DNA from: an uncultured Pelagibacteraceae bacterium
GTDB lineage: Bacteria > Pseudomonadota > Alphaproteobacteria > Pelagibacterales > Pelagibacteraceae
DNA: 45,580 nucleotides
Assembly: GCA_902538525.1 (NCBI GenBank)
Contig: CACBFA010000006.1
Location: forward strand, 1-45,580
Direction: 5' to 3'
Position numbers and translations under genes: made by a program. Below the pieces are notes generated by a model. The model made no database searches, was not told the origin of the DNA, and saw nothing but the letters and a program-made list of their open reading frames with translations. Shown in pieces: positions 1 through 45,580 of the stretch. Position 1 is the first letter of the stretch, and every line of letters begins with the position of its first letter.

Positions 1-1845
1 AAAGATAATGATGGCTTCTGGAAAAAAGAAGGAAAAAGAATTAATTGGATAAGGCCATATACAAAAATTAAAGATGTTAAATATAGTAAATCGGATGTTA
101 AAATAAAATGGTTTTACGATGGTACTCTTAATGCATCGGTAAATTGTATTGATAGACACTTAAAGAAGAATAAAGATAAAACTGCGATTATATGGGTTGG
201 AGATGATCCAAAGGTTCAAAAGAAAATTTCTTATAAAGAATTACACAAAGAAGTTTCTAAAGCTGCAAATGGTCTTAAAGAATTGGGGGTTAAAAAAGGT
301 GATAGAGTAACAATTTATTTAACCATGATACCAGAACTTGCATATACAATGTTGGCGTGTGCAAGAATAGGAGCTGTGCATTCAATAATTTTTGGAGGAT
401 TTTCTCCCGATAGTATTTCTGGACGAATAAACGATTGCGAGTCTGATTATCTAATTACAGCTGATGAAGGTGTAAGAGGTGGAAAAATAATACCTCTGAA
501 ATCAATTGCTGATGAAGCTTTAGTAAATTGCCCAAATGTAAAAAAATGTGTTGTTGTTAAAAGAACAGGCAATAGAATAAATTGGGATGAACGAAGAGAT
601 ATTTGGTACCACGAGTTAACGAAAAAAGTTTCAAATAAATGTGAACCCGAAGAAATGAATGCAGAAGATCCTTTATTTATTTTGTATACTTCAGGATCAA
701 CAGGTAAACCAAAAGGTGTAATGCATACAACTGGTGGATATATGGTTTATGCATCTATGACCCATCAATATATATTCAATTATAAACCTAAAGATATTTA
801 TTGGTGTACTGCTGACATTGGTTGGGTAACTGGTCATAGCTATATTATTTATGGACCATTATCTAATGGAGCAACAACTATTATGTTTGAGGGAATTCCA
901 ACTTATCCAGATAGTTCAAGATGGTGGCAAATCGTTGATAAATATAAAGTGAATATTTTTTATACTGCTCCGACAGCAATAAGAGCTTTAATGAGAGAAG
1001 GTGATAAGCCTGTTAAAAAAACATCAAGAAAATCACTGAAATTACTAGGAACAGTAGGTGAACCAATCAATCCCGAAGCATGGGAGTGGTATTATAAAAC
1101 TGTCGGAGACTCTAATTGTCCGATTGTTGATACTTGGTGGCAAACTGAAACGGGTGGGATATTAATTAGTCCACAAACAGGTGCTATAAATTTAAAACCA
1201 GGTTCAGCAACTAAACCATTTTATGGAATTAAACCAGTAATAGTAAATAAAGATGGGAAAGTTTTGAAAGGAGAAGCTGAAGGTCGTTTGTGTATCGCGC
1301 AATCTTGGCCAGGGCAGATGCGAACAGTTTACGGTGATCATCAAAGATTTATTGATACTTATTTCTCTCAATTTGATGGTAAGTATTTTACAGGTGACGG
1401 GTGCAGGAGAGATAAAGATGGATATTACTGGATCACAGGAAGAGTTGATGATGTAATCATTGTTTCCGGACACAACCTTGGAACTGCTGAAATTGAAAGT
1501 GCGTTTGTTGCCCATCCAAAAGTAGCTGAAGCTGCTGTTGTTGGATATCCTCATGATATTAAAGGTAATGGTTTGTATTGTTATGTAACTTTAAATGTAG
1601 GAGAAAAATCGACTTTAGATTTAGAGAGAGATTTAAAACTTTGGGTTAGAAAACAAATTGGTCCGATAGCTACACCAGATTTAATACAATTTTCACCCGG
1701 ACTTCCAAAGACTAGATCAGGCAAGATTATGAGAAGAATTCTAAGAAAAATTGCAGCTAATGAACATGATCAATTGGGAGATACAACTACCTTGGCAGAT
1801 CCAAGTGTAGTAAAAAGTTTAGTTGAAAATAGAAAAAATACTTAA
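1..1845 (+). CDS. acs: Acetyl-CoA synthetase (AMP-forming), 5' end cut by window edge
   Basis: Converts acetate, ATP and CoA to acetyl-CoA through an acetyl-AMP intermediate. The frame is open from base 1, so the gene begins outside the window; the 614 visible codons against about 650 for the family suggest only the first 30-40 residues are missing. The P-loop-like A3 motif [11 protein letters not shown] is at about nt 685-717, the acetate-pocket motif WWQTETGG at 1135-1158, and the C-terminal motif [11 protein letters not shown] near 1705-1737, whose lysine (codon 1723) is the conserved adenylation and acetylation residue. The symporter pair downstream could supply acetate or a related carboxylate. 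The stop overlaps by 4 bases with the stop of the convergent gene. A TTG at 283 is in frame but is an internal leucine, not the start. Confidence 0.97.
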
Positions 1846-2471
1846 AAATTTATTAATTCAATAAATTCTTTTTTAACATTATCCCATTTCAAGATCATAG
1901 AATTCAAAACTATTTTTTTGTCTAAAGATTTTAACTCTTCAGCTATTGGTGACCATTCATATAAAGACAAAGCACTAGTATTAAAAGGTAATGACTCATG
2001 GTACTCATTCCAATTAATTTTTTCATATCTTTCGAGAAAATTTTTTTTTGCGTTTTCATATGTTTCTTTTGGCATTTCATTCTTTTGAAGTTCATTATCT
2101 AAAATTTCAAAATAAATTTCATTTGCTTTTTCAGTATCATGTTGATTTCTGATATTTTTTAGAAAAGAGATTGTATAAAAAGTTAAATCCTGTAAAGCAG
2201 TTGAATAAATATTCCATTTAGCTTTGTTAATAGATCCTAAAAATATCTCATCTTCAAACATCAATACATATTTTGCTCCCATTCTTGTTTTAAGATATCC
2301 ATACAGAGTAACTTGGCTTACCCATGCAGATTTTTTTTGAATGAATTCTTTTAAATCAGAATAATTTTCGATTTTTTTTGTTTTTTTGAAATATTTTAAG
2401 AATGGAATGAAATATTCCTTTAAATACTCAAATTTCAAATCTTTGAGCTTTAATTTGTATTTAATGCCCAT
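1842..2471 (-). CDS. Conserved hypothetical protein next to acs
   Basis: A 209-residue protein, probably cytosolic or membrane-associated, with a basic N-terminus and no clear signal peptide or long membrane segment. I do not know its function. A short conserved-looking block near residues 54-66 ([12 protein letters not shown]) resembles an alphaproteobacterial family of unknown role that I recall lying beside acetyl-CoA synthetase or symporter genes; that recollection was not checked. It is convergent with acs (4-base overlap) and divergent from the symporter operon across a 111-base spacer. A tie to acetate metabolism is suggested only by position. Confidence 0.8.
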
Positions 2472-2582
2472 TTAGAACCAATATTACTACTTTTACTATA
2501 AATATATGCCATTTTTTACCCTTTAATTATCACATTAAATGAGTATGAATTATATCTTTAACCTATAGGGAGGATTAAAATA

Positions 2583-2840
2583 ATGTCAAACAAAGAAAAG
2601 CACTGGGAAAAAACCAAAGGATTAATGATAATTACATTAATTATTTGGTTTGTTTTCGGTTATCTGATCTTCATGTTTGGTTCTGACCTAAACACTTCAA
2701 GTTTTATGGGATATCCATTAGCGTATTACATGTGTGCGCAAGGTTCCATCATTGCATTTGTGGTCCTTATTTTTTGGTTTGCAAATAGACAGGAAAAAAT
2801 CGATGAAGAGTTTGGTTTTACCGAAAAGGAGGATGATTAA
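2583..2840 (+). CDS. DUF4212 small subunit of sodium/solute symporter
   Basis: An 85-residue membrane protein with two hydrophobic helices (about residues 13-33 and 47-67) and an acidic C-terminal tail. It matches the DUF4212 family, which is found immediately before VC_2705-type sodium:solute symporters and is thought to be their accessory subunit. A strong Shine-Dalgarno (GGGAGG, 2568-2573) precedes the ATG by 9 bases, unusual strength for this AT-rich window and consistent with high expression. The stop and the next start share one base (TAATG, 2838-2842), so translational coupling with the large subunit is likely. The 111-base spacer upstream should hold the promoter, but I could not pick one with confidence. 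Confidence 0.88.
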   Translation: MSNKEKHWEKTKGLMIITLIIWFVFGYLIFMFGSDLNTSSFMGYPLAYYMCAQGSIIAFVVLIFWFANRQEKIDEEFGFTEKEDD

Positions 2841-4678
2841 TGTTTAAAGGCAATTTTATTGACAACCTACCAAAAATTTACGGAACATATACTGGGGGCT
2901 TCATTGTATTCATCATATTGATGGCGATAGCGGAGCAAGCAGGTATGACTGCTAAAACAATTGGTATTTTGTTTGTCGCCTTTACAGTTTGTATATATGC
3001 CTTGATTGGGTATTTATCTAGAACTGTTCAGGTCGATGCTTATTATGTTGCTGGAAGACAGGTGCCAACAGTATTTAACGGAATGGCAACTGCAGCTGAC
3101 TGGATGTCGGGTGCATCATTCGTTGCAATGGCTGGTGGTATTTATTTTGGTGGTTATACTTATATGGCTTTCTTGGTCGGTTGGACTGGGGGATACGTTT
3201 TAGTATCATCACTTTTAGCACCATACTTAAGAAAATTTGGATGTTATACTGTGCCAGATTTCATTGGAACAAGATACGGCGGAAACTTTGCAAGGTTCTG
3301 CGCTGTAGTTGTTTTAACATTGGCATCTTTCACGTATGTAACAGCTCAAATTAACGCAACAGGAACAATTGCATCAAGAGCACTAAGTATTCCATTTGAA
3401 TTAGGAGTTTGGGTTGGGCTAGTAAGTATTTTACTTTGCTCAATGCTAGGCGGAATGAGAGCGGTAACTTGGACACAGGTTGCACAATACATAGTATTGA
3501 TTATTGCTTATCTAATCCCAGTATTCTGGATTAGTAACAAATCTGGATTTGGTTTCTTTCCACACTTTATGTTAGGTGAGGAAGTGGCTAGATTAGGTGA
3601 TCTTGAAGCTCAATTTGGACTAGTCAAAAATGCTGCTGCAGACGTCAAAGCTGCAGGTGTACCAGGTGGTCTAAAATCTATCGCTGTATCACACGCAGGT
3701 GTGCCAGAAGGTGGAATGGCTGCATGGAAGTTTATTTCATTAGCACTATGTATGATGGTAGGAACAGCTTCTTTACCACATATTTTAATGAGATACTTCA
3801 CTACTCCAAGCGTTAAAGCTGCAAGAAAATCAGTGGCATGGTCACTATTCTTTATTGCATTGCTTTATACTTCAGCGCCAATGCTTGCAACATTATCCAA
3901 AATCTCACTAATAGATCCAAACTTACCGACAGGTATTATTGGAAAACCAATTGCTGAAATTATGCAAATTGAGTGGGTAAATGCTTGGATTAATGTAAAA
4001 CAAGCATTCATAGCAGACTTTAACGGAGATGGTATTCTTCAGTTAAATGAATGGTTTATGAGAGGTGACGTAGTTGTACTAGCAACTCCTGAGGTTGCTG
4101 GATTACCATACGTAATCTCTGGACTAGTTGCTGCAGGAGGAATGGCTGCTGCGATGTCAACTGCTGATGGTCTAATTCTTGCTATCGCAAACGCTTTATC
4201 ACATGATATCTATTACAAAATCATTGATCCAAAAGCGGATGTAAGAAAAAGATTATTAGTTGCTAGAGCACTTCTAATAGTTATTGGTGCTGCCGGAGCA
4301 TACATTGCATCGATGAGGATCACTAGTATCCTTGGTGCTGTAGCTTGGGCGTTTGACTTTGCAATGTCAGGATTGTTCTTCCCATTAATACTTGGTGTAT
4401 GGTGGAAGAGAGCAACAAGACAAGGAGCAATAGCAGGTATGATAGCGGGTCTTGCATCAGGAACAGCTTATCTAATTTATGTGTATCCTAAGTTTATGGG
4501 TAATGCACCTTGGTTAGGTATTGACCATTTACGTTTCGGTATAATCGGAGCGTCGGTCTGCTTAGTTGTAATGGTTGTAGTAAGTTTAATGACTGAAGAA
4601 CCAGATAAAGCTACACAGCAAATGGTAGACGAAGTTCGTGTTCCGTCAGGTAAGACAATACTTGGTAAGCAACACTAA
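2840..4678 (+). CDS. Sodium:solute symporter, VC_2705/ActP-like
   Basis: A 612-residue inner-membrane carrier of the sodium:solute symporter family (SSF) with about 13 hydrophobic segments. Family hallmarks include VDAYYVAGRQVP near residue 64 followed by GMATAADWMSGASF, and the late block GLVAAGGMAAAMSTADGLIL. It is probably a sodium-driven carboxylate or acetate importer; position next to acs favours acetate, but substrate cannot be read from sequence. Residues 393-404 (DFNGDGILQLNE) form a textbook EF-hand calcium loop in a hydrophilic insert before the last helices. A Shine-Dalgarno (AAGGAGG) lies inside the end of the upstream DUF4212 gene. A strong terminator follows 12 bases after the stop. 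Confidence 0.92.
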   Translation: MFKGNFIDNLPKIYGTYTGGFIVFIILMAIAEQAGMTAKTIGILFVAFTVCIYALIGYLSRTVQVDAYYVAGRQVPTVFNGMATAADWMSGASFVAMAGGIYFGGYTYMAFLVGWTGGYVLVSSLLAPYLRKFGCYTVPDFIGTRYGGNFARFCAVVVLTLASFTYVTAQINATGTIASRALSIPFELGVWVGLVSILLCSMLGGMRAVTWTQVAQYIVLIIAYLIPVFWISNKSGFGFFPHFMLGEEVARLGDLEAQFGLVKNAAADVKAAGVPGGLKSIAVSHAGVPEGGMAAWKFISLALCMMVGTASLPHILMRYFTTPSVKAARKSVAWSLFFIALLYTSAPMLATLSKISLIDPNLPTGIIGKPIAEIMQIEWVNAWINVKQAFIADFNGDGILQLNEWFMRGDVVVLATPEVAGLPYVISGLVAAGGMAAAMSTADGLILAIANALSHDIYYKIIDPKADVRKRLLVARALLIVIGAAGAYIASMRITSILGAVAWAFDFAMSGLFFPLILGVWWKRATRQGAIAGMIAGLASGTAYLIYVYPKFMGNAPWLGIDHLRFGIIGASVCLVVMVVVSLMTEEPDKATQQMVDEVRVPSGKTILGKQH

Positions 4679-4690
4679 ATTAAACTTTTT

Positions 4691-4717
4691 GGGGGCGGAT
4701 ACCGCCCCCATTTTTTT
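4691..4717 (+). terminator. Rho-independent terminator of the symporter operon
   Basis: An 8-bp perfect GC-only stem (GGGGGCGG at 4691-4698, CCGCCCCC at 4702-4709) with a 3-base ATA loop, followed by A and seven T residues. It is the most GC-rich short stretch in the window and the clearest terminator here. It closes the DUF4212/symporter transcript; the next gene starts 8 bases after the T tract. Confidence 0.95.
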
Positions 4718-4724
4718 CAGATAA

Positions 4725-5060
4725 ATGCCTTTATATATTTTAGTAATAGACTACATTTTAGGTATCATTATGTGGACTTTAATTGGGAGATCTGCAATGA
4801 ATATTTTTCAAAAAGAAGATTCTGAATTCTTTTTTATGAAAGTATTTGTGAAATACACAAATCCAATTATTAAAATTTTTAAATTCATAACTCCTAGTTT
4901 CATTATAGGACCCTTAGTTCCACTTTATGTGGCGTGGTTTTTTTATATGTTTAGATTTTATTTAATGCCTTATTTAATGGGTTATTCAGTAATGGGAATG
5001 TTGTCGTTTCCATTAGAAAGTGAAATAGCGGCAGAAATTTATAAAATATTTGGTAAATAA
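4725..5060 (+). CDS. Small membrane protein, possibly YggT-like
   Basis: A 111-residue, very hydrophobic protein with probably three membrane segments (near residues 4-24, 55-75 and 77-95). The layout of a first helix, then a charged stretch, then NPIIKIFKFITPSFI before more helices, resembles the YggT family (pattern 'dPll.piR..iP'), but similarity is weak. No catalytic motif is visible and function is unknown. It is separated from the preceding operon by the terminator and from rpe by 47 bases of AT-rich DNA in which I see no clear signal. Confidence 0.7.
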   Translation: MPLYILVIDYILGIIMWTLIGRSAMNIFQKEDSEFFFMKVFVKYTNPIIKIFKFITPSFIIGPLVPLYVAWFFYMFRFYLMPYLMGYSVMGMLSFPLESEIAAEIYKIFGK

Positions 5061-5107
5061 TAATTCAAATATATTTAAAAATTGATAGTACTAGTTTTTA
5101 TTTATTA

Positions 5108-5767
5108 ATGAAAAATATACAAATTTCGCCTTCAATACTCTCAGCAGATTTTAGCCAATTAGGCAAGGAAATTAAAAGATTAGAAGATGGTGGTGCAGAT
5201 TTAATTCACGTTGATGTAATGGATGGACATTTTGTTCCCAATATAACAATAGGGCCCCCAGTGATAAAAACATTAAGAAATTATACCAAATTACCTTTTG
5301 ATGTACATTTAATGATCTCACCAGTACATAAATATATTAAAAATTTTGCTGAAGCAGGATCTGATATAATAACAATTCACCCAGAAGCAACAGATAATTT
5401 GATTGATTCAATTCATTTGATAAAGCAATTAAAGAAAAAAGTAGGTATATCTTTAAATCCAAATACAGAAATAGATATCATAAAAAAAATTTTAAAAGAT
5501 ATTGATTTAGTTTTAATAATGAGCGTTTACCCAGGCTTTGGCGGTCAAAAATTTATGCCAGAAGTTATTGAAAAAATTAAAACTCTACATCAAATAAAAA
5601 AAAATAATAATTTCAAATTTGATATTGAAGTAGATGGAGGAATAAACTTTTCTAATTCAAAAGAGGTTATATCAGCAGGAGCAAATATATTGGTTTCTGG
5701 AACAACAATATTCAAAGAAAATAATGGAAATATAAAAAAAAATATAGAAACTCTAAGATCAATGTAA
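5108..5767 (+). CDS. rpe: Ribulose-phosphate 3-epimerase
   Basis: Interconverts ribulose 5-phosphate and xylulose 5-phosphate in the pentose phosphate pathway. The 219-residue TIM barrel has family-typical length. Motifs in order: SPSILSADFSQLG at the N-terminus, HVDVMDGHFVPN (metal-binding His and catalytic Asp), VHLMI, MSVYPGFGGQKF, and EVDGGIN with the second catalytic Asp. One base separates its stop from the heparinase-like gene, so rpe, the heparinase-like gene and purH appear to be one transcript. Confidence 0.97.
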   Translation: MKNIQISPSILSADFSQLGKEIKRLEDGGADLIHVDVMDGHFVPNITIGPPVIKTLRNYTKLPFDVHLMISPVHKYIKNFAEAGSDIITIHPEATDNLIDSIHLIKQLKKKVGISLNPNTEIDIIKKILKDIDLVLIMSVYPGFGGQKFMPEVIEKIKTLHQIKKNNNFKFDIEVDGGINFSNSKEVISAGANILVSGTTIFKENNGNIKKNIETLRSM

Positions 5768-5768
5768 G

Positions 5769-7394
5769 ATGCTTTTAAAAAATTCTTTAATTTCAATAAA
5801 TGAATTTTTTTACTCATCTAAATCTCAAATAAGGAAATTATACTTAAAATCGAGTTTTTATAATAAGAAAATTTCAAAAATTGAAATAAGCAAAATTACC
5901 TATAGACCAAGTCTAAGTATTTTAAGCTGCTTGGTTAAATATGATAAAAAAAAAATTAAAATTGAAGAATTAGATAAAGATAATATTTGGGAAAGTGAAT
6001 TATTAAGTGGCAATAACCTCTATAAACTAAATAATTTTTATTGGTTATTTAGTATAGATTTAAAATCTTCGTCAAGTATTGCACAATCTATAATTATTAA
6101 ATGGATTGAAAAAAACGAAAGTTATGACTCATTAACATGGCAGATTGATATTTTATCAAAGAGAATAATATCTTGGATTGCAAACTCTAAATTATCTTAT
6201 GATGAAAGTGATACTAAATATAAAAATAAATTTAATTTTTCTATAAACAAACAAATTAATCATTTAATAAATGAAATAAGCAAATCTCAATCTGTTAATG
6301 ATAAATTATTAGGCTGTACCGCAATAATAATCACAGGATTATCATACGAAAATGAAAAAATTTTAAATTTTGGATTAGAATTACTTAGAAAGATTATTAT
6401 TAATTCTTTTGACGATGAGTATTTTCCAAAAACAAGAAGCATTAGGCAATTAAATTTCTATTTAAAATATTTTGTTCTTGTTAGAGAATTATTAAAGGAA
6501 TCTTTTAATGATATACCTGAGTACCTTGATGAAATAATTTTCTATCTAGGAAAATCTTATTCAGTTTTTTCTAAAATCGAACGAAGTTTACTATTTAATG
6601 GTAATCATCAAAATGATTTAAAGGAATTTAATAAATATCTTTCACTTTATAAATATAAGTTCGAAAATTCAAATAACGAAGTAGGAGGATATGCTATTTT
6701 GAAAAACAAAAGTTGTATTCTTGCAATGGATATTGGAAATTCACCCCAAAAAACATTTTCGTATAACTATCAAAGTGGAGCTCTTTCATTTGAATTCTTC
6801 TACAAAGATAAAAAACTTATTTCCAATTCAGGTTACTTTCAGGATTATAAAAATAAATTAAATCTAATTTCAAAATCTACTGCTGCTCATTCAGCACTTA
6901 TAATTGATAATCATTCAAGTTGTTCATTTAGAAACAATGGAAACCTTAAAACATTAGAAAATGGTTTGAAAGTTAGTGATAAAAATATTGTTAATGAAAA
7001 AAACTATTGGTTAATCAAAGCATCTCATAATGGCTTTTTAAAAAAATTTGGAATTTTATATGAAAGATCTTTAGAATATTTCGTTGAAAAAAATAAATTG
7101 ATAGGGACCGATAAAATAATATCAAAAAACAAGTTGAAACCAAGGAAATATGACATCAGATTTCATATGGAGCCAGGTGTTAAGTTAACAAAAACCCTTG
7201 ATAACAAAACTATATTAATTGAAATTGAAAATTCTGGATGGAAATTTTCAACTAATTGCGAGATTATAAATATTGAATCGGGTATATATTTCGGTAATAA
7301 AAATTTAACAAGTGAAAACCAAAATATATGTTTATCAGGTAAAATAAAGGATATAACTCAGGAAATTAAATGGGTATTCGAAAAAATACAATAA
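5769..7394 (+). CDS. Heparinase II/III-like protein
   Basis: A 541-residue protein with an alpha-helical N-terminal half and a beta-rich C-terminal half typical of heparinase II/III-like proteins. The C-terminal half shows the family pattern GGYAILKNKSC, then YNYQSGALSFEFFY, then KSTAAHSALIIDN with the conserved AHS. No signal peptide is evident, so the export needed for a true polysaccharide lyase is not shown. Homologues sit beside purH in many alphaproteobacteria and their substrate is unclear. Its 3' end overlaps purH by 25 bases in another frame. Confidence 0.85.
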   Translation: MLLKNSLISINEFFYSSKSQIRKLYLKSSFYNKKISKIEISKITYRPSLSILSCLVKYDKKKIKIEELDKDNIWESELLSGNNLYKLNNFYWLFSIDLKSSSSIAQSIIIKWIEKNESYDSLTWQIDILSKRIISWIANSKLSYDESDTKYKNKFNFSINKQINHLINEISKSQSVNDKLLGCTAIIITGLSYENEKILNFGLELLRKIIINSFDDEYFPKTRSIRQLNFYLKYFVLVRELLKESFNDIPEYLDEIIFYLGKSYSVFSKIERSLLFNGNHQNDLKEFNKYLSLYKYKFENSNNEVGGYAILKNKSCILAMDIGNSPQKTFSYNYQSGALSFEFFYKDKKLISNSGYFQDYKNKLNLISKSTAAHSALIIDNHSSCSFRNNGNLKTLENGLKVSDKNIVNEKNYWLIKASHNGFLKKFGILYERSLEYFVEKNKLIGTDKIISKNKLKPRKYDIRFHMEPGVKLTKTLDNKTILIEIENSGWKFSTNCEIINIESGIYFGNKNLTSENQNICLSGKIKDITQEIKWVFEKIQ

Positions 7395-8929
7395 AAATCA
7401 AGACTGCTCTAATTTCATTGTCGGATAAATCCAGTTTAAGGCCATTATTAAATTTACTAAAAAAATATAAAATTAAAATAATAAGCTCGGGTGGCACATA
7501 CAAAAAAATTAAAAGTATGGGTTTTAATTGCTTAGAATTATCAAAATTTACAAATTCAAAAGAGTTGCTAGATGGAAGAGTAAAAACATTACATCCAAAA
7601 ATTCATTCTGGAATTTTGAATGTTAGGCATAATAAAAAGCATCAAAAAGAAATGAAAATTAACAATTATGAAAACATAGATTTAGTTGTTATAAATTTTT
7701 ATCCATTTGAAAAAGTTTTATTAAGTAATTCTGGTCACAAAAATATAATTGAAAATATAGATATTGGAGGACCAACAATGGTTAGATCAGCTGCAAAAAA
7801 TTATAATGATGTGGTGATCCTAAGTAACATAAAACAGTATGAAGATTTAATTTTAGAATTAAATCAAAATAAAGGGTCAACAAATTTAAAATTTAGAAAA
7901 AAATTAGCAGAGGAAGCATTTATGGAAACCGCATACTATGAATCAAAAATTTTTAATTATTTCAATCAAAAGTCTGAAAACCTTTTTCCAGTTAAAAATA
8001 TTTTCTCTGGGAAATTAGTTGAGAAAACGAGGTATGGGGAAAATCCTCATCAAAAAGCAGCAATATATGCACAAAATAATAATCATGAAGTTATTCAAAT
8101 AAGTGGAAAACAACTTAGCTATAACAATTATAACGATCTTTATTCAGCTTTAAGTATATTGAAAACTTTACCAAAAAATAAGGGTGTAGCTATAGTTAAG
8201 CATGCTAATCCATGCGGAGTTTCGATTAATCCAAACAGAATCAAATCTTTCAAAGAGGCTTTAGAAAGTGACCCGATAAGTGCATATGGTGGGATTGTAT
8301 CATGTAATTTTAAATTAAATATTAGTTTAGCTGAAGAAATTAATAAAATATTTTTTGAGGTTATAGTTGCAAATGGGTTTGATAAAAAATCGGTAAAACT
8401 TTTAAAAAAGAAGAAAAATCTAAGATTAATTGATTCGAGTAAAATTGAAAAAAATTTTAAATTTAATTTCCTAAGTAAATTTAGTTCAATTTTAGTTCAA
8501 GATCCAGATACTTTGAATTTTTCTAAAAAAGATTTTAAAATTGTATCAAAGTTAAAACCTTCGAATAAAACTTTAGACAAACTTATTTTTGCGTTTAATA
8601 TCTGCAGAAGTGTAAAATCAAATGCAATAGTTATTACAAAAAATTACAAAACAATAGGCATAGGTTCCGGTCAACCCAGTAGACTTGATAGTTGCGAAAT
8701 AGCTATTGATAAAATGAAAAAATTTCACAAAATCAAAGAGGAAGATGAAATTATAGCAGCATCAGATGCATTTTTTCCATTCGTAGATGGTATAGAAAAA
8801 TTAGTGCAAGCAGGAATTTCAGCGGTCATTCAACCCTCGGGTTCAAAAAATGATAAAGAAATTATTAAATTTGCTAATCGAACAAATACTATTTTAGTGT
8901 TTTCCAAAACAAGACACTTTAATCACTAA
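7370..8929 (+). CDS. purH: Bifunctional AICAR transformylase / IMP cyclohydrolase
   Basis: Catalyses the last two steps of IMP synthesis. The N-terminal cyclohydrolase (MGS-like) domain shows ISSGGTYKKI and LLDGRVKTLHPKIHSGIL; the transformylase domain shows VKHANPCGVS (Lys-His pair), AYGGIVSCN, GIGSGQPSRLDS and the terminal ASDAFFPFVDG block with IQPSGS. Length 519 is normal. The ATG at 7370 lies 25 bases inside the upstream gene; no later plausible start would keep the first strand (KTALISLSDKS), so this overlap is accepted. It meets the pterin dehydratase gene tail to tail with no intervening base. Confidence 0.97.
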   Translation: MGIRKNTIKIKTALISLSDKSSLRPLLNLLKKYKIKIISSGGTYKKIKSMGFNCLELSKFTNSKELLDGRVKTLHPKIHSGILNVRHNKKHQKEMKINNYENIDLVVINFYPFEKVLLSNSGHKNIIENIDIGGPTMVRSAAKNYNDVVILSNIKQYEDLILELNQNKGSTNLKFRKKLAEEAFMETAYYESKIFNYFNQKSENLFPVKNIFSGKLVEKTRYGENPHQKAAIYAQNNNHEVIQISGKQLSYNNYNDLYSALSILKTLPKNKGVAIVKHANPCGVSINPNRIKSFKEALESDPISAYGGIVSCNFKLNISLAEEINKIFFEVIVANGFDKKSVKLLKKKKNLRLIDSSKIEKNFKFNFLSKFSSILVQDPDTLNFSKKDFKIVSKLKPSNKTLDKLIFAFNICRSVKSNAIVITKNYKTIGIGSGQPSRLDSCEIAIDKMKKFHKIKEEDEIIAASDAFFPFVDGIEKLVQAGISAVIQPSGSKNDKEIIKFANRTNTILVFSKTRHFNH

Positions 8930-9268
8930 TCACTTTATCTTATCTATCTTGGCAGCTAAAATGAAATCACTCTCAGCAAGACCTTTAATTGCATGAGTAA
9001 ATATTTTAATTCTAGCATAGCCCCATCCAAACCATAAATCTGGATGATGTCCTTCCGTTTCGGCAATTTCACCAACCTTATTTACAAATTCTTGACTTTG
9101 TAAAAAATCATCAAATTTAAAATTTTTTATTAAATGAAATCCATCGATTTTATCTTCAATGACTTCCCAGCCATCAACTTGTTTTAGATACTTATGAATT
9201 TCTTCTGTGTTAAATGGAGGGATGTTACCTTCACAAGGTATACATTTTTTACTTGCTAAATCACTCAT
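8930..9268 (-). CDS. phhB: Pterin-4a-carbinolamine dehydratase
   Basis: A 112-residue protein of the PCD/DCoH family that dehydrates 4a-hydroxytetrahydrobiopterin to recycle the pterin cofactor of aromatic amino acid hydroxylases. The signature EGHHPDLWFGWGYARIKIFTHAIKGL carries the catalytic histidines. The N-terminus has an extra CxxC pair (KKCIPCEG), common in bacterial members. No partner phenylalanine hydroxylase is in the window. The tRNA-Gly gene lies 16 bases upstream on the same strand. Confidence 0.93.
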   Translation of the reverse strand: MSDLASKKCIPCEGNIPPFNTEEIHKYLKQVDGWEVIEDKIDGFHLIKNFKFDDFLQSQEFVNKVGEIAETEGHHPDLWFGWGYARIKIFTHAIKGLAESDFILAAKIDKIK

Positions 9269-9284
9269 AATTTAATCCCCATAA

Positions 9285-9359
9285 TGGAGCGGGCAATGGG
9301 ACTTGAACCCACGACCTTCTCGTTGGCAACGAGACGCTCTACCACTGAGCTATGCCCGC
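9285..9359 (-). tRNA. tRNA-Gly (anticodon GCC)
   Basis: Read on the minus strand from 9359 to 9285 the sequence folds as a full cloverleaf. The acceptor stem is GCGGGCA/TGCCCGC, the D arm contains AGCTCAGTGGTAGAGC, the anticodon stem is TCTCG/CGAGA around the loop TTGCCAA (anticodon GCC), the T arm contains GGTTCAAGTCC, and the discriminator base is T. The CCA end is encoded (9285-9287). There is no intron. Confidence 0.97.
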
Positions 9360-9377
9360 TTGTATTAATATTAATAA

Positions 9378-9405
9378 ATTATGCCTTATTTTTTTGTTTT
9401 CACAA
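9378..9405 (-). promoter_or_regulatory. Candidate sigma-70 promoter of tRNA-Gly
   Basis: On the minus strand TTGTGA (9405-9400) and CATAAT (9383-9378) are separated by 16 bases and lie about 19 bases upstream of the mature tRNA 5' end. The spacing and hexamers fit a housekeeping promoter, but in DNA this AT-rich chance matches are common. Confidence 0.45.
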
Positions 9406-9437
9406 GTAAAAATAAGTATTATTCACTAAATTTTTGA

Positions 9438-9761
9438 TTATTTAAACTCTGGATTACAATCTTTAATATTTCTCTCAAATAAAATTTTTTTTATAGGTTT
9501 CTTTATTTCATAACTTTCATAAACTAGTTTAAAGCACAATTCTCTTGTGCTCAGATTATTAAAATTAAGATATACCTCATCTAAATAACTATGAAGTTCT
9601 GGATTTTTTTTATATTTTTTAAAAAAGAAATTTGATCCTTTTTTTCCAAACTTTAACTTATTGTCAATTTTACTTACAAAAAATTGTGATGAAAATATTA
9701 CAATAAATAATGAAATATAAAATATTATAAATATGCTATTTTTTTTTAGATTTTTTTTCAT
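9438..9761 (-). CDS. Small single-helix membrane protein downstream of O-antigen ligase-like gene
   Basis: A 107-residue protein with a lysine-rich N-terminus, one membrane helix (about residues 10-28) and a basic soluble tail with two cysteines (in RELCFKL and KDCNPEF). It is predicted to be anchored with the tail outside. I do not recognise a family. Its start lies 26 bases inside the O-antigen ligase-like gene, so the two are co-transcribed and a shared role in surface glycan assembly is possible but only positional. Confidence 0.65.
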   Translation of the reverse strand: MKKNLKKNSIFIIFYISLFIVIFSSQFFVSKIDNKLKFGKKGSNFFFKKYKKNPELHSYLDEVYLNFNNLSTRELCFKLVYESYEIKKPIKKILFERNIKDCNPEFK

Positions 9762-11046
9762 ATATGTTTAAGTATAAAGAAGTAATTAATATTACAAATG
9801 CTGCTGTAAAATAACCTACACCTCTTAAAGATTGAGATAAAGTTGCAGTAATTAAAAAAATTTGAAAGGAATTTGATGGATCAATTTTTATTAGCCTAAT
9901 TAATAAAAAAAAGTAAAGTATTAATCCAAAAATTCCAAATTCTCCTATAATTTTAGAAAAATTATTAGATGCGTCTTCAATATTTAGAAAATTTTCTTCG
10001 CCTCCAAAGATATCTTGTTTTTCTCTATATTTTTCAAAAAGTTGGTCATAATTATTAATTCCTACACCGAACACATTTTTTGGCAAAGTAAAAACGCCAA
10101 TCTGAATTGATTTTAAAAATACTTTATAACTAAGTGCTTGGTCAGGAACTTTTATTTGATAATCGACTTCTTCTTTTTTTTCTGTATCAGAAAAGTTAAT
10201 ATCGATTGTTTTAGCAGCCTGTTTGATATTCTCAATAGACCTATAATTACATTGCTCTTTAAAATTAAGAAATAGAATACTGACAACTATCATGCCAAAG
10301 TAAAATAATTTTTTTTTTATTGAATTATTTATTATTAGAAAAATAATTGAGAGAGATAAAATAATGAATAGAAATGAAGTCGATATGCTTAAAAATGAAA
10401 TTAATATAAATATTAATGTGTTTACTAAAAAAAATTGTTTATGCTTACTATTTTGATTTTCCAGAATTATATTAGTGTTATATAATATTACTGCAGAGCT
10501 AATTAAACCAAAATGTGAATTTTCATTAAAAATAAATTCTGTCTCACTAAAAATACCATTGTAGCAATCAACATTAAAGGATCCGTTTTCAAACAGATAA
10601 AAAGAAACAAAAATTATAAAAAAAGAATTAAATATAACCATAAAATATTTAATAATAGTAATAAAATTTTTTTTTAACTGATCATAAAGTAGAATTACTG
10701 TTAAAATTGAAATAAGAGTAAATGAATAGTGTAAAAAATTGTCTTTAAAGAAATTGCCTTTCGATTGAATTATAACTAAAAAAAAATGTATTACTAAAAA
10801 TAGCAATATGGAAATTATTTTTTTACTCTTAAGTAAATTTAAATTTTTTGTATAAGCAAAAAAAGAGATTAGAAACACAACTGCTGTTAAATATTTTGCC
10901 TCAAATAATATATAATCTACGTTCCAAAGGAAAAAAATAACCACAAAATACAATATAAAAATATTTTGGAAATAATTTTTAAGAAAAGTACTTATTTTTT
11001 TATTATAAATAAAAGTAATAGTTTTGCTTAAAAAAGTATTTAACAT
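9736..11046 (-). CDS. O-antigen polymerase/ligase-like membrane protein
   Basis: A 436-residue inner-membrane protein with ten or more hydrophobic helices and one large periplasmic loop at about residues 255-350. The end of that loop followed by NNFSKIIGEFGIFGLILYF is the pattern of the Wzy_C superfamily (E-x-G-x-x-G next to a helix), and NVFGVGINNYDQLF matches the usual GxGxxNF segment before it. Members either polymerise O units (Wzy) or ligate them to lipid A core (WaaL); sequence alone does not separate the two. No other glycan genes sit beside it, apart from the small overlapping downstream partner. Confidence 0.78.
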   Translation of the reverse strand: MLNTFLSKTITFIYNKKISTFLKNYFQNIFILYFVVIFFLWNVDYILFEAKYLTAVVFLISFFAYTKNLNLLKSKKIISILLFLVIHFFLVIIQSKGNFFKDNFLHYSFTLISILTVILLYDQLKKNFITIIKYFMVIFNSFFIIFVSFYLFENGSFNVDCYNGIFSETEFIFNENSHFGLISSAVILYNTNIILENQNSKHKQFFLVNTLIFILISFLSISTSFLFIILSLSIIFLIINNSIKKKLFYFGMIVVSILFLNFKEQCNYRSIENIKQAAKTIDINFSDTEKKEEVDYQIKVPDQALSYKVFLKSIQIGVFTLPKNVFGVGINNYDQLFEKYREKQDIFGGEENFLNIEDASNNFSKIIGEFGIFGLILYFFLLIRLIKIDPSNSFQIFLITATLSQSLRGVGYFTAAFVILITSLYLNIYEKKSKKK

Positions 11047-11127
11047 GTATTAATTTATTGAGACATTATGTAATAATATAAAAAGATTTAATAAGATATA
11101 ATATACACTAACTTTAAAATTTTATTT

Positions 11128-11769
11128 ATGAAAATTAAGGAATTACCAAAAACAATACCAATTTTTCCTTTATCAAATTTTATAATGTTTCCTGGAACTT
11201 CTGTTCCACTTAATATTTTTGAGCCAAGATATCTCCAGATGATAAACGATAGCATGAAGAACGACAGAATTATTGGAATGGTGCAGCCTAAGAAGACTGG
11301 TGTTTTAAAAAAACCCGATCTATATGACATTGGATGTATTGGAAAAATTACAAGTTTTAATGAAACAAATGATGGTAGGATTTTAATTATTCTAAATGGA
11401 ATTTGTAGATATAAAATTAAAGAAGAGATTATAAATAATAAATTATATAGAGAATGTAATGTTGATTATAACCAATTTGAAATAGATATATCAAAAAAAA
11501 GTAATGAAATAAATTTCAGAGATATAAATTTAATTATTAGTAATTTGCAAAGATTTTTTCAAAAACAAGGATATCAGGTCAACTTGAAAGATCTACAAAA
11601 AAAAGAACTTAGTGAAACATTAAATGATTTATCTATGGCATCTCCATTTTCATTAGAAGAAAAACAAATTTTACTTGAGAGCCAAGATATTAACATAAGA
11701 AAAAAAAAGTTAGAACAAATTTTAAATAATTATGTTAAAGATGAATTTAAAAATACTACAATTCAATAG
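11128..11769 (+). CDS. Lon N-terminal (substrate-binding) domain protein
   Basis: A 213-residue stand-alone Lon N-domain protein (LON_substr_bdg, COG2802 type). The N-terminus TIPIFPLSNFIMFPG, then VPLNIFEPRYLQMIND, is the family signature, and the remainder is the expected helical bundle. It lacks the AAA+ ATPase and protease domains, so it is not a protease. The family's role is not established; substrate recognition has been suggested. It ends one base before the convergent UbiH-type gene. Confidence 0.9.
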   Translation: MKIKELPKTIPIFPLSNFIMFPGTSVPLNIFEPRYLQMINDSMKNDRIIGMVQPKKTGVLKKPDLYDIGCIGKITSFNETNDGRILIILNGICRYKIKEEIINNKLYRECNVDYNQFEIDISKKSNEINFRDINLIISNLQRFFQKQGYQVNLKDLQKKELSETLNDLSMASPFSLEEKQILLESQDINIRKKKLEQILNNYVKDEFKNTTIQ

Positions 11770-11770
11770 T

Positions 11771-12853
11771 TTATAAATTTAAACCTTTATCAGAGAGGAT
11801 ATTAGAATACTTTTTAAAAAGAGAATTTTTGTTTAAAATTTTAAACATAGGTTTTGAAATTGAATTTTTAATATTATTATCAAATCTAAAAAATTCGTAT
11901 ATTGCATCGATAGCTTTTCCATAAAGATAGTTGAGATGCTTTGTGGAATTTTGGAAATCTTCAGCAACAGAACTATCAATTAGAAGGCCTAATGATATTT
12001 TATTATCTAATATTTTTGAAATTATTTTAATATCTCTAATTGTCATATTGAATCCTTGTCCTGCTAATGGATGTATACGATGTAATAAATCTCCAAAAGC
12101 TAGAATATTATTGTGAGTATAGTTTCTAAGCATTTCAAAACTCAAACTAAATTTTTCAATTTTACCAATCTTGGTTAATGAATAAAAAGAATTATATTTT
12201 TTAAATATATTGATAATTTTATGATCATCAATTTTTCTCCCCTTATAAGAGAAAACTATTGATGTTTTGGTATTAGACAATGGCAAGAACGCTAGAGGTC
12301 CAAATTTTGTAAAGACTTGAATTGCTAAGTCGTTATTTTTATTTCGATGATTTATTAAGAATGTGTATGCTCTACTTCTATAATTTTTTTTTATTTTATT
12401 TGTAAAAAATTTATTTGAAATAAAATTTTTGTTTTCACTATTAATGACCAATTCATAATTTTTAATTTTTTTTAGAATAAGTGGGCTACAAGTATCTGAA
12501 TTAAGTATTTTTATATATTTTGATTTTTTTATTTTTTTTAAAAAAATTTCATTTAATTTAGAATACGATATTAAATTAAAAACTTCCTTATTTTTTTTAT
12601 TAAAGTTAATAATTTCGTGCAGTTTGGAGTCTTCTGTGAAAATTTTAATTTCTTTACTTTTCCAAGACATAATGCTCGATTGCGTAAAAGATTTTAAATA
12701 ATCAAAATTCTCACTTGATATAGCTATTGTTCTGTTTGTTTTTATATTTTGAATTTTTTTATTTGAATATATGTCAACATAGAGTTTTTTTTCCTCTAAA
12801 ACCTTAGCAAGAATTAAATTTGTTAAATTTAGGCCAATAAGACAAATTTTCAT
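11771..12853 (-). CDS. UbiH/UbiF-family FAD-dependent hydroxylase, divergent
   Basis: A 360-residue flavoprotein monooxygenase of the ubiquinone-biosynthesis type, which hydroxylates the polyprenyl phenol ring. The DG/GD motif region reads FGDLLHRIHPLAGQGFNMTIRD, the family's second FAD-binding block, and RTIAISSENFDYL is the usual post-Rossmann segment. The N-terminal dinucleotide motif is degenerate: residues 7-12 read GLNLTN where GxGxxG is expected. It is shorter than typical members (about 390-400). Either the enzyme tolerates the change or its activity is reduced. No other ubi gene lies nearby, and which ring position it acts on is unknown. Confidence 0.82.
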   Translation of the reverse strand: MKICLIGLNLTNLILAKVLEEKKLYVDIYSNKKIQNIKTNRTIAISSENFDYLKSFTQSSIMSWKSKEIKIFTEDSKLHEIINFNKKNKEVFNLISYSKLNEIFLKKIKKSKYIKILNSDTCSPLILKKIKNYELVINSENKNFISNKFFTNKIKKNYRSRAYTFLINHRNKNNDLAIQVFTKFGPLAFLPLSNTKTSIVFSYKGRKIDDHKIINIFKKYNSFYSLTKIGKIEKFSLSFEMLRNYTHNNILAFGDLLHRIHPLAGQGFNMTIRDIKIISKILDNKISLGLLIDSSVAEDFQNSTKHLNYLYGKAIDAIYEFFRFDNNIKNSISKPMFKILNKNSLFKKYSNILSDKGLNL

Positions 12854-12914
12854 AACAAAATAATTTTAACAATAAAAATTAAATGATACAAAGTGACAAA
12901 AGCAGTTTTGATTC

Positions 12915-14993
12915 ATGATATTTAAAAATTATATCAATAAAATAGGTGATTTTTTTATAAAAAGGTTGGCAGAACTATTTGGTATACTTTTGATAATTAC
13001 CTCAATATTACTTTTTATATCTCTAATTAGCTATTCACCAGAAGATCCAAACTTTATATTTCAAGAAAATCGGGAAATAAAAAATTTTCTTGGATTTAGA
13101 GGGAGTTTTATTGCTGATATATTTTTTCAATCTATTGGTATTATATCACTTCTAATTCCATTTTCTCTTCTTTTCACCGGGATTTCAATAACGATTAATA
13201 AAAAATTAACGATTATTATCGAAAATATTTTTTTCATAATTCTTTATACAGTTGTGGCAACATTTTTCTTCGGTATTTTTCACAAGGAGACATATTGGTT
13301 AATTATAAATGGAAACAATGGTTTTATAGGTGATTTAATGTCTGAGACTATAATTGCAGACTTTTTGAAAATTAACAAAACATTAAGTTATTATTTTTTA
13401 ATATTTTTTATATTATTATTTTTTCTTTTAAGCAGTAATTTCAAAATTTCACTTATTTTAAATTTATTTTCATTAATTAAAAAATTATTATCTTCTAAAA
13501 ACTATAGCTCTATTAAACAAGAAAATATATTTAAAGAAAGTACTATTGCCGAAAATACCAAGGAGAGTCCTATTCAAGAAGATCTATTTGCTAATAGTAA
13601 ATCAAATTTAATTGATGTGAAAATTAAGTTACCATTAATTGATTTTTTAAAAAGACCAGAAAAAATCTCTGACGGTAAAGAAGATATTAAAATTGATGCT
13701 GAAGGATTAGAAAAAATACTTCTTGATTTTGGTGTTGAGGGAAAAATAAAAAAAATAAGTCATGGACCTGTTGTTTCTCTAAACGAATTTGAACCTGCGG
13801 CTGGAGTTAAGGTTTCTAAAATTATAAATTTAGCTGAGGATATTGCTAGAAACACAAGTTCAGAGTCTGCAAGAATCGCTACAATACCTGGGAGTAATAC
13901 TGTTGGTATTGAACTTCCTAAAATATCCAGAGAAAATGTTTTTTTAAGAGAAATAATATCAGATAAGAGTTTTAAAAAAAAAGAGATAAAATTGCCAATT
14001 GCTTTAGGTAAAAGCATTTCCGGAGTATCCATAACTAGTGATTTAAGCTCGATGCCTCATTTATTAATAGCTGGAACTACTGGCTCAGGAAAATCGGTAT
14101 GTATTAACACAATTATCTTATCTCTTATTTACAAACATACACCAGACATCTGCAAATTTATTTTGATAGATCCAAAAATGTTAGAACTTTCAACTTATGA
14201 AGGTATACCACATCTATTATGCCCTGTAATTACTGAGGCAAAAAAAGCAGCGTCTGTTTTGGGTTGGGTAGTTAAAGAAATGGAAAGCAGATACAGGTTG
14301 ATGACAAAAGTGGGTGTAAGAAACATTGACGGATATAATGAAAAGCACAAAGTAAAGATGCCTTACATTGTCGTAATTGTTGACGAAATGTCTGATCTTA
14401 TGTTGGTAGCAGGTAAAGAGATAGAAAATTATATTCAAAAATTATCACAAATGGCTAGAGCAGCTGGAATTCATATAATAATGGCAACGCAAAGACCAAG
14501 CGTAGACGTAATAACTGGAACGATAAAGGCTAATTTTCCTACTCGAATTTCATTTCAAGTAACTTCTAAAATTGATAGTAGAACAATATTAGGTGAGCAA
14601 GGAGCAGAACAACTTTTAGGTAAAGGTGACATGCTATATATGTCCTCAGCAAACAGAATAACAAGGATACATGCACCTTATGTGTCAGAGATAGAAATAG
14701 ACAAAGTAAATAACTTCTTAAGAAATCAAGCGGAACCAGACTATGTTGATGAAATTTTAAACTTTGCTGATGAAAAAGAGATTAATGAAAAAAATAGAGA
14801 TAACTCTGAAACTGATGAATTATATAATGAGGCTCTTGAAATAATTAAGGCTGAGAGAAAAGCATCTACTTCGTTTTTACAAAGAAAGTTACAAATTGGA
14901 TACAACAGGGCTGCGAGAATTATTGATCAAATGGAAGCTAATGGAGAAGTTAGCAAAGCTAACCACGTTGGTAAAAGAGAAGTTTTAAAATAG
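12915..14993 (+). CDS. ftsK: DNA translocase FtsK
   Basis: Couples septum formation to chromosome dimer resolution by pumping DNA toward dif at the division site. The 692 residues comprise four N-terminal membrane helices (about residues 18-185), a short linker (about 190-240), the motor with Walker A GTTGSGKS near residue 387, ILIDPKMLELSTYEGIPHL, Walker B VVIVDEMSDLM, MATQRPSVDVITG, and a C-terminal winged-helix gamma domain (from about residue 630) for KOPS reading. The linker is much shorter than in E. coli, normal for compact alphaproteobacterial FtsK. The stop shares one base with the GTG start of lolA. Confidence 0.97.
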   Translation: MIFKNYINKIGDFFIKRLAELFGILLIITSILLFISLISYSPEDPNFIFQENREIKNFLGFRGSFIADIFFQSIGIISLLIPFSLLFTGISITINKKLTIIIENIFFIILYTVVATFFFGIFHKETYWLIINGNNGFIGDLMSETIIADFLKINKTLSYYFLIFFILLFFLLSSNFKISLILNLFSLIKKLLSSKNYSSIKQENIFKESTIAENTKESPIQEDLFANSKSNLIDVKIKLPLIDFLKRPEKISDGKEDIKIDAEGLEKILLDFGVEGKIKKISHGPVVSLNEFEPAAGVKVSKIINLAEDIARNTSSESARIATIPGSNTVGIELPKISRENVFLREIISDKSFKKKEIKLPIALGKSISGVSITSDLSSMPHLLIAGTTGSGKSVCINTIILSLIYKHTPDICKFILIDPKMLELSTYEGIPHLLCPVITEAKKAASVLGWVVKEMESRYRLMTKVGVRNIDGYNEKHKVKMPYIVVIVDEMSDLMLVAGKEIENYIQKLSQMARAAGIHIIMATQRPSVDVITGTIKANFPTRISFQVTSKIDSRTILGEQGAEQLLGKGDMLYMSSANRITRIHAPYVSEIEIDKVNNFLRNQAEPDYVDEILNFADEKEINEKNRDNSETDELYNEALEIIKAERKASTSFLQRKLQIGYNRAARIIDQMEANGEVSKANHVGKREVLK

Positions 14994-15547
14994 TGAAATA
15001 TTTAATTTTTATTTTGGTATTTTTTTTTCCATTAAATATTTTTGCATCATCAAAGTATTTAATAAAAAATAAATTAGAAGAGACAGATAATATATCTTTC
15101 AAATTCATCCAAAAAATTGGAAAAAAGACTGAAAAAGGAGAATGCATAATTTCTTATCCAAAAAAAATTTTATGTAGATATGATGATATCTATAATAAAA
15201 TTTTAGTATCTAATGGAAGATCACTTGTAATTAACAGCAACAAAATTACAAATTATTTAAGGTATCAACTAAAAGATACTCCTCTTAATTTAATTTTAGA
15301 TAAAAAATTTTTACTAAGTAAATTAGACCAAGTTGAGATGGTTAAAGAGAATGATGAAACATTTTCTTTTGAAATTGAACATAATAATAATTTATTAAGT
15401 ATTTTTTTTGATAAAAAAAATTATGAAATTAAAGGATGGACAACAACCGATATTTATCAAAACAGAGTTGAAACGAAGTTATTCAATATAGAGGTAAATA
15501 TGATGATTGATGAAAAATTATTCAGAATTCAAAAATATATTAACTAA
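14993..15547 (+). CDS. lolA: LolA-like outer-membrane lipoprotein carrier
   Basis: A 184-residue periplasmic protein with a signal peptide (hydrophobic residues 3-18, cleavage likely near FASS). The pattern SFKFIQKIGKKTEKGECIISYPKKILCRY is the LolA-type beta-barrel entry seen in alphaproteobacteria. It would shuttle lipoproteins from LolCDE to the outer membrane. It starts with GTG overlapping the ftsK stop by one base (TAGTG); ftsK-lolA adjacency is common in alphaproteobacteria. The two cysteines in the first third could form a disulphide. Confidence 0.87.
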   Translation: MKYLIFILVFFFPLNIFASSKYLIKNKLEETDNISFKFIQKIGKKTEKGECIISYPKKILCRYDDIYNKILVSNGRSLVINSNKITNYLRYQLKDTPLNLILDKKFLLSKLDQVEMVKENDETFSFEIEHNNNLLSIFFDKKNYEIKGWTTTDIYQNRVETKLFNIEVNMMIDEKLFRIQKYIN

Positions 15548-16049
15548 TATCCAAATTGATAGTTTCAGATTTAAAAATTTTCATGCCTCTTCCCAAATAA
15601 TTTTTTAAAGCATGTTTGTGATCTAAGGAGCATGTATGAAGCCATACTTTTTTAGTTTTTTTTCTAAACCCTAACTTCAGAGCTTCCGTTAAGAGATATT
15701 TTCCATAATTTTTTCCTATGTATTGATCTAAAATTCCAAAATAAGCGACTTCACATTTATTGGTCTCAGGATGGAATAAGAGCTCAAAAAAACCAACTAA
15801 ATCATCCTTTTCTCTCAATATATATGTTTCTAAATTAGAATTATTTGTATAACTTATCCATTTCTCATCATTCCAAGCAAGGCGATCAATCCAACGGTAA
15901 CTTTTGCCAATTTGCTTATAAAAAAATTTATTTATTTGAAAATCAGGAGGATTTTTGATTTCAATTTTACAATTAGTCTTAGGCTCAGATGAATTAATTT
16001 CATCAAGAGAATTAATTTCCAAATACTTTCTGTCTACTTTGGTTATCAC
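15540..16049 (-). CDS. GNAT-family N-acetyltransferase
   Basis: A 169-residue acetyltransferase. The acetyl-CoA binding motif A reads GILDQYIGKNYGKYLLTEAL, with the Q/R-x-x-G-x-G/A-like loop as IGKNYG, and motif B reads KKVWLHTCSLDHKHALKNYLGRGM. The substrate is unknown. The last 8 bases overlap lolA (convergent); its ATG overlaps the HIT gene stop by 4 bases, so HIT and GNAT form one transcript. Confidence 0.88.
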   Translation of the reverse strand: MITKVDRKYLEINSLDEINSSEPKTNCKIEIKNPPDFQINKFFYKQIGKSYRWIDRLAWNDEKWISYTNNSNLETYILREKDDLVGFFELLFHPETNKCEVAYFGILDQYIGKNYGKYLLTEALKLGFRKKTKKVWLHTCSLDHKHALKNYLGRGMKIFKSETINLDIS

Positions 16050-16411
16050 GAAACCATTTTTCCAACTTTTTCACCACCAAATAAATGAAAATGTAAGTGT
16101 GGCACTTCTTGGCCACCATAATCACTAATATTGGCAAGAGCCCTATAGCCTTTACCATCAATCGATGAAATTCCCAATTTTTTCGAAACTGTTGTTATTC
16201 CTTTCATTAGACCTACTATTTCATCATTTGAAGCATATGAATTGAAGTCATCTAAATCAATATATTTTCCTTTGGGAATTACTAAAGCATGAATTTTTTT
16301 TTGAGGATTAATATCATAAAAAGATAAAACATAATCATCTTCATAGATTTTATTACAAGGGATTTCTCCTCTTAATATTTTAGCAAATATATTTTGATCA
16401 TCGTATTTCAT
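16046..16411 (-). CDS. HIT-family (HinT-like) nucleotide hydrolase
   Basis: A 121-residue histidine-triad protein; the triad HLHFHLF places His at residues 105, 107 and 109. The N-terminus shows the FAKILRGEIPCNKIYEDD segment typical of HinT. Such proteins hydrolyse aminoacyl-adenylates and purine phosphoramidates. It is followed by the GNAT gene with an ATGA overlap. Confidence 0.95.
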   Translation of the reverse strand: MKYDDQNIFAKILRGEIPCNKIYEDDYVLSFYDINPQKKIHALVIPKGKYIDLDDFNSYASNDEIVGLMKGITTVSKKLGISSIDGKGYRALANISDYGGQEVPHLHFHLFGGEKVGKMVS

Positions 16412-16430
16412 AAAATTTTTTTAAATTATC

Positions 16431-16460
16431 CTTATAATCTCATTTAGTCTATCGGGTAAA
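16431..16460 (-). promoter_or_regulatory. Candidate promoter of HIT-GNAT pair
   Basis: Minus strand TTTACC (16460-16455) and TATAAG (16436-16431) are separated by 18 bases; the ATG of the HIT gene is 19 bases after the -10. It sits in the 57-base gap after the last pilin gene. Plausible, but a chance match cannot be excluded. Confidence 0.3.
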
Positions 16461-16468
16461 ACAAATAT

Positions 16469-16945
16469 TTAAGGAAATTGAGATTTTGGCCATTGATAAA
16501 TATCAACTTTTCCATTGCATCTTACTCTAAGCTTAAATCCATCTGTCTCAGGATAATAAGCAAATTGACCATCTTTTGGGGGATCACCTATGTACGATAA
16601 TATTCCTAAATTATAATCTAATTTTTCATATGGACTTTTGGCATAATTAGTAAAATGCTTTACCGTCTCTCCCGCAATTGTTCCAAAATTAGTACAACTA
16701 ACGTCTCTTGCTGTTCCCTGGGTATTATTTGTATATTGAGTTTTTAAAGATACTTTTCCCTCAATTTCACAAAGCGTCCAATGCTGATTTATTAATCTTT
16801 TTAAATCTGCAAAATGTTTCTGACACACTCTATTTTTAGCACCACTTGTGTAGCCACTATAGGCTACTACTCCAACAGCAGCTAGAATACCAATAATTGC
16901 AACAACAACTAATAACTCAATTAAAGTGAAACCTTTTTTATTCAT
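16469..16945 (-). CDS. Type IV pilin-like protein, array copy 4 (last)
   Basis: A 158-residue major/minor pilin-like protein. The leader MNKKG ends at the prepilin peptidase site G/FTLIE, with Glu at mature position 5, followed by the hydrophobic N-terminal helix shared word for word with the three upstream copies. The globular part is unrelated to its neighbours apart from a central LC motif (HWTLCEIEG) and four cysteines likely to make two disulphides. It ends 57 bases before the HIT gene. No pilus assembly genes are in the window. Confidence 0.93.
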   Translation of the reverse strand: MNKKGFTLIELLVVVAIIGILAAVGVVAYSGYTSGAKNRVCQKHFADLKRLINQHWTLCEIEGKVSLKTQYTNNTQGTARDVSCTNFGTIAGETVKHFTNYAKSPYEKLDYNLGILSYIGDPPKDGQFAYYPETDGFKLRVRCNGKVDIYQWPKSQFP

Positions 16946-16960
16946 TTTAAAATTAAAATA

Positions 16961-17461
16961 CTAATCTAGAGCTACTGCCAACTTTAAAATATACTCGTAA
17001 TCTCCATTAGAATCTTTGGTATTACAAGGTAATTTGTAACACATTTCTACTGTAGCATTTTTATTTCCTTGAGTGTTAATTATAATATAACCATGTTGTT
17101 TATCTTCGTAAGCTGCCCCACCACTTTTTATTGCTTTCTCTGTAGTTCCATCAGATTTGCCAAAAGGATTTTTATAATTGTACTTTTTAAATGCTTCATC
17201 AACGTATTGTGCTATTGTTTGTGCTTTAACACTTCCACATTTAACATTAGTTTGATCAAAAGGATAATGGTTCGGGTCTACATTACAAAGCATTAGCTCG
17301 TTAGAAATAAATTTTGATACGCTGCTAAAATTTGCCTTAGCGGCTGCTATTTTAGCACCTGAGGTATATCCACTATATGCAACAACACCAACAGCAGCCA
17401 ATATACCTATGATGGCAACAACAACTAATAATTCAATTAGAGTAAATCCTTTATTCTTCAT
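16961..17461 (-). CDS. Type IV pilin-like protein, array copy 3
   Basis: A 166-residue pilin-like protein with leader MKNKG and the same mature N-terminal helix (FTLIELLVVVAIIGILAAV). The globular domain carries four cysteines, the shared motif ELMLCNVD and a C-terminal pair spaced CYKLPC. Its ATG shares one base with the stop of the upstream copy (TAATG at 17463-17459, minus strand), so translation is coupled. Fifteen bases separate it from the last copy. Confidence 0.93.
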   Translation of the reverse strand: MKNKGFTLIELLVVVAIIGILAAVGVVAYSGYTSGAKIAAAKANFSSVSKFISNELMLCNVDPNHYPFDQTNVKCGSVKAQTIAQYVDEAFKKYNYKNPFGKSDGTTEKAIKSGGAAYEDKQHGYIIINTQGNKNATVEMCYKLPCNTKDSNGDYEYILKLAVALD

Positions 17462-17958
17462 TAATTACACCATCCATCTTTCGCAATTAAAACTGGATAA
17501 TATTCTTTGTGTGTTTTTATCCAAAGTGCTATTTGTTTTTTTGAAGAACCACTTGAACATTCTGTTTCATCAAATCTTATTCTGCCATCTCTATCATTTG
17601 TTCCATTTTTTGCAGTATAAACAACTGGATCGGTTTCGCCATAAGGATTTTTCCATTCTAAATCTAGGAAATGATTAATAAATATACTGTTCATAGAATT
17701 AATATTTCCAGCATTATTTGAAATGTTGCAATTAATTGATCTTTTGTTGCTTAATTCTAATGTTCCTCCACCTTGAACATCACACAGACCTAAAGAATTT
17801 TTTATAAATTTAATAGCTGTTTTATGTTGAGCTAAAGCTGCATTTCTTTTAGCACTAAGTGTATATCCACTATAAGCGACAACACCAACAGCTGCCAGTA
17901 TCCCGATGATAGCGACAACAACTAATAATTCAATTAATGTAAAGCCATTAGATTGCAC
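17461..17958 (-). CDS. Type IV pilin-like protein, array copy 2 (GTG start)
   Basis: A 165-residue pilin-like protein with leader encoded from a GTG (17958-17956) reading MQSNG before the G/FTLIE cleavage site. The shared helix ends in YSGYTLSAK rather than YSGYTSGAK. The C-terminal domain differs from all neighbours but keeps four cysteines and the central motif SLGLCDVQG. It lies two bases after the first copy's stop and overlaps the third copy by one base. Confidence 0.93.
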   Translation of the reverse strand: MQSNGFTLIELLVVVAIIGILAAVGVVAYSGYTLSAKRNAALAQHKTAIKFIKNSLGLCDVQGGGTLELSNKRSINCNISNNAGNINSMNSIFINHFLDLEWKNPYGETDPVVYTAKNGTNDRDGRIRFDETECSSGSSKKQIALWIKTHKEYYPVLIAKDGWCN

Positions 17959-17960
17959 AA

Positions 17961-18464
17961 TTATTTTAAACTTACATCTATATCATTACTGATGGAATCA
18001 TCTGATCCACATCCTTCTTTAAAACAAGCTCTCAATTGTAACTTTGTTCCATTGGTGCTTATGCTGACCTGACCAGGGGTGAAGCCTGTTCGAGATCTAA
18101 TGCATGGAAGAGAAGTATCATACGGGTTTCGATATGTTTTTAACACACCTTCATCTATTCCTGGCGTGACCGAACCTCTTAAAGATCTTACATTAGCAAG
18201 AGCCTGCATTATATTAAATGCCCCTGTTGCCGTATTATAACCTGAGCAGCTTAATTCTCCGTCCATTACATTGGGATTTCCAAGCTGACAAAGTAATAAC
18301 TCTGTTTCAATATATTTAACCACTGAAGTATAACAGCTTCTCGAGGCTGAAGCTTTTGCGCCACTTGTATAACCGCTATAAGCAACAACACCAACTGCAG
18401 CTAAGATACCTATTATTGCTACTACTACTAGCAATTCTATTAATGTGAAACCATTGCGCTTCAT
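17961..18464 (-). CDS. Type IV pilin-like protein, array copy 1 (first)
   Basis: A 167-residue pilin-like protein, first in its operon, divergent from the TRAP genes. Leader MKRNG, cleavage G/FTLIE, identical N-terminal helix, then a distinct globular part with six cysteines and the shared motif ELLLCQLGN. Its 3' half looks noticeably richer in G and C than the neighbouring genes, which may hint at a foreign source of the globular domain. The promoter for all four copies should lie in the 89-base spacer 18465-18553. Confidence 0.93.
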   Translation of the reverse strand: MKRNGFTLIELLVVVAIIGILAAVGVVAYSGYTSGAKASASRSCYTSVVKYIETELLLCQLGNPNVMDGELSCSGYNTATGAFNIMQALANVRSLRGSVTPGIDEGVLKTYRNPYDTSLPCIRSRTGFTPGQVSISTNGTKLQLRACFKEGCGSDDSISNDIDVSLK

Positions 18465-18553
18465 TTTAAAAATATTCTATTAAATTATTTAAAATTTTGC
18501 ATTGTTAAAATATAAGCAACTAATAAGATAATATTTTAAAAAAGAGAGGAAAA

Positions 18554-19570
18554 ATGAATAAATTTAAATCAATTTATAAAGCTATTATTAGCTTAACATT
18601 TATTTTTTCATTTGTTCTTACTTCAACAGCTGCTTTTTCAGAGATAGTTGGACGATTATCTGTTCACTGGAGTCCTAAACACCACAGTGCAAAACATGCA
18701 CAAATTTTTGCAGATGAAGTTAATAAAAGAGCAAAGGGAAAATTAAAAATAGAAGTTTATCCATCTAAACAATTGTTTGGAATTAGAGAAGTAATGGGAG
18801 CAGTAACTTCTGGTGCAGTTGAACTTGGAGGTATTGTTGGAGTAGTAAGTTTTCCACCAATTAATAAAAACTTTAATGTTGCTTCATTTCCAGGTTTGTT
18901 TAATTCATGGGAACAACAAAGAGGTTTCTTTCAAAACTCACCAAAAGGAAAAGAAATTTGGGGTGAATTGACTAAAAAAACTAATTCAACATTAGTTATG
19001 TATAACCCTGTTGGACCTGTAATGACTTTTTCAAGTGCTAAAGAATTAACAGGTATAGATGCTATGAAAGGTCTGAAGGCTAGAAGACTTTTAAAAAGTG
19101 AAGAGCCTATGTGGGATGCTTTAGGAGCAAATAGAGTATCTTTACCAACTGGTGAAGTTTATACTTCATTACAAACTGGGATGATTGACACTATTAATAG
19201 TCCTCCAGGAAGTATCGAAGCATATAGCTGGTGGGAGTTTTTAAAATACGCTCAAAAGCCTTATCAATATTATGCTGATGCATATATTATGGCTAACTCA
19301 ACTTGGTTTAATAGTCTGTCTCCAGACTTACAAAAAATCATAATGGATGTTGGAAAAGAAATTGGAAAAAGATCAACTGACTTAATTATGGATACTGGAG
19401 AAAGCACTCTTAAAAAATTCCAAGAAAGAGGTGGGGTTGTTACTACACTTTCAGGAGCTGAAAAAGCTAAGTTTGACAAGCTTATGAAAGATGAAGTAAT
19501 GCCAGCAATGGCTAAAATGATTGATGCTGATGCTTTAGAAGCAGCACAGGCATATGCCAAAAGTAATTAG
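18554..19570 (+). CDS. TRAP transporter periplasmic binding protein (DctP family)
   Basis: A 338-residue solute-binding protein with a signal peptide (hydrophobic residues 8-28, cleavage after about AFS). The family hallmarks are present: GLKARRLLKSEEP, where the first Arg normally pairs with the ligand carboxylate, and LPTGEVYTSLQTGMIDTINS. A Shine-Dalgarno GAGAGGA (18544-18550) precedes the ATG. Substrates of this family are mostly carboxylates or sulfonates; which one cannot be read from sequence. It forms an operon with the two membrane subunits downstream. Confidence 0.94.
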   Translation: MNKFKSIYKAIISLTFIFSFVLTSTAAFSEIVGRLSVHWSPKHHSAKHAQIFADEVNKRAKGKLKIEVYPSKQLFGIREVMGAVTSGAVELGGIVGVVSFPPINKNFNVASFPGLFNSWEQQRGFFQNSPKGKEIWGELTKKTNSTLVMYNPVGPVMTFSSAKELTGIDAMKGLKARRLLKSEEPMWDALGANRVSLPTGEVYTSLQTGMIDTINSPPGSIEAYSWWEFLKYAQKPYQYYADAYIMANSTWFNSLSPDLQKIIMDVGKEIGKRSTDLIMDTGESTLKKFQERGGVVTTLSGAEKAKFDKLMKDEVMPAMAKMIDADALEAAQAYAKSN

Positions 19571-19598
19571 AAGGAGTTAAACTTTTTCTATAAAGATT

Positions 19599-20093
19599 AT
19601 GAGGACATTGCGAGCTATTAATAATTTGCTAGCAAAAGCTGCAATTTCGCTCGCAATGTTCATCGTCTTTTTAATGGTGGCAGCTCTAGCTTTAAGCGCC
19701 ACAACAAGATTTATTACAGGTACAGGATTTGCATGGTTTATTGAATTACCACCCGTAATGGTGAGTTGGTTGGTATTTCCATTACTTGGTCCTTTATTGA
19801 AACAAGGACAACACATTAAAGTAGATTTTCTAAGTCACTATTTGTCAGAAAAATCAAAAAATATTATTGGCACAATTGTAAATTTAATAGCTTTAATTTC
19901 TGCATGCGTATTCTTTAAGGCAGGAGTTGATGCAACAACAATGTATTACAATTTAGGACAAATGATGGAATTAGAAATTAATATTCCTATTTGGTGGATG
20001 TTTTTAGCTTTTCCAGTTGGTTTTTTAATTTTAGCATTAACATCATTAGAGCTAATTTTAGATAATTTTAAAAAACTTATAAGGAAAGAATAA
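19599..20093 (+). CDS. TRAP transporter small membrane subunit (DctQ family)
   Basis: A 164-residue protein with four membrane helices, the normal architecture for DctQ. The segment WFIELPPVMVSWLVFPLLGPLL and the KQGQHIKVDFL stretch between helices 2 and 3 are typical. The stop TAA directly abuts the ATG of the large subunit. The nearest Shine-Dalgarno (AAGGAG, 19571-19576) is 22 bases upstream of the start, longer than usual, so either a small hairpin closes the distance or another initiation mode is used. Confidence 0.92.
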   Translation: MRTLRAINNLLAKAAISLAMFIVFLMVAALALSATTRFITGTGFAWFIELPPVMVSWLVFPLLGPLLKQGQHIKVDFLSHYLSEKSKNIIGTIVNLIALISACVFFKAGVDATTMYYNLGQMMELEINIPIWWMFLAFPVGFLILALTSLELILDNFKKLIRKE

Positions 20094-21359
20094 ATGTTTG
20101 GTCTAGCTTTTATTATTTCTCTTGTAACATTAGTTATCTCAGTTCCAATATTTTTAGTTTTTGGTTTAGGAAGTTCTTTAGCTGCAATTGCTGGATTAAA
20201 TTTACCTTGGTCAGTTCTGATTCAAGTTTCATTTGGTGCATTAACAAAACATGTTCTTATCGCTGTTCCACTATTTATTTTTACTGGTATGGCTATGTTA
20301 AAAGGAGGCGCTGCATCAAGACTAGTAAAGTTTACAACAACACTTGTTGGACATTGGCCAGGTGGATTGGGTGTTGCTATGGTTATTGCGATGGGTTTCT
20401 TTGCAGCTTTTTGTGGATCAATACTTGCAGCAATCACTGCTGTTGGAACAATCATGATGCCAAAGATGATTGAACAAGGTTATCCAACTCCATTTGTTGT
20501 GGTACTAGCAGCCTCTGCTGCTCTATTAGAGGCATTGATACCTCCGTCTAATGCAGCCATACTATTTAGTGCTCTAACTAATGTACCTGTATCAAAAACC
20601 TTTGCTGCAGGTGTTATACCAGGCTTAGTTCTCCTTGTTTTGATGGTGCTTCTAGTTTTGTTTAAATGCAGGCATATTAGAACAGATGAAAAGGCTTCTT
20701 TTAAAGAGAGGATAAGTTCTTTCATAGCTGCATTACCAGCATTGATAACACCAGTGATAATTTTAGGTGGAATTTATGCAGGAATACTAACTCCATCTGA
20801 ATCTGCTGCTGTTGCAGGAGTATATGCAGTTTTAATTGGATTTTTAATTTACCGTGAACTTACTTTTTCATCTTTAATGAGCTGTTTAAAGGAAACTGCA
20901 ATCATCACAGCAGTTATTTTTGCAATTATAGCTACTGCTACATTCTTAAGTGTAGTTTTAACTTACACTCAAGCTCCTCAAAAAATTATTACTTTCTTCA
21001 CAGATAAAGGTGTGAGCGTAAATCTGTTTTGGATAATGCTTGGAGCAATTTGTTTAATTCTTGGAACATTTATTGAAATTGTTCCTGTATTTTATTTAAC
21101 AGTTCCAATTTTTGCAGCAATCACATTATCGTTCAATCAAAGTTTACTTCATCTTTATGTAGTGTTTGTTGCATTTGCGGGAATAGGAATGATAACACCC
21201 CCCGTATGCGTTGGTATTTATACAGCTGCAGGTGTGATCAAAGAAAACCCTGCCAAAGCTTTTAAAGAAGTTCCTTTGTTTACAATCGTTGGTATAATTT
21301 ATGGAATACTAATGATACTATTTCCAATATTCTCTACCTGGTTACCTAGTAAATTATAA
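20094..21359 (+). CDS. TRAP transporter large membrane subunit (DctM family)
   Basis: A 421-residue inner-membrane permease with about 12 helices, the sodium-coupled channel of the TRAP system. Family motifs: FAAFCGSILAAITAVGTIMMPKM in the first half, IPPSNAAILFSA, and GMITPPVCVGIYTAAGV near the end, the two re-entrant loop motifs that bind sodium. Length and order (P-Q-M) are standard. The tail-to-tail neighbour is the small gene that ends the his operon, 12 bases away. Confidence 0.95.
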   Translation: MFGLAFIISLVTLVISVPIFLVFGLGSSLAAIAGLNLPWSVLIQVSFGALTKHVLIAVPLFIFTGMAMLKGGAASRLVKFTTTLVGHWPGGLGVAMVIAMGFFAAFCGSILAAITAVGTIMMPKMIEQGYPTPFVVVLAASAALLEALIPPSNAAILFSALTNVPVSKTFAAGVIPGLVLLVLMVLLVLFKCRHIRTDEKASFKERISSFIAALPALITPVIILGGIYAGILTPSESAAVAGVYAVLIGFLIYRELTFSSLMSCLKETAIITAVIFAIIATATFLSVVLTYTQAPQKIITFFTDKGVSVNLFWIMLGAICLILGTFIEIVPVFYLTVPIFAAITLSFNQSLLHLYVVFVAFAGIGMITPPVCVGIYTAAGVIKENPAKAFKEVPLFTIVGIIYGILMILFPIFSTWLPSKL

Positions 21360-21371
21360 ATATCAAATAGA

Positions 21372-21515
21372 TTAAAAGAAGAAATGATAAATTAGTAAAC
21401 CAAATAAAATTCCCTTGATAAATGATATCCAAGCAAGACCATATTCAGAAACACCGAGTTTTTTCTTCCACCATTGAATTTGTCTTTTTTCAAAACTTAT
21501 ATAGCTTTTGATCAT
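21372..21515 (-). CDS. Very small membrane protein (47 aa) at end of his operon
   Basis: A 47-residue reading frame. It starts MIKSYISFEKRQIQWWKKKL, a basic, Trp-rich stretch, and ends with a hydrophobic helix (about residues 27-47) finishing in HFFF. Its ATG overlaps the stop of the 165-residue gene upstream as ATGA (21512-21515), the same coupling pattern used by real genes across this window, and it nearly fills the gap before dctM's stop. This supports it being translated. Function is unknown. Confidence 0.6.
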   Translation of the reverse strand: MIKSYISFEKRQIQWWKKKLGVSEYGLAWISFIKGILFGLLIYHFFF

Positions 21516-22009
21516 GATTTTTTAACAATTTGATCAAATTTCTTAATGTAATTTAAATATTGTTCATTTAAAACAGAATTTTCTTTTTTAGCTTTTTTTT
21601 CATCATAATCCATTGCAGCAAGTTTCTTAATTAATTTCTCTTGATTTTTTTCACCCATAATCAAATCGTTCATTTTACTCGTGCTAGTTTTATACTTTGT
21701 CTTTACACTCTCGTCAAAATTAGCAAAATACATGTAACAGGTTCTAACGTTGGCAATTAAATTTTTATCTGTAATACTTTTTGCTGCCATTATACTAGAT
21801 AATTCTAAGTATCTTTTTTCGTATCTAAGTAATTTAGGATTGTAAATAACATGGCTATCAAATTTAGTTCCATCTTCCAACATTTCGTCACCTGCAATAA
21901 TTGCTCCCCAATATGGGACCAATTTTCTCCAATTGTTTTTGATATAATCAGCATCATCATTACTTTTTGTGACTTTTTTTTTCTTTCTTAAAAAATCAAA
22001 AAATCCCAT
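21512..22009 (-). CDS. Hypothetical protein downstream of hisE
   Basis: A 165-residue soluble, charged protein beginning MGFFDFLRKKKK and ending with a lysine-rich helical tail. No signal peptide, membrane helix or known motif is visible. It contains a WRKLVPYWGAIIAGDEMLEDG block that looks structured. It starts 4 bases after hisE and is coupled to the 47-residue gene after it, so it is part of the his transcript, but nothing points to a histidine-pathway function. Rhizobial his clusters often end in coaA at this position; this is not coaA. Confidence 0.78.
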   Translation of the reverse strand: MGFFDFLRKKKKVTKSNDDADYIKNNWRKLVPYWGAIIAGDEMLEDGTKFDSHVIYNPKLLRYEKRYLELSSIMAAKSITDKNLIANVRTCYMYFANFDESVKTKYKTSTSKMNDLIMGEKNQEKLIKKLAAMDYDEKKAKKENSVLNEQYLNYIKKFDQIVKKS

Positions 22010-22013
22010 ATTT

Positions 22014-22286
22014 TTATTTTTTTCTTCTATTTAGTTCTTCCATTACTTCTTCAATTTTTATACCACTTTTTTCAAGATACATGATTAAGTGATATAAAAC
22101 ATCTGCTGCTTCGTGGATTTTGTTAGAGTCTTGTTCTACAGCTTCTATAAGTTCATTTATTTCTTCTAAGACTTTTTCTTTTGCTAAAGACTTATCTTCT
22201 AAAAGCTTATTAGTGTATGAGCCTTCAACAGGATTACTTTTTCGCTCTCTTGCAAGGCTAACGAGATCTTCTAATATCTTTAACAT
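22014..22286 (-). CDS. hisE: Phosphoribosyl-ATP pyrophosphatase
   Basis: A 90-residue MazG-like pyrophosphatase for step 2 of histidine synthesis. It has the four-helix pattern with SYTNKLLEDKSLAKEKVLEEINELIEA and the metal-binding EAADVLYHLIMYL block (E-x-x-D). HisI is a separate protein not in the window. One base separates it from the hisF stop. Confidence 0.95.
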   Translation of the reverse strand: MLKILEDLVSLARERKSNPVEGSYTNKLLEDKSLAKEKVLEEINELIEAVEQDSNKIHEAADVLYHLIMYLEKSGIKIEEVMEELNRRKK

Positions 22287-22287
22287 T

Positions 22288-23040
22288 CTAAATCCTAACA
22301 GGTATATCTTTTGAAGCCAAATATTGCTTAGCTTCGTTTACTGAATAAGTACCATAATGGAATATAGATGCAGCTAAAACAGCACTTGCACCTGATTTTA
22401 TTCCATCTACTAAATGATCTAAAGTTCCAACTCCACCTGATGCAATAACTGGAATATTAACCATAGATGAAATCTTTTGCATCAATTCAATATCATATCC
22501 TGACTGAGTTCCATCTTTATCCATAGAGGTCACTAATAACTCTCCAGCACCACATTTTTCCATTTTAGAAGCAAATTCTAATGCATTTATGCCAGTTGGA
22601 TTTCTTCCCCCATGAGTAAAGATTTCCCATCCATCTTCTTTTCTCTTTGCATCAATTGCAACAACAATGCACTGTGATCCAAATTTTCTAGAGCTATCTT
22701 CGACAACTTTTGAATTTTGAACAGCTGCTGTATTGATTGATACTTTATCAGCCCCGCAATTAAGTAATTTGTTTATATCATCAATACTTCTAACACCACC
22801 ACCAACAGTTAAAGGTACAAAACATTTCTTAGAAGTTTTCTCTACCACTTCATAAATAGTATCTCTATTTTCATTTGAAGCAGTAATATCTAAAAAGCAA
22901 ATTTCATCTGCTCCGCCATCACTATAAATTTTTGCTTGTTCCACAGGGTCTCCTGCATCTTTTAAATCTACAAAGTTAATACCTTTTACAACACGACCAT
23001 TTTTAACATCTAAACAAGGTATAATTCTATTTTTAAGCAT
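22288..23040 (-). CDS. hisF: Imidazole glycerol phosphate synthase, cyclase subunit
   Basis: A 250-residue TIM barrel that joins PRFAR with ammonia from HisH to give IGP and AICAR. The N-terminal [16 protein letters not shown] carries the catalytic Asp; the phosphate-binding [14 protein letters not shown] and [12 protein letters not shown] are intact. It overlaps hisA by 8 bases. The AICAR it releases feeds purH, also in this window. Confidence 0.97.
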
Positions 23041-23752
23041 CTATTTCTTTTGCAAGTTCATCTAACTTTATATCTCCATCGTATATAGCTTTTCCAACTA
23101 TAACACCTTCGATATTATTTAATTTTTTAGCCCTTTTAATATCAGTAATTGATGAAACACCACCCGATATAACTACTGGACAATTAGAAATATCTGCCAC
23201 TTTTTGTGTTTCTTCAAAATTTGGACTTTGCTTTGTCCCATCTCTATTAATATCTGTGTAAATAATTCTACTAACTCCTGAATTATTTACCTTTTTTAGA
23301 TATTCGGTTGTCAGTTTGTCTGACTCTTCTGTCCAGCCTGAGATTGCAAGATGACCATCTTTAGCATCTAAACCTAGTGCAATTTGATTTTGAAATTTTT
23401 TACATGCTTCTTCTAAAAATTTTCTATCTTTAATGGCAGCACTTCCTAAAATTACTTTTTCAACACCAGCATCGATGTATTTTTGAATAGTTTCATAATT
23501 TCTTATGCCACCTCCTATTTCAATCTTAAGATCAAATTTTCCAATAATATCTTGAATAATATCAATATTAATCGGCTCCCCGGTTAATGCGCCATCCAGA
23601 TCGACTATATGTAAATTTTTAAATCCATTGTCTTTATATTTTCCAGCTTGCTCCACAGGAGACATGTCATATTCAGTTTTATTTTCAAAATCGCCTTTGA
23701 TTAATCTAACGCACTTTTTATCTTTAATATCTATTGCAGGAAAAATTTTCAT
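23033..23752 (-). CDS. hisA: ProFAR isomerase
   Basis: A 239-residue TIM barrel that isomerises ProFAR to PRFAR, the substrate of HisF/HisH. Motifs: [14 protein letters not shown] with catalytic Asp, [22 protein letters not shown] with the second catalytic Asp, and [12 protein letters not shown]. Its ATG overlaps the stop of the tiny lipoprotein gene by 4 bases. Confidence 0.97.
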
Positions 23753-23880
23753 TTTAACTTTACCTTAGCTTCGCTAGACATATTCATATTATTTAAATTA
23801 TCTTTCTTATTTTTTTTTAAATTATTTGGGTTCTGGCATGCAAATAACAGAAAGAATATTATTAATAAGTAATATTTCAT
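23749..23880 (-). CDS. Small predicted lipoprotein (43 aa) inside the his operon
   Basis: A 43-codon reading frame from ATG (23880-23878) to TGA (23751-23749). The peptide begins MKYYLLIIFFLLFAC, a short hydrophobic signal with a lipobox (LFAC), then QNPNN and a lysine- and asparagine-rich tail of about 25 residues. The first base of the ATG follows the hisH stop by one base, and its stop overlaps the hisA start as ATGA. Exact fit between two his genes argues for a real gene. The role is unknown; an entericidin-like or stress lipoprotein is possible but unsupported. Confidence 0.65.
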   Translation of the reverse strand: MKYYLLIIFFLLFACQNPNNLKKNKKDNLNNMNMSSEAKVKLK

Positions 23881-23881
23881 T

Positions 23882-24508
23882 TTACAAATTTATAAAATTA
23901 TTAATTATTTTAAGTCCTAACTTATCACTTTTTTCTGGGTGGAATTGAGTTCCAAATATATTTTCTTTTTCTACTGCACAAACTATATTTGATGCATAAT
24001 CTGTTGTTGCAGCAGTGACTGAATTATCATTAGGAACGAATTCGTAACTGTGCACAAAATACATATGAGAATTGTTTTCTATATCTTTAAAAATTTTACT
24101 ATCTTTAACAATATTTATTTGATTCCAGCCGATATGAGGAAGTTTAAATTTTCCGTTTTGATTATCAATTTTAGATACTTTACCAGAAATCCAACCCAAT
24201 CCTTTTGTTTCAACTTCTTCATAACCAATATCTGCAAACATTTGAAGCCCTACGCAAATTCCCAAGAGAGGTTTTTTACTATATAACGCAAACTCGCTTA
24301 GAGCGTCTATTAAGCCATTTATGCCATTTAAACCGTCTATACAGCTCTTAAAGGATCCCTGCCCTGGCAAAACTACCTTATCACTAGATTTAATTTTATT
24401 TAAATCTGAGGTTACTTCGATATTAACTTTATCTTTAGCAACTTCCTTAAAGGAGTTAATTACAGAACTAATATTACCCGATTTATAGTCAACAATTGTG
24501 ACGTCCAT
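23882..24508 (-). CDS. hisH: Imidazole glycerol phosphate synthase, glutaminase subunit
   Basis: A 208-residue class I glutamine amidotransferase that feeds ammonia to HisF. The nucleophile elbow is LGICVGLQMFAD, and the His-Glu pair lies in FGTQFHPEKS near the C-terminus. The frame stays open upstream into hisB for another 33 codons, but the family starts with MDVTIVDYKSGN, so the ATG at 24508-24506, 5 bases after the hisB stop, is chosen. Confidence 0.96.
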   Translation of the reverse strand: MDVTIVDYKSGNISSVINSFKEVAKDKVNIEVTSDLNKIKSSDKVVLPGQGSFKSCIDGLNGINGLIDALSEFALYSKKPLLGICVGLQMFADIGYEEVETKGLGWISGKVSKIDNQNGKFKLPHIGWNQINIVKDSKIFKDIENNSHMYFVHSYEFVPNDNSVTAATTDYASNIVCAVEKENIFGTQFHPEKSDKLGLKIINNFINL

Positions 24509-24513
24509 TAATC

Positions 24514-25104
24514 TTATAAAGAGCCCTTTGTCGAAGGAATTGTACTTTTGTTCCTTGGATCCAATTCTAATGCAGCTCTTAAAGTTCTTGCCAAACCTTT
24601 GTAACAAGACTCTATGATGTGGTGACTATTATCACCATAAATATTTTCAACGTGCAAAGTAATTCCAGCAGCTTGTGAAAATGCTTGGAACCACTCTTTA
24701 AATAATTCGGTGTCCATCTCGCCAAGTTTTTCAACTTTTAATTTTACATTCCAAATCAAATAAGGTCTGTTAGAAACATCTATTGCAACTCTTGTTAATG
24801 TTTCATCCATTGGTAACAGAATGTGAGCATATCTTTTAATGCCTACAAATTTTTTTGAAGCTTTCTTTAAACATTCTCCAATAGCAATTCCAGTATCTTC
24901 TGTTGTATGGTGAAGATCAATGTGTGTGTCACCTTTAGCTTTAACAGTTAAATCCATTGATGAGTGTTTGGATAACTGCTCGAGCATGTGGTCTAAAAAA
25001 CCTATTCCTGTGTCAACTTTGTACTTACCTTTGCCATCAATATTAAGGTCAACACTGATATTGGTTTCTTTTGTTTTTCTAGCAATTTTTGCTTTTCTTT
25101 TCAT
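24514..25104 (-). CDS. hisB: Imidazoleglycerol-phosphate dehydratase
   Basis: A 196-residue monofunctional dehydratase (no HAD phosphatase domain). The two metal-binding repeats are [18 protein letters not shown] and [19 protein letters not shown]. It is first in the his operon and divergent from hslV across 90 bases; a TATAAT on the minus strand (25139-25134) is a candidate -10, though no good -35 was found. Confidence 0.97.
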
Positions 25105-25159
25105 AATCTAAATTAGGTATATAGGTATTTTTGATTATATCAATAATACTAAGACTGGT

Positions 25160-25187
25160 CTTGAACTATTTAAATTCATATCCATTT
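25160..25187 (+). promoter_or_regulatory. Heat-shock (RpoH-type) promoter of hslVU
   Basis: CTTGAAC at 25160-25166 and TCCATTT at 25181-25187 with a 14-base spacer match the sigma-32 pattern (CTTGAA, 11-16 bases, CCCATNT) except at one position of the -10. hslVU is a standard RpoH target. The -10 ends 7 bases before the hslV ATG, so transcription would begin at or next to the start codon. Confidence 0.72.
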
Positions 25188-25194
25188 ATAGTCT

Positions 25195-25710
25195 ATGACA
25201 ACAATTGTACTTGTAAGAAAAAATAATGACGTGGTTGTGGCCAGTGATGGTCAAGTTAGTATGGGTAATACTGTAATTAAGAAAACTGCTAACAAAGTTC
25301 GTAAAATTGAGAAAAGAAATGTGATCGCAGGTTTTGCAGGATCAACGGCAGATGCGCTTACTTTGTTTGAGAGACTAGAGTCAAAACTTGAAAAACATGC
25401 AGGGAACCTGACAAGAGCTGCTGTAGAATTAGCAAAAGATTGGCGTACAGATAAATATTTAAGAAGATTAGAAGCTTTAATGGCAATAGGCGATAAAGAA
25501 AAAAGTTTTATAATTTCTGGAACAGGTGATGTTCTTGAACCAGAAGGTGATGTTATTGGAATTGGTTCAGGTGGTAATTATGCTTTGGCAGCTGCAAAGG
25601 TATTAATGGATACAGAGATGTCTGCAGAGGAAATTGCAAAAAAATCAATTAAAGTTGCATCTGATATTTGTGTATTTACCAATGACAATCTTAGTATGGA
25701 GAAAATATAA
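25195..25710 (+). CDS. hslV: ATP-dependent protease subunit HslV
   Basis: A 171-residue threonine protease forming the double hexameric core of HslUV. After Met removal Thr2 is the nucleophile ([10 protein letters not shown]), and the [14 protein letters not shown] and [11 protein letters not shown] blocks are typical. It is shorter at the N-terminus than E. coli HslV by one or two residues only. No Shine-Dalgarno is visible before the ATG, consistent with a leaderless transcript. Its stop shares one base with hslU (TAATG). Confidence 0.97.
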
Positions 25711-27077
25711 TGGAAAAATCAAATGTTACATCTTTTCCAAAAGGCAAAGTTGCAAAAGAGAAGACTACAATTTCAAATTCATTATCACCAAGAGAAATTG
25801 TTTCAGAATTAGACAGATTCGTTGTTGGGCAAAATAAAGCTAAAAGGGCTGTTGCTATCGCTTTAAGAAATAGATGGAGAAGACAAGCATTAGAAGATGA
25901 TATGAAAGATGAAGTTCTTCCAAAAAATATTTTAATGATTGGACCAACTGGTGTTGGTAAAACTGAAATCTCAAGAAGACTCTCAAAATTAGCAGAAGCA
26001 CCCTTTGTAAAAGTTGAGGCTACAAGATTTACAGAAGTAGGATATGTGGGACGTGATGTAGAACAAATTGTAAGAGATTTATTAGAAATCGCAATTGCAA
26101 TGGAAAAAGTTAAGAAAAGAAAAGAAGTTCATGCTCAAGCACAAAAATTAGCTGAAGATCGAGTATTAGATGCTCTAGTTGGTAACAAAGCAAGTGTTGC
26201 AACAAGAGAGAGTTTTAGAAAAAGACTAAGAGATGGAGATCTAGATGATAATGAAATTGAAATAGCTGTTAACGAGTCTAATCAAATGCCATCATTTGAG
26301 ATACCTGGAATGCCTGGTGCAAATGTTGGAATGATAAATATCTCTGACATGCTTGGGAAATCTATAGGTCAAAAGCCAAAAAAAAAGAAAATGTCAGTAA
26401 AAGAATCTCATGAAATATTAATAAACGAAGAGTCTGATAAACTTATTGAGCAAGATAAAATTATAAAATCAGCAAAAGATTCGACAGAAAATAATGGTAT
26501 AGTTTTCTTAGACGAGATCGATAAAATTTCAGCAAGAACAGATAGAGTTGGTGGAGATGTTTCAAGAGAAGGTGTGCAAAGAGATTTATTACCATTAATA
26601 GAAGGTACAACGGTTAGCACCAAATATGGACCTGTTAAAACTGATCATATTTTATTTATTGCGTCAGGAGCTTTTCAGTTAGCAAAACCCTCTGATCTTT
26701 TGCCAGAATTACAAGGTAGACTCCCTATAAGAGTTGAATTAGACGCTTTAAACAGTGAGGATTTTATAAGAATATTGAAAGAGCCAGATAACAGTTTAAT
26801 AAAACAATACAAAGCACTTTTAAAAACAGAAAATGTAGATTTAGAATTTACAGAGGATGGAATTAATACAATTGCTCATATTGCGAGTGAAGTCAATTCC
26901 TCTGTAGAAAATATAGGCGCAAGAAGATTGCATACAATTATAGAACGCGTTTTAGATGAAATTAGTTTTACAGCTACAGACAGAGCTGGTGAAAAAATAA
27001 CTGTTGATGGAAAATATATCAAAGATAATATTGGTGAATTAGTAAAAGACACTGATTTATCAAAGTTTATTTTATAG
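25710..27077 (+). CDS. hslU: AAA+ unfoldase HslU
   Basis: A 455-residue ClpX-class ATPase that unfolds substrates for HslV. Walker A is [14 protein letters not shown] near residue 80, the pore loop is GYVGRD, Walker B is [10 protein letters not shown], and sensor 2 is in [14 protein letters not shown]. The C-terminal LSKFIL tail inserts into HslV. The I-domain (about residues 140-230) is present, including the [13 protein letters not shown] stretch. Its last 11 bases overlap the convergent smr gene. Confidence 0.98.
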
Positions 27078-27480
27078 TTTTAAGAAAAATATCAAAATTA
27101 CCTTTTGAAGGACTGTTTACAGAATTAAAATCAATTTTAATTATTTTTTTCATCAATTCAGAATTATTTTTTATATATTCAGGAACAGAATGTTTTAAAA
27201 TACTAAGATCTGAAGATTGATATGGGTCATCTATATTTTTTGACCTCATTCCCTTTCCAGTAATCACATTTATTTTTTTAACACCATCTAGAAAAGAGTT
27301 TTCAATAAATCTTGAAATTTCTTTATTAGCTTCCTCAAGTGTGTATCCATGTAAATCAATTGATCTAACCATAATCTTATTATTTAGTGGATGATCTATA
27401 TCTTTACTCTGAATTTTGTCAGAACTATCTATAAAATTCTGCCAATCTTTTTTATCTTTGTCTGAAAGCTTATTTGTCAA
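27067..27480 (-). CDS. Smr-domain protein
   Basis: A 137-residue protein with a C-terminal Smr (small MutS-related) domain. It shows the DxH signature [11 protein letters not shown] and [10 protein letters not shown]. Stand-alone Smr proteins bind and often cut nucleic acid, and some act in ribosome rescue. It is joined to timA by a 4-base overlap. Many alphaproteobacteria carry mltA between these two genes; here it is absent. Confidence 0.92.
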
Positions 27481-28064
27481 GCTTGAGTATCAATTAATAA
27501 CCAATTAGGGTTTGAGGATCTACTATCTTTAGAGAACTTCCAAGTATCTAATACTTTCTTTATTTTTTCTGGATCACCAGATATAACCTTGTTATCTTTA
27601 TCTTTAACACACGAAATTATCTCACTCACAAATTCAACTGTTACTTCAAGCATATTTTTATTCTGCTCATGTTGCTTTACTTCTGCAGAACTTATTCCAA
27701 TAAATGTTGTTTCAGATAAAAGCTTTTTACTTTCCCTATCTTTGATTGCATCTTCAAACTGTTGATAGACACTTTTGTCCAAAAGAGATTTAATATCTTT
27801 TAGAGTTCCCTTTGCAAAGTTTGTTATTATACTTTCGTAAGCAATTTTAGCTCCTTTTACAAATTCCTTTTGTGCATTGTCATCAAATGTATTTGCATTT
27901 AAGTCAACTTTTGGTTTTGCAGGAGGAGCTTCGTGCGCAAAACTTGAATCAATATCTTCTTCAAAACCCGTTTTTTTTCCTAGAATTCCTCTTAATCTAA
28001 GAAAAATAAAACCAGCAATCATTGCAAGAAGTATAATATCAATGTACTCGAAGCTATAACTCAT
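27477..28064 (-). CDS. timA: Tim44-like domain protein
   Basis: A 195-residue inner-membrane protein: one N-terminal helix (about residues 7-24), a linker, and a C-terminal Tim44/mba1 domain (about 70-190) with the FVKGAKIAYESIITNFAKGTLKDIKSLL core. It is related to the mitochondrial import factor Tim44; the bacterial role is thought to lie in membrane-protein complex assembly. It is divergent from fxsA across 58 bases. Confidence 0.88.
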   Translation of the reverse strand: MSYSFEYIDIILLAMIAGFIFLRLRGILGKKTGFEEDIDSSFAHEAPPAKPKVDLNANTFDDNAQKEFVKGAKIAYESIITNFAKGTLKDIKSLLDKSVYQQFEDAIKDRESKKLLSETTFIGISSAEVKQHEQNKNMLEVTVEFVSEIISCVKDKDNKVISGDPEKIKKVLDTWKFSKDSRSSNPNWLLIDTQA

Positions 28065-28122
28065 ATATGTATAATATTTACTATGTTGATAAATTTCAAC
28101 CTGGTAATTAGATTATAGACAA

Positions 28123-28548
28123 ATGAACACAGCACTAATTTTAATTATTGGGATACCACTCATTGAAATCTACTTATTTATCAAAATTGGATCACAAATA
28201 GGAGCTTTTAATACTGTTTTATTAATATTAATCACTGCCATATTAGGAGTTACTTATGCAAGATATGAAGGTTTTAATACAATTAAATCAGGCATGAGCC
28301 AACTTATAAAAAATGAGTTACCAGTTTATGAGTTATTTAGTGGTGCTACACTTGCATTTGCAGCAATATTATTAATTATTCCAGGTTTTGCTACTGATTT
28401 AATTGGATTATTATTAATTATACCCTTTACCAGAAAAATAATATTAAACAAATTTATTAAACGTAAGAATTATAAAAAGAAAAATGATACAGAGTATATA
28501 GATGGTGATTATGAAGACTTAAGCGATGATAATGACAAAAAAATATGA
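28123..28548 (+). CDS. fxsA: FxsA-family membrane protein
   Basis: A 141-residue protein with three to four membrane helices, matching FxsA: IPLIEIYLFIKIG, TAILGVTYARYEG and LLIIPGFATDLIGLLLIIP. In E. coli its overproduction relieves phage T7 exclusion; its cellular role is unclear. The 3' end overlaps secB by 23 bases in another frame, so secB is co-transcribed. Confidence 0.93.
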   Translation: MNTALILIIGIPLIEIYLFIKIGSQIGAFNTVLLILITAILGVTYARYEGFNTIKSGMSQLIKNELPVYELFSGATLAFAAILLIIPGFATDLIGLLLIIPFTRKIILNKFIKRKNYKKKNDTEYIDGDYEDLSDDNDKKI

Positions 28549-28954
28549 AATAATATTAAAATATATCAAAGATCTATCAGTCGAAATACCTAACGCTGAA
28601 ACATTCATTTTTAGTAGAGAGTATATTACTAAATATTCACTTGGAATTAATATAACTACAAAACCTCTTAAAGATGAAATGATAGAAGTAATTACAAAAA
28701 TTAACTATAAAGACCCTTCTGAAAATAAAAGAAAGTCTTATTTTGAAATACTTTACGCAACAGTAATAAAAATTAAAGATAAGAAATTAAAGAAAACTGA
28801 GTTAGAAAAAATAATTCTTTGCGATGTTCAGAACGATATATACCCAGATTTAGAAAGAATTTTTCTAAATGTTATAAAAGAGTCTGGTTTTCCCGATTTA
28901 AAGCTAGAAAAAAAAGTTGATTTTGAAAAACTTTATCAACAAAAAACCAATTAA
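28526..28954 (+). CDS. secB: Export chaperone SecB
   Basis: A 142-residue SecB. KYIKDLSVEIPNAETF near the start, EVITKINYKD, and EILYATVIKIKD fit the family's beta-sheet region; the end is more diverged than usual. It holds preproteins unfolded for SecA. Two ATG codons compete (28526 and 28532); the first is used here. Its last 4 bases overlap the convergent dnaQ. Confidence 0.9.
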   Translation: MIMTKKYEIILKYIKDLSVEIPNAETFIFSREYITKYSLGINITTKPLKDEMIEVITKINYKDPSENKRKSYFEILYATVIKIKDKKLKKTELEKIILCDVQNDIYPDLERIFLNVIKESGFPDLKLEKKVDFEKLYQQKTN

Positions 28955-29616
28955 TAAAAGTTTTTTTTCAAATTATTTTTTAAAAAATTTTTGTGCTGTG
29001 TAATTTCTTCTTTTGAAATTTGAATAACCTTTTTTGAATAACTTTTAACTGTATCTAGATTAATATTGTTTTTTTCAATCTCATTTTGAAATTGGAAAAT
29101 TGGCTCTTTTTGGCCAATTAAATTTATATAAACTTTAGATAGTAATTCGCAATCTATTAGAGCGGTATGTTTAACCCTTTTTGAGTTATCAATTTTGAAT
29201 CTTTTACATAAAGCATCTAAACTTATACTAGATCCAGGAAATTTGTTTCTAGCAATTTCTAGAGTATCAACAACATTATCTTTTAGGATTTTTTTTCTAT
29301 TAATTAATGATAATTCATTATTTAAATGCGCTATATCAAATTCTGCATTATGAATTATTATCCTTTTCCCCTCAATAAACTTTAAAAATTCATCCGCTAT
29401 TTCTTTAAATTTTTTTTTATTAGATAAAAATTCATCCGTGTAACCGTGAACTTTAAGCGCACTTTCTGATACTTTTCTCTCTGGGTTAAGATAGCAATGA
29501 AAAGTCTCTTTTGTTGGAATTAAATTATCGTACTCGATACAACCAATTTCAACAATTCTGTGTCCGTCTCTTACTGATAATCCTGTCGTCTCAGTATCAA
29601 GTACTACTTCTTTCAT
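28951..29616 (-). CDS. dnaQ: DNA polymerase III epsilon subunit (proofreading)
   Basis: A 221-residue DEDDh 3'-5' exonuclease. Exo I is LDTETTGL (Asp7, Glu9), Exo II is HNAEFD (89-94), and Exo III is HTALIDCELL (His150, Asp155). The C-terminal tail after about 180 would bind the polymerase subunit. Its start lies 20 bases inside coaE. Confidence 0.96.
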   Translation of the reverse strand: MKEVVLDTETTGLSVRDGHRIVEIGCIEYDNLIPTKETFHCYLNPERKVSESALKVHGYTDEFLSNKKKFKEIADEFLKFIEGKRIIIHNAEFDIAHLNNELSLINRKKILKDNVVDTLEIARNKFPGSSISLDALCKRFKIDNSKRVKHTALIDCELLSKVYINLIGQKEPIFQFQNEIEKNNINLDTVKSYSKKVIQISKEEITQHKNFLKNNLKKNFY

Positions 29617-30184
29617 ATAAAATTTTCTTCTTTAGTAAATTAATTTTACTTTTCATTATATTTGGTGGAAAATTATTATCGATAATATATTTTGCAAATT
29701 TTCTCTTTTTTGACAGAAATAATTGTTTTTTCTTTAAATTTTTTAAAACTTTTAGACTAAAATTAGGTCTTTTTTTAAGTCTTCTTAAAACCTTGCTCTT
29801 CTTTGCGCTAACAAATATTAAAATATCGTCTTTTTCATTTAAATTGTTCTCAATTAATAAAGGAATATCAAGAATAACCATTTTTTTTTTAATATTTTTT
29901 TTTAAAAAAATTTTCATGTTCTGCCTTACAAGCGGATGAACAACGGATGAAATTTTTATTAAATTTTTATTATCATGCTTAATTGCCTTTAATAATTCAC
30001 TTTTTTTTATTGGGAATGATCTGATAAAATTTGGTAGTTTTTTTTTTAGTTTTGAAAAACATACTCTACTGTTCTTGTAAAGAATATTGACTTCTCTGTC
30101 TGCATCAAAAACTGGGCAACTGAATAATTTAGCTACAAAAGACTTGCCCGATCCTATGTCTCCCATTAATCCTATTCTAATCAT
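29597..30184 (-). CDS. coaE: Dephospho-CoA kinase
   Basis: A 195-residue P-loop kinase for the last step of CoA synthesis. Walker A is GDIGSGKS at residues 8-15, and FDADREV, then HPLVR and ILDIPLLIENNL follow in the usual order. It is unusually basic, with lysine-rich stretches in the C-terminal third. A 6-base spacer separates it from the SDR gene. Confidence 0.96.
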   Translation of the reverse strand: MIRIGLMGDIGSGKSFVAKLFSCPVFDADREVNILYKNSRVCFSKLKKKLPNFIRSFPIKKSELLKAIKHDNKNLIKISSVVHPLVRQNMKIFLKKNIKKKMVILDIPLLIENNLNEKDDILIFVSAKKSKVLRRLKKRPNFSLKVLKNLKKKQLFLSKKRKFAKYIIDNNFPPNIMKSKINLLKKKILYERSST

Positions 30185-30190
30185 TTTTAG

Positions 30191-30931
30191 TTATATGCAC
30201 CTACCACCATCTACCTCTAATATAGAGCCCGTTATCATACTTGCTTCATCAGAACATAAAAAACATGCGGCATTTCCCATGTCTTGAGGTGTAGAAAATC
30301 TTCCTATGGGTATTGTAGATAAGAAGGCCTTCTTTTTTTCAGGAGTATCTCCACCCATAAATGACTTTAGCAAAGGTGTAACTCCGGCAACTGGAGCTAT
30401 CGCATTCACTCTTATATTGTGAGGTGCAAGCTCTATAGCCATTGCTTTTGTTGCTGTTATCATCCAGCCTTTACTCGCATTGTACCAGTTTAGTCTTGGC
30501 CTAGGTGATAAACCTGCAGTTGATGCTACGTTTAAAATTACACCTTTTTTTAATTTTTTCATTCGCGGAAGAAAATATTTTGCACTTAAATAAACAGATT
30601 TAGCATTTACTTTGAATACTTTATCAAATTCATTGTTCGTTACAGTTTCCATGTTTTTTGGTTTATGTGTTATACCAGCATTATTAACAATTATATCGAT
30701 TGTTTTATATTTTTTGTAAGAATATTTTAACAAAGATTTAAAATTTGAATCTTTTGAAACATCAGCAACAAAATTATCTTGGTTTAAGGATTTTGAAACT
30801 TTTTTTAATAAATTTGAATTAATATCTACTAATATTAACTTTGCCCCTTCTTCTGTAAATTTTTTAGCTATTCCTTTTCCAAAACCTGATGCTGAACCTG
30901 TAATAATTGCTACTTTATTTTTTAATCTCAC
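30191..30931 (-). CDS. Short-chain dehydrogenase/reductase (FabG-like)
   Basis: A 246-residue classical SDR. Cofactor motif TGSASGFG (11-18), NNAG (83-86), catalytic Ser137, Tyr150 and Lys154 (YNASK). The C-terminus MITGSILEVDGG is typical of sugar or 3-oxoacyl reductases. The substrate is not determinable. It is an insertion relative to the usual aroE-coaE order. A single-copy role in fatty acid synthesis seems less likely given the PRPRLNW loop. Confidence 0.93.
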   Translation of the reverse strand: MRLKNKVAIITGSASGFGKGIAKKFTEEGAKLILVDINSNLLKKVSKSLNQDNFVADVSKDSNFKSLLKYSYKKYKTIDIIVNNAGITHKPKNMETVTNNEFDKVFKVNAKSVYLSAKYFLPRMKKLKKGVILNVASTAGLSPRPRLNWYNASKGWMITATKAMAIELAPHNIRVNAIAPVAGVTPLLKSFMGGDTPEKKKAFLSTIPIGRFSTPQDMGNAACFLCSDEASMITGSILEVDGGRCI

Positions 30932-30936
30932 AATTT

Positions 30937-31731
30937 TTAACTTTTTAAAAAATTTATTAAATCTTCATTAATAATCGGATCAATATTATGCCAAATGTAA
31001 AATGCTCTTTGTGCTTGGAATAAAAACATATTTAGGCCATTTTCATAAGTATTTCCCTCAATTTTCGCAGCATCAGAAAATTCTGTTTTATAAGGTTCGT
31101 ATATAACATCATAATATAATTTGTTTCTTCCAGTTTTTGTAAAATCTATTCCAAATTTATCATTTTCTTTTAATCCTAAGCTCGTAGCATTGATTATCAT
31201 GTCAAAATCAACCATTTCACCCCAATCTAAAATATTCAAATCTTTAAATATACTTTTTAAAGCCTCTGCTTTTTCTTTAGTTCTATTACTTAAAATAATC
31301 TTTGATGCATTCATTTTTTTTAACGCATACACTATTGAAGGAACCACACCTCCTGAACCTAATATTATTACAGTCTTATCTTTAACATCATAATTTAATT
31401 TTTTTATGCTGATTTCAAAACCATCAATATCTGTGTTATGTCCCACTAAATTACCGTTGTGTAAAGAAATTGTATTAACCGATTGTGTTCTTAATGCATG
31501 ACCACTTAGGACATCAATATAAGGTATAACTGTTTTTTTATATGGAACCGTCACATTTAATCCATCTAATTTTTTTTCTTTTAAGTTTTTAAATAATTCA
31601 GGCAAATCACTTTCTTGAGTTTCTAATTTTCCATAAATCGCTTCAATATTATTATTTTTTAGCCAGTGATTATGAAGTTTTGGTGATAAAGAATGTTCAA
31701 TAGGATTTCCAATTACTAAAAATTTTTTCAT
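30937..31731 (-). CDS. aroE: Shikimate dehydrogenase
   Basis: A 264-residue NADP-dependent enzyme reducing 3-dehydroshikimate in aromatic amino acid synthesis. Substrate motif NPIEHSLSPKLHN, catalytic Lys in NVTVPYKK, GHNTDIDGF, nucleotide loop LGSGGVVPS, NATSLGL and the final NGLNMFLFQAQRAF are all present. It overlaps maf by 4 bases. Confidence 0.96.
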   Translation of the reverse strand: MKKFLVIGNPIEHSLSPKLHNHWLKNNNIEAIYGKLETQESDLPELFKNLKEKKLDGLNVTVPYKKTVIPYIDVLSGHALRTQSVNTISLHNGNLVGHNTDIDGFEISIKKLNYDVKDKTVIILGSGGVVPSIVYALKKMNASKIILSNRTKEKAEALKSIFKDLNILDWGEMVDFDMIINATSLGLKENDKFGIDFTKTGRNKLYYDVIYEPYKTEFSDAAKIEGNTYENGLNMFLFQAQRAFYIWHNIDPIINEDLINFLKS

Positions 31732-32330
31732 TTATAATTACTCACATATTTTTTTATATTTTTAACTGGCAAACCCATAATTGTATCTTCGTCTCCTTCT
31801 ATATTAATAAATAAATTTCTTCCCTCCCCTTCAATTTGGTAAACATTGTAAGAAAATAGGGCCTTATCTGATATTTTTTTCAAATAATTAATTAATTCTT
31901 CATCAGAAAGTGTTTTCATAGTTAAATAAGCTTTGTCAGTATAATTCCAAATCATTGATCCATTTTTAGATATACAAACCGAACTAATTAAAGAGTGCTT
32001 TTTACCATTTAATTTTTTTAAAATACTTAGTGCTTCATCTCTATCTTGTGGTTTTGATATCAATTCTCCATCAAGATCTATTACACTGTCTGCACCCAAA
32101 ACAATAACATCATGAAACTTGTTACTTACTTTGTTTGCTTTTAATTCTGCTAAATTTTTTGATATTATTTCGGGACTTGCGCCTTCTTTTATTAAACTTT
32201 CTTTTACAGGTTCTTCGTCAACATTAGATGGCTGAACATTGCAAATAAAGTCATTTTTTTTCAATATTTCTTCTCTGACCTTGCTTTTTGAAGCTAAAAT
32301 AATCTCAAACATTTTTGTTTTGTATTTCAA
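31728..32330 (-). CDS. maf: Maf-like nucleotide pyrophosphatase
   Basis: A 200-residue Maf/YhdE-type house-cleaning hydrolase of non-canonical NTPs. LASKSKVREEIL at the N-terminus, then VLGADSVIDLDGELISKPQD and the ending DTIMGLPV are hallmarks. It overlaps ppsR by 26 bases and aroE by 4, so the five genes from ppsR to coaE and dnaQ form one transcript reading away from the origin. Confidence 0.94.
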   Translation of the reverse strand: MKYKTKMFEIILASKSKVREEILKKNDFICNVQPSNVDEEPVKESLIKEGASPEIISKNLAELKANKVSNKFHDVIVLGADSVIDLDGELISKPQDRDEALSILKKLNGKKHSLISSVCISKNGSMIWNYTDKAYLTMKTLSDEELINYLKKISDKALFSYNVYQIEGEGRNLFINIEGDEDTIMGLPVKNIKKYVSNYK

Positions 32331-33126
32331 AAATTTTAATTATTGACGCTGCAGTCTCTTCAACAGATTTTCTAGTCACATCAATTACAGGCCATTTATT
32401 TTTCTTAAATAATTTCTTAGATTGATCAACTTCGTCTCTGATTTTTTCTAAATTAGTATAATCAGTAGCTTCATTTTCTTTTAAAGAATTAAGTCTATTC
32501 CTTCGAATATCAAATAATCTTTCTGCTTCCGTTGTTAATCCAATTACACAAATATTTTTTGTTTCTGCAACCCCCTTTGGTATGCTCATTTCATTAACCA
32601 ATGGTATATTAGAAGTTTTTAATCCTTTATTTGCTAAGTAAATTGAGGTTGGGGTTTTGCTGGTTCTGCTAACACCAACCAAGATAATATCAGATTCTAG
32701 TATGTTTTCTGTATTATTTCCATCATCATGATTCATTGTAAATTGTATAGCTTCAATTCTTTTATAGTAGTCTTCATCTAGAACATGTTGAGCACTTGGT
32801 AGATGAGTCGCTTTTTCGTTTAATATTTTAGAAAAATTTAGAATTAGATCTCCCAAAACACCAAAACAAGGAATTTTTTTCTTGTTGGCCTCATCGGCTA
32901 AAAACTTAGCTAGCTTACTATTTACTACAGTATATAAAATTATTGGGCTTTCTTTTTCTTTAGCGCCGTTGAGAATTGATGAAATTTGATTTTCTGTTCT
33001 TGTAAATGAAAATTGATTTAAATCATAATTAAAATTATTGAATTGAGCCTTAAGTGCCATAAATATTCTGTCAAGTGTTTCTCCAGTTGAGTCAGAAATT
33101 AAATAAACTTGGTGTGTATTTTTCAT
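32305..33126 (-). CDS. ppsR: PEP synthase / PPDK regulatory kinase-phosphorylase (DUF299)
   Basis: A 273-residue bifunctional serine/threonine kinase and pyrophosphorylase that switches phosphoenolpyruvate synthase or pyruvate, phosphate dikinase on and off. N-terminal YLISDSTGETLDRI and the P-loop-like GVSRTSKTPTSIYLA are diagnostic. In Caulobacter and Rickettsia this family flanks the replication origin opposite hemE, as here. Neither target enzyme is in the window. Confidence 0.94.
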   Translation of the reverse strand: MKNTHQVYLISDSTGETLDRIFMALKAQFNNFNYDLNQFSFTRTENQISSILNGAKEKESPIILYTVVNSKLAKFLADEANKKKIPCFGVLGDLILNFSKILNEKATHLPSAQHVLDEDYYKRIEAIQFTMNHDDGNNTENILESDIILVGVSRTSKTPTSIYLANKGLKTSNIPLVNEMSIPKGVAETKNICVIGLTTEAERLFDIRRNRLNSLKENEATDYTNLEKIRDEVDQSKKLFKKNKWPVIDVTRKSVEETAASIIKIFEIQNKNV

Positions 33127-33215
33127 GTATAATTTGTCAACAAAGTATTACTAAAATTAGAGATATTTTCAATTAAGCAACAACTGCCAGTTTTTTGTTA
33201 TTTGTGATCATTTAG

Positions 33216-33237
33216 TTAACATATTTATAAATGTTAA
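33216..33237. repeat. Inverted repeat in the origin spacer
   Basis: TTAACAT (33216-33222) and ATGTTAA (33231-33237) form 7-bp arms around an 8-base AT-only centre. It could be a protein-binding site or part of the unwinding region; its purpose is not known. Confidence 0.5.
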
Positions 33238-33241
33238 TATC

Positions 33242-33250
33242 TTATCAACA
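33242..33250 (+). other. DnaA-box-like site
   Basis: TTATCAACA, one mismatch to TTATCCACA (position 6). It lies 4 bases after the inverted repeat. Single-mismatch boxes are common in AT-rich origins, but also occur by chance. Confidence 0.45.
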
Positions 33251-33356
33251 ATTTTATAACTATTTAAGATGATCAAATAAAGCTTCTTTTTCGGGAGTTT
33301 TTTTTCATATTAAATGTATAAAAAGTGAAAAAAGTGTTGAAATTGAGTAATTTACG

Positions 33357-33365
33357 TTATCTACA
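33357..33365 (+). other. DnaA-box-like site
   Basis: TTATCTACA, one mismatch to TTATCCACA (position 6), 43 bases before the hemE start. It may also overlap hemE promoter elements and so tie its expression to DnaA. Confidence 0.45.
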
Positions 33366-33408
33366 AATCATACTAATAATAATTCTAAATATATTATTCT
33401 TATTATAA

Positions 33409-34410
33409 ATGACACCAATAAAAAATTGTATATTAAACAGAGACACAAGCTTTAATCCTATCTGGCTTATGAGGCAAGCAGGAAGATATCTGCCTGAATT
33501 CAGAGAAATTAGAAAAAAAAATACAAATTTTATAAAACTGTGTTTAGATTCAAAGCTATCAGAGGAAATAACACTGCAACCAATTGAACGATTTGATTTT
33601 GATGCTGCAATTATCTTTTCCGATATTCTTATGATTCCATATGGACTTGGGCAAGAAGTAGAATTTAAAAAAAACTTTGGTCCTAATCTTGGGAATATAG
33701 ATTTAGATAAATTTGAAAAATTGAATGATGAATTTTTAACAAATAAATTATCACCCATATATGATTTGTTAAAAAATTTAAGTAAGAACGAAAAAGTTAA
33801 GAATAAAGATTTGATAGGTTTTGTCGGAGCTCCATGGACGTTGTTGGTATATATGATTAATAAAGTTTCGCCTAAAAGTGGTCTTTCTAATTCATTTTTT
33901 AAAAACACTACTTTAATAAATAATCTACTTAATATTTTAGATAAATTTATCAAACTACATATTAAGAACCAAGTAAGAGCCGGGGCTACAATAATACAAA
34001 TATTTGATAGTTGGGCTGGATTAATAAAAACTGATTTTGATAAATATTTATACAAACCAACATTATCTTTGGTTGATTATACAAAAAACCTTGGTGTGCC
34101 TGTAATTTGTTTTCCAAGAGGTATAAAAAACTACGTTGAATTCAGCAAAATTGTAAAACCTAATATGATAAATATAGATTATAATACAGATCCAAAAAAA
34201 TTAATTGATGATATTGATATTCCAATACAAGGAGGGTTAGATCCTAAAATTTTATTAACAGATAGGAATAATTTAAAAACTCAAACAAGAAAATATCTAG
34301 AAATTTTTAACAATCATCCTTATGTATTTAATTTAGGTCATGGTATTCTTCCTGAAACAAAAATTGAAATGGTAGAAGAATTAGTAAGAGTTGTTAGGGA
34401 TTTTAAATGA
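33409..34410 (+). CDS. hemE: Uroporphyrinogen decarboxylase
   Basis: A 333-residue TIM barrel that decarboxylates uroporphyrinogen III to coproporphyrinogen III. The substrate loop WLMRQAGRYLPEFRE is intact, with FSDILMIPYGLGQEV (catalytic Asp), GFVGAPWTLLVYM, IFDSWAGL and GHGILPET. First gene of hemE-hemH-hemG; overlaps hemH by 4 bases (ATGA). Confidence 0.97.
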   Translation: MTPIKNCILNRDTSFNPIWLMRQAGRYLPEFREIRKKNTNFIKLCLDSKLSEEITLQPIERFDFDAAIIFSDILMIPYGLGQEVEFKKNFGPNLGNIDLDKFEKLNDEFLTNKLSPIYDLLKNLSKNEKVKNKDLIGFVGAPWTLLVYMINKVSPKSGLSNSFFKNTTLINNLLNILDKFIKLHIKNQVRAGATIIQIFDSWAGLIKTDFDKYLYKPTLSLVDYTKNLGVPVICFPRGIKNYVEFSKIVKPNMINIDYNTDPKKLIDDIDIPIQGGLDPKILLTDRNNLKTQTRKYLEIFNNHPYVFNLGHGILPETKIEMVEELVRVVRDFK

Positions 34411-35399
34411 ATATAGATCATCCAAAAATTAACTATGGAAAAACAGGTGTTTTAATCATTAATCTAGGTACCCCAGACTCAACCAGCTGGTTAGATATTA
34501 GAAAATATTTAAAAGAATTTTTATCAGATAGAAGAGTCATAGAAGCAAACCCAATTTTATGGCAAATAATTTTAAACGTATTTATACTAAACCTAAGACC
34601 ATCTAAAACTGCTAAGGCTTATAAAGAGATATGGATGAAAAAAGAAAATATGTCACCACTTTTATACTATACTCAGAAACAATCAGAAAAAGTGAGAAAT
34701 CTAATATCAAATGAAAATTTAATTATAGACTTTGCAATGAGATATGGAAACCCAAGTATAAAAAGTAAAATTAAAAAATTGCATGACGATGGCTGCGAAA
34801 ATCTCATAATACTGCCTTTATATCCACAATATGCGGCAGCAACTACAGCAACAGTTTGTGACGAAGTTTATAGGACTTTAATGAAAATGAGGTGGCAACC
34901 ATCTTTAAAAATTATACCTCATTATGAGTCGGATCCTTTGTATATTGATGCTTTGGTTAAATCTATCAATGATAAAATCGAGAAAATTAACTGGAGACCA
35001 GATTTAATATTGGCATCTTACCACGGAATACCAAAAAAATATTTTGATAAAGGTGATCCATATCATTGTTATTGCCATAAAACCACAAGACTAATATCTG
35101 AAAAGTTTAATTCAATTGAGATTAAAACAACTTTTCAATCAAGATTCGGTCCTGAAGAGTGGTTGCAGCCTTATACTGATAAAACTTTAGAAAATTTACC
35201 AAAAGAAGGAAAAAAAAATGTGCTTGCAATTTGCCCTGGATTTTCTTCGGATTGTGTAGAAACACTGGAAGAAATATTAATCCAAGGAAAAGAAAGTTTC
35301 ATTGACGCCGGAGGGGAAAATTTTGATATGATACCATGTTTAAATGATAGTGACGGTCATATAAAACTTATAAAAAACCTTATTCAAAAAAATATTTAA
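34407..35399 (+). CDS. hemH: Ferrochelatase
   Basis: A 330-residue enzyme inserting iron into protoporphyrin IX. Motifs: VLIINLGTPDS, LPLYPQYAAATTATVCDEV, the metal-site histidine in ASYHGIPKKYFDKGDPYHCYC, TTFQSRFGPEEWLQPYTD, and the second active-site glutamate in CPGFSSDCVETLEEI. Only 3 bases separate it from hemG. The C-terminal cysteine set used for a 2Fe-2S cluster in some relatives is not evident. Confidence 0.97.
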   Translation: MNIDHPKINYGKTGVLIINLGTPDSTSWLDIRKYLKEFLSDRRVIEANPILWQIILNVFILNLRPSKTAKAYKEIWMKKENMSPLLYYTQKQSEKVRNLISNENLIIDFAMRYGNPSIKSKIKKLHDDGCENLIILPLYPQYAAATTATVCDEVYRTLMKMRWQPSLKIIPHYESDPLYIDALVKSINDKIEKINWRPDLILASYHGIPKKYFDKGDPYHCYCHKTTRLISEKFNSIEIKTTFQSRFGPEEWLQPYTDKTLENLPKEGKKNVLAICPGFSSDCVETLEEILIQGKESFIDAGGENFDMIPCLNDSDGHIKLIKNLIQKNI

Positions 35400-35402
35400 A
35401 AA

Positions 35403-35924
35403 ATGGATGATTTAATTATCTATTCATCGACTGATGGGCAAACAAAAAAAATATGTGAAACGATTAAGGAAAATTTGACATCAGGTAATAAATTTCAATT
35501 AATTTCATTAGATGAGGCTTTACATTTTAATTTGGAGAAATGTGAAAAAATTATAATAGGAGCAAGTATTAGATATGGAAGGCATAATAAAAAAGTCATA
35601 GATTTTATTATTAAAAATAAAAATATTTTAAAATTAAAAAAAACTGCTTTTTTTTCTGTTAATGTAGTAGCTAGAAAAGAGGAAAAAAGTACAGCAGAAA
35701 CCAATCCATATATTCTTAATTTTTTAAAAAAAACAAATTGGAAGCCAAATAAACTTTCCGTATTTGCTGGTAAAGTTGATTATCCAAATTATAATTTTAT
35801 CAATAAAATTGTTATCAGATTCATAATGATGATTACCAAAGGCCCAACAGATATAAATAATTCTTATGAGTTCACAAACTGGGAAAATGTGAGGAAATTC
35901 GCAAAAGAATTGGAAAAAATGTAG
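35403..35924 (+). CDS. hemG: HemG-type protoporphyrinogen IX dehydrogenase
   Basis: A 173-residue flavodoxin-fold protein. The FMN phosphate loop reads YSSTDGQTKKI, followed by GASIRYGRHNKKV, FFSVNVVARK and the distinctive HemG ending MMITKGPTD, then YEFTNWENVRKFAKEL. It oxidises protoporphyrinogen to protoporphyrin, passing electrons to the quinone pool. Its place between hemH and rho is where alphaproteobacteria generally carry the unrelated HemJ. An ordinary flavodoxin is less likely given the C-terminal motif and the heme neighbours. Confidence 0.88.
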   Translation: MDDLIIYSSTDGQTKKICETIKENLTSGNKFQLISLDEALHFNLEKCEKIIIGASIRYGRHNKKVIDFIIKNKNILKLKKTAFFSVNVVARKEEKSTAETNPYILNFLKKTNWKPNKLSVFAGKVDYPNYNFINKIVIRFIMMITKGPTDINNSYEFTNWENVRKFAKELEKM

Positions 35925-36011
35925 ATTTTGGGAAATTTTTGAATAATCTAGGGTTGAAATCGCTAATCACTTAACTATATTAATACTATCTAACTAATTA
36001 ATCCCCACATT

Positions 36012-37283
36012 ATGAATATACAAGAATTAAAAGAAAAAAGTTCAGAAAAGCTAATCACAGAAGCTGAAAATCTCGGAATTGAAAACGCAAGCACATTAAG
36101 AAGACAGGAAATTTATTTTGCAATATTGAAAAAACTAGCAGAGAAAGGCGAGGAAATTACCGGTGGAGGAGTGCTTCAGTTATTGCAAGATGGTTTTGGT
36201 TTTCTTAGAGCAATTGAGTCAAATTATTTACCTGGAGCGGACGATATTTATGTGAGCCCAAATCAAATAAGAAGATTCGGATTACGAACAGGCGATACAG
36301 TAGAGGGACCAATTAGAGCACCTAAAGATGGAGAAAGATATTTTGCTTTACTTCAAGTTAGCAAAATAAACTTTGAAGAAACAGAAAAGTTTAAACATAA
36401 AATTGCTTTTGATAATTTAACTCCACTTTATCCAAACAAACAATTAGTTATGGAAGTGGAAACTATTAAGACGGATAAAAAAATTGATTTAACACCAAGA
36501 TTAATTGATTTAGTAAGTCCAATTGGAAAAGGCCAAAGGTCTTTAATTATATCACCGCCCAAAGCTGGCAAGACCATGATACTACAAAGTATCGCCAATT
36601 CAATTACAGCAAATCATCCTGAATGTTATTTGATGGTTCTTTTAATAGATGAAAGACCAGAGGAAGTTACAGATATGCAGAGAACTGTAAAGGGAGAAGT
36701 TATAAGTTCAACTTTTGATGAACCTGCTCAAAGACATGTGGCTGTAGCAGAAATGGTAATAGAAAAAGCTAAAAGATTGACCGAGCATAAAAAAGATGTA
36801 GTTATTCTTTTAGATTCGATTACTAGGCTGGGAAGAGCGTATAATGCAGTAGTACCAAGCTCTGGTAAAGTATTAACTGGTGGAGTAGATGCCAATGCAC
36901 TTCAAAGGCCTAAAAGATTCTTTGGTGCCGCAAGAAATATTGAGGAAGGTGGATCGTTGACAATTATAGCAACAGCACTAATTGATACAGGTAGCCGAAT
37001 GGATGAAGTAATTTTTGAAGAATTTAAAGGTACTGGAAATAGCGAAACTATATTAGACAGAAAAATTTCAGAAAAAAGAATATTTCCAGCAATAGATATA
37101 ACTAAGTCAGGAACAAGAAGAGAAGAGTTAATATTTGAAAAAAATGATCTTCAAAAAATGAATGTTTTAAGGAGAATAATTGCTCCTATGGGTTCAATGG
37201 ATGCAATTGAATTTATCAATTCAAAATTGAAGGATACCAAAAATAATTCTGACTTCTTTAATTCAATGAACAAACCATCTTAA
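36012..37283 (+). CDS. rho: Transcription termination factor Rho
   Basis: A 423-residue hexameric RNA helicase. The N-terminal helical and cold-shock domains show [16 protein letters not shown] and [21 protein letters not shown]; the ATPase domain has [11 protein letters not shown] near residue 183, the Q-loop region [21 protein letters not shown] and the R-loop [17 protein letters not shown]. The 87-base leader upstream may carry autoregulation, but no clear structure is visible. Its last 4 bases overlap the convergent glycosyltransferase gene. Confidence 0.98.
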
Positions 37284-39214
37284 GATTTAAGAATATCGGT
37301 ATAAATATCTTCCAAATCTTTAGTAAATTTTGTGTTATTGAATAATATACTCTTTGAGCTCTTTTCTTTTACTTTTTTTTTTAATTTTTTAAAGTTGGTA
37401 TGATTCAACCCTAAATTCACTGCTAAATTCTCATAGTCTTTTAAATCTTCAGTTACTAACTCATCGAGATCGTTGGTACTTAAAATACTTGATAAAACTC
37501 TAGATGCAAAACTTTTCCCCTTTAAAGTTATCATGGGTAGACCCATCCTAAGCGCATCACTTCCAGTAGTATGAGCGTTGTAAGGGAATGTATCCAAAAA
37601 CAAATCAGCTAAATTTAATCTTTTTAAATGCTCGCTATGCTCAATACTTGATGCAAATATTATTCTATCTTTGTTTATTTTAACCTTGCTTGCTTCAAGT
37701 AAAATATTCTTTTTTGCATCCTCATTTGTCAAATATAACCATAGCACACTATTTTCCACTCTTTTCAATATTTTCATCCAGGATAGAAAAATTTGTGGAG
37801 TTATCTTGTTATGATTATTAAAACTACAGTAAATGAATTTATTTTCTGGTAGATTAAAATCACCTCTACTATAATTTTTTTTTGAAATTAAATCATTGGT
37901 TGGATTTGATTGATAACAATTTGGTAAATACAAAACTTTTTCTGTATAATTTTTTTGTTCTTTTTCGGGAATAATATTCTTGTCAGTTAAGATATAATCC
38001 ATGAAATGAGCTCCTGTTGTTCCTGGATATCCTAAATAATTTACTTGGTTTCTGCCTACTCTTTCTGCAAACAATCCCATTCTATTTTCAGCTGTATGTC
38101 CACATAAATCCACAGCTATATCAATACCAATTTCTTTACAAAGATTAGCAACATTTTTGTCAGAAATATTGTCAATATAATTAAATTTCTTAAAATATTT
38201 TTTTATTTTATAGTGGCTTTCGCTTCTTGTCTTAAGTCCAAAAGAGAAAGCATAAATTTCAAAATTATTTTTGTCGTGGTTTTTAAATGTATCCTGCATT
38301 AAATGTAAAACAGGGTGATTTGAAAAATCAGGCGAAAAGTAACCTATCTTTGGTATTTTATTTTTAGTTTTTATGATGTTAATTGAATATTTATTATATT
38401 TTTTTTTTATATAATTCTCAGATAATTTTCTATGGAACTCCGGGTTGTCTGATGCACTTAGAAATAAAAATGGATCTGTAATGCTGTTGTTTGTTATAGA
38501 GCTTTCAATAATTTTTTTTTCCTCATCAAAAGTCTCCCAATTACAAATGTTCATATTGAGATGCAGAATTTTACCATTTATAAAGTCGAAATATGGATCT
38601 ATTTCCTTAACTTTCAGATAATTTTTTTTTGCTTCATTATAATTTTTTAATTCCTGGTAACATGTGCCTATATTTAAATACGCATCTAAATAATTTGGGT
38701 TTAGCTGAATTGCTTTTTTATAATTTCTGATTGCTTCTTCTTTATTCCCCATATCATTAAATGTATTCCCAGTATTATTGAAAGCCTCTGAGTAATTTGG
38801 TTTTAATTCAATAGCTTTTTTAAGAAACTGTAATGATTTATCAAAATCTTTTAATTTTCTAAAAATTATTCCTTGGTTATTATAAGCTTGAGCAAAATCT
38901 TTTTTAATTTTTAATGCTTCATTAAAATTTTCTTTTGCTTTTTCAAATTCAAATATTTCCTTAAAAGCGATCCCCAAATTGTTAAAGATCATTGGATTAG
39001 AGGTCTTGCTTTCTAGAGATTTCTTTAAATACTTGATTGAGTTTTCAAACGCTCCACTTTGTAAATAGGCAGTGCCTAAATAAAAGTTAACTTCAGGATC
39101 GTTCTCTTCAATATCAATTATTTTTAAATATGTATTAATTGCAGATATTAAATCTCCATTTTGATGGTACTCTTTTGCTTTTTTTAAAACATCTTTAAAA
39201 TTTTTTTCTATCAC
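37280..39214 (-). CDS. TPR plus SPINDLY/OGT-type glycosyltransferase (GT41)
   Basis: A 644-residue protein: about six tetratricopeptide repeats (residues 5-205) then a GT41 domain. Active-site landmarks match human [14 protein letters not shown] (His300, as OGT His498), [23 protein letters not shown] (Lys470, as OGT Lys842) and [15 protein letters not shown] with the HTT UDP-binding loop. Such enzymes transfer GlcNAc (OGT) or fucose (SPINDLY) to protein Ser/Thr; the TPRs choose targets. It likely acts in the cytosol. It shares a strand with the TPR and sulfotransferase genes behind it. Confidence 0.93.
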
Positions 39215-39222
39215 TTGTAATT

Positions 39223-40749
39223 TTAAATAAAACTTTTATTAAATTCTTTTTTTCTAAAATCTAATTGTTTTATGATCTCATTTTCTATCTGATCAGATTT
39301 TAATACTTTTTCATTTAGTTTTTTATAATCAAGATCATCAATTTTTTTAGCATAATAAATCCAGTTATTTATTATTAATATATCGTTTAAATTAGCTCCT
39401 TTTAAACTAGTTTGTCTTTTAGCATTTAAATCTCTAAGGTATTTTGATTTGTTATTATCAATAATATTTTCTTTTTTTTTCCATTCTTCATTGTATTTCA
39501 TAAAATCATTTGAAGTTTCATCAAGTACTTTATAATTTGGATGCTCAATACCATATTCCGTACAGCCTCTTTTAATTTCAATTTTTAGTTTTCCTTTTAT
39601 ATTTCTATTTAATGCTTTCTCCAAAACACTTTGGGCAGTTTTTGCACTCTCATATCCTGAACAAAATATTAGACCCTTATAAGTTCCGCTGGCAATTGTT
39701 CTAAGTTCAATCATACATTTACGAGAATTATTCTCAGCCAAATCAATATTATCAAAAATAAAATATAGTCTTAGAAAATCTAAAATAGACTTTAATTCGA
39801 CCTGAACTTTATAACATCCAAAGCAATATTGAGGAATTATTTTAAATTGATTGAATACATCAAAGTGTCGGTCACACCTCAAGTTTATAGTATTACTCCT
39901 CCAAATTTGAGTATCATAAAAATTATAATCTTTTAAATATTTATTTACTAATTCATTACAACTTTTGTAAAAGTTTATTACTTCTTGATCAGAAATTTTT
40001 TCAGTAGCACTTGGTATTTTTATTTTTTTTATTTTATTGTTTAAATCTGTCAATGAATTAACCTCTGGATTGGATGGATTTATATATCTTAAAATTTGGA
40101 TAATATTTGTTTTAGTTGTATTATTTTTTGGATCTATCTCTGCCGCTTTACAATAATTTTTAACTGCATCCTCAAGATTTCCTAGATCACTTTGAGCGCT
40201 TGCTAAATTATTATAACCTGATGCATAATCAGGTTTAATATTTAAAACTTTTTTGTACATCTCAATAGCTTTAAGAAATTCACCTTGTTTTAAATAAAAA
40301 TTACCTAAATTATTGCAAACAGGTAAAAAATTATTGTTAATATTGTATGCTTTATTTAGAAAAAATTTAGCTTTTTCAAAATCTTCAATTGACATATAAG
40401 ATGATCCAAGACTGTTTAGAACTTCAATGTCATTACTGTTATTTTCATAAGCTACTCGAAAATATGTAATAGCATCTTTTTTTTTATTTAAATTTGTACA
40501 GATTAGACCTAAAATTACATTTGCGTTACGATTTTTATAATCGATCTTGATTATTTTCTTTAAAAAAATTTCACTTTTACTGTAATTTTTATTTTGGAAA
40601 TTCATTAAACCACAATAAAATAAAGCCTCAATATTATTTGGGTAGATCTTTAATACTGAATTAAATTCTTCTTCAGATTTTTTGAAATTTTTTTCTTTAA
40701 AATAACGAATTCCATTATTAAATGAATTTTCAAAATTATTATTCGGCAT
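39223..40749 (-). CDS. TPR protein with unrecognised cysteine-bearing C-terminal domain
   Basis: A 508-residue protein. Residues 1-210 hold about six tetratricopeptide repeats, close in style to those of the glycosyltransferase next door. Residues 250-508 are a domain I do not recognise, with seven cysteines: 264, 292 (RCDRHFDVF), 309 and 312 (QYCFGCYKV, a CxxC), 345 (KCMIEL), 363 (FCSGY) and 396 (RGCTEYG). The arrangement could bind a metal or iron-sulfur cluster. No signal peptide. It lies 8 bases upstream of the glycosyltransferase, so the two are co-expressed and may share targets. Confidence 0.82.
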   Translation of the reverse strand: MPNNNFENSFNNGIRYFKEKNFKKSEEEFNSVLKIYPNNIEALFYCGLMNFQNKNYSKSEIFLKKIIKIDYKNRNANVILGLICTNLNKKKDAITYFRVAYENNSNDIEVLNSLGSSYMSIEDFEKAKFFLNKAYNINNNFLPVCNNLGNFYLKQGEFLKAIEMYKKVLNIKPDYASGYNNLASAQSDLGNLEDAVKNYCKAAEIDPKNNTTKTNIIQILRYINPSNPEVNSLTDLNNKIKKIKIPSATEKISDQEVINFYKSCNELVNKYLKDYNFYDTQIWRSNTINLRCDRHFDVFNQFKIIPQYCFGCYKVQVELKSILDFLRLYFIFDNIDLAENNSRKCMIELRTIASGTYKGLIFCSGYESAKTAQSVLEKALNRNIKGKLKIEIKRGCTEYGIEHPNYKVLDETSNDFMKYNEEWKKKENIIDNNKSKYLRDLNAKRQTSLKGANLNDILIINNWIYYAKKIDDLDYKKLNEKVLKSDQIENEIIKQLDFRKKEFNKSFI

Positions 40750-40782
40750 ATACCATAAAACAAATATCCAAATTAACTTAAT

Positions 40783-41619
40783 TTATAAGTATCCTAATTC
40801 TTTCATCTCTTTTGTAAATTCGCCTTCAATTTTTTCTTTGATGTCATCTCTTAATAATTTTTTCCATCTGTTGTTAAATCCAAGATTAAAAAAAACCTTT
40901 TTCTTTTTATCTTTCTTTGAAAATAAAGCCTCATCGAAACCTTCATTTTTTTCTTTATTTTTTAGAACACTAAAGTTAGTTGTTTCAATAGCTCTTTCTA
41001 ATTTTTCTTTATCAACTCTTTCTGTTCTACTTAACAAAGTATTAGTGAATACGATTATATCTCTAAATGTTTCATACTTTTCTTTTTCAAAATCCTCATA
41101 TCTTATAACAAGTTTTCTAAAATTTTTGGACTTACACCATGAATTGTAATGACTAGACCAATTACTAAGTAGTACCCATGTTCTATAATCTTTACTGTCT
41201 GGATCCATCGTATTTTTGTGAGGGTCTGTTAAGAATTTTAAAGCTTCATCTAAATTTAACTCGAAGTGATTCATTACAGATGTAATTACATTTCTTGGAT
41301 CTCTGACAATATAAATTCCCCCTAGCGTATACTCAGGTGAAGTAAATGGCTGCCCTTTATAGAAGCCTAAACAACTATGAGTTTTTAAGAATAAAGCTTT
41401 TTTTTTCTCCTTAATTTTTTTCTGTCCTAATATCCAATTCCTCGATGCTTCATCAACATTTTCGAATTCACTTTCAAAAAAATCATTAGATGGAAATTGT
41501 TTTATATTTTTGAGTAATCCAAAATTAAAATCTCCGTCTTTGGAAAAATAGTATGCTGATAGCAAAGACCTAACATAGGTATTTCCACTTTTGGGGTATG
41601 ATGCAATCCAAATAATCAT
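40783..41619 (-). CDS. Sulfotransferase family protein
   Basis: A 278-residue PAPS-dependent sulfotransferase of the type-1 (aryl/carbohydrate) fold. The 5'-phosphosulfate loop is YPKSGNTYVRSLL (residues 7-19); the 3'-phosphate motif is YIVRDPRNVITSVMNHF; LVIRYEDFEKEKYETF and the ending FNNRWKKLL agree with the family. Start at ATG 41619-41617 because the family begins just before the YPKSGNT loop; the 68-codon upstream extension overlaps mnmE on the other strand and is rejected. The acceptor is unknown; a glycan or protein made by the TPR and GT41 neighbours is one option. Confidence 0.9.
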   Translation of the reverse strand: MIIWIASYPKSGNTYVRSLLSAYYFSKDGDFNFGLLKNIKQFPSNDFFESEFENVDEASRNWILGQKKIKEKKKALFLKTHSCLGFYKGQPFTSPEYTLGGIYIVRDPRNVITSVMNHFELNLDEALKFLTDPHKNTMDPDSKDYRTWVLLSNWSSHYNSWCKSKNFRKLVIRYEDFEKEKYETFRDIIVFTNTLLSRTERVDKEKLERAIETTNFSVLKNKEKNEGFDEALFSKKDKKKKVFFNLGFNNRWKKLLRDDIKEKIEGEFTKEMKELGYL

Positions 41620-41652
41620 AGAAAAATTTATATATTTAAACACAATACTAGC

Positions 41653-41658
41653 TATAAT
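41653..41658 (+). promoter_or_regulatory. Candidate -10 element of mnmE
   Basis: TATAAT, a perfect -10 hexamer, lies 7 bases before the mnmE ATG in the 46-base divergent spacer. No good -35 is seen. If used, the mnmE transcript would be nearly leaderless, as suggested for hslV. Confidence 0.35.
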
Positions 41659-41665
41659 TAGTTTA

Positions 41666-42997
41666 ATGACAATATACGCACTATCATCTGGACCAGGTAT
41701 AGCAGGAATTTCAGTTATAAGGGTTTCAGGGTCAGCTACTAAAGAGGTAATATCAAAACTAACAAATAAAAATTTACCAATACCAAGAATAGCTACAAGG
41801 CGAAAATTCAATAAAATCAACAAAAATCAGTTAATTGATGAGGGAATTTTAATATGGTTTCCTGCCCCTCAAAGCTATACAGGTGAGGATATGGCTGAAT
41901 TTCACGTGCATGGTAGCAAAGCAGTTGTTGAAGCTATGCATATGTCAATTTCGAATATTGATGGTTGTAGATTGGCTGAACCAGGTGAATTTACAAAAAT
42001 TGCTTTTCAAAACGGAAAAATAAACTTGTTAGAAGCGGAGAGTGTTGCTGATTTAATATCCTCAGAAACTGAAATTCAAAGACAACAGGCTGTCATGATT
42101 ATGTCAGGCAAAAGCTCAAAAAAGTTTAATTATCTTAGAGATAAACTTTTAAAAATTTTATCAAATGTTGAAGCTAAAATAGATTTTCCGGAAGAGGATT
42201 TGCCTGATAATATTTTGAGGAGTATTCATCAAGGTATAAAAAGCATTAGAGAAGAAATTGAAAAAATTTTAGATGATCAAAAAATTGGAGAAAGAATAAG
42301 AGAAGGATTTAAAATTGCTATTATTGGCCCAACTAATGCTGGCAAATCTTCTCTGCTAAATTATTTGTCAAAAAGGGAGGTGTCAATAGTTTCAGAAACT
42401 GCAGGAACAACTAGAGACGTTATAGAGGCGCATATTAATTTAGATGGCTATCCTGTAATAATCTCTGATACTGCAGGAATAAGAGACTCCAAGGATGAAA
42501 TTGAAAAAAAGGGAATAAAATTAGCTTTAAAAAGTGCAGAAAATGCAGATTTGAATTTAATCGTAGTAGAACCTAAAAGTATTGAAATAAAAGGCTTTTT
42601 GACTAATACACTGTCAAAAAATGCTATAATTGTAGTAAATAAAATGGATTTAGGAGTTAATAAATCTAATAGTGAAATAAAAAAATATGATCCAATTTAT
42701 ATATCAATCAAAGAAGAAAAAAATTTAGATAAACTTATTAATGTAATTAAAGAATATTTAAAAAATAAATTTATTTCATCAAAAGATATCTTTATTACAA
42801 GACAAAGACATAGATTTAATCTTGAACAATGCGTTAAGAATTTGAAAAATTTTGAGCAAAAAAAATTAGATAAAGACTTCGATAAGGCAGCGGAAGATTT
42901 AAGATTAGCAACTAGATATCTAGGGATGATTGTAGGAAAAGTTGATGTCGAAGAAATATTAGGATCAATTTTTAGTGATTTTTGTATAGGTAAATAA
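41666..42997 (+). CDS. mnmE: tRNA modification GTPase MnmE
   Basis: A 443-residue GTPase that with MnmG modifies U34 of certain tRNAs (carboxymethylaminomethyl group). N-terminal formyl-THF domain starts MTIYALSSGPGIAGISVIR; the G domain has G1 GPTNAGKSS near residue 221, AGTTRDV and DTAGIRDS; the C-terminal FCIGK carries the catalytic Cys of the CxGK motif. The family start supports ATG 41666 over an open-frame ATG 25 codons upstream. Confidence 0.97.
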   Translation: MTIYALSSGPGIAGISVIRVSGSATKEVISKLTNKNLPIPRIATRRKFNKINKNQLIDEGILIWFPAPQSYTGEDMAEFHVHGSKAVVEAMHMSISNIDGCRLAEPGEFTKIAFQNGKINLLEAESVADLISSETEIQRQQAVMIMSGKSSKKFNYLRDKLLKILSNVEAKIDFPEEDLPDNILRSIHQGIKSIREEIEKILDDQKIGERIREGFKIAIIGPTNAGKSSLLNYLSKREVSIVSETAGTTRDVIEAHINLDGYPVIISDTAGIRDSKDEIEKKGIKLALKSAENADLNLIVVEPKSIEIKGFLTNTLSKNAIIVVNKMDLGVNKSNSEIKKYDPIYISIKEEKNLDKLINVIKEYLKNKFISSKDIFITRQRHRFNLEQCVKNLKNFEQKKLDKDFDKAAEDLRLATRYLGMIVGKVDVEEILGSIFSDFCIGK

Positions 42998-43073
42998 TCG
43001 TTGTTATATGTAGCTTTTTAATCAAATTTGAGTGTTTTCTTGTAAATTTTAAGATCGATAATAAATTACTACT

Positions 43074-44945
43074 ATGAAAAATGAATTAATTTTTGATGTA
43101 GTAGTGGTAGGTGGTGGCCACGCAGGATGTGAAGCTGCAGCGGCATCAGCTAGATTAGGTGTTAACACTGCTCTATTCACACACAGATTTGATACCATCG
43201 GAGAGATGTCATGTAATCCAGCAATTGGTGGATTAGGCAAAGGACATTTAGTTAGAGAAATAGATGCACTTGATGGTGTAATGGGAGAAGTGGCAGATAA
43301 ATCAGGTATTCAATTTAGACTACTAAATAGGAGTAGAGGTCCAGCTGTAAGAGGACCTAGAACACAAAGTGATAGATCGCTATATAAAAAATTTATGCAA
43401 GAAAAACTTGTAAAGTATTGTAATTTAAGTATTTTTTCTGATCCTGTAATTAGGTTTGAATTTAAAAATAATGATATAATTGGTTTTATCACACAATCGG
43501 GTAAATTGGTTAAATCTTCTAAGCTAATTTTAACGACTGGCACATTTTTAAATGGATTGATACATATTGGTGAAGAAAAAACACCTGCTGGAAGATTTCA
43601 TGAAAAACCTTCAACAGGTTTAAGCGAACAATTAGAAAAGTATTATTTTAAAATTGGGAGACTAAAAACTGGAACTCCCCCGAGGCTTGATGCTCGTACT
43701 ATAAATTTTGAAAATTTGGAGGAGCAGTATGCGGATGACGATCCATATTTTTTTTCATTTCTTACAAAAAAAAATCTAAACAAGCAAATCTCATGTCGCA
43801 TGACATACACAAATGAAGCTGTTCATAATATTATTTCTAAAAATTTAAAACGAAGTGCAATGTATTCTGGGAGCATAAAAGGAGTAGGACCAAGATACTG
43901 TCCATCAATAGAAGATAAAATAAAAAAATTTGCAGATAAGCAGAGGCATCAAATTTTTTTAGAGCCAGAGGGATTAAATGACCATACAATTTACCCAAAT
44001 GGAATTTCTACCTCATTACCAGTATCCGTGCAGGAAGAAATATGTAGTAAAATCAATGGTTTAGAAGATGTCAAAATTTTAAGACCTGGATATGCTATTG
44101 AATATGATTATGTTGATCCTAGAGAGCTTTTATTAACATTAGAGACAAAAAAAATAAATAATCTTTATCTCGCTGGTCAGATTAATGGAACTACAGGATA
44201 CGAAGAGGCAGCAGCTCAAGGATTAGTCGCTGGAACAAATGCAGCTTTAGCTTTAAAAAAAAAAGAACCATTTATTTTAGATCGATCAGAAGCCTACATC
44301 GGAGTTATGATAGATGATTTGGTAACCAAAGGTGTTGCAGAACCATATAGAATGTTTACATCAAGAGCGGAGTACAGACTATCTCTTAGGTCAGACAATG
44401 CTGACGTAAGGTTAACTCAAAAAGGTATAGATATAGGATTAGTTTTAAGTGAAAGAAAAAGAGTATTTAAAGAGAAATATAGGCAATTATCAAAAATACA
44501 GTCTAAAATGGACAAATTAATGATCACACCGTCAAAAGTATCTAAATTTGGTGTTAATATTGCAAAAGACGGAATTAGTCGTTCAGCAAATCAAATATTA
44601 GGCCAAAAATTAGTAAATATGTGTAAAATTAGAGAAATTTGGCCAGAAATTAAATATGTTTCACGTGAAATTGACGAACAATTGGAAATCAATTCACATT
44701 ATAAAGGTTATTTAAAGAAGCAAAAAGCAGATATCTTAGCATTTAAAAGAGATGAAAACCTTTTAATACCAGGAAATTTGGATTATGATAGTTTTTCAGG
44801 GTTATCTAATGAAGTAAAATCAAAATTTAAAGAAATAAAGCCCAAAACAATGGGTCAAGCGTTGCGAATTGATGGCATTACTCCTGCTGCAGTCTATATT
44901 TTGTTGTCTCATCTTAAAAGAAAGTCTATTAAGCATATAGCTTGA
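43074..44945 (+). CDS. mnmG: tRNA uridine modification enzyme MnmG (GidA)
   Basis: A 623-residue FAD/NADH enzyme, partner of MnmE. FAD motif GGGHAG (residues 13-18), [53 protein letters not shown] and the ending [16 protein letters not shown]. Near the 3' end the codons for YVSREIDEQ (44654 onward) embed a parS-like sequence. Its stop overlaps the TTG start of rsmG. Confidence 0.98.
44657..44672. other. parS-like centromere site within mnmG
   Basis: TGTTTCACGTGAAATT matches the ParB-binding consensus TGTTTCACGTGAAACA at 14 of 16 positions, including the whole TTTCACGTGAAA core. It encodes Val-Ser-Arg-Glu of MnmG. It lies 332 bases before the perfect site in rsmG. Confidence 0.7.
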
Positions 44946-45580
44946 TTGATTCGTATATTTATAAAATTGATAAGACTATAGGTTTAAATGTTTCACGTGA
45001 AACATTAAAAGATCTTGAAGAATATTCAAAAGCTATAATAAAAAAAAATAAAGATATAAATTTAATAAGTAAAACAACAGAAAATTCAATAAAACAAAGG
45101 CATATTGAGGATAGCGCACAAACTATTGAATTTATTGATAAAAATGATATCAATGTATGTACTGATTTAGGTTCAGGAGCTGGATTACCCGGTATAGTTT
45201 TAGGTATTTTGATGAAACCAAAAAAACAAGCATTTAAGCTAATTTTTTACGAGAAAAGTTATCATAAGAGTATTTTCTTAAAAGAAATGATAAAAAAATT
45301 TAATTTAAACTCAGAAATTCGACAAAAAAATATTTTTGAAGAAAAAAATTTGAATACTGACGTAATTATTTCCCGTGCATTTAAACCTTTACCAGTAATT
45401 TTTCAAATCGCACAAAATAATTTTAAAAATTTTAAGTATATAATTTTATTCTTAGGGAAGTCCGGCAAAAAAATTTTAGATGATGCACTTAAGTCTTGGA
45501 CATTTGATTATGAAGAAAAAAAAAGTTTAACTAGTAAAGAGTCTGTAGTTATAAAAATTTCAAATTTGAGAAAAAAAAAT
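44942..45580 (+). CDS. rsmG: 16S rRNA m7G527 methyltransferase RsmG (GidB), 3' end cut
   Basis: Frame open to the window edge (213 codons, near full length for a family of about 200-215). The SAM-binding motif is [15 protein letters not shown], preceded by [25 protein letters not shown] and [12 protein letters not shown], all typical of RsmG. No ATG exists before the conserved region; the first in-frame start after the upstream stop (44930-44932) is TTG 44942, overlapping the mnmG stop as TTGA. So translation coupled to mnmG from TTG is the best reading. Confidence 0.92.
44989..45004. other. parS centromere site within rsmG
   Basis: TGTTTCACGTGAAACA is a perfect 16-bp palindromic parS consensus, the sequence bound by chromosomal ParB. 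It lies inside the rsmG reading frame, encoding Val-Ser-Arg-Glu-Thr, about 11.6 kb from the proposed origin and just ahead of where parA and parB normally follow rsmG. Confidence 0.92.

Follow-up and report, generated by a model that had tools for sequence, protein, structure and literature searches.

A probable chromosomal replication origin in the ppsR-hemE spacer of a SAR11-type genome

The closest described systems are the chromosomal origins of other Alphaproteobacteria. The Caulobacter origin was mapped at the divergent genes ppsR (COG1806) and hemE, and the available part of PMC1914354 gives the same boundary for Rickettsia; both origins, Cori of Caulobacter crescentus and ori of Rickettsia prowazekii, contain several DnaA boxes and are A+T-rich. 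The same source describes, for Wolbachia and Ehrlichia, a hemE-linked origin with few boxes in which the ppsR side is replaced (hemE/COG1253). A further point of comparison is the basal unwinding system (BUS), known from Bacillus subtilis and elsewhere among bacteria, which the available part of PMC8287927 presents as a DnaA box that has three or more NAN trios, all on one strand, within 16 bp and is oriented into an A+T-rich stretch. For SAR11, the accessible sections of PMC9516812 place the origin and terminus by GC skew, and those of PMC9589681 place the terminus by a coverage minimum, in neither case by a sequence element. Among the matches listed in the open literature, DoriC aside, there was no description of a SAR11 oriC sequence; one may be given in the supplementary data of the BUS survey.

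The window, by which we mean the whole stretch of 45,580 nucleotides that was analysed, is contig C6 of a 43-contig assembly of 957,889 bp with a completeness of 79%. In the window, ppsR and hemE diverge across a 282-bp spacer, as follows:

33127-33408, no strand: candidate oriC, the ppsR-hemE spacer (282 bp, 80% A+T)
32305-33126, minus strand: flanking gene ppsR, DUF299 kinase/pyrophosphorylase (PF03618, E 3e-92)
33409-34410, plus strand: flanking gene hemE, uroporphyrinogen decarboxylase (PF01208, E 5.7e-80)

The original prediction had placed a probable oriC here, at the position known from Caulobacter and Rickettsia (PMC1914354, in its available part), and the location is indeed that of the known alphaproteobacterial rule. 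The closest named relatives of hemE are Pelagibacteraceae, in agreement with the SAR11-type assignment. On the ppsR side, maf comes after ppsR; the hemE side continues with hemH, a flavodoxin-domain gene, rho, mnmE and mnmG, and then parS. Near the candidate origin, the stretch between rho and mnmE (37280-41823) encodes a sulfotransferase and two TPR proteins, one of which carries a glycosyltransferase-41 domain. The window has one tRNA (9285-9359), and the spacer gave no Rfam match at gathering scores. With ORFs of at least 60 aa, the spacer is, as had been claimed, the largest clearly internal intergenic gap; the gaps at 1-282 and 45154-45580 were left out of this ranking, since ORFs running off the window ends are uncalled. 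A nominal 441-bp gap (41150-41590) was rejected as a larger spacer, as it lies inside the sulfotransferase ORF (40783-41823). The A+T content of the spacer (80%) is above the genome level, with 62-78% in 2-kb steps of the window and a mean of 73% in other SAR11 intergenic regions.

To describe the DnaA boxes of the spacer, we list them below, the percentages being the share of 42 spacers of the same genus with a box of at most one mismatch at that position. Two of these 9-mers, TTATCAACA (33242) and TTATCTACA (33357), differ from TTATCCACA at a single position.

33135-33143, minus strand: left DnaA box, TTGTTGACA here (90%; exact in 67%)
33213-33221, plus strand: middle box 1, TAGTTAACA, two mismatches (79%); left half of an inverted repeat
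33232-33240, minus strand: middle box 2, ATATTAACA, one mismatch (38%); right half of the inverted repeat
33242-33250, plus strand: middle box 3, TTATCAACA, exact TTATNNACA (19%)
33315-33323, minus strand: right-cluster box, TTTTATACA, one mismatch, 2 bp off the aligned column (33313)
33324-33332, minus strand: right-cluster box, TTTTTCACT, two mismatches (69%)
33335-33343, minus strand: right-cluster box, ATTTCAACA, two mismatches (43%)
33357-33365, plus strand: hemE-proximal DnaA box, TTATCTACA (95%; exact in 81%)

In relatives the left box is frequently TTATAAACA or TTATTAACA, middle box 2 is TTATTCACA in three genomes (G027, G039, G011), and the aligned column at 33313 is a box in 71% of the 42 genus spacers (at most one mismatch). 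The inverted repeat mentioned in the original prediction, TTAACAT-8 nt-ATGTTAA at 33216-33237, is present and coincides in the alignment with two mutually facing box positions; it was read off the sequence, and a repeat search (at least 9 nt) gave others. Taken alone, the window carries a weak box signal. One-mismatch boxes in the whole window are hardly above chance (18 against 15.2 expected), and the two exact TTATNNACA boxes of the spacer equal the maximum found elsewhere. The seven one-mismatch boxes in the spacer compare with 4.3 in shuffles, a count reached by 14% of shuffles and 1.8% of sliding windows. A reading from this single sequence therefore rests mainly on gene context, and a box cluster above chance emerges by comparison but not in the window by itself.

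The comparison covered the spacers lying upstream of hemE in 49 Pelagibacterales genomes, the window's own included, of which 42 belong to its genus and seven do not, together with 27 spacers of named SAR11 records, including one of Fonsibacter; hemE was found in 52 of 61 genomes and 30 loci were taken. Three further genomes (G065-G067) stand outside the 49-spacer counts and were included in a 52-spacer comparison of box and trios. By homology, a divergent ppsR borders 46 of the 49 spacers, at 261-321 bp, and the remaining three (G061-G063, family f2) face maf. All 27 named SAR11 spacers have a divergent ppsR; among the named loci, ppsR was divergent in 63 of the 63 with the gene in reach, and 17 of 80 had no ppsR in reach. 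The SAR11 spacers (261-321 bp) contrast in length with those of 36 other Alphaproteobacteria (307-859 bp).

Conservation of the boxes among relatives, a check proposed with the original prediction, gave a signal far beyond chance. Pairs of genus spacers share a median identity of only 54% (n=42), and their box positions are still fixed: alignment columns 237, 9, 87, 193 and 204 are a box (at most one mismatch) in 95, 90, 79, 71 and 69% of the 42, compared with 7% at the 95th percentile of box frequency over all columns and strands. Exact TTATNNACA occurs 151 times in the 49 spacers, where 16.1 are expected (the maf-facing spacers supply four of these), 96 times against 9.2 in the 27 named SAR11 spacers and 20 times against 1.4 in the 36 spacers of other Alphaproteobacteria. 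In 138 other SAR11 intergenic regions there was no excess (12 against 11.5 expected). Because relatedness inflates box counts, we also thinned the genus set, and the enrichment persisted at less than 75% identity (52 against 6.5, 19 spacers), less than 65% (25 against 3.5, 11 spacers) and less than 60% (19 against 2.9, nine spacers). The boxes are mostly TTATNNACA and not TTATCCACA, unlike those of the Caulobacter and Rickettsia origins. The description of the origin as minimal held in part: the boxes themselves depart from the E. coli optimum, yet up to eight box positions recur.

The hemE edge of the spacer shows an additional, oriented arrangement, in which TTATCTACA is followed by a 1-base gap, seven triplets (two of them CTA) and A+T-rich DNA up to hemE:

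33367-33387, plus strand: DnaA-trio run of seven NTN triplets, ATC ATA CTA ATA ATA ATT CTA, with the trios proper on the complementary strand
33388-33408, no strand: A+T-rich DNA that reaches the hemE start, a putative unwinding element

The triplets after the hemE-proximal box have a central T (CTA, ATA, ATT), which is the complement of the DnaA-trios in the available part of PMC8287927. By the definition given there, the window contains a box of at most two mismatches and, after a gap of at most 16 bp, at least three NAN trios. As in the known BUS, the SAR11 box is accompanied by at least three trios on one strand, leading into an A+T-rich stretch; it differs in that the trios are mostly of the ATA/ATT type with few CTA, and inspection by eye suggests that any second box or G+C-rich spacer is weak or absent in the window's genus. 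Our scan rule was stricter than the published one, requiring at least one CTA, and treated both strands and shuffles alike. Under this rule the box-trio points toward hemE in 33 of the 49 spacers and toward the opposite gene in one, against 4.4% in shuffles, and 16 of the 49 failed the strict rule of contiguous trios. The named SAR11 set gave 15 of 27 toward hemE and one of 27 away. Downstream triplets accompany the box in 36 of 52 spacers, compared with 38 of 550 other exact boxes in sampled DNA, the first count being slightly biased in favour of the spacers by the choice of the better trio among equally good boxes. A strict box-trio string matched 14 of the 61 genus genomes, once each and always 49-53 bp upstream of hemE, and nothing anywhere in the other 47; as the string was composed from known spacers, only its absence elsewhere is informative. 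A reversed-string control matched two of the 61 genomes. We considered a class-wide box-trio and rejected it: with the strict rule, the other Alphaproteobacteria gave two of 36 toward hemE and two of 36 away, and the claim is kept to Pelagibacterales. Several other Alphaproteobacteria show, by eye, CTA repeats between a box and hemE.

Lineages with changed neighbours bear on the first alternative, namely that the spacer is only the divergent promoter region of ppsR and hemE, its motifs being promoter or DnaA-regulated transcription sites, and that the origin lies elsewhere nearby. In genus g3 (G065 and G066), neither hemE nor hemH was found within 40 kb around the locus, and ppsR is separated from rho by a spacer of 353 bp (L162:6329-6681 in G066, L164:11649-12001 in G065). 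Both the left box, next to ppsR, and a TTATAAACA box are retained in this ppsR-rho spacer; the TTATAAACA box is followed in G065 by CTAATAATA, and in G066 the triplets are interrupted. The origin thus seems to stay with ppsR in this genus. In family f2 (G063, G062 and G061; loci L084, L085 and L086), the gene facing hemE is maf and not ppsR, and G061 has a TTATAAACA box with a striking run of four CTA triplets, CTACTACTACTA; under the rule applied to G061, G062 and G063 have no CTA run, with one and zero exact boxes respectively. Either side can therefore change in SAR11 relatives, compared with the ppsR side in Wolbachia and Ehrlichia, and the element is not equally clear in all lineages. In the locus L165 (G067:C1:357001-361500), the hemE match falls in two segments, which suggests a frameshift or an assembly error. 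Since boxes are kept beside ppsR without hemE in g3, and a box and CTA run without the ppsR neighbour in G061, the element is not simply the promoter of either gene. The two genes do diverge in the window, DnaA also regulates transcription, and promoter-like hexamers occur at 33000-33500; their number, however, is near chance (seven against 5.0), up to eight box positions and an oriented trio exceed what promoters need, and the box excess is absent from the 138 other SAR11 intergenic regions. We consider a promoter-only role improbable.

The position of parS provides independent coordinates for the origin region:

44989-45004, no strand: perfect parS, TGTTTCACGTGAAACA, 11.6 kb from the spacer and the sole parS at up to one mismatch in the assembly

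The parS sites had been announced at about 11 kb, and correspond to this exact copy and to a two-mismatch copy at 44657. The latter (44657-44672) lies inside mnmG, 332 bp before the perfect site, and G070 has a parS-like pair (611767 and 612099) with the identical 332-bp spacing. In seven of seven single-contig genomes of the genus, a parS (at most one mismatch) lies 7.1-9.6 kb from hemE, so the spacer is close to parS. In each of these seven (G012, G069, G070, G071, G073, G078 and G079), dnaA also lies toward the hemE side, at a near-constant 60-64 kb from the candidate oriC. Unlike the window's genus, three genomes from other genera (G064, G066 and G067) have parS on the ppsR side, 17-20 kb from the spacer; this switch suggests an inversion or rearrangement around the origin.

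GC skew is compatible with an origin here, but it is imprecise. Two-arm fits in four complete relatives, sampled at 28-36%, placed the best origins at -32, -190, +33 and -46 kb from hemE; three of the four thus fall within 50 kb, and the G070 fit lies 190 kb away, so that this check, also proposed at the outset, is blunt and does not refute the prediction. Skew in these relatives mostly tracks gene direction, which explains the looseness of the fit. In G071, hemE is just outside the support range of the fit (an ad hoc range). G012 has a broad cumulative skew minimum, spread over 1.23-1.31 Mb, and its hemE lies at 1.26 Mb; strand correction of the third-codon-position skew gave no clear arms in this genome. 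A dif search with an approximate consensus gave only three-mismatch matches, in four of 11 genomes. Local skew in the window was rejected as evidence: its sign switches at about 33-34 kb, and also at about 18, 24 and 41 kb, tracking gene direction. Among box clusters in samples of 397-477 kb, the spacer is at the top in G071 and G078 and tied in G012; in the G070 sample it is not among the clusters, and of the two clusters outside the spacer, the one inspected falls inside an ORF.

An origin at dnaA, 60-64 kb from the spacer, or at another site near parS would agree with skew fits that permit tens of kb either way, and many bacteria initiate beside dnaA. We regard it as very improbable, given that the 12 dnaA loci (2.4-3.5 kb) have only 0-3 exact boxes each, scattered, and that parS is closer to ppsR-hemE than dnaA is. 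A box cluster can titrate DnaA, but a titration or DARS/datA-like site in place of the start site itself is hardly credible, as a trio of fixed orientation beside an A+T-rich stretch, the gene context of the Caulobacter origin and the proximity of parS fit an origin better.

The gene context, the proximity of parS, the conserved box positions, the oriented box-trio and the boxes beside ppsR without hemE make it very probable, at about 0.92, that the ppsR-hemE spacer is the chromosomal replication origin, as the original prediction proposed. From the sequences compared we infer DnaA binding, opening and initiation at the spacer in the following way. DnaA would bind the mostly imperfect boxes (TTATNNACA) spread over the spacer and, anchored on the hemE-proximal box (33357-33365), would start a filament along the DnaA-trio strand next to it (33367-33387). 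The filament would stretch and open the A+T-rich stretch before hemE, leading to helicase loading, and ParB on parS, 11.6 kb away, would then segregate the new origins. The assembly encodes one DnaA, whose domain IV aligns with that of E. coli DnaA (1j1v) and keeps RPRQ and RDHTT, the residues which we take to contact the box.

A further apparent difference from the Caulobacter and Rickettsia origins concerns regulation. None of the four OmpR-type regulators of the window's genome, which is 79% complete, reaches the cut-off of the CtrA model (best shown, 129 against 350 bits), a model whose name suggests a Rhodobacter-type training set; this is in line with the available part of PMC2877005, which reports Pelagibacter without ctrA. 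In 11 of 11 genomes checked there is a GcrA (PF07750) and a methylase of the family to which CcrM belongs (PF01555), and a CcrM homologue in SAR11 is mentioned in the available part of PMC3973325. The CcrM site GANTC is scarce in SAR11 spacers (3 against 8.7 expected in the 49 spacers, 1 against 4.3 in the other set; small counts, with kinship ignored), in contrast to Caulobacter, whose origin has several (PMC3973325, in its available part). With kinship likewise ignored, GANTC is less scarce in other SAR11 intergenic DNA (47 against 58.5) and is enriched in other alphaproteobacterial ppsR-hemE spacers (132 against 75.3). CtrA-like TTAA-N7-TTAA sites were clearly raised in one spacer set only (30 against 12.8 expected, and 10 against 7.6 in the other) and are not claimed as a real feature. 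We offer as a speculation, and a doubtful one, that the SAR11 origin might have been stripped to DnaA control, with degenerate boxes kept in register and a single BUS next to hemE, with CtrA missing and with GANTC lost from oriC despite GcrA and a CcrM-family methylase, so that initiation would be uncoupled from the methylation/CtrA clock of other Alphaproteobacteria.

The details that appear fresh are the degenerate in-register boxes, the BUS-like hemE edge, the apparent lack of CtrA and the scarcity of CcrM (GANTC) sites. An origin placed at the level of bases, with a recognisable signature, could anchor estimates of origin and terminus, fragmented genomes included, and makes it testable how an alphaproteobacterium without CtrA times initiation.
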